Shown: positions 1 through 49,205 of the stretch, piece after piece
Layout: every line of letters begins with the position of its first letter
Position numbering within the stretch: position 1 is the first letter of the stretch
NCBI GenBank assembly: GCA_024330215.1
Contig: JANDLU010000019.1
Span: 1-49,205, forward strand
Origin: Candidatus Gaiellasilicea maunaloa
GTDB taxonomy: Bacteria > Actinomycetota > Thermoleophilia > Gaiellales > Gaiellaceae
Direction: 5' to 3'
Length of the DNA: 49,205 bases
The notes under the pieces: generated by a model
What the model was told of the DNA's origin: nothing
What the model saw: only the letters and a program-made list of their open reading frames with translations
The model's database searches: none
Translations under genes and position numbers: made by a program

Positions 1-1
1 G

Positions 2-1183
2 GGCTTCGACGGCTCCTCGATCACCGGCTTCAACGCGATCGAGGAGTCCGACATGGTCGCGATTCCCGACCCGGACACGTTCCGGCTGATGCCGGGTCGC
101 GCGGGCGAGTCGATCGTCGGCCGGATGATCTGCGACATCGTCAGGCCCGACGGAACTCCGTACGACGGCGACCCGCGCTTCATGCTCCGCAAGGCGCTCG
201 AGCGGATGCAGGGCATGGGCTTCGACACGTTCAACATCGGCCCCGAGCTCGAGTACTTCCTCTTCAAGGACAACACCGGCACGGAGACCCTCGACGAGGG
301 CGGCTACTTCGCGATGACGGCGCTCGACGCGGCGACCGAGCTCCGGAACGAGACGATCCAGGCGCTCGAGTCTGTCGGGATCCCGATCGAGTACCACCAT
401 CACGAGGTGGCGCCGTCGCAGCACGAGATCGACATGCGCTACGCGCCGGCGCTCGAGATGGCCGACGCGACGATCACCTACCGGCTGATCGTGAAGGAGG
501 TCGCGGCCAAGAACGGCGTCTACGCGACCTTCATGCCGAAGCCGCTCTTCGGCGAGAACGGCTCGGGGATGCACACGCACATGTCGCTCTTCACGGACGG
601 GCGGAACGCGTTCTTCGACGGCGACGACGAGTACAACCTCTCTGCGACCGGGAAGGCGTTCATCGCGGGCCTGCTCCGCCACGCGCGCGAGCTGTCCGGT
701 GTCTTCGCGCAGTGGGTCAACTCCTACAAGCGGCTGGTGCCGGGGTACGAGGCCCCGGTCTACGTGGCCTGGTCGCAGCGGAACCGCTCGGCGCTGATTC
801 GAATCCCGCTCTACAAGCCGGGCTCCGAGCAGGCGACCCGGGCGGAGATCCGTTGTCCGGATCCGGCCTGCAACCCGTATCTCACCTTCGCGGCGCTCCT
901 GCACGCGGGCCTCGAAGGGATCGAGCGGGGCTACGAGCTCGACGCGCCGATGGAGACGAATCTCTACCACCTGACGCCGGAGCAGCGGCGCGAGCGGGGG
1001 ATCGTCTCGCTCCCGGAGACGCTCGGCGAGGCGGTCGACGAGCTCGCCGGCTCGGAGCTGATGCGCCGTGCGCTCGGCGAGCACATCCACGAGCGCTACG
1101 TCGAGCTGAAGCGCAAGGAGTGGGACGACTACCGGATCCAGCTCACCCAGTGGGAGCTCGACCGCTACCTGCGGGTGCTCTGA
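2..1183 (+). CDS. glnA: Glutamine synthetase type I, 5'-truncated by window edge
   Basis: ATP-dependent ligation of ammonia to glutamate in the cytoplasm, the main ammonium assimilation step. The window opens inside the gene: codons from base 2 already read FDGSSITGFNAIEESDM, the start of the GS beta-grasp domain, so roughly the first 50 residues are missing. Visible signatures are the GPELEYFLF metal-site strand, the HHEVAPSQHEID segment, the ATP-binding region around NGSGMHTHMS, and NRSALIRIP. A tyrosine sits in NLYHL, where type I-beta enzymes are adenylylated; whether it is used is unknown. Immediately downstream lies a sensor kinase and ANTAR regulator operon, a plausible but unproven regulator of nitrogen genes. 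Confidence 0.95.
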   Translation, partial: GFDGSSITGFNAIEESDMVAIPDPDTFRLMPGRAGESIVGRMICDIVRPDGTPYDGDPRFMLRKALERMQGMGFDTFNIGPELEYFLFKDNTGTETLDEGGYFAMTALDAATELRNETIQALESVGIPIEYHHHEVAPSQHEIDMRYAPALEMADATITYRLIVKEVAAKNGVYATFMPKPLFGENGSGMHTHMSLFTDGRNAFFDGDDEYNLSATGKAFIAGLLRHARELSGVFAQWVNSYKRLVPGYEAPVYVAWSQRNRSALIRIPLYKPGSEQATRAEIRCPDPACNPYLTFAALLHAGLEGIERGYELDAPMETNLYHLTPEQRRERGIVSLPETLGEAVDELAGSELMRRALGEHIHERYVELKRKEWDDYRIQLTQWELDRYLRVL

Positions 1184-1279
1184 GCGACGCGTCAGCTAGA
1201 CATAACACCGCTCGACCTGTCACAATCAGGAGCGCAGGTTTGCGGCGCAAGGCGAGCGCCGCGACCTCAACTGACGGCC

Positions 1280-1311
1280 GATCGCAGGCTCTCTCAGGGG
1301 AGCCTGTGATC
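1280..1311 (+). terminator. Hairpin downstream of glnA, possible terminator
   Basis: The arms GATCGCAGGCTC (1280-1291) and GAGCCTGTGATC (1300-1311) pair over 12 positions with one G-U pair and an 8-base loop. It lies about 97 bases after the glnA stop. No real T-run follows, only GTTCAT, so it could be a weak terminator, an mRNA-stabilising 3' hairpin, or the edge of the repeat block next to it. Confidence 0.4.
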
Positions 1312-1317
1312 GTTCAT

Positions 1318-1602
1318 GGGGAAACCATGTTTCCCTCATGAGCCCCCTTCTTCTTCGCCGCCGCGCGTCGAGGTGTGCGGGCTGCGCGGAGATGAACTCC
1401 GCTCCGCCCGAGGGACGACTCGGTTGCGTCGGCGTTTGCGCGTCGCTTCGCTCGCTAGCACGGGGGAAACCATGTTTCCCCCGTGAGCCCCCTTCTTCTG
1501 CGCGCCCGACGACTGAGGAGTGCGGGGCTGCGCGGGAATGAATTCCGCTTCGCCCGAGGGACGACTCGGTTGCGTCGGCGTTTGCGCGTCGCTTCGCTCG
1601 CG
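1318..1602 (+). repeat. Repeat family A: two tandem copies, ~145-base unit
   Basis: Two copies begin at about 1318 and 1463 with a period of 145-146 bases. Each starts with a palindrome built on GGAAAC-CAT-GTTTCC. In the second copy this is a perfect 12-base-pair stem, CACGGGGGAAAC (1459-1470) and GTTTCCCCCGTG (1474-1485), with loop CAT. Then come GAGCCCCCTTCTTCT, a more variable stretch, and an almost identical tail from CGCCCGAGGGACGACT to GCTTCGCTCGC. A third copy in reverse orientation begins at the right edge of the window (49171-49205). The copies look like a dispersed non-coding element; no transposase is nearby. Confidence 0.85.
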
Positions 1603-1643
1603 CGGCAAAGCAGGGCTTAGAGCACGGGGCCCGTCCTCGCGCT

Positions 1644-1895
1644 CTAGAGGAACTTGCGGATCGACTCGCGGACGACCGAGAGGCCGATCACGCGCGTCGA
1701 CTGGTCGATCGCCCCGATCGCCTCGGCCGGAACGAGCCGGCGGCCGCGCATGAAGCCGGAGCGAACGGCGAGCGCGTCGGGCATATCGGGCGCGGTACCG
1801 TACATCGGCGACTCGACCCGACCGACCACCCTGCCACGCGCGTCGGCGACGAGGAAACCCTTGACGCTGCGGAGATCGAAGGCGACGGCGCTCAT
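1644..1895 (-). CDS. Small PRC-barrel-like protein
   Basis: An 83-residue protein starting with ATG (MSAVAFDLRSVKGFLVADA). The pattern of short beta strands, with 'VKGFLVADARGRVVGRVESP' followed by 'RRLVPAEAIGAID', resembles a single PRC-barrel domain, a fold found in RimM, photosynthetic reaction centre H subunits and many small actinobacterial proteins. It has no signal peptide or membrane segment. It is divergent from the GAF kinase gene at 1984, with 88 bases between the two starts. No specific function can be assigned; the fold assignment is by eye only. Confidence 0.65.
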   Translation of the reverse strand: MSAVAFDLRSVKGFLVADARGRVVGRVESPMYGTAPDMPDALAVRSGFMRGRRLVPAEAIGAIDQSTRVIGLSVVRESIRKFL

Positions 1896-1971
1896 CTGCT
1901 CGAAACCTATTCCCCGCCTTTGAAGATTCTCCCACCCACGGCGTAAGAAGTTTGTTAAGGACAGGCGGCCC

Positions 1972-1977
1972 TACAAT
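1972..1977 (+). promoter_or_regulatory. -10 box TACAAT for a leaderless kinase mRNA
   Basis: TACAAT ends 7 bases before the GTG start codon at 1984, which places the expected transcription start on the first base of that codon. No Shine-Dalgarno sequence precedes the GTG, so translation from a leaderless mRNA is likely, a frequent arrangement in actinobacteria. A weak -35 candidate (around 1949-1957, within AGTTTGTTA) is present but spacing is not ideal. Confidence 0.5.
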
Positions 1978-1983
1978 CGCCGG

Positions 1984-3387
1984 GTGGACACGTCGGCCCG
2001 TCATCTTCGACTGCTGACGGAGACGATTGCCGCCGTCAACTCGACGCTCGACCTCGAGAAGGTTCTCGCGCTCGTCGCCTCGAAAGTCGCCGAAGCGCTC
2101 GGCGCCGACGCCTGCTTCGTCTACCTCTATGACGAGCGCGCGGACGAGCTCGTCCTGCGCGCGACCCACGGGACGCGGGTCGAGGAGATGACGCGGCGCC
2201 CGCGCCTGCGCCCCGGGGAGGGGATCACCGGCACCGCCGCCGCCGAGCGTGCCCCGATCGCGATCGCCGCGAGCGCCCACCTCGACCCGCGCTTCAAGCA
2301 GTTTCCCAACCTGCCGGAGGACGAGTACGAATCGATCCTCGCCGTCCCCATACTCGCTCGGGAGAAGCTCGCCGGCGCGCTCAATGTCCGCACCCGCGCC
2401 CCGCGCGAGCACACCGAGGCTGAGATCGACCTCCTCGTCGCGATCGCCTCCCAGGTCGCGCAGACGATCGAGCACGCGAAGCTCTACGCCGAGGCGCAGC
2501 GGCGGGTGCACGAGCTCGAGGCGCTCGCGCGGATCTCCGAGGCGGTTTCCGAATCGCTCTATCTCGAAGAGTCGCTGGAGGCGATCGTCCAGACGACGAT
2601 GGCGGCGGTCGGAGCCACCGGCGCTGCGCTCGTGCTCGAGGACGGCGCGATCGCCTGGCCGGAGGGGCGGCCGGGCACCCACGCGGTCCGTTTGCCTCTG
2701 CGCTGGAAGCGGCGCCAGATCGGGGAGCTCGTCTGCGACCGCGACACGCCGTTCTCCGACGAGGAGCGGCAGCTGCTCGAGGCGATCGCCCACCACGCGG
2801 CCGTCGCGCTCGAGCACGGGCGCGCGGTGATGCGCGGCGTCCTCGCCCAGGAGATCCACCACCGGGTCAAGAACAACCTGCAGACCGTCGCGTCGCTGCT
2901 CCGGCTGCAAGCTCGCGCCCCGCACATCGACGCGCGCAAGGCACTCGACGACTCGGTCAATCGGATCCTCGCGATCGCTGCCGTCCACGAGGTGCTGACC
3001 GAGCACCGCGAGGACGACGTCGACCTCGGCGAGCTGATCGACAAGCTGCGCGCAATGCTGGTGCAGGGACTCGTCTCGGGGAAGCAGGTCGAGTCGGAGC
3101 TCGCAACGGTTTCGCTCGCGGGCGGCCGCGCGACGGCGCTCGCACTCGTCTTCTGCGAGCTCTTCGGGAACGCGCTCGAGCACGGGGGGACGACCGTGCG
3201 AATCGAGCTCGCGACGCAGGGCGGAGAGGTGGCGCTCGCGATCGCCGACGACGGCGCCGGCCTGAACGGCGACGTGGGCGGTACCGGCCTCTCGATCGTG
3301 CGCGCCCTCGTCCGGGACGAGCTCGGCGGCAGGCTCGAGCTAAGGAACGAGCACGGCCTGCGCGCCGAGGTCGTGTTTCCCGCGTGA
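1984..3387 (+). CDS. GAF-domain sensor histidine kinase, PdtaS-like (HisKA_2)
   Basis: A 467-residue soluble sensor kinase. Residues ~10-160 form a GAF domain (STLDLEKVLALVA, AEIDLLVAIASQVAQ), and residues ~175-280 form a second, degenerate GAF-like domain. The phosphoacceptor helix is of the HisKA_2 type, QEIHHRVKNNLQT, with the conserved histidine near residue 292. An HATPase_c domain follows, with N-box FGNALEHG and G-box GTGLSIV. This is the architecture of PdtaS-type kinases, which pair with ANTAR-domain regulators; exactly such a regulator lies two genes downstream. There are no membrane segments, so the signal is probably cytosolic. The start is GTG with a -10 box at leaderless distance. 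The gene overlaps the next one by 4 bases. Confidence 0.9.
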   Translation: MDTSARHLRLLTETIAAVNSTLDLEKVLALVASKVAEALGADACFVYLYDERADELVLRATHGTRVEEMTRRPRLRPGEGITGTAAAERAPIAIAASAHLDPRFKQFPNLPEDEYESILAVPILAREKLAGALNVRTRAPREHTEAEIDLLVAIASQVAQTIEHAKLYAEAQRRVHELEALARISEAVSESLYLEESLEAIVQTTMAAVGATGAALVLEDGAIAWPEGRPGTHAVRLPLRWKRRQIGELVCDRDTPFSDEERQLLEAIAHHAAVALEHGRAVMRGVLAQEIHHRVKNNLQTVASLLRLQARAPHIDARKALDDSVNRILAIAAVHEVLTEHREDDVDLGELIDKLRAMLVQGLVSGKQVESELATVSLAGGRATALALVFCELFGNALEHGGTTVRIELATQGGEVALAIADDGAGLNGDVGGTGLSIVRALVRDELGGRLELRNEHGLRAEVVFPA

Positions 3388-3779
3388 CCCACGAGGCGCT
3401 GGTCGTTGTCCGTTGCGGGGCGGACTGGCTCGTCGTCCGCCGGACCGACCACGGGTACTGGCACGTCGTCTCGGGAGGAGTCGAGTCCGGTGAGACTGCT
3501 CGCGAAGCGGCCGAGCGCGAGCTGTGCGAGGAGATCGGGCTCGTCGCCGCGGTCGTGGATCTCGAGGCCTCCTTCTCCTACCGCCCTGAAGCGTGGGAGG
3601 CAAGCACCCGCGGCGAAGGCGGTGCGATCAACGTGGAATGCTTCCTCGCCGAGGCACCGGACGGCTGGGAGCCGACGCTCAACTGCGAGCACGACGAGTA
3701 TCGCTGGTGCGTCACTGCGGAGGCAGAGCGGGTTCTGCACTGGGACGAGCCACGTGAGCTCGTCCGGAGGCTCGCATGA
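3384..3779 (+). CDS. NUDIX hydrolase between kinase and ANTAR regulator
   Basis: A 131-residue NUDIX protein. The Nudix box is complete: GGVESGETAREAAE followed by RELCEEIGL, matching GX5EX7REUXEEXGU. Substrate (nucleoside diphosphate derivative, NADH, dinucleotide or other) cannot be told from the sequence. It is translationally coupled on both sides: its GTG overlaps the kinase stop (GTGA) and its stop overlaps the ATG of the response regulator (ATGA). Sitting between the two partners of a two-component system is unusual and suggests co-regulation, or a role in making or removing the signal; that is inference. Confidence 0.88.
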   Translation: MTHEALVVVRCGADWLVVRRTDHGYWHVVSGGVESGETAREAAERELCEEIGLVAAVVDLEASFSYRPEAWEASTRGEGGAINVECFLAEAPDGWEPTLNCEHDEYRWCVTAEAERVLHWDEPRELVRRLA

Positions 3780-4342
3780 GGATTCTCATCGCCGAGGACG
3801 AGACGATCATCCGGATGGACCTGCGGGCGCTCCTCGAGGGGGCGGGCTTCGAGGTCTGCGCCGAGGCCAGGGACGGCGAGGAGGCGGTCGAGCTCGCGCG
3901 CGTCGAGCAGCCCGATCTGGCCGTGCTCGACGTGAAGATGCCGCGGCTCGACGGGATCGAAGCGGCGCGGCGGATCCTGGACGAGCGGCCGATCCCGATC
4001 GTGATGGTCACTGCCTACGCCGAGCGGGAGCTCGTCTCGCGCGCGGTCGAGGCGGGCGTCTTCGGCTACCTCGTGAAGCCCTTCCGCGAGACCGACCTCC
4101 TGCCGGCGATCGAGACGGCTCGGGCGCGGCACGAGGAGCTCGCCGCCCTGCGCGAGGAGGCCGAGTCGCTGGCCGACGCGCTCGCCGCACGGAAGGCGAT
4201 CGAGCGCGCGAAAGGCCTGCTGATGACGAAGGAGGGGTTGACCGAGCAGCAGGCCTTCGCGAGGCTGCGCAAGGCGAGCCAGGTCTCGGGCCGCCCGCTC
4301 AAGGTCGTCGCAGAAGCGGTCGTCGCAACGCTGGAACCCTAG
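3776..4342 (+). CDS. pdtaR: ANTAR-domain response regulator, PdtaR-like
   Basis: A 188-residue regulator with a receiver domain (residues 1-120: acidic pair E7/D8, phosphoacceptor D52 in AVLDVKMP, T79, K101 in YLVKPF). A coiled linker follows, then a C-terminal ANTAR RNA-binding domain (residues ~127-182: AIERAKGLLMTKEGLTEQQAFARLRKASQ). ANTAR proteins bind paired hairpins in nascent mRNA and prevent termination, often in nitrogen or amine catabolism genes. The phosphodonor is most likely the HisKA_2 kinase two genes upstream. Its stop codon shares the CTAG at 4339-4342 with the stop of the convergent DUF4349 gene. Confidence 0.93.
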   Translation: MRILIAEDETIIRMDLRALLEGAGFEVCAEARDGEEAVELARVEQPDLAVLDVKMPRLDGIEAARRILDERPIPIVMVTAYAERELVSRAVEAGVFGYLVKPFRETDLLPAIETARARHEELAALREEAESLADALAARKAIERAKGLLMTKEGLTEQQAFARLRKASQVSGRPLKVVAEAVVATLEP

Positions 4343-5391
4343 TTCTGCTCGAGGAGTCGCGTCTCGGCCTGCCGGCGGCGGAAGCGCAGGCCGAGCCAGA
4401 TCAGGACCCCGAGCAGGACGAACGGGCCGGCGATCACGAGCACGTAGAGGAGCGCTGTCCCCTCCCAGGCCAGGATCTCCTTCAGGCCATCGAGCCGGCC
4501 GTCCTGGACCGGCGCCGGCTCGATCCGCTCGGTCGTGAGGCCGACCTGGATCGTCGCGTGGCGGGCCTCGGCTCGCGTGCCGCTGAGGGCGGTGCGAAGG
4601 TCGGTGAGCTGGCGCCGCGCATCGGCGAGCCTCGCCTGCAGGACGGCCCTCTCCTCATCGGCGAGCGTCGTACTCTCGAGTCGTGCACGGAGCCGGGCGA
4701 TCTCGCGCTGCGTGGTCTCGATCTGCGCCGTCAGGTCGTCGGCGGGCTGCTGGAGATCCTCGATCCCGATTCGCTGGCCGAGGATCGTGCCGAGCGCGGA
4801 GAGCTGGGTGAGCGCCGTCTGGACGCGGGCGGTCGGGACTCGGAGCACGATCTGGGCGCCGCCGACCCCCTCCGCGGGCGCGTCGTACTGAACCGAGACG
4901 ACGTAGCCGCGCAGCGACTGGGCGATCCGCATCGCGCTCTTCGTCGCCGCCGAGAGCTCCTCGACATCGGCCACGCGCAGGCGCATCTCGGCCTGGAACC
5001 GCTGCAGCCGGCCGGGCGAGGGGGCGATCGCGCCCGACGGCGCGCCGAGGATCGGGGCCGGCGACAGAGATTCTCTCGTCGAGGACTCGGACGGAACCGT
5101 GGTCGAGCCGGGGGCCGACCTGACGGACTGGTCGGCACTCGACTCGGCGGTGACAGCAGCCTGCTCCTCGTCGCCCGTCCCGCCACGCGGGAGGTTCGCG
5201 ATTGCCCCCGCCGCGAGCAGCACGAGCACGACCGCGACCGGCGCGACGAGCAGGAGCCGGCGCGGCTGGAAGCGGGCGAGGAGCGGCTCGCGCGCGGGCG
5301 CCTCGACGGCGATCAGGGCGACGCGCTCGCGCAGTTCGGGTGACGCGACGGGCTTCGCCTCGCGGATCTCGTTCAGCAGCTGCTCAGACAT
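4339..5391 (-). CDS. DUF4349 membrane protein, likely anti-sigma partner
   Basis: A 350-residue protein with a short cytosolic N-terminus (residues 1-45), a membrane helix (LLLVAPVAVVLVLLAAGAI, ~46-66), a low-complexity Ser/Thr/Pro linker, and a DUF4349 region with a long coiled coil (DDLTAQIETTQREIARLRARLE and following). A second membrane helix lies near the C-terminus (LLYVLVIAGPFVLLGVLIWLGL), followed by an Arg-rich tail. Its start overlaps the ECF sigma gene stop by 8 bases. That coupling and the N-terminal layout suggest the cytosolic part holds the sigma factor and the outer coiled-coil domain senses the envelope; this is inference, since no zinc anti-sigma motif is visible. Confidence 0.82.
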   Translation of the reverse strand: MSEQLLNEIREAKPVASPELRERVALIAVEAPAREPLLARFQPRRLLLVAPVAVVLVLLAAGAIANLPRGGTGDEEQAAVTAESSADQSVRSAPGSTTVPSESSTRESLSPAPILGAPSGAIAPSPGRLQRFQAEMRLRVADVEELSAATKSAMRIAQSLRGYVVSVQYDAPAEGVGGAQIVLRVPTARVQTALTQLSALGTILGQRIGIEDLQQPADDLTAQIETTQREIARLRARLESTTLADEERAVLQARLADARRQLTDLRTALSGTRAEARHATIQVGLTTERIEPAPVQDGRLDGLKEILAWEGTALLYVLVIAGPFVLLGVLIWLGLRFRRRQAETRLLEQN

Positions 5392-5905
5392 GGACGATCA
5401 TCCTCTCCTCGAGCTTCGTCAGCGCCCGCGACAGCCTCGTCGAGACCGCCGTCGGGCGGATCCCGAGCACGCGGGCCGCTTCCTCGCCGTCGAGCTCGAG
5501 CAGGATGCGGAGCGCGATCACCTCGCGCTCGCCGGCGCTCAATGACGCGAGCGCGCCCTCGAGCTCCGGGGACAGTCCTTCGGGCATGTCCGTTTCGGCC
5601 ACGTCCGGGCGAGCCACGGCTTCCTCGCGTCGGCGTCGGCGCTCCTCGGCGCGGAACCAGTCGAGCGCGGTCGTGCGTGCGATCTGGCAGAGCCAGGTGC
5701 GAGCGCTCCCCCGCCGGGGGTCGAACCGCTTCCAGAGCCTCAGCGCCTTCTCGAAGGTCTCGGCGGCGAGGTCCTCGGCAAGCATCCGGTCGCGCGTCAG
5801 GTAGACGAGATAGCCGTAGACGTCGTCGAGGTGCGCCTCTGCCGTCGCGGCGAACGAGGCCGAGAGGGCCGGAGTCCTGCGCGCGGGAAGCGTCATCGCC
5901 TGCAC
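5384..5905 (-). CDS. ECF-type RNA polymerase sigma factor
   Basis: A 173-residue sigma-70 family protein reduced to two domains. Region 2 includes HLDDVYGYLVYLTRDRMLAED and the DLAAETFEKALRLW helix. Region 4 includes LSAGEREVIALRILLELDGEEAARVLGI and the recognition helix TAVSTRLSRALTKLEER. It directs transcription of a small regulon, usually including its own operon. The GTG at 5905 begins the longest form; an ATG three codons later (5896) is equally possible. It is co-transcribed with the overlapping DUF4349 gene, the probable anti-sigma factor. Confidence 0.9.
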   Translation of the reverse strand: MQAMTLPARRTPALSASFAATAEAHLDDVYGYLVYLTRDRMLAEDLAAETFEKALRLWKRFDPRRGSARTWLCQIARTTALDWFRAEERRRRREEAVARPDVAETDMPEGLSPELEGALASLSAGEREVIALRILLELDGEEAARVLGIRPTAVSTRLSRALTKLEERMIVHV

Positions 5906-5967
5906 ACGGGATCTACGCCGCCGCGATGCGGTACGTCACAGTCGAGCTTGGCTTCTGAAACACAACG

Positions 5968-7809
5968 TCACGCCTGCGCAGCCTCGAAGAGCTCCTCCCA
6001 GCGGCCGAGCAGCGTCTGGAGGTCGTCGCGGGCGGCCTTGTGCGCGGCGAGGGTGCTGACGTCGCTCCAATCCTCCGCGAGCCGCCGCTCGAGCTCGGCG
6101 AGCTCGGTCTCTCGAGCGTCGATCGCCGCCTCGACCTGCTGGAGCTCGTTCGGGCGCACGAGCTGCGGCGCCGGCTTCGCAGCCTTCGGTTTCGACTCCT
6201 TCGGGGGCGGCGCGGGTGCGTCCTCGTCCGCACGGATCCGCGCGTACTCCGCCCAGCCGCCGGCGTACGAGCGCAGGCGGAGGTCCTCGATCGCGACGAT
6301 CCGCTCGGCGACCGCGTCCAGGACGGCCCGGTCGTGCGAGACGAGCAGGACCGTGCCGGGAAACGCCTCGAGTGCGGCCTCGAGCGCCTCGCGGCTCTCC
6401 AGATCGAGGTGGTTCGTCGGCTCGTCGAGAACGAGGAAGTTGGCGCCGGAGGCGACGATCAGGGCGAGCGCGAGGCGCCGCCGCTCGCCGCCCGAGAGTG
6501 AGACCACCTTCTTCTCGTGATCGTCCCAGCCCGAGAAGAGGAAGCGGCCGAGCAACGCCTGCGCCTGGGGGCGCTGGAGGCCGGTGGCGCCCATCGTGCA
6601 CTCGAGTACGCTGCCACGCTCGTCGAGCTCGACGTCGTGCTGGGAGAAGTAGGCGAGCTCGACGCCGTGGCCAAGACGACCGATGCGCCCGTTCACGAGC
6701 GATTCGAGCAGCGTCGTCTTCCCCGACCCGTTCGGGCCGATCAGGGCGACGTGCTCGCCGCGCTCCAGCACCAGCTCCGTGTCCACGAGCAGCTCCTTGT
6801 CGCCCGCCGCGAGGTCGATCTGCTCCGCTTCGACGACCGTGCGACCGCTGCGAGCGGGCTTGAGGAACTCGAAGCCGAGCGTGCGCCGGCCCGCCCCCGG
6901 AGCCTCCACGCGCACCTTCTCGATCCGCGCGATCTGCTTCAGCTTCGCCTGGGCCTGCCGCGACTTCGTCCCGTACCGGAAGCGGGCGACGAACCGCTCC
7001 AGGCGCTCGATGTCTTCGGCCTGGCGCTCGGCGAAGCGCGCCTGCATCGCGAGCCGGGCCGCCTTCTCCTGCCGCCAGACGTGCCACTTGCCGGGGAAGT
7101 AGACGGACTTGCCGTCCTCGAGCTCGAGCACGGCCGTGCCGACCGACTCCAGGAACCAGCGGTCGTGGGCGACGAGCACGATCGCGGCATCGAGCGTGGA
7201 GAGCTCCTGCTCGAGCCATTCGATCGAGGCCATGTCGAGGTGATTCGTCGGCTCGTCGAGCAGCAGGAGATCGGGCTGGCCGGCGAGTGCACGGGCGAGC
7301 GAGGCCCGCGTCAGCTCGCCGCCCGAGAACGTCTCGAGGCGTCGGTCCAGGTCCGGGTCGCGAAAGCCGAGCCCGCGGAGGACGCTCGTCGCCCGGTCGC
7401 GCCAGCCGTAGCCGCCGGCGTGCTCGAGCCGGGCCTGCGTCTCGCCGTAGCGGCGCAGCGTCTCCGCCGTGTGGTCGCCGCCGGCCATCGTCTCCTCGAG
7501 GCGGCGCAGCTCCTGCTCGGCGGCAACGAGGTCGGAAGCGCCCGAGAGCGCGTACTCGCTCAGCGTCTGGCCGCCGCGCCGGGGCGGGCGCTGGTCGTGG
7601 AGTGCCACGCGCGCGCCCTTCTCCCAGGCGAGCTCGCCGCCCTGGAGCTCCGTCTCGCCCATCAGCGCGCGCAGCAGCGTCGTCTTGCCGGCCCCGTTCG
7701 GCCCGGCGAGCGCCAGCCGGTCGCCGCGCTCGACCTTGAACGAGACGCCGTCGAAGAGGGGGTCGCCGGAGTGCTCCTTGCGGAGCGCGGACGCAATCAG
7801 AACGGCCAT
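5968..7809 (-). CDS. ABC-F family ATPase (Uup/EttA type)
   Basis: A 613-residue soluble protein with two ABC ATPase domains in one chain and no membrane segments, the hallmark of ABC-F translation factors that bind the ribosomal E site. Domain 1 has Walker A GPNGAGKTT, signature FSGGELTRASLA and Walker B LLLLDEPTNHLD. After a linker rich in basic residues, domain 2 has GPNGSGKTT, LSGGERRRLALA and FLVLDEPTNHLD. A C-terminal coiled coil (ELQQVEAAIDARETELAELERRL) resembles the Uup tail. The start is the ATG at 7809 (MAVLIASALRKEHSG); the frame stays open much further upstream only because it runs antisense to the gluconokinase. Its start codon lies 12 bases from that of the divergent kinase. Confidence 0.93.
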   Translation of the reverse strand: MAVLIASALRKEHSGDPLFDGVSFKVERGDRLALAGPNGAGKTTLLRALMGETELQGGELAWEKGARVALHDQRPPRRGGQTLSEYALSGASDLVAAEQELRRLEETMAGGDHTAETLRRYGETQARLEHAGGYGWRDRATSVLRGLGFRDPDLDRRLETFSGGELTRASLARALAGQPDLLLLDEPTNHLDMASIEWLEQELSTLDAAIVLVAHDRWFLESVGTAVLELEDGKSVYFPGKWHVWRQEKAARLAMQARFAERQAEDIERLERFVARFRYGTKSRQAQAKLKQIARIEKVRVEAPGAGRRTLGFEFLKPARSGRTVVEAEQIDLAAGDKELLVDTELVLERGEHVALIGPNGSGKTTLLESLVNGRIGRLGHGVELAYFSQHDVELDERGSVLECTMGATGLQRPQAQALLGRFLFSGWDDHEKKVVSLSGGERRRLALALIVASGANFLVLDEPTNHLDLESREALEAALEAFPGTVLLVSHDRAVLDAVAERIVAIEDLRLRSYAGGWAEYARIRADEDAPAPPPKESKPKAAKPAPQLVRPNELQQVEAAIDARETELAELERRLAEDWSDVSTLAAHKAARDDLQTLLGRWEELFEAAQA

Positions 7810-7821
7810 GCTGCAAGGGTA

Positions 7822-9120
7822 ATGCGCGTCCTCGCCCTCGACGTCGGCACGTCCTCCGCTCGAACCCGCGTCTACGACGAGCGGGCGGAGTGCATTCCCG
7901 GCGCCGGGTACCAGGAGCGCTACACCTCGACGCGCGGCCACTCCGGCCGGCTCGGCGAGTTCGACGCCGACGAGCTGGTCGCGGTGGCCCGGGACGCCAT
8001 GCGGGAAGCTCGGCGGGGGTTGGGCGCCGCGATCGACGCGGTCGCGATCTCGTCGTTCTGGCACAGCCTCGTCTGTCTCGACCGGAGCGGCCGGCCGATC
8101 ACGCCGCTCCTCACCTGGCGGCAGCTCGACGTCTCGGCCGAGGTTCCGCTCGACTCGGCGGCCGTCCATGCGCGAACCGGGTGCCCGCTCCATCCGAGCT
8201 TCTGGCCGATGAAGATCGCCGGCCTGAAAGCGAGCGGCGTGCGGCCCGCGCGCTACGTCTCGTTCTCGGATCTCCTGACCGACGGCCGGACGAGCCTCTC
8301 GATGGCGAGCGGAACCGGTCTGCTCGGGCTCGACGGCCGTTGGGACCGCGAGTTGCTGGAGGCGCTCGGCGTCCGCGAGGAGCAGCTTCCCGAGCTCGCC
8401 GACGAGCTCGTCCTCGGCGACGGCGCGGCTGCGACCCTCGGCTCGGGCGTGCTCGGGCGGGAGCGGGCGGCGCTGACGATCGGGACGTCGGGCGCGCTGC
8501 GCACGGTGCACGAGCCGAGCGCCCCGCGAGCCGGTCTCTTCCTCTACCGGCTCGACGACGAGCGCGTCTGCGAGGGCGGCTCGATCTCCGACGGCGGCAA
8601 CCTGCTCGACTGGCTCGGGCGGCTGGTCGGGCCGGTCGAGACCGCCGGGCTGGCGGACGAGCCGTCGCCTCCGCTCGATTTCCTGACGCTGCTCGGCGGC
8701 GAGCGGAGCCCCGGCTGGAATGCCGGCGCGCGCGGGATCGTCGCGGGCCTCTCGTTCGAGACGACGCCGCGCGACCTCGTCCACGCCGCGCTCGAGGGCG
8801 TCGCGTACCGGCTGGCCGAGATCGGCGAGCTGCTGCCGGAGGTCGCGGAGATCGTCGGGAGCGGCGGGGCACTGCTCCACAATCCGGACTGGGCGCAGGT
8901 CCTCGCGGACGTGCTGGAGCGTCCCGTGACGCTCTCGGCCGTCGACGAGGCATCGGCGCGCGGAGCCGCGGTGCTCGCGCTCGAGCGCCTGGGTGTGGCG
9001 TCGCCGCCGGCGCCGCTCGGCCGGCGCTTCGAGCCGCGGCCGGAGCGGTTCGAGGAGCACCGAGCCGCCCGCGAGCGGCAGCGGCTCCTGAAAGAACTCG
9101 CGGGCTCTACGAGACCGTGA
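7822..9120 (+). CDS. gntK: FGGY-family carbohydrate kinase, probable gluconokinase
   Basis: A 432-residue kinase that likely phosphorylates gluconate to 6-phosphogluconate. The FGGY fold is shown by the N-terminal phosphate loop DVGTSSARTRVYD, and by ALTIGTSGALRTV and GSGGALLHNPDW in the C-terminal half. Segments SSFWHSLVCLD, HARTGCPLHPSFWPMKI and MASGTGLLGLDGRWD resemble gluconokinases more than xylulo- or glycerol kinases. It is shorter than the usual ~500 residues. Its neighbours, a pentose-phosphate gene set including gnd, support gluconate as substrate. The start at 7822 is preceded by AAGGGT. Its last 14 bases overlap the end of the convergent transketolase gene. Confidence 0.8.
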   Translation: MRVLALDVGTSSARTRVYDERAECIPGAGYQERYTSTRGHSGRLGEFDADELVAVARDAMREARRGLGAAIDAVAISSFWHSLVCLDRSGRPITPLLTWRQLDVSAEVPLDSAAVHARTGCPLHPSFWPMKIAGLKASGVRPARYVSFSDLLTDGRTSLSMASGTGLLGLDGRWDRELLEALGVREEQLPELADELVLGDGAAATLGSGVLGRERAALTIGTSGALRTVHEPSAPRAGLFLYRLDDERVCEGGSISDGGNLLDWLGRLVGPVETAGLADEPSPPLDFLTLLGGERSPGWNAGARGIVAGLSFETTPRDLVHAALEGVAYRLAEIGELLPEVAEIVGSGGALLHNPDWAQVLADVLERPVTLSAVDEASARGAAVLALERLGVASPPAPLGRRFEPRPERFEEHRAARERQRLLKELAGSTRP

Positions 9121-10960
9121 CCCGATCTCGTTCGCGGACGAGCCCGCGCGCCGCCTCGGCGATGTGAGCAGCGTCGATCCCGGCCGCGTCGAGGAGCTCC
9201 GCAGGCTTCCCCGAGTGCGGCATCTCGTGCACCGCGAGTCGTACGACGCGCGGCCGTTCGTCCCTGTCGGCAAGCGCGGCCGCGACGGCCTCGCCCAGGC
9301 CGCCCTCCGGCCAGTGGTCCTCGACCGTGACGATCGGCGTCCGCAGCGCCGACAGGGTCTCGACGTCGAGCGGCTTGACGGAGTAGCAGTCGAGCACGCG
9401 CGCCGAGATCCCCTCCCCGGCTAGCTCGTCGGCCGCCTTCAGCGCCTCGTGCAGGGTGATCCCCGCAGCGACGATCGTCACCTCGTCCTCATCCGAGGAG
9501 CGAAGCGTCTTGCTCCCACCGACCGGGAACTCCTCGGCGGCGTCGTAGACAACCGGAGTGTCCGCGCGCGTCGTCCGCAGGTACGAGATCCCGTCGAGAT
9601 CCGCCATCGCGCGGACCAGCTTCGCGGTCTGGTTCCCGTCGCAGGGGTAGAGAACGGTCGACCCGTGCACCGCCCGGAGCGCAGCAAGATCCTCGAGCGC
9701 CATCTGCGAGGGGCCGTCCTCCCCGATCGAGACGCCGGCGTGCGAGCCGCAGAGCTTGATCGTCGCTCGGCTGATCGCGGCCATGCGGACGAAGTCGTAG
9801 GCGCGGCTCATGAACGCCGCGAAGGTGGAGACGTAGGGCTTCCAGCCGAGCACCTGCAACCCGACCGCGGCCGCAACCATCTGCTGCTCCGCGATGTACA
9901 TCTCGAAGTAGCGCTCCGGGTGGGCGTCGCGGAAGATCTCGGCGTAGGTCGAGTTCGAGACCTCGCCGTCGAGCGCGACCACGTCGCCGCGCTCGCCGCC
10001 GAGGGCCGCGAGCGCCTCACCATAGGCCTTGCGCGTCGAGATCTCCTCGCCGAGCTCCCAGCGCGGCCACTCCTGCGCGCCCTGCTCGAGCGGGTGCGGC
10101 TCGAACCGATGCGGCTCGCCCGCGGCCGGCTTCGGCACATCGATCACGAGATTGCGGATACCGCCCATCTCCGCGACCGCCTCCTCGGGCACCGCCTTGC
10201 CGTGCCAGCCCGGCTCGTTCTCCACCTTGGAGTAGCCCTTGCCCTTGATCGTCCTCGCGACGATGACGGTCGGCCGACCGCTGGTGGACTGAGCCTCTCG
10301 GTAGGCTGCGTCGATCTCGTCGAGCTCGTGCCCGTCGATCTCGATCGCGTTCCAGCCGAAAGCCCGGAAGCGCTCAACGTACGACGAGAGGTCCCAGCCG
10401 TGCATCGTCTCGCCGCGCTGGCCGAGCCGGTTCACGTCGACGATCGCGGTCAGGTTGTCGAGCTCGTAGAAGGCGGCGTGCTCGGCCGCCTCCCACATTG
10501 AGCCCTCCGCCATCTCGCTGTCGCCGCAGATCACCCAGACGCGGAAGGGCAGGCGGTCGAGCCGCTTGCCGGCGAGCGCCATCCCGACGCCGATCGGCAG
10601 TCCCTGGCCGAGCGAGCCGGTGGCGACGTCGACCCAGGGCAGGACCGGCGTCGGATGGCCCTCGAGCCGGCTTCCGAACTGGCGGTAGGTGCCGAACTCC
10701 TCCTCCGAGAGGACGCCGGCGGCGCGGAAGAGCCCGTAGACGAGCGGCGAGGCGTGCCCCTTCGAGAAGACGAGCCGGTCGTTCGCCGGGCTCTTCGGGT
10801 CGTCGAAGTCGTAGCGGAAGTGGGCCGCGAGGAGGACGGCTGCGAGATCGGCAGCCGACATCGAGGAGGTCGGATGGCCCGAGCCCGCCTTGGCGCTCGC
10901 CCGCACCGCGTCGACCCTCAGCTGCTGTCCCAGCTCTCGCCAGAGGTTGCGCTCGTCCAT
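9107..10960 (-). CDS. tkt: Transketolase
   Basis: A 617-residue single-chain thiamine-diphosphate enzyme that moves two-carbon units between pentose, tetrose and hexose phosphates. The N-terminal domain has SAKAGSGHPTSSMS, then the cofactor and metal motif GDSEMAEGSMWEAAEHA with the downstream VDVNRLGQ asparagine. The middle domain has the EDGPSQMALEDLA segment, and the C-terminal domain follows. The ATG at 10960 is preceded by GAGGAG at good distance, fixing the start; in-frame codons further upstream are read-through. It is divergent from rpiB with 41 bases between starts, so the two halves of the non-oxidative branch probably share a regulatory region. Confidence 0.95.
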   Translation of the reverse strand: MDERNLWRELGQQLRVDAVRASAKAGSGHPTSSMSAADLAAVLLAAHFRYDFDDPKSPANDRLVFSKGHASPLVYGLFRAAGVLSEEEFGTYRQFGSRLEGHPTPVLPWVDVATGSLGQGLPIGVGMALAGKRLDRLPFRVWVICGDSEMAEGSMWEAAEHAAFYELDNLTAIVDVNRLGQRGETMHGWDLSSYVERFRAFGWNAIEIDGHELDEIDAAYREAQSTSGRPTVIVARTIKGKGYSKVENEPGWHGKAVPEEAVAEMGGIRNLVIDVPKPAAGEPHRFEPHPLEQGAQEWPRWELGEEISTRKAYGEALAALGGERGDVVALDGEVSNSTYAEIFRDAHPERYFEMYIAEQQMVAAAVGLQVLGWKPYVSTFAAFMSRAYDFVRMAAISRATIKLCGSHAGVSIGEDGPSQMALEDLAALRAVHGSTVLYPCDGNQTAKLVRAMADLDGISYLRTTRADTPVVYDAAEEFPVGGSKTLRSSDEDEVTIVAAGITLHEALKAADELAGEGISARVLDCYSVKPLDVETLSALRTPIVTVEDHWPEGGLGEAVAAALADRDERPRVVRLAVHEMPHSGKPAELLDAAGIDAAHIAEAARGLVRERDRVTVS

Positions 10961-11001
10961 GGTGGGCTCCTCGCTCGTCGTTTGTCGTAACGTAGCGAGC
11001 G

Positions 11002-11460
11002 ATGAGGGTCGCGGTCGCATTCGACCATCGCGGCGTCAAGCTGCGCGAGCGCGTGCTCGGGGAGTTGGCGGCTCGTGGCCACGAGGCCGTCGATCTGGGC
11101 ATCGACTCGGCCGCCGAGCGGGTCGACTATCCGGACAAGGCGCGGGAGCTCGGGGAGGCGGTGCTGGGCGGGCGGGCGGAGCGCGGCGTCCTCGTCTGCG
11201 GCTCCGGGGTCGGCGCCTCGGTCGCGGCCTGCAAGCTCGCCGGGATTCGCGCCGCGGTCTGCCACGACGTCTATTCGGCACATCAGGGGGTAGAGCACGA
11301 CGACATGAACGTGCTCTGTCTCGGTTCGGAGATCGTCGGCGGCGAGCTCGCCGCCGAGCTCGTCCGGGCGTTTCTGCAAGCGCGCTTCGATGGCGGCGAG
11401 CGGTACCTCGCGCGCCTCGAGAAGGTCGCCGCGCTCGAGCGGAACACACCCCGTGTCTGA
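11002..11460 (+). CDS. rpiB: Ribose-5-phosphate isomerase B (RpiB/LacAB family)
   Basis: A 152-residue isomerase interconverting ribulose 5-phosphate and ribose 5-phosphate. The family signature is clear: N-terminal VAFDHRGVKLRE, catalytic cysteine region LVCGSGVGASVAACK, and the HDVYSAHQGVEHDDMNVLCLG segment. It begins the operon rpiB-tal-pgi-gnd-zwf-opcA. No Shine-Dalgarno is obvious at the ATG and a TAACGT at 10988-10993 would place a transcript start almost at the ATG, so it may be leaderless. Its stop codon lies inside repeat family B. Confidence 0.92.
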   Translation: MRVAVAFDHRGVKLRERVLGELAARGHEAVDLGIDSAAERVDYPDKARELGEAVLGGRAERGVLVCGSGVGASVAACKLAGIRAAVCHDVYSAHQGVEHDDMNVLCLGSEIVGGELAAELVRAFLQARFDGGERYLARLEKVAALERNTPRV

Positions 11461-11493
11461 GACGGTGTCAGACACGGTTCCAGAGACGCATCA
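11451..11493 (+). repeat. Repeat family B, copy 1, overlapping the rpiB stop
   Basis: Twelve-base units TGAGACGGTGTC (11458), AGACACGGTTCC (11470) and a degenerate AGAGACGCATCA (11482) run in tandem. The first TGA is the rpiB stop codon. CCGTGTCTGA (11451-11460) and TCAGACACGG (11468-11477) form a perfect 10-base-pair stem with a 7-base loop, so the mRNA would fold over the rpiB stop between rpiB and tal. The same unit recurs at 28555-28623. Confidence 0.8.
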
Positions 11494-11522
11494 CAGTTTC
11501 TTTACAAAGAGGAGTTGAAAGC

Positions 11523-12629
11523 ATGGCGAAGTCACGACTGCACGAGCTGAGCGAGGCGGGGGTCAGCGTCTGGATCGACTCGCTCTCGCGGGAGCTGCTG
11601 GAGACGGGCGAACTGGCGCGCCTCATCGAGGAGGATGCCGTCGTCGGTGTCACCTCCAATCCGACGATCTTTCAGAAGGCGCTCTCGGCGGGCGACCGGT
11701 ACGACGAGCAGCTGAAGGAGATCCTGAGCTCGGAGGACGATCCGACCGAGATCTTCCTCAGGCTCGCGATCGAGGATGTCAAGGACGCGTGCGACCTTCT
11801 GCGCCCGGTCTGGGATGGCGGCGGGGGGCAGGACGGCTACGTCTCGCTCGAGGTCGACCCGACGCTCGCCTACGACCGCGAGCGGACCTTCGGGCAGGCC
11901 ATGCGCTTGCATGAGGATGTCGACCGGCCGAACCTGCTCGTCAAGATTCCCGCGACCGAGCCCGGACTCGGCGCGATCGAGGACTCGATCGCGCGAGGCA
12001 AGTCGATCAACGTGACGCTGACCTTCTCGCTCGACCGCTACGAGGCGGTCGTCGAGGCGTACGTGCGCGGGCTCGAGCGGCTGGTCGAGGACGGCGGCGA
12101 CCCGGCGCCGGTCGCGTCGGTCGCGAGCTTCTTCGTCTCGCGCGTCGACACCGAGGCCGACAAGCGGCTCGATGCGGCTGGCAACTCGGCCCTCCAAGGC
12201 AGGCTCGCGATCGCGAACGCGAAGCTCGCCTACCAGCATTACCTCGAGGTGTTCGCCGGCCCGCGCTGGGCGCCGCTCGCGACGAAGGGGGCGACGAAGC
12301 AGCGCTGCCTCTGGGCCTCCACCTCGACGAAGAACCCGGCCTACCGCGACGTCCTCTACGTCGAGGAGCTGATCGGGCCGGAGACCGTCAACACGATGCC
12401 GGCCGAGACGATCGAGGCGTTCCAGGATCATGGCGAGGTCAAGCGCGACTCGCTGACGAGCGACGTCGCGGAGGCCGAGCAGCTGCTCGTCGACCTCCGC
12501 GAGGCCGGGATCGACTACGACGACGTCACCGAGACGCTCGAGCGCGAGGGCGTGCAGAAGTTCGCCGACTCGTTCGAGGAGCTGCTCGACGGGATCAGCG
12601 CCAAGCGCTCGGAGCTAGCCCCCGCGTGA
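11523..12629 (+). CDS. tal: Transaldolase
   Basis: A 368-residue aldolase-fold enzyme transferring dihydroxyacetone units from sedoheptulose 7-phosphate to glyceraldehyde 3-phosphate. Signature elements are VVGVTSNPTIFQKALS near the N-terminus and the Schiff-base lysine in NLLVKIPATEPG. SVASFFVSRVDTEADKRL and KQRCLWASTSTKNPAY are typical of the longer actinobacterial and cyanobacterial subfamily. The ATG at 11523 follows AAAGAGGAG with 8 bases spacing, a strong ribosome site. The 3' end overlaps pgi by 4 bases (GTGA). In several lineages these two genes are fused into a single protein. Confidence 0.95.
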   Translation: MAKSRLHELSEAGVSVWIDSLSRELLETGELARLIEEDAVVGVTSNPTIFQKALSAGDRYDEQLKEILSSEDDPTEIFLRLAIEDVKDACDLLRPVWDGGGGQDGYVSLEVDPTLAYDRERTFGQAMRLHEDVDRPNLLVKIPATEPGLGAIEDSIARGKSINVTLTFSLDRYEAVVEAYVRGLERLVEDGGDPAPVASVASFFVSRVDTEADKRLDAAGNSALQGRLAIANAKLAYQHYLEVFAGPRWAPLATKGATKQRCLWASTSTKNPAYRDVLYVEELIGPETVNTMPAETIEAFQDHGEVKRDSLTSDVAEAEQLLVDLREAGIDYDDVTETLEREGVQKFADSFEELLDGISAKRSELAPA

Positions 12630-13972
12630 AGTCGATCGTGGAGCGGATCTGGGCCTACGACGCCTCCGTCTGGACCGGTGGCGACGAGGATCGTTGGCTC
12701 GGGTGGCTCGATGTCGTCGACCGGATCCGACCTCACGTTGAGGAGCTGAACGCGTTCGCGGAGGGTGTGGGGAAGCAGTTCGATGACACAGTGCTGCTCG
12801 GGATGGGCGGCTCGAGCCTCGCGCCCGAGGTACTCCGCCGCACCTTCGTGGCCGAGTCGTTCCACGTCCTCGATACCACGCATCCACAGGCGATCCGCCG
12901 GCTCGAGAACGCCGTCGACCTCGACCGCACGCTCTTTCTCGTCTCCTCGAAGTCGGGCTCGACGCTCGAGACGCGCTCGCACCTGGAGTACTTCTGGGAT
13001 CGGACCGGCGGCCGCGGCGCCCAGTTCGCGGCGATCACCGATCCAGGCTCGGAGCTCGAGCGGGCAGCGACCGAGCGCGGCTTCCGAGCCGTCTTCGCGG
13101 GCGAGCCCGAGATCGGCGGCCGCTACTCGGCGCTCTCGATGTTCGGGCTTGTCCCGGCCGCGCTCATGGACGTCGACCTGGAGCGGTTCCTCAACGGCGC
13201 CGCCGGGATGGTGGACGCCTGTCGCGGCGACGACGCGAATCCCGGCCTCGAGCTCGGCCTGCGGCTCGGCAAGGGCTGGCGCGATGGGCGCGACAAGATC
13301 TGCATCGACGCCAGCCCGACCGGGTTCGGCGTCTGGGCCGAGCAGCTGCTCGCCGAGTCGACCGGGAAGCTGGGCAAGGGTCTGATTCCCGCGCCGGGGG
13401 AGTCGCCAGACGGGTCCGACCGCCAGCGCGGCGAGCTCCTGCTCGCCGACCCGTACGACCTCGGCGCCGAGCTCTACCGCTGGGAGTTCGCGACCGCGGT
13501 CGCCGGCCACGTGCTCGGGATCCATCCCTTCGACCAGCCGAACGTGCAGGCGGCGAAGGATCGGACGAACGAGGTGCTGGCCGCGGGAGAGCCGAACGTC
13601 GAGCCGCGCGGCTCGCTCGACGAGCTGTTCGCGAAGACGAAAGAGGGCGACTACGTCTGCATCCAGGCGTTCGTCGATCCCGCGCGCGAGGGCGAGCTCG
13701 CGCCGGTGCTGGAGCGCGCCCACGCGACCGGGTGCGTCGTCACATCCGGGCTCGGACCGCGCTACCTGCACTCGACGGGTCAGCTCCACAAGGGTGGGCC
13801 GAACACCGGCCTCTTCGTCCAGGTCGTCGACGAGACGGGCGCGGAGCTCGCGATCCCCGGCCAGGACTTTGGCTTCGCTCGGCTGATTCGCTCGCAGGCC
13901 GCAGGCGATCTCGCCGCGCTCGAGGAGAAGGGAAGGCGGATCGTCCGCATACGACTGGAGGACGTCAGATGA
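12626..13972 (+). CDS. pgi: Glucose-6-phosphate isomerase, compact form
   Basis: A 448-residue enzyme interconverting glucose 6-phosphate and fructose 6-phosphate. The sugar-phosphate-isomerase core shows LLGMGGSSLAPEVLRR, the phosphate loop SSKSGSTLETRSH and a C-terminal half with HPFDQPNVQAAKDRT. At 448 residues it is shorter than the ~540-residue classical enzyme and matches the isomerase half of transaldolase/isomerase fusion proteins. The GTG start overlaps the tal stop, consistent with a split or pre-fusion arrangement. Confidence 0.93.
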   Translation: MKSIVERIWAYDASVWTGGDEDRWLGWLDVVDRIRPHVEELNAFAEGVGKQFDDTVLLGMGGSSLAPEVLRRTFVAESFHVLDTTHPQAIRRLENAVDLDRTLFLVSSKSGSTLETRSHLEYFWDRTGGRGAQFAAITDPGSELERAATERGFRAVFAGEPEIGGRYSALSMFGLVPAALMDVDLERFLNGAAGMVDACRGDDANPGLELGLRLGKGWRDGRDKICIDASPTGFGVWAEQLLAESTGKLGKGLIPAPGESPDGSDRQRGELLLADPYDLGAELYRWEFATAVAGHVLGIHPFDQPNVQAAKDRTNEVLAAGEPNVEPRGSLDELFAKTKEGDYVCIQAFVDPAREGELAPVLERAHATGCVVTSGLGPRYLHSTGQLHKGGPNTGLFVQVVDETGAELAIPGQDFGFARLIRSQAAGDLAALEEKGRRIVRIRLEDVR

Positions 13973-14868
13973 AGATCGGAATGGTCGGTCTGGGCCGGAT
14001 GGGCTCCGGGATGACGAAGCGGCTCGAGCATGCTGGACACGAGGTCGCGACCTTCGATCCGAAGGTCGAGTCGACCGCGAAGACGCTGCGCGCGCTCGCG
14101 AAGCAGCTCGAGCCGCCGCGACACGTCTGGATGATGGTGCCCGCCGGGAAGATCACGGAGGACACGTTCCAGAAGCTGCTCGGGATCCTGGAGCCCCGCG
14201 ACGCGATCGTCGACGGCGGCAACTCCAACTTCCGCGACTCGCAGCGGCGCTACAAGGAGGCGCGCAAGCAGAAGATCTCGTTCGTCGACGTCGGCGTCTC
14301 GGGCGGGATCTGGGGGCTCGAGGTCGGCTTCTGCCTGATGGCCGGCGGCGACAAGGCTCCCGTCAAGCGACTGACGCCGATCTTCGAGTCGCTCGCCCCG
14401 GAGTACGGCTTCGCCCACGTCGGCGCCTGCGGGGCGGGGCACTTCACGAAGATGGTCCACAACGGGATCGAGTACGGCCTGATGCAGTCGTACGCCGAAG
14501 GCTTCGAGCTGATGCACCACTCGGAGTTCGAGCTCGACCTGAGCGAGATCGCAGGAATCTGGCGCTACGGCTCGGTCGTGCGCTCCTGGCTGCTGGAGCT
14601 CCTCTGCGCGGCGCTCGAGAAGCACGGCGACCAGCTGGACGACATCGCGCCCTACGTCGAGGACTCCGGCGAGGGCCGGTGGACGATCAACGAGGCGATC
14701 AACGAGAACGTTCCGCTCCCCGCGATCACCTCGGCTCTCTATGCGCGGTTCGCGTCGCGGCGGGAGATCGACTTCTCGGCCAAGGTGCAGGCCGCGCTCC
14801 GAAACCAGTTCGGCGGGCACGCGGTCAAGGCCGTGGAGGAAGCGAAGGCGAGACCCGACCCGAGGTGA
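13969..14868 (+). CDS. gnd: 6-phosphogluconate dehydrogenase, decarboxylating, short form
   Basis: A 299-residue oxidoreductase producing ribulose 5-phosphate and CO2 from 6-phosphogluconate. The N-terminal Rossmann motif is VGLGRMGSGM, with substrate site VGVSGGIWGLEVGFCLM and catalytic lysine region GHFTKMVHNGIEYG. The ~300-residue length matches the short Gnd class, often NAD-preferring, rather than the 470-residue NADP type; cofactor preference is inferred from length only. ATGA overlap with pgi upstream and GTGA overlap with zwf downstream. Confidence 0.94.
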   Translation: MKIGMVGLGRMGSGMTKRLEHAGHEVATFDPKVESTAKTLRALAKQLEPPRHVWMMVPAGKITEDTFQKLLGILEPRDAIVDGGNSNFRDSQRRYKEARKQKISFVDVGVSGGIWGLEVGFCLMAGGDKAPVKRLTPIFESLAPEYGFAHVGACGAGHFTKMVHNGIEYGLMQSYAEGFELMHHSEFELDLSEIAGIWRYGSVVRSWLLELLCAALEKHGDQLDDIAPYVEDSGEGRWTINEAINENVPLPAITSALYARFASRREIDFSAKVQAALRNQFGGHAVKAVEEAKARPDPR

Positions 14869-16373
14869 GCGCGACGGAGAACCCACTCCTCGAAGGTCTG
14901 CGGCTCCGCCGGACACCGGAGCCCTGCGCGCTCGTGATCTTCGGCGCCTCCGGCGACTTGACCCAGCGCAAGCTCTTTCCCGCGCTGTATTCCCTCGCCT
15001 TTCGGCGGCTCCTGCCTGAGCAGTTCGGGATCGTCGGCGTTGCCCGCACCGAGCAGACGACGAAGGAGTGGACGGCTGCGATGAAGGGGGCGGTGCAGAA
15101 ACACAGCCGCGATCCGTTCAAGCGGGACGTCTGGAGTGCCCTCGCGGATTCGATGACCTACGTCGCCACCGACTTCGCCGACGACCACGGCGAGGACGAG
15201 GTGCTCGAGGTGCTTCGCTCGCTCGACGCGGACCGGGGTACGGCCGGGAATCGCGTCTACTACCTCGCCGTTCCGCCGGCCGCGTTCGAGACGATCGTCA
15301 ACGAGCTCGGGGAGCGCCGCGGCGGCGGCGACGGCTGGACGCGGCTGATCGTCGAGAAGCCGTTCGGGCACGACCATGCTTCGGCGAACGAGCTGAACGA
15401 GATCCTGCAGCAGTGGTTCCGCGAGGACGAGGTCTTCCGGATCGACCACTACCTCGGCAAGGAGACCGTCCAGAACATGCTGGCGCTCCGCTTCGCCAAC
15501 GGGATCTTCGAGCCGATCTGGAACCGCCAGTTCATCGACCACGTCCAGATCACGGTCGCCGAGTCGATCGGGGTCGAGGGGCGCGCAGGCTTCTACGAGT
15601 CGGCGGGCGCCGTCCGCGACATCTTCCAGAACCACCTGCTGCAGCTGATCGCGCTGACGGCGATGGAGCCGCCGATCGACTTCACCGCCGACTCGGTCCG
15701 GAACGAGAAGGTGAAGGTGCTCAGGTCGCTGCACACTCCGGGCCCGAAGTCCGTCGTCCGCGGCCAGTACGGCCGTGGGTTCGTCGAGGGCGAGGAGGTG
15801 CCCGGCTACCGCGACGAGCCGGACGTCGCCGCCGAGTCGACGACCGAGACCTTCGTCGCGGCGAAGCTCTACGTCGACAACTGGCGCTGGGCCGACACGC
15901 CGTTCTACGTCCGGGCCGGCAAGCGGCTGGCGCGGCGCGAGACGACGATCGCGATCCAGTTCCAGCGCGCGCCGCACCCGCCGTTCGCGGAGATTGCCGG
16001 CGACGGTCTACGACCTAACGTGCTCCTGATCCACGTCCAGCCCGACGAGGGCGTCTCGCTCGCGATCGGGGCGAAGGTGCCGGGCCAGGGGATGTCGATC
16101 CGGACCGTGCACATGGACTTCCTCTACGGGGGCGCCTTCCGGACTGGGCTGCCCGAGGCGTACGAGCGGCTGATCCTGGACGCGATGCTCGGCGATGCGA
16201 CCCTCTTCACGCGTGCGGACGAGGTCGACGAGCAGTGGGAGCTCGTCGACTCGATCGTCGCCGCCTGGCGCCGCGACCGGCCTGTCTTCCCGAACTACGA
16301 GGCGGGAACGTGGGGCCCGCGCAGCGCGGACGAGCTGATCCACCGCGATGGGCGAAGCTGGAGGCGGCATTGA
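14865..16373 (+). CDS. zwf: Glucose-6-phosphate 1-dehydrogenase
   Basis: A 502-residue enzyme oxidising glucose 6-phosphate to 6-phosphogluconolactone, the entry step of the oxidative pentose-phosphate pathway. The nucleotide-binding fingerprint is VIFGASGDLTQRKLFPAL and the active-site signature is FRIDHYLGKETVQN; VEKPFGHD is also conserved. The GTG at 14865 overlaps the gnd stop. Its own stop overlaps the most upstream start of opcA. Confidence 0.96.
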   Translation: MSATENPLLEGLRLRRTPEPCALVIFGASGDLTQRKLFPALYSLAFRRLLPEQFGIVGVARTEQTTKEWTAAMKGAVQKHSRDPFKRDVWSALADSMTYVATDFADDHGEDEVLEVLRSLDADRGTAGNRVYYLAVPPAAFETIVNELGERRGGGDGWTRLIVEKPFGHDHASANELNEILQQWFREDEVFRIDHYLGKETVQNMLALRFANGIFEPIWNRQFIDHVQITVAESIGVEGRAGFYESAGAVRDIFQNHLLQLIALTAMEPPIDFTADSVRNEKVKVLRSLHTPGPKSVVRGQYGRGFVEGEEVPGYRDEPDVAAESTTETFVAAKLYVDNWRWADTPFYVRAGKRLARRETTIAIQFQRAPHPPFAEIAGDGLRPNVLLIHVQPDEGVSLAIGAKVPGQGMSIRTVHMDFLYGGAFRTGLPEAYERLILDAMLGDATLFTRADEVDEQWELVDSIVAAWRRDRPVFPNYEAGTWGPRSADELIHRDGRSWRRH

Positions 16374-17209
16374 GCGTGGTTGCCGACGTCGAGCGGAAGC
16401 TCGGGGAGCTGCGAGAGCGGGAGGCCGCCGACGGCACGCCCGATCTACGCACGAGCGTGATGACCCATGTCGCCTGGGCGCCGCCGAGGTGGGCGGATGC
16501 GGCGCGGAGCACGCTCGCCGGTCTCGAGGAGCGCCATCCGTCGCGGACGATCCTGCTCTTCCCCGAGCCGCGGCGGGGGGATTCGATCGACGTGACGGTC
16601 TCGATGCAGTGCTTCGCGATGCCGGGGGTCTCACAGGAGGTCTGCTCGGAGGTGATCGAGCTGCGACTCGGCGGCACGCGCGCGCAGGCTCCGGCCTCGA
16701 TCGTCCAGCCGCTGCTGATCTCCGACCTACCCACGTTCTGCCGCTGGCGCGGGGAGCCGCCCTGGGGGGAGTCCGAGCTCGAGCAGCTCGTGGACGTCTG
16801 CGACCGGCTCGTGGTCGACTCGTCCGAGTGGACCGGAGTTCCGGCTGCCTACGAGCAGCTGGCTCTGCTCTTCGATCGGGTGGCCGTCTCGGATATCGCC
16901 TGGGGTCGCGCACGCGAGTGGCGCGGCCGGCTCGCGGGCCTCTGGCCGGGGATCGAGAAGGCGGAGCGGCTGTCGGTGACGGGGCCGAAGGCGGACGCGC
17001 TCTTGCTTGCCGGTTGGCTGGGCTCCCGATTGCGGCGAGAGGTGGCGCTGACGCGGCGCTCGGCGAAGGAGCTGACGCGGGTCGCCGTGGACGGTGTGGC
17101 CGTCGACGCCCCGCTCGGCGGTCCTCCGACCGCGAGCGATCTGCTCTCCGCAGAGCTCGATCTCTTCGGCCGCGACCCGATCTACGAGGCCGCGGTCAAG
17201 GCTGCCTGA
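16370..17209 (+). CDS. opcA: OpcA-like glucose-6-phosphate dehydrogenase assembly protein
   Basis: A 279-residue protein resembling OpcA, the redox-responsive partner needed for full G6PDH activity in cyanobacteria and actinobacteria. Matching features are TSVMTHVAWAPPRWADAA early in the protein, the FPEPRRGDSIDVTVSMQCF core and the VVDSSEWTG segment. The position directly after zwf is the classic one. The start is taken as TTG at 16370, overlapping the zwf stop (TTGA); a GTG two codons later (16376) is equally possible. Confidence 0.85.
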   Translation: MSVVADVERKLGELREREAADGTPDLRTSVMTHVAWAPPRWADAARSTLAGLEERHPSRTILLFPEPRRGDSIDVTVSMQCFAMPGVSQEVCSEVIELRLGGTRAQAPASIVQPLLISDLPTFCRWRGEPPWGESELEQLVDVCDRLVVDSSEWTGVPAAYEQLALLFDRVAVSDIAWGRAREWRGRLAGLWPGIEKAERLSVTGPKADALLLAGWLGSRLRREVALTRRSAKELTRVAVDGVAVDAPLGGPPTASDLLSAELDLFGRDPIYEAAVKAA

Positions 17210-17237
17210 GGCCGGTCGAGCCGAGTTCGAGCGTGCG

Positions 17238-17950
17238 GTGGCGGCGTTTCCGCTGACCGAGCTGCCGCTCGATGATGCGCCACTCGAGGTCGCGCGCGGT
17301 TCGTTCGAGCGGACTGGCCTCTTCCTGCTCGGCGAGACGCACGGGATTGCCGAGACGGCGAGCGCGATCCTCTCGCTTGTCCGGAGGCTCGACGTTCGCG
17401 CGCTCGCGCTCGAGTGGTCGTACGACGAGGTGGACGAGATCGTCCAGGGAGTATTCGTCTCAGGCCGGATTGACCTCGACGCGCTCTGGGAGATCTCGAT
17501 CGGTGGCGATCTCTTCGCCTCGGACGGCCGCTTCACCGCCGGTCACGTCGCCGTGATCGAGCACCTTGTCCGGGCCGACCAGCTCGAGCAGCTGATCCTC
17601 GTCGATCGTCTCGGCGGGGGTTGGCCAACCCAGGACGACCGGGAGGAGGCACTGGCGTCCCGGCTGCTCGCCGGCCTGCGGCCGAGTCGTTCCGTCCTCG
17701 CCGTGCCGGGGTGCTATCACGCTGCTCGCGAGCTCAACGCCGCGCGGCGTCGATGGCGATGCGGGTCGAGCGTACGTTGCCGGCATCCGCGAACGGCGTG
17801 CTCGAGTTCTCCAGCGGTAGCTGCCACTTCAAGGAAGAGCAGTGTGACTTCAAGGGCGAGCAGCCCGTGCGTCCGGTGAACCGCTCGTTCGATGCGGTCT
17901 TTCGCCTCGGCCGCGCAACCCCGGCCACCGTCCCTTCTCGACAGGTCTGA
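17238..17950 (+). pseudogene. Frameshifted protein with LGETHG motif
   Basis: The first part reads in one frame from GTG 17238 (VAAFPLTELPLDD, LFLLGETHGIAETASAIL, ALALEWSYDEVDEIV, VLAVPGCYHAARELN). Beyond about 17745 that frame becomes Arg/Ser/Cys-rich nonsense up to 17879. The frame one base back instead continues with good codon use: MAMRVERTLPASANG, LEFSSGSCHFKEEQ, RPVNRSFDAVFRLGRATPA, stopping at 17950. One base therefore seems lost between about 17735 and 17755. The LGETHG and GCYHA motifs suggest a Tiki/ChaN or erythromycin-esterase-like hydrolase fold, a weak guess. It sits where pgl usually follows opcA, but does not look like a lactonase. Its stop lies in repeat family C. Confidence 0.7.
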
Positions 17951-17978
17951 ACGAGACCTGTCCGAGGGACTGTCCCTC
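17940..17978 (+). repeat. Repeat family C, copy 1
   Basis: Two adjacent palindromes: GACAGGTCT (17940-17948) with AGACCTGTC (17954-17962), then GAGGGAC-T-GTCCCTC (17964-17978). The stop codon of the frameshifted gene (17948-17950) lies in the first one. Related copies occur in tandem at 37825-37890 at the 5' end of treZ. Confidence 0.8.
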
Positions 17979-18013
17979 AACGTCTCGCGGAGACCGGTGC
18001 TCTCGCATCTAAG

Positions 18014-18032
18014 TGTCGTTTACAGGTATAGT
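18014..18032 (+). promoter_or_regulatory. padR promoter with TGT-N5-ACA operator candidate
   Basis: TATAGT at 18027-18032 lies 7 bases before the ATG at 18040, so transcription would start at or next to the start codon (leaderless). Just upstream is TGTCGTTTACA (18014-18024), a short TGT-ACA dyad, the kind of site PadR proteins bind; overlap with the promoter suggests autorepression. No binding data; motif by eye. Confidence 0.5.
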
Positions 18033-18039
18033 GCTCGAG

Positions 18040-18438
18040 ATGAAGCGATCTCGCAGCGCCCGTCATCGAAGGCTCGTGGACGGCCAGTGGGCCGTGGATG
18101 CTCGCGTCGCCCGGCTCGCCGAACCTGCAGTCCTCGTGATCCTGGCCGAGCGGCCGACTCACGGCTACGAGCTGCTCGAGCGGCTGCCGACGCTACTCGG
18201 TGCCGAGAGCGTCGACGCCGGGAACCTCTACCGCTTCCTGCGGGCGCTCGAGGCCGACGGCATCGTCACCTCCACCTGGGACGCGGAGCTGCCCGGGCCG
18301 GCGAGACGCACCTACACGATCAGCGGTGCGGGCCGGCAGTTGCTCTCCGCCTGGGTTGGAGCGCTCGAAGCCACTCGCACGCGGATCGACCAGTTCCTCG
18401 ATCAATCCGGAGGAGGTGAACATGTGCAAAGGACATAG
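18040..18438 (+). CDS. PadR-family transcriptional regulator
   Basis: A 132-residue winged-helix regulator. Residues ~25-100 show the PadR core: VLVILAERPTHGYELLERL, NLYRFLRALEADGIV (recognition helix and wing) and RTYTISGAGRQLLSAW. A short C-terminal helix, probably for dimerisation, follows (LEATRTRIDQFLDQ). The start at ATG 18040 is preferred over GTG 18013 because a TATAGT -10 box sits at leaderless distance from it. Its 3' end overlaps the small His-rich protein gene by 17 bases, so the two are co-transcribed. The ligand is unknown. Confidence 0.9.
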   Translation: MKRSRSARHRRLVDGQWAVDARVARLAEPAVLVILAERPTHGYELLERLPTLLGAESVDAGNLYRFLRALEADGIVTSTWDAELPGPARRTYTISGAGRQLLSAWVGALEATRTRIDQFLDQSGGGEHVQRT

Positions 18439-18619
18439 CCACGGACACGGAAGACGCGGCCACCGCTCACTGCGGGCCCGCTATCCCAACCGCGACGAGC
18501 TGCTCGGCAAGCTCGAGGAGCATCAGAAGGATCTCGAGCAGGAGGTCGCCGACGTCGCCGATCTCATCCGACGGCTCCGCGATGAAAGTCGCGAGGCCGC
18601 CGAGACCGCCGGCGTCTAA
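18422..18619 (+). CDS. 65-residue His/Cys-rich small protein with coiled coil
   Basis: Short gene starting at ATG 18422 behind a very strong ribosome site, GGAGGAGGTG, which lies inside the padR coding end. The N-terminus MCKGHSHGHGRRGH has one Cys and four His in 14 residues, suggesting metal binding. The remainder (YPNRDELLGKLEEHQKDLEQE, VADLIRRLRDE) is a predicted amphipathic helix or coiled coil. Small coiled-coil proteins often follow padR genes and may be the regulated product. No known function is recognised; it could be a metal chaperone, buffer or co-sensor for PadR. Confidence 0.75.
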   Translation: MCKGHSHGHGRRGHRSLRARYPNRDELLGKLEEHQKDLEQEVADVADLIRRLRDESREAAETAGV

Positions 18620-18639
18620 GCCGATCCGACGACCCGCGC

Positions 18640-19371
18640 TCAGCCGTTCAGCGCGCTGAGCGCTTCGTCGTGCAGAAGCCCGTTCGAGGCGAGCGCGCTG
18701 CCGCCGTCCGCGCGGTCGGCGCCGGACAGATCCGTGAGCCGGCCGCCAGCCTCCTCCACGATCAGCTTCGGCGCCGCGAGGTCCCACAGGTTCGCCGCGG
18801 ACTCGACGCAGATGTCGACAGCGCCTTCGGCCAGCAGCATGTATTGCCAGAAGTCGCCGAATCCGCGCGGCGCCCAGCTGCGCTCCGCAAGCGCGAGGAA
18901 GCGCTCGTTCATGCCGTGGAGGCTCGTGAACGTGAGCACGGCGTTCTCGATCCGCTCGACCTTCGAGACCCGCAGCGAACGGCCGTCCGCGACCGCACCG
19001 TGCCCGCGTACCGCCCACCACCGTTTGCCGAGCGCAGGCGCCGAGACGACCGCGACGCGATCCTCGAGCGCGATCAGCGTTGCGAAGATCGGAATCCCGC
19101 GGACATAGTTCTTCGTCGCGTCGATCGGGTCGAGGATCCAGCGCTCACCCTCGCCTTCGTCCGCGCCGAGCTCCTCGCCCAGCACTCGCTCGCCGGGTCG
19201 CTCGGCCGCGATGCGCTCGCGCAGGCGCTCCTCGACAGCCCGATCGGCCTCGGAGACGGGCGTCAGATCCGGCTTCGTCTCGACGCGCAGGTCGCGTGCC
19301 CCGAAGCGGGAGAGCGTGATCGCGTCGGCGTCGTCCGCGAGGGAAAGCGCGAACTCGAGGTCGGGGGTCAC
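18640..19371 (-). CDS. hisN: Inositol-monophosphatase-family phosphatase, likely HisN
   Basis: A 243-residue Mg-dependent phosphatase. The FIG/IMPase motifs are all present: GEELG (E66/E67), LDPIDATKNYV (D81 to T86) and, near the C-terminus, ANLWDLAAPKLIVEEAGG with the last metal-binding Asp. Actinobacterial HisN enzymes (histidinol-phosphatase) have the DPIDATKN variant seen here instead of DPLDGTTN, so histidinol phosphate is the best guess; inositol or other sugar phosphates are possible. GTG start overlapping the amidase stop by 4 bases. Confidence 0.82.
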   Translation of the reverse strand: MTPDLEFALSLADDADAITLSRFGARDLRVETKPDLTPVSEADRAVEERLRERIAAERPGERVLGEELGADEGEGERWILDPIDATKNYVRGIPIFATLIALEDRVAVVSAPALGKRWWAVRGHGAVADGRSLRVSKVERIENAVLTFTSLHGMNERFLALAERSWAPRGFGDFWQYMLLAEGAVDICVESAANLWDLAAPKLIVEEAGGRLTDLSGADRADGGSALASNGLLHDEALSALNG

Positions 19372-20492
19372 AGCGCGGCCTCGAGGAGCCGGCCCGCGGC
19401 GAGCACGAGCGCGTCGGCGCCCGCCCGGCCCGCGAGCTGAACGGATGCCGGCAAGCCGTCCTCGGCCGCGCCGCACGGGAGCGCGAGCGCGGGCCAGCCG
19501 AGCGCCGAGAAGGGGAACGTGAAGCGGATGAGCGACTCGCGGACGTCCAGATCGCCCGTGCCACCGGCGCCGAACGGCGGCGCGACGATCGGCAGCGTCG
19601 GCGTGACCAGAAGATCGAAGCCGTCGAGCGCCTCGCTCATCCGCTCTGCGTACTCCACGCGCAGCCGCGTCCCGCGCTCCACCTCCAAGTCGCGTACGGC
19701 GAGGCAGCGCTCGACCTTGATCCGCACGTCCTCGCCGTAGCTCACCGCGCTCTGGGCGAAGAGCTCGCGATGGACGTCGGCGACCTCGCGCATGAAGGGC
19801 GCATAGACGGTGCGGTCCGGGAACGGCAGCTCGACGACGCGACGCCGCGGGAAGCGTGCGGCCGCGGTCTCGACTCGCTCCCGCACGAGCGGCTCCGCGA
19901 CCTCGGTCCACGCGACCGCGACCTCGAGCTCTTCCAGCGACTCGCGAGGAACGGGCTCGAAGCTCGCGACGAGGTGTCCGAGCGTCGCTTCGCAGCCGGC
20001 GACGTCGCGTGCCATCGGCCCGCCCGTGTCGAAGCTCGCGGCGAGCGGCCAGCATCGTTCGAGCGAGACGCGTCCGTAGGTCGGCTTGAACCCGACGATT
20101 CCGCAGCAGGCCGCCGGGATCCGGATCGAGCCGGCCGAGTCGGTTCCGAGCGCTGCGTCTGCGATCCCGGCGGCGAGCGCCGCCGCCGAGCCGCCGCTCG
20201 AGCCGCCGGCGACGCGCCCGGGCGCGGCCGGATTCGGAACTGCGCCGAAGTGAGGATTCTCGGAGGTCGTGCCATAGGCGAACTCGTGCAGGTTCGTCTT
20301 GCCGACGAGCGCATAGCCGGCCGCCTCGAGCGCCGCGACCGCAGGCGCAGTCTGGCTCGGCACATGGTCGGCGAAGATCCCGGAGCCGTACGTCGTCGCG
20401 AGCCCGGCCGTGTCGAAGAGATCCTTGACCGCGAGCGGGATCCCGGCGCCGATCGTCTCCGGCCGCGCGAGGAAGATCCCGTCGAGGCTCAC
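19368..20492 (-). CDS. Amidase-signature family hydrolase
   Basis: A 374-residue hydrolase with the Ser-cisSer-Lys triad: lysine in PLAVKDLFDTAG, the cis-serine in RVAGGSSGGSAAAL, and the nucleophile serine in GTDSAGSIRIPAACCG. It hydrolyses an amide bond in an unknown small substrate. It is ~80-100 residues shorter than GatA, and no gatB/gatC genes are nearby, so a tRNA amidotransferase role is unlikely. GTG start at 20492; the region just upstream holds repeat family D. Downstream it is coupled to the HisN-like gene. Confidence 0.88.
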   Translation of the reverse strand: MSLDGIFLARPETIGAGIPLAVKDLFDTAGLATTYGSGIFADHVPSQTAPAVAALEAAGYALVGKTNLHEFAYGTTSENPHFGAVPNPAAPGRVAGGSSGGSAAALAAGIADAALGTDSAGSIRIPAACCGIVGFKPTYGRVSLERCWPLAASFDTGGPMARDVAGCEATLGHLVASFEPVPRESLEELEVAVAWTEVAEPLVRERVETAAARFPRRRVVELPFPDRTVYAPFMREVADVHRELFAQSAVSYGEDVRIKVERCLAVRDLEVERGTRLRVEYAERMSEALDGFDLLVTPTLPIVAPPFGAGGTGDLDVRESLIRFTFPFSALGWPALALPCGAAEDGLPASVQLAGRAGADALVLAAGRLLEAAL

Positions 20493-20525
20493 GGCGCGAG
20501 CGTACGTGAGACTTTGTGATCGATG

Positions 20526-20596
20526 AACACAAGGACTTTCCCGACCCGCAGAACGGAGCCGCGGGAGAAGAGCTTGTGTTGTTCCAACACAAGCTC
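20526..20596. repeat. Repeat family D, locus 1
   Basis: A perfect 12-base-pair palindrome, GAGCTTGTGTTG (20570-20581) and CAACACAAGCTC (20585-20596), loop TTC. It overlaps the first two bases of the NUDIX stop (20595-20597 on the plus strand). A half element AACACAAG at 20526-20533 can also pair with CTTGTGTT at 20573-20580. This fills most of the 102 bases between the amidase start and the NUDIX stop. Related copies are at 33568-33600 and 35062-35148. Confidence 0.8.
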
Positions 20597-21212
20597 AGTC
20601 GAAGGCGCTCGGCAGCGTGCGGTCGCGCTCGTGAGCGAAGGCGGCTCTGACCTGCTCGGCTGCGAGCCGAATCGAGAGGGGCGGCAGGGCGTCCTCGGCG
20701 AAGAAGTCGGCACTGTCGATCTCTGCCGCATGGAGAGGCCCGGGCTCGCTCGACTCGAGCTCGCAGAGAATCACCAGCGTGAAGCCATGAAACGGCCACC
20801 TCGGGCGCGACCGCAGGTCGAGGTCGTAGATTCCTACGAGCTTGACGGCCCGCCCCGAGTACCCCGACTCCTCCCGCAGCTCTTTCTCCACGGCTTGGCT
20901 TGGCCGTTCGCCGACCTCGACCCAACCTCCCGGCGGCGACCAGAGGCCGTCGTCGCGGTTGCGGACGAGGAGGATCCGATCCTCGCGGAATGCGACGGCG
21001 CGAACGTCGACCTTCGGCGTTGCATAGCCGCCCTGTGCGGCGAAGGTCGCGGCGAGTTGCTCCGGCTCACCGCCACCGGCTGCGGCGATCTCGGCCGTGA
21101 TGGCGCGCAGCGCCGCGTAGCGCTCGCGATCGAACGGACCGTCGGTGTAGAGGAGGCCGTTCTGGGCGATTGCCTGCAGCCGGCGTACCCAGTCGAGCCA
21201 AGCCTGCTCCAT
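20595..21212 (-). CDS. NUDIX hydrolase with NUDIX_N helical domain
   Basis: A 205-residue protein with an N-terminal helical domain (residues 1-60: WLDWVRRLQAIAQNGLLYTDG, RERYAALRAITAEI). A NUDIX domain follows, starting at KVDVRAVAFREDRILLVRN; its box is GGWVEVGERPSQAVE then KELREESGY, with Lys in place of the first Arg. This two-domain layout is found in ADP-ribose and CDP-choline pyrophosphatases. ATG start at 21212, just 4 bases after the stop of the small membrane peptide gene. It is the next gene in a same-strand run after the oxidase cluster. Confidence 0.9.
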   Translation of the reverse strand: MEQAWLDWVRRLQAIAQNGLLYTDGPFDRERYAALRAITAEIAAAGGGEPEQLAATFAAQGGYATPKVDVRAVAFREDRILLVRNRDDGLWSPPGGWVEVGERPSQAVEKELREESGYSGRAVKLVGIYDLDLRSRPRWPFHGFTLVILCELESSEPGPLHAAEIDSADFFAEDALPPLSIRLAAEQVRAAFAHERDRTLPSAFD

Positions 21213-21216
21213 GGCG

Positions 21217-21339
21217 CTAGTCGAGCGCGAGATAGAGCAGCGCGACGCCGACGGTACCGGCGAAGAGAAGCAGGAAGACGCCGAAGAGGATCCAGCCGAG
21301 GACGAGGTTCTTGCGCTCCTGCTCGGGCGTCAGGTCCAA
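21217..21339 (-). CDS. 40-residue single-pass membrane peptide after ctaB
   Basis: Reading begins at TTG 21339, the codon directly after the ctaB stop (TAG 21342-21340) and in the same frame. The product starts LDLTPEQERKNLVLGW and then has one strong membrane helix (ILFGVFLLLFAGTVGVALLYLAL) before the stop at 21217. It ends 4 bases before the NUDIX start. Size, a polar N-terminus and position recall tiny accessory subunits of haem-copper oxidases (for example subunit IV or CcoQ-like), but no family is recognised. A non-ATG start and read-through of ctaB are the main doubts. Confidence 0.55.
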   Translation of the reverse strand: MDLTPEQERKNLVLGWILFGVFLLLFAGTVGVALLYLALD

Positions 21340-22542
21340 CTAGAGCACCACCGGATTCACGGCCGCCGCGACGAAGAGGAGCGCCAGATAGAGCAGCGAG
21401 TAGTGGAAGAGGAGCCCGGCGCGGCGGCGGCTTGGCTGCCGCCGCAGTCGCCACGCGAGCCAGAGGAAGGCCCCGCCGAGCACGGCAGCAGCGCCGACGT
21501 AGACCGGCCCGAACCAGTTGCCGACCGCGAGGGTGAACGCGACCAGGACGACCGAGTAGATGACGATCTGCCGCGTCGTCTCGCTCTCGCCGCGCACGAC
21601 CGGGAGCATCGGCACCTTCGCGACGGCGTAGCTCTCCTTCAGCAGGAGCGCGAGCGCCCAGAAATGCGGCGGCGTCCAGAGGAAGACGATCAGGAAGAGC
21701 CAGAGCGCGGGCAGCGCCAGATTTCCGGTCGCGGCGGCATAGCCGACGAGCGGCGGGACGGCACCGGCCGCGCCTCCGATGACGATGTTCTGCGAGGTCG
21801 TCCGCTTCAGCCAGCGCGTGTAGACGAGGACGTAGAAGAGGTTGCCGACGAGCGCGAGCGCGGCCGCGAAGACGTTGACGACGCTCGCGAGCAGGACGAA
21901 CGAGAGCGCCGAGAGGACGAGCCCGAACTCGAGCGCCCGCGCCGGCGGTACCCGGCCGGCGGCGACGGGCCGCTTCTCGGTTCGCTTCCCCATCAGCCGG
22001 TCGATGTCCCGGTCGAGCAGATGGTTCAGCGCGCTCGCGCCGCCGCACGCAAGGCCGAGCCCCACCATCGCGGCCGCGAAGAGGCCGAGGGGCGGCGCTC
22101 CCTCGGCGCCGACGAACATCCCGGCCGCACCGGTCACGAGCAAGAGCGACATGATCCGCGGCTTCGTCAGCGTCACGTAGTCGCGCAGGACTGTCGAAAA
22201 TGGGGGCCTGGACGAGACTGGGGTTCCCCGGAAGCACTGCGCGGCCGAGACGAGCGTGGCTGCGAGCGCCAGCGAGGCGAGCGCGACGTGCAGCCCGGGC
22301 AGCGTCACGGCAGCAGCGAGGCCGAAGAGGGTCAATGCGCCGGAGGCCGGGACGAGCAACTGCCGGTGCGCGATCCACGCGGCTACGACGACCGCGACGA
22401 GCGGCGGCGCCGCGAGCGCCGAGACGTACTCGTGTCCGAGCCCGAGCGTCCCCGAGACGACGGCGAGCAGGCCTCCCGCGACCGCGGCAAGGGCGGCGAG
22501 TTGTAGCCAGGGGCCCGGTCTCGAGTGGGGCCTAGAGCGCAC
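21340..22542 (-). CDS. ctaB: Protoheme IX farnesyltransferase with extra N-terminal membrane domain
   Basis: A 400-residue membrane protein making haem O from haem B and farnesyl diphosphate. The prenyltransferase part starts near residue 115 (VTLTKPRIMSLLLVTGAAG). It has the two Asp-rich sites NHLLDRDIDRLMGKRTEKRP and the later loop near YTRWLKRTTSQNIVIGG. Before it lie ~110 residues with four hydrophobic segments (LAALAAVAGGLLAVVSG, APPLVAVVVAAWIAH, ALTLFGLAAAVTL, HVALASLALAATLVSA) not found in ordinary CtaB; they resemble half of the haem A synthase CtaA. GTG start overlapping the ctaD end by 11 bases. Confidence 0.92.
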   Translation of the reverse strand: MRSRPHSRPGPWLQLAALAAVAGGLLAVVSGTLGLGHEYVSALAAPPLVAVVVAAWIAHRQLLVPASGALTLFGLAAAVTLPGLHVALASLALAATLVSAAQCFRGTPVSSRPPFSTVLRDYVTLTKPRIMSLLLVTGAAGMFVGAEGAPPLGLFAAAMVGLGLACGGASALNHLLDRDIDRLMGKRTEKRPVAAGRVPPARALEFGLVLSALSFVLLASVVNVFAAALALVGNLFYVLVYTRWLKRTTSQNIVIGGAAGAVPPLVGYAAATGNLALPALWLFLIVFLWTPPHFWALALLLKESYAVAKVPMLPVVRGESETTRQIVIYSVVLVAFTLAVGNWFGPVYVGAAAVLGGAFLWLAWRLRRQPSRRRAGLLFHYSLLYLALLFVAAAVNPVVL

Positions 22543-24163
22543 CGCGCTCCTTCAGCTTCCGGCGCAGGTCGTAGAGCGGCCGCGCGCTCGTCACGTAGGG
22601 CACCTTGTCGAAGTTCCAGGGCGGCGGCGGCGAGGTCGTGTACCACTCGAGCGTGTCCGCGAGCCACGGGTCGTTCCCCGCCCGCTTGCCGGTCTTCCGC
22701 GTCCTCAGCACGTTGATCACGAAGACGAGGATCCCGATTCCCATCACGTAGGAGCCGATCGAGGAGATCAGGTTGTACTCCTGCAGCAGCCCGGTGTCGT
22801 CGTAGGTGTAGATACGGCGCGGCATCCCGAGCAGGCCCAGCAGGTGCTGCGGGAAGAAGGTCACGTTGAAGCCGACGAAGGTGAACCAGAAGCCGAGCTT
22901 GCCGAGCCGCTCGTTCAGCAGTCGCCCGAACATCTTCGGCCACCAGTAGAAGAGCCCGGCGAAGATGCCGAGGATCGCGCCGCCGAAGAGCACGTAGTGC
23001 AGGTGCGCGACGATGTAGTAGGTGTCGTGCACCTGCCAGTCGATCGGGAAGGCGGCGACGAAGATCCCGGAGAGGCCGCCGATGGTGAAGACCGAGATGA
23101 CGCCGAGCGCGAACAGCATCGCCGTGTCGAAATGGAGGTTGCCGCGCCAGAGGGTCGCGAGCCAGTTGAAGATCTTCACCCCCGTCGGCACGGCGATCAC
23201 CATCGACGAGACCATGAAGAAGGCGTTCAGGAAGCCGGGCATCCCGACCGTGAACATGTGGTGCGCCCAGACGAGCATCGAGAAGAATCCAATCGCCACG
23301 ATCGAGAACGCCATCGCCTTGTAGCCGAAGATCGGCTTGCGCGCGAAGACGGGGAGGATCTCCGAGATCATCCCGAAGACGGGCAGGATCATGATGTAGA
23401 CCTCCGGGTGCCCGAAGAACCAGAAGGCGTGCTGGTAGAGGACCGCGCTACCGCCCTCGCTCGGAACGAAGAAGCTCGTGCCCGCCTGGCGGTCGAGCAG
23501 CAGCAGCGTCAAGCCGGCGGAGAGCGGCGGCAAGACGAAGATCAGCATCGCCGCGTAGATCTCCAGCGACCAGACGAAGAGCGGCAGTCGCGTCCAGCTC
23601 ATCCCGGCCGTGCGCATGTTGTGGATCGTGACCACGAAGTTGATCGCCCCGATCAGCGACGCGATCGTGAGGATGTGGAGCGAGAGGATCCAGAGGTCCT
23701 GCCCCGAGCCCTGCATGTAGACGGAGTTCGGCGGGTAGCTCGTCCAGCCGCCGCGCGCGGCGCCGTACTCCGCGAAGAACGAGAGCAGCAGCACGATCCC
23801 GCCGAAGAGGAAGAGCCAGTAGGAGAGCGCGTTCAGCCGCGGGAAGGCCATGTCGCGGGCGCCGATCATCAGCGGCACGAGGTAGTTGCCGAAACCGGCG
23901 AGGATCGGGACGACGACGAGGAAGATCATCGTCGTGCCGTGGATCGTGAAGAGCTGGTTGTAGCCGTCGCGGGTGATGAAGTCCGAGTTCGCCTGCGCGA
24001 GTTGCGTCCGCATCAGGAGCGCCATGATCCCGCCGGCGACGAAGAAGAGGCCGGACGTGACGATGTAGAGGATCCCGATCCGCTTGTGGTCGACCGTCGT
24101 CAGCCAGCTCGCGACGCGGCCGCGCTGCCAGGCGGGGATCGGACGCTCAGCCCTGACTGCCAC
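22532..24163 (-). CDS. ctaD: Cytochrome c oxidase subunit I
   Basis: A 543-residue haem-copper oxidase catalytic subunit with about 12 membrane helices. Seen in order: low-spin haem ligand region FTIHGTTMIFLVV, proton-channel and CuB motif FWFFGHPEVYIMILP (the Glu of GHPEVYI marks an A1-type channel), CuB histidines in LVWAHHMFTVG, and haem ligands in HDTYYIVAHLHYVLFGG. It reduces O2 to water and pumps protons. The GTG start overlaps the ctaC end by 17 bases. No subunit III gene follows in this window. Confidence 0.97.
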   Translation of the reverse strand: MAVRAERPIPAWQRGRVASWLTTVDHKRIGILYIVTSGLFFVAGGIMALLMRTQLAQANSDFITRDGYNQLFTIHGTTMIFLVVVPILAGFGNYLVPLMIGARDMAFPRLNALSYWLFLFGGIVLLLSFFAEYGAARGGWTSYPPNSVYMQGSGQDLWILSLHILTIASLIGAINFVVTIHNMRTAGMSWTRLPLFVWSLEIYAAMLIFVLPPLSAGLTLLLLDRQAGTSFFVPSEGGSAVLYQHAFWFFGHPEVYIMILPVFGMISEILPVFARKPIFGYKAMAFSIVAIGFFSMLVWAHHMFTVGMPGFLNAFFMVSSMVIAVPTGVKIFNWLATLWRGNLHFDTAMLFALGVISVFTIGGLSGIFVAAFPIDWQVHDTYYIVAHLHYVLFGGAILGIFAGLFYWWPKMFGRLLNERLGKLGFWFTFVGFNVTFFPQHLLGLLGMPRRIYTYDDTGLLQEYNLISSIGSYVMGIGILVFVINVLRTRKTGKRAGNDPWLADTLEWYTTSPPPPWNFDKVPYVTSARPLYDLRRKLKERGAL

Positions 24164-25169
24164 TCGCGAGTCCCTGCTCCAGGTAGTCGGTGAGCGCCTT
24201 CAGCTGGCGCTCCTGCCAGTCCTTGCCGACGGGCGGCATCAGGCCGCGGCCGTTCCGGACGACGTTCTCGAGCGCGTTCGCGTCTTCGAGGAGGCTGTTA
24301 CCGGCGAGGCGCGGGCCGATGTCGCCTTCGCCTGCGAGCCCGTGGCACTTCGCGCAGGCGCCGGCATACGTCTCCTCTCCGAGCTTGGAGGTGCCGGCCT
24401 CCTGCGCACGGGCTTCCTCCGCGAGCCACGACTCGAACGCCTCCCGCGGCAGCGCCTCGACCTGCGCAGTCATCGCCGCGTGCTGGATCCCGCAGAACTC
24501 CGCGCACTGGCCGCGATAGACACCTGGGCCCTGCGCGCGGAACCACGTGTCGTGCGTCACGCCGGGGATCGCATCCAACTTGCCGCCGAGCGCCGGGATC
24601 CACCAGGAGTGAATCACCTCGAACGGCGCCGCCGTGATCTCGAGCCGGACGTTCTGGCCGACCGGCGCGCGCAGGTTGTCGACCGCGATCACGCCATTCG
24701 GATACGTGAAGTTCCAGTAGTAGCGATAGCCTTTCACCTGCACGTCGACGCGGCCGCCCGAGGCGTTTGCGCTCGGGATGTCCTGGATCCCCGGGAGCTT
24801 GTAGAAGACGAAGCCGCCGATCGCGAAGAGGATCACGGCCGGCAGGATCGTCCAGGCGATCTCGAGGTTCGTGTTCCCGTGAATCTGGGCGCCGTCCTCC
24901 GTGCGGGCCCGGCGCCGCCGGCGGTAGCGCACGATGAACCAGATCAGCGAGCCCTGGACGAGTACGAAGATGAAGCCGGTGAAGATCGAGACCCAGGCGT
25001 AGGTGTCCGCGATCCGCTCGGCGTTCGGCGAGGCGGCGTCCACCGGCGCGAAGCCGCCGTTCCCCGCCAGAGCGGTCCCGGAGAGCGCGCCACCAATCAC
25101 GAGCAGCGCGCTCAGTACTGCGAAGGCTGCTACTGCGAAAGCAAGGGGTCGACGCACGGCCGCAGGCAT
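24147..25169 (-). CDS. ctaC: Cytochrome c oxidase subunit II with fused cytochrome c (caa3 type)
   Basis: A 340-residue exported subunit. A signal-like helix (LAFAVAAFAVLSALLVIGG) is followed by two transmembrane helices (SIFTGFIFVLVQGSLIWFIV and ILPAVILFAIGGFVFY). The cupredoxin domain has the CuA site CAEFCGIQHAAM (CxxxCxxxHxxM). A C-terminal cytochrome c domain carries the haem site CAKCH and a distal methionine in GRGLMPPVG. The fused cytochrome makes this a caa3 oxidase. ATG start at 25169; only 3 bases separate it from the divergent start at 25173. Confidence 0.96.
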   Translation of the reverse strand: MPAAVRRPLAFAVAAFAVLSALLVIGGALSGTALAGNGGFAPVDAASPNAERIADTYAWVSIFTGFIFVLVQGSLIWFIVRYRRRRRARTEDGAQIHGNTNLEIAWTILPAVILFAIGGFVFYKLPGIQDIPSANASGGRVDVQVKGYRYYWNFTYPNGVIAVDNLRAPVGQNVRLEITAAPFEVIHSWWIPALGGKLDAIPGVTHDTWFRAQGPGVYRGQCAEFCGIQHAAMTAQVEALPREAFESWLAEEARAQEAGTSKLGEETYAGACAKCHGLAGEGDIGPRLAGNSLLEDANALENVVRNGRGLMPPVGKDWQERQLKALTDYLEQGLASGSQG

Positions 25170-25172
25170 TCT

Positions 25173-25475
25173 ATGGACGTGGCCGAGGCGGTGCGCAGCC
25201 GAACCCGCGTGGAGCTCCCGGCCGGAATCGGGCGTCCCTTCGAGGTCTACGTGAACGGGGTCGCGCAGGTCGAGGGGCGCGACTTCCGGGTCGTCGACCG
25301 GGCGCTGGAGTTCGAGCGGGAGCTGCTTCAGGAGGGCAAGCTCGGCTTCTGGCGCTGGGCTTCGCTCCTCTTCGGCGCCGCCGGCACCTACCGTCAGAAC
25401 GACCTCGTCGACGTGGTCTACGAGGCGGGCGGGCGCCGCACGGTCGCGAGCGGGCTCTTGCTCGAGACCGAGTAG
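25173..25475 (+). CDS. Conserved-looking 100-residue protein, unknown function
   Basis: A 100-residue protein (MDVAEAVRSRTRVELPAG). It appears beta-rich in the first half (RPFEVYVNGVAQVEGRDFRVVDRAL), followed by ERELLQEGKLGFWRWASLLFGAAGTYRQND and a short C-terminal beta region. There is no signal peptide or catalytic motif. No family is recognised, though codon use is typical of the neighbours. The ATG at 25173 would leave 3 bases to the ctaC start; GTG 25179 or a later GTG is an alternative. It is convergent with malQ (22-base gap). Confidence 0.7.
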   Translation: MDVAEAVRSRTRVELPAGIGRPFEVYVNGVAQVEGRDFRVVDRALEFERELLQEGKLGFWRWASLLFGAAGTYRQNDLVDVVYEAGGRRTVASGLLLETE

Positions 25476-25497
25476 CCGGCTCAATCGCGATGCGTTC

Positions 25498-26661
25498 TCA
25501 GGGCAGGCGGCCCGCAGCCTCCGTCGCGGCTCGCAGCTCGACGGCCAGCTCGAACGTGAGCTGATCCGGCTCGAGCCGCCAGCCCCAGTTTCCGAGCGCC
25601 TCGCCGGGTCGGTTCATCCGGCTCTCGCTGCCGAGGCCGAGCACGTCCTGGGCAGGGATCATGCAGAGCGCGGCCGGCGAGGAGAGCGCGAGCTCGAGCA
25701 AGCGGCGCTTGTTGCGCCTCGGGAAGTGGCCGCGCAGCGTCTCGGTGTCGTGCGTCGAGGTGTAGACGACCTGGTGCTCGCGATGGTTCTCGAGCCGGTG
25801 TGGGTTGTCGCGAGGCTCGTTGAAGGCCCAGAGGAGGACGACCATCCCCGGAAGCTCGAGCTCGTCGCGGAGCGCGTCCACGTCCGGCGTGATCAGGCCG
25901 AGATCCTCGGCGATCACGGGCAGCGGCCCGAGCTCGCGCTCGGCGGCCCGAAAGATCGCCTCGCCCGGGCCGGGGAGCCACTGGCCGTCGCGCGCGTCCA
26001 GCGAGCCCTCCGGGATCGCCCAGAATGCGACGAAGCCGCGGAAATGGTCGATCCGGGTCAGGTCGACGAGCTCGAATGTCCGGCGGAGCCGCTCGATCCA
26101 CCAGCGGTAGTTGTCGCACGCCACGGCGTCCCAGTCGAAGAGCGGATTCCCCCAGTGCTGTCCGAGGGGGCCGAGCTTGTCGGGCGGTGCGCCGGCGACG
26201 AGGCCCTCGAGGAAGAGCGCGGGATGCGAGCGATGGTCGACGCTGTCCCACGCCACGTAGATCGGGACGTCGCCGATCAACCGGACACCGCCCGCCCGGG
26301 CGTAGTCGCGAAGCGCCGTCCACTCGCGCTCGAAGCGCACCTGGTCGGCCAGGTCGTTGCCCGCCTCCTCCCAGTCTCCCGCCCAGTAGCCGTGACGCGT
26401 ACGGAACGAAGCGACGTCGCGGTTCGAGACCGGCGCGTACGGCTCTGCCAGGAAGCCGCTCCAGGCGGCGAAGGCCGAAGCGGAGGCGTAGGGCGAGCCG
26501 ACGTCGTCGGGCGGGCCAAGCGGCAGCACCTGCCACCAGCTCTGACCGGCGGCCTCGAGCCAGTCGACGAAGACGTACGCGCTCGCGCCGAGCCTCCCGT
26601 CCGGGAGCGAGGTTGGATGCAGCACGATGCCGCTCGATCGGGGAAGCTGCACCGTCCGCAC
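25498..26661 (-). CDS. malQ: 4-alpha-glucanotransferase (amylomaltase), compact
   Basis: A 387-residue GH77 enzyme moving maltosyl or longer alpha-1,4-glucan units between chains. The family fingerprints are SSGIVLHPTSLPDGRLG, SWWQVLPLGPPDDVGSPYAS, nucleophile region LTRIDHFRGF, general acid ELGPLPVIAEDLG, and YTSTHDTETLRGHF. It is ~100 residues shorter than typical MalQ, with the core motifs intact. GTG start at 26661; a second GTG lies three codons in. It is divergent from glgE with 37 bases between, so shared control of malQ and the glgE operon is likely. Confidence 0.94.
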   Translation of the reverse strand: MRTVQLPRSSGIVLHPTSLPDGRLGASAYVFVDWLEAAGQSWWQVLPLGPPDDVGSPYASASAFAAWSGFLAEPYAPVSNRDVASFRTRHGYWAGDWEEAGNDLADQVRFEREWTALRDYARAGGVRLIGDVPIYVAWDSVDHRSHPALFLEGLVAGAPPDKLGPLGQHWGNPLFDWDAVACDNYRWWIERLRRTFELVDLTRIDHFRGFVAFWAIPEGSLDARDGQWLPGPGEAIFRAAERELGPLPVIAEDLGLITPDVDALRDELELPGMVVLLWAFNEPRDNPHRLENHREHQVVYTSTHDTETLRGHFPRRNKRRLLELALSSPAALCMIPAQDVLGLGSESRMNRPGEALGNWGWRLEPDQLTFELAVELRAATEAAGRLP

Positions 26662-26698
26662 TGTTTACCGTTTCGCCAGCGTCGAAAGTCTCGGAACC

Positions 26699-28510
26699 GT
26701 GCCCTCGAAATCGTCCAAGCAGCCGCCCCCGCGGATCCAGATCCAGGACGTCCAGCCGCAGGTCGATTGCGGTCGGTATCCGGCGAAGAGCTGCTTGGGA
26801 GATCGAGTAGGGATCACGGCGACCATCTTCAAGGACGGTCACGACGTGCTGCGCGCGGTGGTGCGCTACCGACCGGCCGGCACTCGCAAGTGGCTGGAGC
26901 GACCGTTGCAGGCGCTTGGGAACGATCGCTGGGCCGGTGAGTTCGAGGCGAGCGAGCTCGGGCTCTGGCAGTTCACTGTCGAGGCGTGGGCGGACCGGTA
27001 CGCGAGCTTCCTCGACGAGCTCGACCGGAAGCTCGAGGCCGGGCAGCTCGACCTCGCGAGCGAGCTCTCCGAGGGAGCGGTGCTCTTCGGGGGCGGCGAG
27101 CTCGCGGACTGGCGCGAGGCCGCGGCCGACCTGGGAGCGAAGGAACGGCACGGGAAGGGCTCGCTGGGCGCGCCGCTCGAGGTCGACGTCGAGCGCGAGC
27201 GCGCCCGGTTCGGCTCCTGGTATGAGCTCTTCCCCCGCTCGTGGGGCGGGTTCCGGGGGGTCGCCGCGGTGCTCCCCGACCTCGCGAAGCTCGGCTTCGA
27301 CGTCGTCTATCTCCCGCCGGTGCACCCGATCGGGACGACGAACCGCAAGGGGCGCAATAACGCGCTCGTCGCGGCAGAGGGAGATCCAGGAAGCCCCTGG
27401 GCGATCGGCGGTCCGAAGGGTGGCCACGAGGCGATCCATCCGGCGCTCGGCACCTGGAAGGACTTCGACGCAATGGTCGAGGCGGGGCGGAAGGTCGGGG
27501 TCGAGATCGCCCTCGACCTCGCGATCCAGTGCTCACCCGACCATCCCTGGCTCGTGGAGCATCCGGAGTGGTTCAACCGGCGGCCTGACGGGACGCTCAA
27601 GTACGCCGAGAACCCGCCCAAGCGCTATCAGGACATCTACAACGTCAACTTCGACTCTGAGGACTGGCGCACGCTCTGGGATCAGCTCCGGACGATCGTG
27701 CTCGGCTGGTGCGAGCGCGGTGTCCGCGTCTTCCGCGTCGACAACCCGCACACGAAGTCGGTCGGCTTCTGGGAGTGGTTGATCCGGGAGGTGCGCGCCG
27801 AGTTTCCGGACGCGATCTTCCTCTCGGAGGCGTTTACCCGGCCCGCGATGATGACGACGCTCGCCAAGGTCGGGTTTGGCCAGTCGTATACCTACTTCAC
27901 CTGGAAGAACACGAAGGCCGAGCTCGTCGAGCTCGTCGAGCTGCTCGTCGGCTGGGCGCCGTACTACCGGCCGAACTTCTTCGTCAACACGCAGGACATC
28001 CTCCACGAGTACCTTCAGCTCGGAGGCCCGCCGGCCTTCGCGGCGCGGCTCGTGCTCGCGTCGACTTTGTCGCCGACCTACGGGATCTACTCCGGCTTCG
28101 AGAGCTTCGAGAACGTGCCGCTGCGCGCGGGCAGCGAGGAGTACCTCGACTCGGAGAAGTACGAGGTGAGGCAGCGCAAGCTGGACGGACCGCTGCTCCC
28201 GCTCGTCCAGCGGCTGAACGAGATCAGGCGCGCCGAGCCGGCGTTGCAGCGGTTCGAGAACGTGCGTCTCCTCGAGACGCACGGCGAGCACCTGCTCGCT
28301 TACGTGAAGGGACGCGAGCTCGTCGTCGTCGTGAACCTCGATCCGCTCGTACCGCGAGAGGACGTCGTCGTGGTGCCGCCCGAGCTCGGGCTGCCGCCGG
28401 AGTTTCCGGTGACCGACCTGCTCTCGGGCGAGCGCTACCGCTGGCGCCTCGGCCGCAACTACGTCGGCCTGGCACCCGGCCAGAGCCACGTGCTGAAGGT
28501 CGGCAGATGA
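26699..28510 (+). CDS. glgE: Alpha-1,4-glucan:maltose-1-phosphate maltosyltransferase
   Basis: A 603-residue GH13_3 enzyme extending alpha-1,4-glucans with maltose units from maltose 1-phosphate. It has an N-terminal beta domain ([28 protein letters not shown]), then a coiled segment and the catalytic barrel: [19 protein letters not shown], nucleophile [20 protein letters not shown], general acid [13 protein letters not shown], and [11 protein letters not shown]. The start is the GTG at 26699 ([10 protein letters not shown] follows); codons further upstream are antisense to malQ. It is the first gene of glgE-treS-mak-glgB, whose products feed maltose 1-phosphate to it. Confidence 0.95.
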
Positions 28511-28554
28511 GCGCGCGTGCAGGCTCTTATCGTTCGCGAATCCGACTTCGTCTC

Positions 28555-28623
28555 AGAGACGGTGCCAGACACGGTGCCAGAGACGGTGCCTGAGACGGTG
28601 TCAGAGACGAGGGCCCGTGTCTG
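28555..28623 (+). repeat. Repeat family B, copy 2, running into the treS start
   Basis: Twelve-base units in tandem: AGAGACGGTGCC (28555), AGACACGGTGCC (28567), AGAGACGGTGCC (28579), TGAGACGGTGTC (28591) and a degenerate AGAGACGAGGGC (28603). They are followed by CCGTGTCTG (28615-28623), which can pair with CAGACACGG at 28566-28574. The treS start codon GTG (28617-28619) lies inside the final CCGTGTCTG. Folding of this region could hide the treS start. Confidence 0.82.
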
Positions 28624-30290
28624 AGCCCGGCAACTGGTTCGAGCAGAACCCGCTCTGGTTCAAGACGGCCGTCTTCTACGAGATCCACACGCGCGCGTTC
28701 TTCGACGGGGACGACGACGGCTCGGGCGACTTCCGCGGCCTCCAGCAGAAGCTCGACTACCTCCAGTGGCTCGGGATCGACTGCATCTGGCTGCTCCCGT
28801 TCTATCCCTCGCCGCTCCGCGACGGCGGCTACGACATCGCCGACTTCTACGGGATCAACCCGGACTACGGCACCGTCGAGGACTTCCGCGGCTTCATCGA
28901 GGCCGCCCACGAGCGCGGGATCCGCGTGATCGTCGACCTCGTGATGAACCACACCTCCGCCGACCACGCCTGGTTCCAGGAGTCGCGCTCGGATCCGACC
29001 GGCCCGAAGGCCGACTGGTACGTCTGGTCGGACACGAATGACCGCTACCTCGACGCACGGATCATCTTCGTCGACACCGAGACGTCCAACTGGACGTTCG
29101 ACCCCGTCCGCGGCCAGTACTACTGGCACCGCTTCTTCAATCACCAGCCGGATCTCAACTACGAGAGCCCGGAGGTGCAGGAGGCGATGCTCGAGGTGCT
29201 CCGCTTCTGGCTCGACCTCGGGCTCGACGGCTTCCGCCTCGACGCCGTCCCGTACCTCTTCGAGGAGGAAGGGACGAACTGCGAGAACCTGCCGCGGACA
29301 CACGAGTACCTGAAGCGCGTCCGCGCCGAGGTCGACGCACGCTTCCCGGACCGCGTCCTCCTGGCCGAGGCGAACCAGTGGCCGGAGGACGTCGTCGCCT
29401 ACTTCGGCGCGGGCGACGGCGACGAGTGCCACATGGCTTTCCACTTCCCGGTGATGCCGCGCATGTTCATGGCGCTCCGCCGCGAGGAGGCGCTGCCGAT
29501 GATCGAGATCCTCGAGCGGACGCCCGCGATCCCGAGCTCGGCCCAGTGGGGGCTCTTTCTCCGCAATCACGACGAGCTGACGCTCGAGATGGTCACGGAC
29601 GAGGAGCGCGACTACATGTACGCCGAGTACGCGAAGGATCCGCGGATGAAGCTCAATCTCGGGATCCGCCGCCGCCTCGCGCCTCTCCTCGACAACGGCC
29701 GCGACGAGATCGAGCTGATGCACGCGATCCTCTTCTCGCTCCCGGGTTCGCCCGTGCTCTATTACGGGGACGAGATCGCGATGGGGGACAACGTCTACCT
29801 GGGCGATCGCGACGGCGTCCGGACGCCGATGCAGTGGACGGGCGACCGGAACGGCGGCTTCTCGCGCGCCGACTTCGCCCAGCAATTCCTGCCGCCGCTG
29901 ATGGATCCGGTGTATGGCTTCCAATCCGTGAACGTGGAGGCGCAGCTGCGCACCCCAACCTCGCTCCTCCGCTGGCTGCGCCGCTTCATCGAGCTGCGCA
30001 AGCAGCACCCGGTCTTCGGCCTCGGCGACGTGCATGTGCTCCGGCCGGACAACCCGAAGATCTTCGCCCACATCCGCTCGTTCTCGGAGGACATCATCCT
30101 GTGCGTCCACAACCTGGCGCGGACGGCTCAGGCGGTCGAGCTCGACCTCTCGTCCTTCTCCGGGCGCGTCCCGGTGGAGCTGCTCGGCAACACGGAGTTC
30201 CCCAGGATCGGCGAGTTGCCGTACCTGCTCACGCTCGGCCCGCGCGGCTTCTTCTGGTTCCAGCTTCAGGACCCTGCCGATGAGCACTGA
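28617..30290 (+). CDS. treS: Trehalose synthase / maltose glucosylmutase
   Basis: A 557-residue GH13_16 enzyme interconverting trehalose and maltose. The barrel motifs are clear: [20 protein letters not shown] near the start, [18 protein letters not shown], nucleophile [19 protein letters not shown], general acid [12 protein letters not shown], and [12 protein letters not shown]. It carries no fused maltokinase domain; the kinase is the next gene, 3 bases after the stop. The GTG start lies inside a copy of repeat family B, with GAGGG just upstream as the only ribosome-site candidate. Confidence 0.96.
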
Positions 30291-30293
30291 CCG

Positions 30294-31706
30294 ATGAGTG
30301 CCGACCTGCGCGCGAAGATCGAGACTGGCAACCTGCGCTTCCTCGACGGACTCGTCCTCCTCGGCACGATCGCCTCGCAGCGCTGGTTCGGCGGCAAGTC
30401 GCGCGACGTGCTCGACGCGCGCGTCCTCGATGCGGGGATCGCACCGGGCGGCCCGCCGATCCTGGCTTTCGGGATCGTGGAGGTGCGGTACGGCCTGCAG
30501 AGCCACGACCTCTATCACCTGCCGCTCGGCTTCCGGCCGGCCGACGAGGGCTGGGACGAGTCCGTGATCGTCGAGGTCGACGGCTGGACGGTGTACGACG
30601 CGATCGCCGACCCCGCGCTCGTACGCGAGCTCGTCGGCCTGATGCGATCCGGCGCGACGCTGCGGTTGGACGACGCCGCGATCGTCTTCTGGGGCGCCGA
30701 CGGCCTCTCCGACCGCGCCGGCGAGCTTCGCTCGATCCGGCCGATGGGCGGGGAGCAGTCGAACAGCTCGGTCGTGCTGGACGAGACGCTCGCGCTCAAG
30801 CTCTATCGCCGCCTCGAGCCGGGTGTGAATCCGGAGCTCGAGCTGCTCCGCTTCCTCACCGAGCGCGGGTTCGAGCACATCGCCGCGCTCGAGGGATACG
30901 CGGCCTACGAGGGCCGGCCGCTCGAGACGACTCTGGCGCTCCTCCAGCGCTTCGTGCCCTCGCACGGCGATGGCTGGAAGCTGGCGCTCGACACGATCGC
31001 CTCGGAACCGGAATGGCTGCCGGCGCACGCGCGCCGGCTCGGCGAGGTGACGGCGCGGCTGCACAATGCCCTCGGCTCGGACCCGAACGATCCGCACTTC
31101 GCTCCCGAGGAGCCGAGCTCGGAGGGCCTCGCTCTGCTCTCCGCCTCGATCGACGAGGAGATCGAGGGCGTCTTCGCGACCCTCCCGGAGCTCGACGCGC
31201 TCGCGCCGCTCGCCGGACGCGGCGAGGAGGTGCGCGACCGGCTGCGGCTGCTCACGCACATCGGCAACGTCGGCAAGGTGATCCGCCACCACGGCGACTT
31301 CCACCTCGGCCAGGCGCTCTGGACGAGGGAGGACGACTGGCTGATCCTCGACTTCGAGGGCGAGCCTGCCCGGAGCGTGCCCGACCGCCGCCGCAAGCGC
31401 TCGCCGCTGCGCGACGTCGCCGGGATACTGCGCTCGTTCGCCTACGCCGCGTCCGCGTCGCAGCTGCAGCGAGGGGTCGCGCCGCCGCCCCGCTGGGAGG
31501 AGGAGTGCCGCGCGGGCTTCCTCGACGGCTATCTCGCGACCGCCGAGGCCACGCTGCTCCCGGCTGGCGAGCAGGGGATCGAGCGGTTGCTGACCGTCTT
31601 CGAGCTGGAGAAGGCCGTCTACGAGCTCCGCTACGAGCTGAACAACCGCCCCGACTGGGTCGGCATCCCCGTTGCCGGGATCCTGCGGCTGTTGGAGGCC
31701 GAGTGA
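30294..31706 (+). CDS. mak: Maltokinase
   Basis: A 470-residue kinase of the aminoglycoside-phosphotransferase fold that makes maltose 1-phosphate from maltose and ATP, the donor for GlgE. It has the N-terminal cap typical of Mak/Pep2 (RFLDGLVLLGTIASQRWFGGKSR), the SIRPMGGEQSNSSVVLDE ATP loop, and the catalytic loop VIRHHGDFHLGQALWT with downstream DWLILDFEGEPA for metal binding. Start ATG at 30294; its end overlaps the glgB start (GTGA). Substrate assignment rests on the motifs plus the TreS-GlgE context. Confidence 0.93.
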   Translation: MSADLRAKIETGNLRFLDGLVLLGTIASQRWFGGKSRDVLDARVLDAGIAPGGPPILAFGIVEVRYGLQSHDLYHLPLGFRPADEGWDESVIVEVDGWTVYDAIADPALVRELVGLMRSGATLRLDDAAIVFWGADGLSDRAGELRSIRPMGGEQSNSSVVLDETLALKLYRRLEPGVNPELELLRFLTERGFEHIAALEGYAAYEGRPLETTLALLQRFVPSHGDGWKLALDTIASEPEWLPAHARRLGEVTARLHNALGSDPNDPHFAPEEPSSEGLALLSASIDEEIEGVFATLPELDALAPLAGRGEEVRDRLRLLTHIGNVGKVIRHHGDFHLGQALWTREDDWLILDFEGEPARSVPDRRRKRSPLRDVAGILRSFAYAASASQLQRGVAPPPRWEEECRAGFLDGYLATAEATLLPAGEQGIERLLTVFELEKAVYELRYELNNRPDWVGIPVAGILRLLEAE

Positions 31707-33577
31707 ACACGAAGCTCGGGGATCTCGACCTCCATCTCGCGGGCGAAGGTCGACACGAGCGGATCTACGAGCGGCTGGGAGCCCACGTGACCGCCGACGG
31801 AGTCTCCTTCGCCGTCTGGGCTCCGAACGCCCGCAACGTCGCCGTCGTCGGCGACTGGAACGGCTGGGACGGCAGCGTCGATCCGCTCGAGCCGGCGGGT
31901 ACGTCGGGGATCTGGCACGCGCTCGTACGCGGCGCGGCCGAGGGCTCGACGTACAAGCTCGAGGTGGTGGGCGCGGACGGGGTCAGGCGCTTGAAGGCAG
32001 ATCCATTCGCGACCGCTGCCGAGGTGCCGCCCCAGTCGGCGTCCGTCGTCTTCACGTCCAGCCACGAATGGGGCGATGCGGCCTGGCTCGAGGCACGCCG
32101 CGGCGCCGATCCGCTGCGGCGGCCGATGTCGATCTACGAGGTTCACGCCGGCTCGTGGCGCCTCGGGCTCGGCTGGCAGCAGCTCGCGGAGCAGCTCGTC
32201 GCCTACGCCGCGGAGCTCGAGTTCACCCACGTCGAGCTGCTGCCGGTGATGCACCACCCATTCTCAGGGTCGTGGGGCTACCAGGTGACGGGCTTCTACG
32301 CGACGGAGTCGACGCTCGGCTCGCCGGACGACTTTCGCGCGTTCGTCGACGCGATGCACCAGGCTGGGATCGGGGTCATCCTCGACTGGGTACCGGCGCA
32401 CTTTCCGCGGGACGAGTTCGCGCTCGCGCAGTTCGACGGCACGGCCCTCTACGAGCACGCCGACCCGCGGCGCGGCGCGCATCCCGACTGGGGTACGCTC
32501 GTCTTCAACCTCGGCCGGAACGAGGTGCGGAACTTCCTGCTCGCGAACGCCCTCTACTGGGTGCGTGAGTTCCACGCGGACGGGCTGCGCGTCGACGCCG
32601 TCGCTTCGATGCTCTACCTCGACTACTCCCGCAAGCCTGGCGAGTGGGTGCCGAACGCGTTCGGTGGACGCGAGGATCTCGAGGCCGTCTCGTTCCTGAA
32701 GGAGCTGAACGAGGTGCTGCACGAGCGCGAACCGGGCGTCGTCTCGATCGCGGAGGAGTCGACTGCGTGGCCCGGTGTCTCGCGACCGACCTACCTCGGC
32801 GGCCTCGGTTTCGGCTTCAAGTGGAACATGGGCTGGATGCACGACACGCTCGAGTACTTCACGAAGGACTCGATCCACCGGCGCTTCCATCACCACGAGT
32901 TGACGTTCTCGCTGGTTTACGCGTGGAACGAGAACTTCGTGCTGCCGCTCTCGCACGACGAGGTCGTGCACGGAAAGCGCTCGCTGCTCGGGAAGCTGCC
33001 CGGCGATCGCTGGCAGCAACTCGCGAACCTGCGCGCGCTCTACGGCTACATGTGGGCGCATCCGGGCAAGCAGCTGCTTTTCATGGGATGCGAGCTCGCG
33101 CAGGAGCGTGAGTGGAGCGAGCCGGCGAGATCGCTCGACTGGCACCTGCTCGCCGATCCCGATCACGCGGGTATCCAGACGCTCGTTCGCGATTTGAACC
33201 GCGCTTACAAGGCCGAGCCGGCGCTCTGGGAGGTCGACTTCTCGCACGAGGGCTTTCGCTGGCTCGAGCCGAACGCGGCCGGCGAGAACGTGCTCGCATT
33301 CGCGCGCGTTTCGGGAGAGAGTCGCTGGCTCGTCTGCGTCTGCAATCTCTCGCCCGTCGTGCGGGAGGAGTGGCGGCTCGGGCTTCCCGTCGCGGGCCGC
33401 TGGTGCGAGGTGCTGAACACGGACTCGCGCTTCTACGGCGGCTCGGATGTCGGTAACGGCTGGGGGCTCGAGACGGAGGAGGTTGCGTGCCACGAGCAGG
33501 AGCAGTCGGTGCTCCTGACGCTCCCCCCGCTCGCGACGATCTGGCTCGTGCCGGACGTAGCGGAAGAACGGACTTAG
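31703..33577 (+). CDS. glgB: 1,4-alpha-glucan branching enzyme
   Basis: A 624-residue GH13_9 enzyme creating alpha-1,6 branches. It starts almost directly with the CBM48 domain (GVSFAVWAPNARNVAVVGDWNGWDG), so the extra N1 domain of longer branching enzymes is absent. The barrel shows ELLPVMHHPFSGSWGYQVTGFYA, ILDWVPAHFPRDE, nucleophile FHADGLRVDAVASMLYLDYSR, general acid VVSIAEESTAWPGVS and LPLSHDEVVHGKRSL. Start GTG 31703 overlaps the mak stop. Its stop codon lies in a perfect family D hairpin shared with the next start. Confidence 0.96.
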   Translation: MNTKLGDLDLHLAGEGRHERIYERLGAHVTADGVSFAVWAPNARNVAVVGDWNGWDGSVDPLEPAGTSGIWHALVRGAAEGSTYKLEVVGADGVRRLKADPFATAAEVPPQSASVVFTSSHEWGDAAWLEARRGADPLRRPMSIYEVHAGSWRLGLGWQQLAEQLVAYAAELEFTHVELLPVMHHPFSGSWGYQVTGFYATESTLGSPDDFRAFVDAMHQAGIGVILDWVPAHFPRDEFALAQFDGTALYEHADPRRGAHPDWGTLVFNLGRNEVRNFLLANALYWVREFHADGLRVDAVASMLYLDYSRKPGEWVPNAFGGREDLEAVSFLKELNEVLHEREPGVVSIAEESTAWPGVSRPTYLGGLGFGFKWNMGWMHDTLEYFTKDSIHRRFHHHELTFSLVYAWNENFVLPLSHDEVVHGKRSLLGKLPGDRWQQLANLRALYGYMWAHPGKQLLFMGCELAQEREWSEPARSLDWHLLADPDHAGIQTLVRDLNRAYKAEPALWEVDFSHEGFRWLEPNAAGENVLAFARVSGESRWLVCVCNLSPVVREEWRLGLPVAGRWCEVLNTDSRFYGGSDVGNGWGLETEEVACHEQEQSVLLTLPPLATIWLVPDVAEERT

Positions 33578-33600
33578 TGTTGTTTCAACACTAAGTCCGT
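33568..33600. repeat. Repeat family D, locus 2: 15-bp perfect hairpin over a stop/start junction
   Basis: ACGGACTTAGTGTTG (33568-33582) pairs perfectly with CAACACTAAGTCCGT (33586-33600), loop TTT. The glgB stop TAG (33575-33577) lies in the left arm, and the GTG start of the next gene (33599-33601) begins in the last bases of the right arm. It could end or attenuate the glgE operon transcript and limit translation of the next gene; no T-run follows the stem. Confidence 0.85.
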
Positions 33601-34159
33601 GCGCCGCCTCGTCCTCGTCCGCCACGCGGAGGTGCGGCTCGACGCGGAGCTGCCACCGCGGCGCTGGGAGCTCACGGATCAGGGCAGAGCCGACGCGGAG
33701 CGGCTCGCGCGGCTTGCCGTCTTCGCCGCCGTCGAGGCGGTCGTCTCGAGCCCCGAGCCGAAGGCGCACGCGACCGCTGAGCCGATCGCGGCGGTGGCCG
33801 GCGTCGAACTTCGCGCCGAGCGCGATCTCTGGGAGGCGGAACGCGGCGCCTCGCCCGTCCACGACCGTGCGGCGTTCATCGCCCGGGTCGACGCCTGGCT
33901 CGGCGGAAGCCCGGTGCCGTGCTGGGAGGAACGCGATGCCGCGTCGGCGCGGATCGTCGCCTGTGTCTCGCGGCTCGTCGACGAGGTGAACGGTGACGTC
34001 GTCGTCGTCTCGCACGGCGCCGTCCTCAGCCTCTACCTTGCGTGGCTGCGAGGTCGGGAGCGAGTCGAACTGCGCGACTGGGAGGCAATCCCGCTTCCGG
34101 CGGTCGCAGTCGTCGACCCGCTCGCGCGCCGAATCCTCGAGCCGTGGCAAGAGACGTGA
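33599..34159 (+). CDS. Histidine-phosphatase (phosphoglycerate-mutase) superfamily protein
   Basis: A 186-residue phosphatase of the branch-1 histidine superfamily. The catalytic phospho-histidine motif is LVLVRHAEVRLD at the N-terminus (RHAE instead of RHG), with VSSPEPKAHATAEPI supplying a second basic pocket element and VVVVSHGAVLSLYLAWL the second catalytic His. The usual RHG glycine is replaced by Ala, common in subgroups of this family. Substrate unknown. The GTG start overlaps the family D hairpin; the end abuts the next gene. Confidence 0.85.
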   Translation: MRRLVLVRHAEVRLDAELPPRRWELTDQGRADAERLARLAVFAAVEAVVSSPEPKAHATAEPIAAVAGVELRAERDLWEAERGASPVHDRAAFIARVDAWLGGSPVPCWEERDAASARIVACVSRLVDEVNGDVVVVSHGAVLSLYLAWLRGRERVELRDWEAIPLPAVAVVDPLARRILEPWQET

Positions 34160-34167
34160 AGGCACGG

Positions 34168-35031
34168 ATGCACATCGGCGAGCTCGAGATCGACGAGGCG
34201 CTCGTGCGACGGCTGCTCCGTGAGCAGTTTCCCGAGTGGGTCGGCCTGCCGCTCCGGCGGATCGAGCCCAGCGGCACCGTCAACGCCATCTTTCGTCTGG
34301 GCGCCGAGCTCGCTGTCCGGCTCCCGCGTCACGAGGGGCCGACAGAGCCGGATCGCAAGGAGCTCGATTGGTTGCCGAGGTTGGCTCCGTTGCTCCCCGT
34401 CGAGATCCCCATTCCAGTGGCGCAGGGCCACCCGACCGACGACTATCCCTGGTTCTGGGAGATCCACGGGTGGATCGAGGGCGAAACGGTGCCCGTCGAG
34501 GAGATTGACCCAGTCCAGGTGGCGCGGGATCTCGCCGCGTTCGTCGGGGCGCTGCAACAGGTGAATCCGGCGGGCGCGCCGCCGGGACGCGGCGTTCCGT
34601 TGGCCGGGCGGGACGAAGGAACCCGGTACTGGCTTTCGCGCTTCGACGGCGACCCGGCGGTGACGGCGGGGTGGGAACAAGCGCTCGCTGCGCCGCCGTG
34701 GGACGGCCCGCCCGTCTGGCACCACGGCGACCTCGATGCGCGCAACTGGCTCGTCCGGGACGGGCGCATCAGCGGCGTGATCGACTGGGGCGCGATGGGG
34801 GTCGGCGATCCGGCGTGCGACGTGATGGTCGCGTGGAAGCTGCACTCGCCTGCCGCCCGCGACGCGTTCCGCGAGGCGCTGCCCACTCATGACGCTACCT
34901 GGGAGCGGGCGCGAGGCTGGGCTCTGTCGCAGGCGGTCGCGATCCTCGCGTACTACACGCCGATAAACAACCCGACGCTCTACCGCGAGGCGGAGAGCTG
35001 GCTCGAGCTCGTGCTGTCGGAGCGCGAGTAG
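34168..35031 (+). CDS. Aminoglycoside-phosphotransferase-fold kinase
   Basis: A 287-residue APH-family protein. It shows the N-terminal lobe SGTVNAIFRLGAELAVRLPRH, the hinge region PWFWEIHGWIEGETV, the catalytic Brenner loop VWHHGDLDARNWLV and the metal motif ISGVIDWGAMGVGDPACD. Such proteins annotated as resistance enzymes commonly phosphorylate other small metabolites; no resistance role can be inferred. The start is taken as ATG 34168 (MHIGELEIDEALV, the usual beginning in this subgroup); a GTG at 34156 overlapping the previous stop is the alternative. Confidence 0.86.
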   Translation: MHIGELEIDEALVRRLLREQFPEWVGLPLRRIEPSGTVNAIFRLGAELAVRLPRHEGPTEPDRKELDWLPRLAPLLPVEIPIPVAQGHPTDDYPWFWEIHGWIEGETVPVEEIDPVQVARDLAAFVGALQQVNPAGAPPGRGVPLAGRDEGTRYWLSRFDGDPAVTAGWEQALAAPPWDGPPVWHHGDLDARNWLVRDGRISGVIDWGAMGVGDPACDVMVAWKLHSPAARDAFREALPTHDATWERARGWALSQAVAILAYYTPINNPTLYREAESWLELVLSERE

Positions 35032-35061
35032 CGCGGCGCGAATCGCTCGAGGACGGTCGAG

Positions 35062-35148
35062 CGGACTTAGTGTTGTTTCAACACAAGCGCCGTGCGGCCC
35101 GCGCAACCGAGCCGTCCACGAGCGCTTGTGTTGTTTCAACACAAGCTC
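35062..35148. repeat. Repeat family D, locus 3: a hybrid copy and a typical copy
   Basis: The first element reads GCGGACTTAGTGTTG-TTT-CAACACAAGCGC: its left arm matches locus 2 (ACTTAGTGTTG), its right arm matches the AACACAAGC subtype, so only the inner bases pair. The second is GCTTGTGTTG (35124-35133) with CAACACAAGC (35137-35146), loop TTT. The right arm of the first (CAACACAAGCGC) also pairs with the left arm of the second (GCGCTTGTGTTG), giving an alternative fold. It occupies the 145-base gap before the ABC transporter operon. Confidence 0.82.
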
Positions 35149-35176
35149 CTCGAGGCTCCTCGCTAGGGTTGGCGGC

Positions 35177-36166
35177 GTGGCCGCGCAGGACAACTCGATC
35201 GCCGTCGAAGGGCTCGTGCGCGAGTTCAAGAAGGGGCCGCGGGCGGTGGACGGGATCGACTTGCGGGTCGAGCCGGGCGAGATCTACGGCTTCCTCGGCC
35301 CGAACGGCGCCGGCAAGTCGACGACCGTGCTGATGCTGACGACGCTTCTGCCTCCGACCTCGGGCACCGCCCGTGTCGGCGGTTACGACGTCGTCAAGGA
35401 GGGGCCGAAAGTGCGCTCGGTGATCGGGGCCGCGCTCCAGGAGGCCGCGCTCGACCCGATGCTCACCGGCCGCGATCATCTCCGGCTCCAATCGACGATG
35501 CAGGGAATCGCCCGCGCCGAGCGGAAGGAGCGCTCGAACGAGCTGCTCGAGCGCGTCGGCCTGAGCGAGGCGGCCGATCGGAGGGTCGGCGGCTACTCCG
35601 GCGGGATGAAGCGCCGGCTCGACCTGGCGCTGGCGCTCGTCCACAGGCCGCGGCTCCTCTTCCTCGACGAGCCCACGACCGGGCTCGACCCGCAGAGCCG
35701 GACCGCGCTCTGGGACGAGGTCGGGCGCCTCGCCCGCGAGGACGGTGTGACCGTCTTCCTGACGACGCAATACCTCGAGGAGGCGGACGTGCTCGCCGAT
35801 CGCGTCGGGATCATCGATCACGGCCGGATCGTCGCCGAGGGCACGCCGAGCTCGCTCAAGGCGGAGATCGGGCTGCCGAGCGTGCATGCGAATCCCGTCG
35901 AGGAGGGAGACCGCGGCCGGCTCGCGTCGGTGCTCGCCGCTTTCGGCGAGCCGCTCGGGGACGGCTCGCGCGACGTCGTCGTCCGGCTTCGTGAGGGCCT
36001 CGCCGGGCTGCCGGCGGTCGTCCGGGCCGTCGACGATGCCGGGTTGACGCTTGCGAGCCTCGAGATCCAGGCACCTTCGCTCGACGACGTCTTCCTCGCC
36101 AAGACGGGCCGCTCGCTCGAGGGGGCCGGCGAGGGTGAGGCGGACGCGGCCGAGCCGGCCGCGTGA
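35177..36166 (+). CDS. ABC-2 type exporter ATP-binding protein (DrrA-like)
   Basis: A 329-residue ATPase with Walker A LGPNGAGKSTTVL, Q-loop AALQEAALDPMLTG, signature GGYSGGMKRRLDLA, Walker B LLFLDEPTTGLDPQSR and H-loop region FLTTQYLEEAD. The ~90-residue C-terminal extension (DRGRLASVLAAFGEPLG, LEIQAPSLDDVFLAKTG) is that of the DrrA subfamily of drug and lipid exporters. GTG start at 35177. Its stop overlaps the first permease gene (GTGA). The substrate is not known. Confidence 0.93.
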   Translation: MAAQDNSIAVEGLVREFKKGPRAVDGIDLRVEPGEIYGFLGPNGAGKSTTVLMLTTLLPPTSGTARVGGYDVVKEGPKVRSVIGAALQEAALDPMLTGRDHLRLQSTMQGIARAERKERSNELLERVGLSEAADRRVGGYSGGMKRRLDLALALVHRPRLLFLDEPTTGLDPQSRTALWDEVGRLAREDGVTVFLTTQYLEEADVLADRVGIIDHGRIVAEGTPSSLKAEIGLPSVHANPVEEGDRGRLASVLAAFGEPLGDGSRDVVVRLREGLAGLPAVVRAVDDAGLTLASLEIQAPSLDDVFLAKTGRSLEGAGEGEADAAEPAA

Positions 36167-36942
36167 CCGGCGCGGTTCCTGCGCAGGTCGGCGCGCTCGC
36201 TCGTCGCTCGATCGTCCGCACGATTCGCCAGCCGGCGGCCGTCGTCTTCCCGCTGATCTTCCCGATCATGCTCCTGCTCGTGAACTCGGGCGGGCTCGAC
36301 GCCTCGACGGAGCTGCCCGGCTTCCCAACGGACTCCTTCCTCGCCTTCGCGCTCGCCGTCCCGTTCATCCAGGGCGCGCTCTTCTCGACGATGAACGCGG
36401 GCACCGACCTCGCGAGGGACATCCAGACCGGATTCCTGAACCGGCTCTCGCTGACCTCGATGCGTGCCTTCGCGCTGATTGCCGGGCAGCTCGCCGGCGT
36501 TGTCGTGATGGGCCTCGTCCAGGCGGCGTTCTACGTCGCGGTCGGCCTGGTCGTCGGCGTCGACTTCGCCTCCGGCGCACTCGGCATCCTCGTCCTCTTC
36601 GGCTTCGCCGCGGTGATCTCGATCAGCTTCGGCGCGCTCGGCGCCTTCCTCGCGTTCCGTACCGGCTCGGGCGAGGCGATCCAGGGCCTCTTCCCGCTGC
36701 TCTTCGTCTTCCTCTTCCTCTCCTCGATGAACACGCCCCGGAACCTGATCGGGGTCGACTGGTTCCGCGTCGTCGCGACCGCGAACCCGGTCTCGTACCT
36801 GATCGAGTGCGTGCGGAGCCTGATCATCACCGGCTGGGACGGCGAGGCGCTCCTGCTCGGCTTCGGCTTCGCCGTCCTGATCGGGATCGTTGCGACGGCG
36901 CTCGCGTTCTTCGCGCTGCACGACAGGCTGGCGCGCACGTGA
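36163..36942 (+). CDS. ABC-2 type exporter permease 1
   Basis: A 259-residue membrane protein with about six helices (AVVFPLIFPIMLLLVNSGG, AFALAVPFIQGALFSTM, QLAGVVVMGLVQAAFYVAVG, GILVLFGFAAVISISFGALG, LFPLLFVFLFLSSM, LLLGFGFAVLIGIVATALAFF). The GTDLARDIQTGFLNRLSLTS loop and RNLIGVDWFRVVATANPVSYLIE are characteristic of DrrB-type permeases. GTG start overlapping the ATPase stop; its end overlaps the second permease. Confidence 0.92.
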   Translation: MTGAVPAQVGALARRSIVRTIRQPAAVVFPLIFPIMLLLVNSGGLDASTELPGFPTDSFLAFALAVPFIQGALFSTMNAGTDLARDIQTGFLNRLSLTSMRAFALIAGQLAGVVVMGLVQAAFYVAVGLVVGVDFASGALGILVLFGFAAVISISFGALGAFLAFRTGSGEAIQGLFPLLFVFLFLSSMNTPRNLIGVDWFRVVATANPVSYLIECVRSLIITGWDGEALLLGFGFAVLIGIVATALAFFALHDRLART

Positions 36943-37706
36943 GAATCTGGCCCGTCGCCTCGGGCGTGGCGTGGCGGACGCTGAAGGTCGTCTTCACGAA
37001 CCCCTCGCTCTTCTTCCCATCGCTGATCTTCCCGCTCTTCTTCTTCACGGCGTTCGCGGGCGGGCTCTCGCAGGTCGCGCGGGTGCCCGGGTTCGACTTC
37101 GAGCCGGGCTACACGGCCTTCCAGTTCTGCTTCGTCCTGATCCAGTCGGCGGCCTTCGGCGGCGTCTTCACCGGCTTCGGGATCGCCCGCGACTTCGAGT
37201 ACGGCTTCGCGCGCCGGCTCCTTCTCGCCGCGCCGAACCGGACCGGAATCGTGCTCGGCTACGCGATCGCGGCGCTCGCGCGCTGGGCAGTGACGGCGAC
37301 GGTGCTCACGATCGTTGCCCTGGTTGCGGGGATGAACGTCTTCGGCGGTCCGGTCGACGTCTTCGGGATGTTCGCGCTCGCGCTCCTGATCAACATCGCA
37401 GGCCTTCTCTGGGCGTCGGGCGTCGCGATGCGCTTCCGGACGATCCAGGCGGGCCCGGTGATGCAGATGCCCGTCTTCCTGACGCTCTTCTTCGCGCCCG
37501 TCTACGTTCCGCTCGGGCTGCTCGACGGCTGGATCGAGGCGCTTGCGACCCTCAACCCGGTGACCTACGTCCTCGAGGCGGCGCGCAGCATGCTCGCGGG
37601 CGACGAGGTGCACGTGCTGCTCGCGTTCGGGCTCGCGGTCGGCCTGATCGGCGGCTTCGCGTTCTGGGCCCTCCGCGGGCTGCGCTCGGCGGAGGCTGCC
37701 GGATAG
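36939..37706 (+). CDS. ABC-2 type exporter permease 2
   Basis: A 255-residue permease homologous in layout to the previous gene: VASGVAWRTLKVVFTNPSL, GFGIARDFEYGFARRLLLAA loop, several helices (ALARWAVTATVLTIVALVAG, FGMFALALLINIAGLLWASG, MQMPVFLTLFFAPVYVPLGL) and ATLNPVTYVLEAARSML near the end. Together the two permeases and one ATPase make a heterodimeric exporter. GTG start at 36939 in a GTGA overlap. Confidence 0.92.
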   Translation: MRIWPVASGVAWRTLKVVFTNPSLFFPSLIFPLFFFTAFAGGLSQVARVPGFDFEPGYTAFQFCFVLIQSAAFGGVFTGFGIARDFEYGFARRLLLAAPNRTGIVLGYAIAALARWAVTATVLTIVALVAGMNVFGGPVDVFGMFALALLINIAGLLWASGVAMRFRTIQAGPVMQMPVFLTLFFAPVYVPLGLLDGWIEALATLNPVTYVLEAARSMLAGDEVHVLLAFGLAVGLIGGFAFWALRGLRSAEAAG

Positions 37707-37757
37707 CGAGCCGGCTCGCCGGGTCGAGAAGGAGGGCGCTCGGGTACGGTCAGCGCC

Positions 37758-39389
37758 GTGTCCTCGCGCGAACCTCAGCCGACGCGGCAGGCCGAGGGAC
37801 AGACCCCACGACATGTCCACTCGAGACAGGTCCGAGGGACTGTCCCTCGGACTCGTCCATTTCAGACAGGTCCGAGGGACTGTCCCTCGGGGTTGCTCGG
37901 CGCGATTCCACGAGATTCGGGTGCCGTTGAGTTTCGCGTCTGGGCGCCGAGCGTGGACGCCGTCGCGGTCGAGCTCGACGGCTCGATCCACGAGCTCGAG
38001 GACGACGGCGAGGGATTCTGGGCCGGCGACGCCGCCGCGTCCGCCGGCGACGACTACCGTTTCGTGCTCGACGGCCGGGACGCCTGGCCGGATCCCTGTT
38101 CGCGCGCCCAGCCCCACGGCGTCCGGGGATCCTCGCGAATCCTCGACACCGCCGCCTTCGAGATCGCGACGGGCCCGGGGCTCGCGCTCGACGAGCTCGT
38201 CGTCTACGAGCTGCACGTCGGCACCTTCTCGCCGGAGGGAACCTTCGACGGTGTCGTCCCGCGCCTCCCCGAGCTGCGCGAGCTCGGCATCACCGCAATC
38301 GAGCTGATGCCGGTGGCGACGTTCCCCGGTGGGCGCGGCTGGGGCTACGACGGGCTCTACGCCTCGGCGCCCCACCCGACCTACGGCGGTCCCGAGGGAC
38401 TCGCGCGCCTCGTCGACTCGGCCCATCGCGCCGGTGTCGGCGTCCTCCTCGACGTCGTCTACAACCACATCGGCCCTGGCAACGAGGCGCTCCGCGGGTT
38501 CGGCCCTTATTTCACCGCCCGCTTCGGCGAGACGCCGTGGGGTGAGGCGCTCGACTACGGAGAGCGCGGCGTCCGCGAGTGGGCGATCCAGAACGCAGAG
38601 CTCTGGGTACGCGACTACCGGCTCGACGGACTCCGCCTCGACGCCGTCCATGCAGTCGCCGACGACTCCGCGGAGCACGTCCTCGGCGAGCTCGCTCGTC
38701 GCGTCCGCGCCGTCGCCTCCGGCGCGCTCGTGATCAGCGAGATGGGGCAGGACGACCTCCGGCCGCTACGCGAGTGGAACCACGACGCGATGTGGCTCGA
38801 CAGCCTCCACCACGCGCTCCACGTGGCGCTCACCGGCGAGCGGGACGGCTACTACGCCGGCTTCGACGGCTCGCTCGCATCGATCGCGCGCGAGCTCTCG
38901 CGCCCCGAGGGATCGCAGCTCGTCGTCTGCGCCCAGAACCACGACCAGGTCGGCAACCGTGCGATCGGAGACCGGCTGCCGCCCGCGAAGCTGCGACTCG
39001 CCCAGGCGATCGTGCTCTTCTCGCCATTCACGCCGCTCCTCTTCCAGGGCGAAGAGTACGGGGAGCGCGCGCCGTTCCAGTTCTTCACCGACCACATCGA
39101 CTCGTTCATCGCCGATGCGACCCGCGAGGGGCGGCGGCGCGAGTTCTCGCGGTTCGCCGGTTTCACCGCGCACGACGTGCCGGATCCGCAAGCGCTCGAG
39201 ACGTTCGAGCGCTCGAAGCTCATCCCGCAGCCGGCGGACGAGCTCGTCGCGCGTCTCCTCCGGGTGCGCCGAGAGCTGCCGCCGGAGCTCGCCGTCGAGG
39301 TGGACGAGCGCGCCGGCCGGCTGACGCTGCGACGCGGCAGCGTCACCCTCGTCGTCGACTTCTCGAACGAGACCGTCGCGCTCGCGTGA
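37758..39389 (+). CDS. treZ: Malto-oligosyltrehalose trehalohydrolase, 5' end invaded by repeats
   Basis: A GH13_10 enzyme releasing trehalose from maltooligosyl trehalose. Core motifs: GAVEFRVWAPSVDAVAVEL (N-terminal beta domain), VYELHVGTFSPEGTFDGV, VLLDVVYNHIGPG, nucleophile YRLDGLRLDAVHAVADDS, general acid LVISEMGQDDLRPLREWN and AQNHDQVGNRAIGDRL. From GTG 37758 the protein is 543 residues, but residues ~20-45 are translated from two tandem copies of repeat C in two different frames. TreZ homology begins only near residue 55. An alternative TTG start at 37893 lies just after the repeats, and the true start is uncertain. Confidence 0.88.
   Translation: MSSREPQPTRQAEGQTPRHVHSRQVRGTVPRTRPFQTGPRDCPSGLLGAIPRDSGAVEFRVWAPSVDAVAVELDGSIHELEDDGEGFWAGDAAASAGDDYRFVLDGRDAWPDPCSRAQPHGVRGSSRILDTAAFEIATGPGLALDELVVYELHVGTFSPEGTFDGVVPRLPELRELGITAIELMPVATFPGGRGWGYDGLYASAPHPTYGGPEGLARLVDSAHRAGVGVLLDVVYNHIGPGNEALRGFGPYFTARFGETPWGEALDYGERGVREWAIQNAELWVRDYRLDGLRLDAVHAVADDSAEHVLGELARRVRAVASGALVISEMGQDDLRPLREWNHDAMWLDSLHHALHVALTGERDGYYAGFDGSLASIARELSRPEGSQLVVCAQNHDQVGNRAIGDRLPPAKLRLAQAIVLFSPFTPLLFQGEEYGERAPFQFFTDHIDSFIADATREGRRREFSRFAGFTAHDVPDPQALETFERSKLIPQPADELVARLLRVRRELPPELAVEVDERAGRLTLRRGSVTLVVDFSNETVALA
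37825..37890 (+). repeat. Repeat family C, copies 2 and 3 in tandem
   Basis: GACAGGTCCGAGGGACTGTC followed by CCTCGG occurs at 37825-37850 and again at 37865-37890, a period of 40 bases. Each contains the palindrome GAGGGAC-T-GTCCCTC. A degenerate partial copy (GGGACAGACC...GACATGTCC) precedes them near 37796-37817. They fall in the first codons of the treZ reading frame; since 40 is not a multiple of 3 the two copies are read in different frames. Confidence 0.85.
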
Positions 39390-39409
39390 CCGTGGCGTGA
39401 CCGTGCCGC

Positions 39410-39482
39410 GGGGTCAGGTCTTGCATCCGGCCGAAGCTGGCGATTTCTGGCGCAGTCTTGCGCGAATGCAAGACCTGACCCC
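39410..39482. repeat. Repeat family E: 17-bp inverted repeat
   Basis: GGGGTCAGGTCTTGCAT (39410-39426) and ATGCAAGACCTGACCCC (39466-39482) are perfect reverse complements enclosing 39 bases, which contain a smaller GCGCA-TGCGC hairpin. It lies in the 126-base gap between treZ and glgX. The outer sequence is like the REP-type palindromes mobilised by IS200-like (RAYT) transposases in many bacteria; that comparison is from general knowledge. Only one copy is in the window. Confidence 0.8.
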
Positions 39483-39515
39483 AGGCTTCTCACGGAGCGA
39501 GGGGCGGTCGGGGGC

Positions 39516-41633
39516 GTGAATGTGTGGCCGGGGAAGCCATTCCCGCTGGGTCCGAGGTGGGATGGCGAGGGGACGAACTTCTCCCTCTTCGCCGAGCATG
39601 CCGAGCGGGTCGAGCTCTGCCTCTTCGACGCCGAGGACCGCGAGACGCGCCACGAGCTGACCGAGCGGACCGCGTTCATCTGGCACGGTTACCTGCCGGG
39701 CGTCGGCCCGGGCCAGCGTTACGGTTACCGCGTCCACGGCCGCTGGGCGCCCGAGCGGGGGCACCGCTTCAACCCGGCCAAGCTGCTGATCGACCCCTGT
39801 GCGAAGGCGATCGAAGGCCCGGTGCACTGGGACCGGGGGAACACGCTTCCCTACCCGCCGGGAGGGGCGGACGCCGACCTCGAGCGGGATGACGACGACG
39901 ACGCGGCAGCGATCCCGAAGGCGATCGTGATCGACGAGTCGTTCGACTGGGAGGGCGACCGCCACCTCGAGACGCCGTGGCACGAGACGGTGATCTACGA
40001 GGTCCACGTCAAGGGCTTCACGAGGCAGCTCGACAGCGTTCGCGAGGATCTGCGCGGCACCTACGCGGGGCTCGCGTCGGAGCCGGCGCTCGCCTACCTG
40101 CAGGAGCTCGGCGTCACTGCGGTCGAGCTGCTCCCGATCCACCACATCGCCGACGAGTACCACCTCGCCACGAAGGGTCTCTCGAACTACTGGGGCTACA
40201 GCTCGATCGGCTACCTCGCTCCGCACGCGGGCTACTCGGCGACCGGGACGACCGGCGACCAGGTGCGCGAGTTCAAGGGGATGGTGAAGGCTCTGCACCG
40301 CGCCGGCATCGAGGTGATCCTCGACGTCGTCTACAACCACACAGCCGAGGGGAACGAGCTCGGTCCGATGCTCTCCTTCAAGGGGATCGACAACCTCTCC
40401 TACTACCGAACGCTGCCCACGAACCCACGCTACTACGTGGACTACACAGGGACGGGGAACTCGCTCAATCCCGTCCACCCGTCGGTGCTGCGATTGATCA
40501 TGGACTCGCTGCGCTACTTCGCGATCGAGTGTCACGTCGACGGTTTCCGCTTCGATCTCGCCTCGGCGCTCGCGCGCGAGCTCCACGAGGTCGACCGGCT
40601 CTCGGCCTTCTTCGACATCATCCATCAGGATCCGATCCTCTCCCAGGTGAAGCTGATCGCCGAGCCGTGGGACGTCGGGGAGGGCGGCTACCAGGTCGGC
40701 AACTTCCCGGTGCTCTGGACGGAGTGGAACGGGATGTACCGCGACACGATGCGCGATTTCTGGCGGGGCGAGACTGCGGTCGCGGAGTTCGCCTCGCGCT
40801 TCACCGGCTCGAGCGACCTCTACCAGCGCGACGGGCGGCGGCCGTCCGCCTCGATCAACTTCGTCACCGCCCACGACGGCTTCACGCTGCGCGACCTCGT
40901 CACCTACAACGAGAAGCACAACGAGGCGAACCTCGAGGGCAACCGGGACGGCGACAACCACAATCGGAGCTGGAATCACGGCGTCGAGGGCGAGACCGAC
41001 GATCCTGCGATCAACGAGCTGCGCGAGCGGCAGCAGCGGAACTTCCTCGCGACGCTCCTCCTCTCGCAGGGCGTGCCGATGCTGCTCGGCGGGGACGAGC
41101 TCGCGCGGACGCAGCGAGGCAACAACAACGGCTACTGCCAGGACAACGAGATCTCCTGGTTCGACTGGCGCCTGGACGGTCGGGCCGAACGGCAGCTCTC
41201 GTTCACGAAGCGGCTGATCGACTTCCGCTCGCGACACCCGGTGTTCCGGCGGGCCGACTTCCTGCGTGGCGAGGAGACGCTCGGCTCCGGTTCGCCGGAC
41301 GTCTGGTGGTTCCGGCCGGACGGGCGCAAGATGAGGCAGCGCAACTGGCAGGCGGGCGACACCCATGCGCTCGGTGTCTTCTTGAACGGCGCCGAGATCC
41401 CGACCGTCAGCGCGCAGGGGGCGCCGGTGCTCGACGACACCTTTCTGATCCTCTTCAACGCGTTCGAGGCGGCGGTCGTCTTCACGCTGCCGGCCGTCTC
41501 GTTCGGACGCCGCTGGGCGCACGAGCTCTCGACCGCTGAGCCGGAGCGCGAGGCCGGCGCCGATGTCTTCCCGGCGCGCGGCGTCGTCCCGGTCGAGGGC
41601 CGCTCGCTCGTCGTCCTGCGCCGGATCGCCTGA
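39516..41633 (+). CDS. glgX: Glycogen debranching enzyme GlgX/TreX
   Basis: A 705-residue GH13_11 isoamylase-type enzyme that cuts alpha-1,6 branches. It has a CBM48-like N-terminus ([31 protein letters not shown]). The barrel motifs are [40 protein letters not shown], nucleophile [16 protein letters not shown], general acid [19 protein letters not shown], and [21 protein letters not shown]. The GTG at 39516 begins [12 protein letters not shown]. Its stop overlaps the treY ATG by one base (TGATG). Between treZ and treY it is best read as the TreX of a TreXYZ set. Confidence 0.95.
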
Positions 41634-43563
41634 TGGCCGACTTCAGATGCACCTACCGGCTCCAGTTGGGGCCGGGGCTCGGCTTCGGCGAGACGCGCGG
41701 GCTCTTGCCGTACCTGCGCGACCTCGGCGTCTCGCACCTGTACCTCTCGCCGTCGCTGCAGGCGCGTTCGGGCTCGACGCACGGCTATGACGTCGTCGAT
41801 CCGACGCGGATCTCGGAAGATCTCGGCGGCGAGGATGTCTTCCGGGCACTCTGCGGGGCAGCGCAGGAGGCCGGCCTCGGCGTGATCCTCGACATCGTCC
41901 CGAACCACATGGCGACGAGCGAGGAGAAGAACCCGTTCTGGCGCGATCCGCTCTGGCGCGCGAAGTTCTTCGACCTCGACTGGCGCACCGGGATGCACCG
42001 GCGCTTCTTCGACGTCGGCGAGCTCGCGGGGGTGCGGATGGAGGACCCCGAGGTCTGGGAGACGACGCACGCGAAGGTCGTCGAGCTCGCACAGGAGGAC
42101 TGATCGACGGCGTCCGGATCGACCATCCCGACGGGCTCGCCAATCCCCGCCGCTACCTGGAGCGGCTGCGCGAGGCCGGGATCGAGCACGTCTGGATCGA
42201 GAAGATCCTCGAGGGAGGCGAGCGGCTGCGCGACTGGCCGGTTGCAGGGACCGTGGGGTACGAGTTCCTGAACGATGTGGGGGCGCTCTTCGTCGATCCC
42301 GCCGGCGAGGCGCCGCTGACGCGCTTCTACGAGGAGCTCACCGGCGACCGGAGGTCGTTCGCGGAGCACGCGGCCTCGGCGAAGCTCGCCGAGGCGCGGA
42401 CGACGTTCGCCGACGAGGTCGAGCAGCTCGCCGCAAAGCTGCCGTTCGAGGTCGACCTCGCTGCGGCGGTCGCGTCCTTCCACGTCTACCGCACCTACGT
42501 CGAGCCGGACGCCGACCTCGTCGCGCCCGAGGACGTCGAGGCGGTGCGGGCTGCCTCTCTTCCCGAGGAGCTCGAGCGGATCCTCCTCTTCGAGGAGCGC
42601 GGCCACGACGCCTTCGTGCAGCGGTTCCAGCAGACAACGCCGCCGGTGCACGCGAAAGGGGTCGAGGACACGGCCTTCTACCGCTGGAACCGACTCGTGG
42701 CGCTGAACGAGGTCGGCGGCGATCCGGCGCGGTTCTCGCTCTCGGTCGAGGAGTTTCACGCCGCAAATCTGGCGCGGGCCGAGCGTTTCCCGCTGCACCT
42801 GCTCTCGACCATGACTCACGACACGAAGCGCAGCGCGGATACGCGCGCGCGGATCGGTGTGCTCGCGTCGGTCGCGGACGACTGGATCGAGCGCGTGCGA
42901 CGCTGGCACGAGCTGACGGGCGGCAGCGAGGATCCCAATGAGGAGTACCTCGTCTACCAGACGCTTGTCGGGACGTGGCCGATCGAGGCGGAGAGGTTGG
43001 AGCAGTATCTGGAAAAGGCGCTATGCGAGGCGAAGGTGCACACGACCTGGATCGATCGGAACGCGGAGTGGGAGGGTCGCGTCAAGGCCTGGGCGACCGG
43101 CCTGCTCTCGCACGAGCCGTTCCTCGCGGAGTTCGTTCCCTTTGTCGAGCGGATCGTCGTGCGCGCTCGCGAGGTCTCGCTCGCGCAGGTGCTGCTCAAG
43201 CTGACCTGCCCCGGCGTACCGGATCTCTACGCCGGCGACGAGGTCGAGCTCCTCGCGCTCGTCGATCCCGACAACCGTCGGCCGGTCGACTGGGCGGGGT
43301 TGCGGCACGCCCTCGACGCCGCCGAGCCGCCGCCGAAGCTCGACCTGATCCGGCGCACGCTGGCACTTCGTGAACGCCGTCCGGCCGCGTTCGCCGGAAG
43401 CTACGCGCCACTCGAGGCGGGCGCGGACAGCTGCGCCTTCCTCCGTGGCGACGAAGTCCTCGTCGCGGTCGCACTGCGCGGCGAGCTCGTCCCGCCAGAC
43501 GTCCCGGGCGAATGGCGCTACGTGTTGCGCAGGCCGACTCTCCTCCTCGCCGAGCCTGTCTAG
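41633..43563 (+). pseudogene. treY: Maltooligosyl trehalose synthase, broken by a one-base frameshift
   Basis: A GH13_26 enzyme that turns the reducing end of a maltodextrin into trehalose. From ATG 41633 the frame reads TYRLQLGPGLGFGE, DLGVSHLYLSPSLQARSGSTHGYDVVDP, VILDIVPNHMA, FFDVGELAGVRMEDPEVWE, and stops at TGA 42101-42103 after VVELAQED. One frame back, the sequence continues without gap: LIDGVRIDHPDGLANPRRYLERL, VWIEKILEGGERLRDWPVAGTVGYEFLNDV, GVEDTAFYRWNRLVALNEVGG, STMTHDTKRSADTRARI, ending TAG 43563. The expected EGLIDG would need one more G in GAGGAC near 42095-42099. Without the shift the protein would be ~643 residues, a compact TreY. Confidence 0.88.
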
Positions 43564-46250
43564 GACGGGGGCGGTGCCTCGAGGAGGCGCACGCACACCT
43601 CGACGACTCGGGGGTCGAACTGGGTTCCCGCAGCCTCCTCGAGTCGCCGCAACGCCTCCTCGACATCGAGCTTCGCGCGGTACGGTCGGTCGGTCGTCAT
43701 CGCGTGGAAGGCGTCGCAGGCGAAGATGATCCGTGCCTCGAGCGGGATCGCGTCTCCGGCCTTCCGATCGGGATAGCCGCGACCGTCCCAGCGCTCGTGG
43801 CAGGCGCGCACGATCGAGCAGACGTCCTCGAGCTGGTCGATCGGCGCCAGGATCCTCGCGCCGAGATCCGGATGGGTCTCGATCAACGCCCGTTCGTCGT
43901 CGGTCAGCGGCCCTGGCTTCAGCAGTACCGAGTTCGGGATCCCGATCTTGCCGATGTCGTGGAAGAGGGCGCCGAGCTCGAGGCGCTTCAGCGTCTCTCC
44001 GTCGAGCCCGAGCTCCTCTCCGACTCTGAGCGCGGTGTCCGTGATCCAGCGAGCGTGCGAGGACGTGTAGTGGTCGCGCGCCTCGAGGGCGTTCGCGAGC
44101 GCCTCGACGGTCGAGAGGAAGGTTCGCTCCAGCGACTCGAAGCTGGTCGCGTTGGCGAGCGCCAGCTTCGCCTGGTGGGCGAGGCCGCCGAGCAGCTCGA
44201 GCTCGCGCTGCTCGTAGCGAGTATCCTCCGCCGAGCCGACGGCGATCGTTCCCCAGCGGCCATCGAAGGAAAACGGAGCGATCGCGAAGTGTCCCGAGCC
44301 GCCTGCTGGCGGCGGGGCGAAGGCAGCGTACTCGGCCGGGGAGAGGAGGTACGGCTCGATTCGAGCGGCGAACGGCGCGATCGCGCCGGCGGGAAAGCGC
44401 CGCGCAGCGACGTGCTCCTCGTCCACGTAGCCGGTCGTGGCGCAACAGACGAGGTCGCCGGTCTCCAGCTCCTGGAGCCAGAGGGACGCGTGCGGAGCGC
44501 CGAGCAGGCGTGCCGACCCGTCGACCACGCGCGCGTAGACGCTCTCGAGCCCTTCGGCAGCCGCAAGGTCGCGGCTGAAGCCGAGTAGCGCATGTGCGCT
44601 CTGCGCCTCGCGCCTCTGCGCCTCGTAGAGCCGGGCATTCTCGAGGGCGACGGCTGCATGACCCGCGAGTACCTCGAGCAGTCGCATGTCGTCGTCGTCG
44701 AGTTGTCCGATCCCGAGCTTGGAGACGACGATCACACCGAGCACCCGGCTGCCGAGATTGAGCGGAACGGCGATCACCGACTCCTCGATCGTGTCGGTGC
44801 CCTCGATCGCGACGGCGAGCTCGCACCTCGCGGCATCCGGGAGGAGCAGCGACTCGCCTTGCTCGGCCACCCAGCCGGTGAAGCCGTCGCCGACCTTCGT
44901 CGCGAGGACGTCGAACGCGGCCCCGTCCGAGCCGGTGAGATCGCCCTGGAACGCGATCGGGACGAGATCCTCGCCCTCCCGCAGGAAGATGCGGCAGTTG
45001 TGGTAGTCGATCAGGAGGCGTAGCTCGTTCGCGATCGCCATCCCGATCTCGCGGACGTCGTTCAGCCGGTTCAGCTTGCCGACGAGCGACTGGAGGAGCT
45101 TCAGGTGCGCGATCGAGCGGATGTCGTCGCGTCGCAGCTCCGGCTCACCCGGGCGCTCGCATGCGTGCTCGCCGAAGAGGACGACCTGGCTCTTGCCGCG
45201 CGCCTTGGCGGTCATCATCGCCGCCTCCGCGCACGCGACCAGCTCGCGTGGATTGGCCGCATGCTCGGGCCCATGGGCGATCCCGATCGAGACCGAGACG
45301 CGGCCCGCCACGTCGAGCGCGACCTCGTCCAGGCGCTGCGAGAGGCGGCTCGCAAGCGCGATCGCGTGAGCCTCCTCGCTCGCCGGCACGATCACGGCGA
45401 ACTCCTCGCCGCCGATCCGGCAGACGACGTCGGTCGAGCGGACGGTCGCGCGCAGGTGGTCGGAGAGCTCAGCCAGCACGAGATCGCCGACGGCGTGGCC
45501 GTAGACGTCGTTCACCTTCTTGAAGTCGTCGATGTCGGCCATCAGGACGGCCACGGACTCGTGCGCCCCCGACGCGCGCGTCAGCTCGTGGCGGAGGCGC
45601 TCGTGGAAGTAGCGATGGTTGAAGAGGCCGGTCAGCGAGTCGGTCTGGGCCTGATGCTCGAGCCGCTCGCGGATGTGGGCGTTGTCGAGCGCGAGTGCGG
45701 CCGCGTCGCCGAAGCGCTTCGCGAGCTCGAACTCCTGCTCGCCGAACGAGGCGTCCTCGCCGATCCGGTAGATGTTGAACGTGCCCTTGAGCAGGCCGCG
45801 GGCGATCATCGGGATCACGATCAGCGCCTCGGGCTCGACGGGCGTTCCGGGGACGAAGCGGACGAGCGGATGGAGATGCGCCTGGTTCGCGAGCACGGCC
45901 TCGCGCTGCTCGACCGCCCAGCCGGTGATCCCCTCGCCGTAGGGAAAGCGCTCGCTCAGGATCTCGTCGGCCCATTCGCTCCGAACCAGCCGAGGCACGA
46001 GCTCGCGCCGCGACTCGTCGGCCTCGTAGACGTGCAGTGCCTCGTAGGGGATCAGCTCGGCGAGCGCGTCGGCGATCCGGTCGAGAAGGGCGTCGAGGCT
46101 CTGCTCCGAGAGCAGATCGTGGTAGACGTCGGAGAGCCGCCGGTAGGAGTCGACGAGACCGTCGTCGATCGGTTCCGGAACCGGGTCGGCCGCGACCAGC
46201 CGGATCACGTTGCCGCCGCGGTCGGGGTCTGAGCGAGCAGGGTCTTCCAT
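43560..46250 (-). CDS. GAF-GGDEF-GAF-GAF-HD-GYP cyclic-di-GMP enzyme
   Basis: An 896-residue cytosolic protein. Order: GAF (~45-195; RFPYGEGITGWAVEQ), GGDEF diguanylate cyclase (~200-360) with active site GGEEF near 279 and an RxxD inhibitory site (RSTD) five residues before it, a second GAF (~390-540; KVGDGFTGWVAEQGESLLLP), a third GAF-like region (~560-690), and HD-GYP (~705-885) with FHDIGKIGIPNSVLLK near 764 and HERWDGRGYPDRKAG near 823. Both c-di-GMP synthesis and breakdown sites look intact. ATG 46250 is preceded by GAGAGGA. The stop shares CTAG (43560-43563) with treY. Confidence 0.92.
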   Translation of the reverse strand: MEDPARSDPDRGGNVIRLVAADPVPEPIDDGLVDSYRRLSDVYHDLLSEQSLDALLDRIADALAELIPYEALHVYEADESRRELVPRLVRSEWADEILSERFPYGEGITGWAVEQREAVLANQAHLHPLVRFVPGTPVEPEALIVIPMIARGLLKGTFNIYRIGEDASFGEQEFELAKRFGDAAALALDNAHIRERLEHQAQTDSLTGLFNHRYFHERLRHELTRASGAHESVAVLMADIDDFKKVNDVYGHAVGDLVLAELSDHLRATVRSTDVVCRIGGEEFAVIVPASEEAHAIALASRLSQRLDEVALDVAGRVSVSIGIAHGPEHAANPRELVACAEAAMMTAKARGKSQVVLFGEHACERPGEPELRRDDIRSIAHLKLLQSLVGKLNRLNDVREIGMAIANELRLLIDYHNCRIFLREGEDLVPIAFQGDLTGSDGAAFDVLATKVGDGFTGWVAEQGESLLLPDAARCELAVAIEGTDTIEESVIAVPLNLGSRVLGVIVVSKLGIGQLDDDDMRLLEVLAGHAAVALENARLYEAQRREAQSAHALLGFSRDLAAAEGLESVYARVVDGSARLLGAPHASLWLQELETGDLVCCATTGYVDEEHVAARRFPAGAIAPFAARIEPYLLSPAEYAAFAPPPAGGSGHFAIAPFSFDGRWGTIAVGSAEDTRYEQRELELLGGLAHQAKLALANATSFESLERTFLSTVEALANALEARDHYTSSHARWITDTALRVGEELGLDGETLKRLELGALFHDIGKIGIPNSVLLKPGPLTDDERALIETHPDLGARILAPIDQLEDVCSIVRACHERWDGRGYPDRKAGDAIPLEARIIFACDAFHAMTTDRPYRAKLDVEEALRRLEEAAGTQFDPRVVEVCVRLLEAPPPS

Positions 46251-46381
46251 GTGTTCCTCTCCACATCGGGTCTTTCCGTGTTTCGCCCCTCCCTCGTTTG
46301 GGGGACTCGGACGGCCGCCGCCGCGCCGACTAGACTGACGAGCGGGGGGTCGAAGTCCCGTGCCGCCGCGGCTTTCCCCCA

Positions 46382-46825
46382 GTGACCGCCGACGGCGCAC
46401 ACGAGCTCCATCGCCTCTCCAGCGACATGATGGAAGCCGCCGACAGACGAACGCCGGGTGCCACCCCTTCGGAGCCGACGATCCTCGTGTGCGACGACGA
46501 GCCGAGCTTGCGGGAGCTGGTGCGCGCCATCCTCGGCCCGAGCTATCGCTTCGTCGAGGCGGCCGACGGCAGGGCGGCACTCGCGCTCGCCCACGACGTG
46601 GAGCCCGATCTCGTCGTGCTCGACCTGATGCTGCCCATGATGAGTGGGATCGCCGTGCTCGAGGAGCTGCGCAATGACGATCGCGTGGCGGGGGTGCCCG
46701 TGATCGTGATGACCGCGTGGAGCCACGCCGAGGCGAGCGCCTGGACCGCAGGGGCCGACCGCTTCGTCTCCAAGCCGTTCCATCCGGACGAGCTGACCGC
46801 CGCGGTCGAGGAGCTGCTGGCATGA
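46382..46825 (+). CDS. Receiver-only response regulator
   Basis: A 147-residue CheY-like protein. After a ~30-residue leader it has the acidic pair VCDDEP, phosphoacceptor Asp in LVVLDLMLPMMSG, the Thr of VIVMTAW and the Lys of RFVSKPFHPDEL. No output domain follows. It is translationally coupled (ATGA) to the histidine kinase, its likely donor, and divergent from the c-di-GMP enzyme gene (131-base gap). GTG 46382 gives the longest form; ATG 46427 is a possible later start. Confidence 0.9.
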   Translation: MTADGAHELHRLSSDMMEAADRRTPGATPSEPTILVCDDEPSLRELVRAILGPSYRFVEAADGRAALALAHDVEPDLVVLDLMLPMMSGIAVLEELRNDDRVAGVPVIVMTAWSHAEASAWTAGADRFVSKPFHPDELTAAVEELLA

Positions 46826-48363
46826 GTCTCGCTCGCCGAATGTTGGTGGCGAGCATCGCGCTCGCCGTGGTCGTCGCCGGTGCCTTCGCGGCGCTGATCG
46901 TTGCGGTCTCGACGCTGCGCGAGGCGAACGAGCGGGAGGCACGCTCGAAGGACGTGACGGAGGCGACGCTTCAGCTCGAGAACCTCGCCGTCGACCTGGA
47001 GACCGGGCTGCGAGGATTCACGCTCACCGGCAACAGGCGGTTCCTGCAGCCGTACACCGCGGCGCTCGCGGCGTGGCCGGAGCGCCAGCACGTCTTCCTC
47101 GAGCGCGCGTCGATCGACCCCGACCAGCTTCGCCGAGCCACGCAGATCACGAGGCTGATCAGCCGGTACGTTCAGGACTACGCGAGGCCCGTGATCGACC
47201 TGGTCGCCGAGGACTCCGCCGCGGCGCGCTCGGCGTTCGTGACGATCGAAGGGAAACGACAGACCGACGCGATCCGCGGACGCTTCGACCGCTTCCTCGC
47301 CGAGGAGAACAAGCTCGCCCGCAGCGCTGCAGCCACCGCCGACCGCCGCTCGGATCGTGCGCTCGCGGTCGGGGCGGTCGGGGTCGGCGCCTCGACGCTC
47401 CTGATCGTGCTCTTCGGCATCCTCCTCGGCCGCGCGGTCGGCCGGCCCGTCCGCGCCGTCGCCTCGGGCGCGAGCCGGCTCGCCGGCGGCGACCTCTCGC
47501 ACCGGCTCCCGACAGAGGGCCCCGGCGAGATCGGCGAGCTCACCCGCTCGTTCAACTCGATGGCCGAGGAGGTGCAGCGCGGTCACGACGAGCTCGAGCG
47601 CCAGAACGCGAAGCTCCGCGAGAGCGAGCGGCTGAAGACCGAGCTGATCAGCATCGTCTCCCACGAGCTGCGGACGCCGCTCGCGAGCGTGCTCGGCTTC
47701 ACCTCGCTCCTCCTGCAGCGGGACTTCGACCCGCAGGCGCGGAGGCACTATCTCGGGATCGTCGACGCCCAGGCGCGTCGGCTCGCCGCGCTCCTCGAGG
47801 ATTTCCTCGACGTGCAGCGGATCGAGGACGGCCGGCTCGAGTTGACGCAGGAGGCGATCGACATGGCAACGCTGCTCGACGAGCAGGCGCAGCTCTACCG
47901 AGCCCAGAGCCCGAAGCACCGACTCCTACTCAACCTGCCGCGAGGGCCGCTGCCGGTGCGCGGCGATCCGAACCGGCTCGCTCAGGTCGTCGGCAACCTG
48001 CTCTCGAACGCGATCAAGTATTCGCCCGAGGGCGGCGTCGTCGAGCTCGCCGGCGACAGCGAGCGCGGCGCGGTGCGGGTGCGTGTCCGCGACGAAGGGC
48101 TCGGGATCGCCTCCGACCAGCAGAGCCGCATCTTCACGAAGTTCTTCCGTGGCGAGGCAGGAGCGAGCGGGATCGGGGGGACGGGCCTCGGCCTGGCCGT
48201 CTCGCGGGAGATCGTCGAGGCCCACGGCGGCCGGATCGGCTTCGACAGCGAGGCCGGAGCGGGCTCGACGTTCTGGCTCGAGCTCCCCGTCGCGGCCGGC
48301 GCGGGCGCCGAGTTCGCTCAGGAGGATCGCAACGGTAGCGAGCGAAAGGAAAAGCAGGCATGA
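46822..48363 (+). CDS. Membrane histidine kinase, CHASE3-HAMP-HisKA
   Basis: A 513-residue sensor kinase. TM1 (~8-30; LVASIALAVVVAGAFAALIVA) is followed by an extracytoplasmic CHASE3 domain (~35-180; LENLAVDLETGLRGFTLTG, FLQPYTAALAAW), TM2 (~187-210; AVGVGASTLLIVLFGILLG), HAMP (~210-262), HisKA with phospho-His in SIVSHELRTPLASVLGF (~281), and HATPase_c with N-box NLLSNAIKYS and G-box GIGGTGLGLAVSREI. Start and stop are both in ATGA overlaps, linking regulator, kinase and the secreted barrel protein in one operon. Confidence 0.94.
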   Translation: MSLARRMLVASIALAVVVAGAFAALIVAVSTLREANEREARSKDVTEATLQLENLAVDLETGLRGFTLTGNRRFLQPYTAALAAWPERQHVFLERASIDPDQLRRATQITRLISRYVQDYARPVIDLVAEDSAAARSAFVTIEGKRQTDAIRGRFDRFLAEENKLARSAAATADRRSDRALAVGAVGVGASTLLIVLFGILLGRAVGRPVRAVASGASRLAGGDLSHRLPTEGPGEIGELTRSFNSMAEEVQRGHDELERQNAKLRESERLKTELISIVSHELRTPLASVLGFTSLLLQRDFDPQARRHYLGIVDAQARRLAALLEDFLDVQRIEDGRLELTQEAIDMATLLDEQAQLYRAQSPKHRLLLNLPRGPLPVRGDPNRLAQVVGNLLSNAIKYSPEGGVVELAGDSERGAVRVRVRDEGLGIASDQQSRIFTKFFRGEAGASGIGGTGLGLAVSREIVEAHGGRIGFDSEAGAGSTFWLELPVAAGAGAEFAQEDRNGSERKEKQA

Positions 48364-48839
48364 CCCGACGAGTGAAGACCGAGCGGTTCGCCTTGCTGTT
48401 CGCTGGACTTGCGGGCGGGCTGCTCCTGGGCATCCCGGCAAGCCGCGGCGCAGAGACGGCGATCGGCCCCGCCCAGATCCGGATCACCGATCGCGAGATC
48501 GCCTCGAAGCGGATCGACATCGGCACGCGCGGACGCAGCGCGGGCGACATGCACATCATGCGCCACCTGCTCTACAACCGCCGGCTCTCGACCCGCTCGA
48601 TCGGCCACGTCGAGGTGATCTGCACGTTCATCGTCGGCAACTCGCGCCACTGCCGCGGCACGTACTTCCTCCCGAGAGGGAAGCTCGTCGTCGGCGGATC
48701 GCTCATCTACCCGCAGTTCTACGAGCTGGCGGTGCTCGGCGGCACCGGGCTGTACGACAACGCCCGCGGCACGCTCACGGTCACCCGCACTGCGCGCAAT
48801 CCGAATCGGAGCATCGTCCTCTTCCGCCTCGTCGGCTAG
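48360..48839 (+). CDS. Secreted protein, allene-oxide-cyclase/dirigent-like barrel
   Basis: A 159-residue protein with an N-terminal signal sequence (RFALLFAGLAGGLLLGIPASRGAE). The mature part resembles the AOC/dirigent beta barrel: GHVEVICTFIVGNSRHCRGTY, LPRGKLVVGGSLIY, ELAVLGGTGLYDNARGTLTVTR. Two cysteines near the centre (C in VICTF and C in RHCRG) could form a disulfide. Bacterial members have no settled function. It is coupled to the histidine kinase gene by an ATGA overlap, suggesting it acts with the sensor outside the membrane. Its stop shares CTAG with the truncated lipoprotein gene. Confidence 0.78.
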   Translation: MTRRVKTERFALLFAGLAGGLLLGIPASRGAETAIGPAQIRITDREIASKRIDIGTRGRSAGDMHIMRHLLYNRRLSTRSIGHVEVICTFIVGNSRHCRGTYFLPRGKLVVGGSLIYPQFYELAVLGGTGLYDNARGTLTVTRTARNPNRSIVLFRLVG

Positions 48840-49015
48840 ACCCACTCGCTGCCCGGGCGCATCGGCCAGTAGGGGTTGTCGATCTCGAGCGTGAAGTCGG
48901 CTGGATCGAGCTCGACCGGCTCGGCGCCTTGGGGCAGTCCCCGGTTCGAGGCGTCGTTCCCGCCGCACCCGGCGACGGCGAGCATGAGCACGGCGCCGCA
49001 GAGGAGCTTCCGCAC
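48836..49015 (-). pseudogene. 59-residue lipoprotein fragment, C-terminally truncated
   Basis: GTG 49015 is preceded by a near-perfect ribosome site, AAGGAGGT with 5 bases spacing. The product starts VRKLLCGAVLMLAVAGCGG, a lipoprotein signal with lipobox VAGC, and continues FTLEIDNPYWPMRPGSEWV before TAG at 48836. In related larger secreted proteins the INNPYxPLxPGTxWVY-like motif begins a domain of well over 100 residues, so this looks like the first quarter of a longer gene cut at the Val. Beyond the stop the strand is antisense to the barrel gene. A real short lipoprotein cannot be excluded. Confidence 0.65.
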
Positions 49016-49170
49016 GGTCGACCTCCTTCGTCGGTGGAAGCCGTGTTCTACGCGGGTCGGATGAGAGGCTCGTGAGAGTTCTCCGCGGAGCGGTCCGGCC
49101 GTCGCACCGTAGAACGGAGGAGCCGGGCTTGGCTCGGCTCCGACCGATTCGATAGCGCGGCTCGAGCCGA

Positions 49171-49205
49171 GAAAGAAGGGGGCTCACGGGGGAAACATGG
49201 TTTCC
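49171..49205 (-). repeat. Repeat family A, inverted partial copy at window edge
   Basis: GAAGGGGGCTCACGGGGGAAAC followed by ATG-GTTTCC is the reverse complement of the start of the family A unit near 1459-1497. The palindrome is cut by the end of the window after GTTTCC. It lies in the region upstream of the lipoprotein fragment, where 49016-49170 holds no other recognisable feature. Confidence 0.8.

Follow-up and report, generated by a model that had tools for sequence, protein, structure and literature searches.

The locus raises the question of what is made, and under whose control, when a PadR-family regulator gene overlaps a very small gene, a layout that the sequence-only reading had proposed to be a metal- or stress-responsive unit with the microprotein as its abundant output. 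Within the window, meaning the whole 49,205-nucleotide stretch that was analysed, padR (18040..18438, positive strand) encodes a protein of 132 aa from an ATG at 18040, and its 3′ end overlaps the microprotein ORF (18422..18619, positive strand; 65 aa) by 17 nt. The candidate PadR operator (18009..18028, positive strand) reads CTAAGTGTCGTTTACAGGTA in the window, against a consensus of ACATRTGTNTTTKACMTRTA in relatives, and includes a TGT-N5-ACA site at 18014-18024 on the same strand; its right end overlaps a −10-like hexamer, TATAGT, read by eye at 18027..18032 (positive strand). The padR ATG lies 7 nt downstream of this hexamer, a distance that makes a leaderless start likely, and the start assigned by our own gene-calling script is the later position 18076. 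The Shine-Dalgarno sequence of the microprotein gene, AGGAGGTGA, is located within the padR 3′ end (18411..18419, positive strand). The features described earlier from the letters alone, namely the TGT-N5-ACA site, the overlapping gene of 65 codons and a probably leaderless padR, are all present at this locus. Judging by its gene content, the window may come from a member of Thermoleophilia.

The pairing of the two genes is conserved. A microprotein homologue at E 0.01 or better was identified in 29 of 101 genomes (its own and 100 relatives), and a PadR gene is directly upstream in 28 of these, the exception being G040. In the class as a whole, a microprotein profile matches 50 of 299 genomes at E 0.001. 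That the small ORF is kept next to padR, as the sequence-only reading supposed, is borne out in 46 of the 50, where this PadR is encoded directly upstream on the same strand; three of the other four (G040, G281 and G306) have a MarR-family gene, and the last is G202 (E 2e-4). Searched from the other side, a PadR profile matches 79 of the 299 class genomes at E 1e-22 with a clear gap in score, 46 genomes scoring E 7e-43 or better and the next 7e-32. All 46 genomes of this top group have the microprotein adjoining on the same strand (coordinates compared by hand), a result that is partly circular in that the profile was built from 17 PadR genes that all lie beside a microprotein; the score gap is free of this circularity, as is the figure of 46 of 50 obtained by starting from the microprotein. 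A single microprotein match per genome was obtained in 49 of the 50, with a partial second match in G267, and presence is patchy within genus g19, where G060 has the microprotein and none was found in G019, G039, G051 or G149; these absences and copy numbers are soft, because many genomes are incomplete and the profile searches scored part of the first-look candidates of each genome (in the window genome, G000, 21 of 125 for the microprotein and 14 of 81 for PadR).

Beyond the class, a phylum-wide draw yielded matches to the microprotein profile in 11 of 396 genomes: three of the same class (G000, G032 and G107), two of other classes that both carry the PadR pair (G331 and G363), and six weak matches, one of them GrpE-like, whose fetched loci show no sign of this PadR. 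Among 148 genomes of the G363 class, five match, four of them with PadR (G363, G727, G761 and G774, the microprotein of the last having been scored in the class search and not re-detected on a later look) and the fifth being G680; in the class of G331, one of 27 matches. The microprotein and its dedicated switch were found in three or more classes of a single bacterial phylum. A scan of contigs with a single query sequence confirmed only L031 among the matches listed. Four genome matches were dropped: L030, which is another ORF and has no PadR, L068, GrpE-like by eye, L174/G680, PurE-like by eye, and the E 2e-4 match of G202. The distant, low-GC loci L065, L066, L067, L069 and L070 encode small proteins with a similar short helix and, in most cases, a tail rich in His or aromatic residues; a PadR sequence search of these five fetched loci found no PadR of this type.

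The upstream region of padR is conserved along with the pair. The dyad ACATRTGTNTTTKACMTRTA is common to the padR promoters of relatives and overlaps the −10, in an operator/−10 layout that appears similar from locus to locus by eye, with the start codon 4-11 nt past the consensus dyad in at least 21 of 34 loci. A site with five or fewer mismatches lies within 200 nt of 32 of the 34 padR genes (31 relatives plus the window) compared with three of 458 other genes, and those three are divergent neighbours sharing padR's own intergenic region. The window copy, with five mismatches to consensus, is the weakest of the 32, and the padR genes of L073 and L104 have no good site (six mismatches). When 26 hand-chosen genomes, all with the pair, were scanned genome-wide at two or fewer mismatches, 19 had exactly one match, always at padR as judged by coordinates, and seven had none (G000, which is the window genome, G022, G030, G021, G060, G035 and G107), such that the single-site result holds for 19 genomes at this threshold; a reversed-pattern control gave no matches in the same scan. 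PadR operators are described in two papers as ATGT/ACAT inverted repeats with a spacer of 8-10 nt (PMC5050560, PMC3506622). The candidate operator of the relatives is ATGT-N7-ACAT, for example ACATGTGTGTTTTACATGTA, with a spacer of 7 as against the published 8-10, and the window copy retains TGT-N5-ACA only. The promoter site first noticed at padR in the window appears in relatives as a conserved dyad, the probable PadR operator.

The translation signals of the small gene are also distinctive. Its Shine-Dalgarno sequence has a predicted duplex energy of −15.1 kcal/mol with a generic anti-Shine-Dalgarno 12-mer, and ranks first among the 44 window genes called by our own script with enough upstream sequence; this site had been counted among the strongest of the window, and is the strongest of these 44. 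An 8-base Shine-Dalgarno match is found in 27 of the 29 homologues and a 5-base match in the other two, which together with the rank supports the proposal that the microprotein would be the strongly translated product of the unit.

The microprotein begins with MCKGHSHGHGRRGH. Codons 1-22 (18422..18487, positive strand) encode an Arg/Gly/His-rich cationic tail that is probably disordered, judging from its composition and from AlphaFold2, and codons 24-64 (18491..18613, positive strand) a putative single helix with a zipper-like core, as suggested by the alignment and by AlphaFold2. The model, computed from two-sequence input, consists of one long helix over residues 24-64, with pLDDT of 93-99 in 10-residue blocks across residues 21 to 60, 81 in the final five residues and a low-confidence 53-68 in the tail; this prediction, with its zipper-like heptads, agrees with the coiled coil placed after the tail in the earlier reading. 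In a comparison set of 37 microproteins (the 29 homologues and eight added by hand), lengths range over 55-79 aa and the net charge is +2 to +8 in the tail and −3 to −8 in the remainder. In the heptad register that we assigned, the window zipper has L31, L38, V45 and L52 at d and Q35, V42 and I49 at a. Leucine occupies d positions 31, 38 and 52 in 36 or 37 of the 37 proteins, with isoleucine otherwise, Val or Ile occupies position 45 in 36, and Gln35 is kept in 36. The non-core residues E32, D37, E39 and D44 are kept in 35 to 36 of the 37, which in our judgement exceeds what a generic coil would need. The two-sequence helix model weakly suggests a dimer. In 23 of the 37 the last two residues are Thr or Ser and then Val or Ile (TV in 12, SV in eight, SI in three), possibly a protease or docking signal.

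The tail had been called His/Cys-rich. The histidine part of this description stands, with H-x-H or HH in 33 of the 37 tails and a median of four His per tail; the cysteine part does not, as 16 tails have no Cys, 21 have one and none has two. The term His-rich is itself incomplete, Arg and Gly being no less prominent in the tail than His (Arg 28%, Gly 21%, His 20%). The His cluster, kept in those 33 tails, is partly lost in other classes, where Met/Cys or aromatic residues largely take its place: the G331 tail is aromatic-rich with one His, and the G727 and G761 tails are Met/Arg/Gly-rich with a CC pair, the zipper having changed much less than the tail across classes. These observations bear on a metal unit, in which the tail would chelate Ni, Cu, Zn or Cd and PadR would sense that metal. 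The number of His and the HH or H-x-H pairs speak for such a unit, the Met and CC found instead of His clusters in G727 and G761 could represent a soft-metal ligand exchange, and L070, a distant homologue without PadR, adjoins a cation-efflux-like gene (by eye). However, the commonest tail residue is Arg, paired cysteines occur in none of the 37 tails, G331 has its one His, and among the neighbours named by eye in 40 fetched stretches in which genes were called, no recurring metal gene was noticed, P-type ATPase genes being near two loci only (G331 and G363, by eye). A metal-responsive unit is possible but unproven, and chelation and sensing of one and the same metal is a reading we regard as somewhat unlikely.

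Family searches give the microprotein no name. The window protein has no Pfam family above cutoff (TMF_TATA_bd, E 0.0095, falls below it) and no match in NCBIfam, PHROG or PADLOC. Searched singly against Pfam, the 29 homologues match 16 families at E 0.1 or better, with a best E of 0.0005; the widest of these matches, MerR-DNA-bind, is found in five of the 29 (best E 0.0021), and we read this scatter as chance matches of coil-like sequence. A search of solved structures with the microprotein profile returned 34 sequences at E 1 or better, led by an engineered TPR protein (E 1.1e-8, with no single stretch passing alone); these engineered TPR repeats and unrelated proteins were rejected as relatives and taken as coil-like or tag-like matches. 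The microprotein is a family without a name, fitted by no family model, and among the matches listed in a search of open-licence PMC literature there was no description of a padR-microprotein unit.

Among known families, DUF5320 (PF17253) resembles the microprotein in having a short tail ahead of a comparable C-terminal helix. Its second half is matched by the pair member of G331 (E 0.019) and by unpaired distant homologues (best E 8.6e-6, just above cutoff), the L070 protein falling just above the family cutoff and the L066 protein just below. The microprotein lacks a counterpart of the first half of this family. Membership was rejected, as the window microprotein has no match at E 1 and none of the 29 homologues has one at E 0.1. 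Of 30 DUF5320 loci, from all 24 genomes with DUF5320 matches, only that of G331 adjoins this PadR.

The regulator is more readily placed. The window protein matches PF03551 (E 1.7e-17; 63.6 bits versus a gathering score of 27) and is predicted to belong to the short, s2-like type, whose C-terminal part is one helix, here at residues 96-124 of 132; in the two-sequence AlphaFold2 model, three helices and two strands resemble a winged helix, and residues 1-23 are of low confidence. The closest solved chain by sequence is TM0937 (2esh). The window PadR has a basic, R/H-rich N-terminal tail, and many relatives' PadR proteins bear R/H/G-rich N-terminal tails that resemble the tail of the microprotein. 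The window genome also encodes a second, more distant PadR (C125:25237-25614, E 7.7e-30) that has no microprotein, the genome's sole microprotein match being elsewhere.

The best NCBIfam match of PadR is PhaQ (TIGR02719, E 4.1e-20), which brings in phaQ-phaP of Bacillus megaterium, in which the repressor is reported to be autoregulated and to share its transcript with a small protein that outnumbers it (PMC9049629). The likeness lies in this repressor-plus-small-protein layout, and could suggest that the microprotein is a phasin analogue of storage granules and PadR a PHB sensor. However, the PhaQ match reaches 72.5 bits against a cutoff of 139.35, the partner here is a protein of 55-79 aa with an R/G/H tail, and PhaC_N was found in three of 36 genomes with the pair and four of 37 without, the window genome not among them. 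These counts, from a search that covered synthases with PhaC_N, and the model cutoff largely refute the PHB/phasin reading, which we hold to be barely credible. A second parallel is lftR-lftS of Listeria monocytogenes, a bicistronic PadR and partner of unknown function whose effect was judged repressor-independent (PMC4517056). There too a PadR gene is followed by a single partner gene, however LftS is a DUF1048 protein, a domain not found in the window microprotein by Pfam, and LftR also controls a second operon, lieAB. Listeria PadR-type repressors have one or two target units each, which are about 150-fold derepressed in mutants, according to a further study (PMC6624303). The lltR operon of Listeria (PadR, DUF1700, DUF4097) differs in that its products are membrane and exoproteins and not a microprotein. 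By analogy of layout, the unit would work like phaQP or lftRS, and it belongs to neither.

Across the 40 fetched stretches, padR and the microprotein gene stay together in surroundings that differ: the flanking genes, named by eye, form six or more unrelated groups (fusA/sigma factor, nusA/infB, transaldolase, nfo/gltX and others). This persistence of the unit through changing surroundings, its patchy presence inside genus g19 and the combination of a small partner with a repressor would suit a selfish or defence-like mobile module of the toxin-antitoxin type. Such a module is nonetheless highly improbable, with no matches in plasmids, phages, viral contigs, PHROGs or PADLOC, and with just one microprotein match in each of 49 genomes out of 50.

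The regulator is itself replaced in one genus. In the three genomes of g20 (G040, G281 and G306), a divergent MarR-family gene precedes the microprotein and no PadR was found in the stretch; the G306 regulator matches MarR_2 (E 7e-14), the MarR identities of G281 and G040 being assigned by eye. The region shared by the MarR and microprotein genes contains RGTTA-N8-TAACT in all three genomes, as seen by eye and without a chance control; the G306 copy is AGTTATCATCGTATAACT, from which that of G281 differs by three changes and that of G040 by more. The g20 microprotein has diverged. This replacement marks the regulator of the cassette as apparently exchangeable, PadR for MarR, and the microprotein as its constant part.

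Conservation of the pair, the dyad, its single strong copy in 19 genomes, the strong Shine-Dalgarno sequence and the change from PadR to MarR in one genus are the sequence-level grounds for the favoured reading, which is fairly probable: a dedicated, autorepressed two-gene switch whose output and effector is the microprotein. PadR would bind the dyad over its own −10 and repress the padR-microprotein transcript, as suggested by the position and conservation of the site and by PadR biology, until some inducer releases it. Little PadR would then be made from the leaderless start, and much microprotein from the near-perfect ribosome site. The microprotein would act as effector and not as a subunit of the repressor, probably as a parallel dimer held by the acidic zipper, with one buried Gln and two disordered Arg/Gly/His-rich tails. 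Under the stress sensed by the regulator, the probable ligand of these tails would be either a transition metal or a polyanion, whether nucleic acid, ribosome or membrane surface.

The effector role is preferred to that of a repressor subunit because of the MarR replacement and the translation signals, and rests mainly on the three genomes of g20. In the competing co-regulator reading, the zipper of the microprotein would dock on the C-terminal helix through which PadR dimerises, making the small protein an anti- or co-repressor and perhaps the sensor itself. This rival is kept alive by how strictly the two genes pair and by the conserved residues on the zipper outside its core, and the gene overlap in the window and the R/H/G-rich N-terminal tails on both proteins would suit it as well. 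However, MarR takes the place of PadR in g20, the translation signals point to more microprotein than PadR, and the PadR alignment is variable in the C-terminal helix, its invariant columns outside the N-terminal region being mostly what we take to be the usual winged-helix ones. A co-regulator is considered unlikely.

On the favoured reading of a switch with an effector output, a broader proposal can be offered tentatively: the microprotein may represent a new kind of inducible effector, a dimeric zipper of 55-79 residues that under stress binds large amounts of nucleic acid, ribosomes or a soft metal through its two disordered tails, carried in a self-contained cassette with an exchangeable regulator (PadR or MarR). 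If so, its tails would be Arg/Gly/His here and Met/Cys or aromatic elsewhere. The clear operator and the natural replacement of the regulator make the function of the small protein directly testable, and a signal shared by the inducers of PadR here and of MarR in g20 would point to the job of the microprotein.

Upstream of the pair, the ORF that runs to 17879 seems to continue in another frame (17753-17950), and the region 17205-17950, neither part of which is matched in Pfam, resembles a gene that is frameshifted or in decay, situated between opcA and padR. It is preceded at 11523-17209 by tal-, pgi-, gnd-, zwf- and opcA-like genes forming a central-carbon cluster, of which opcA was checked (PF10128) and the other four were named by eye.
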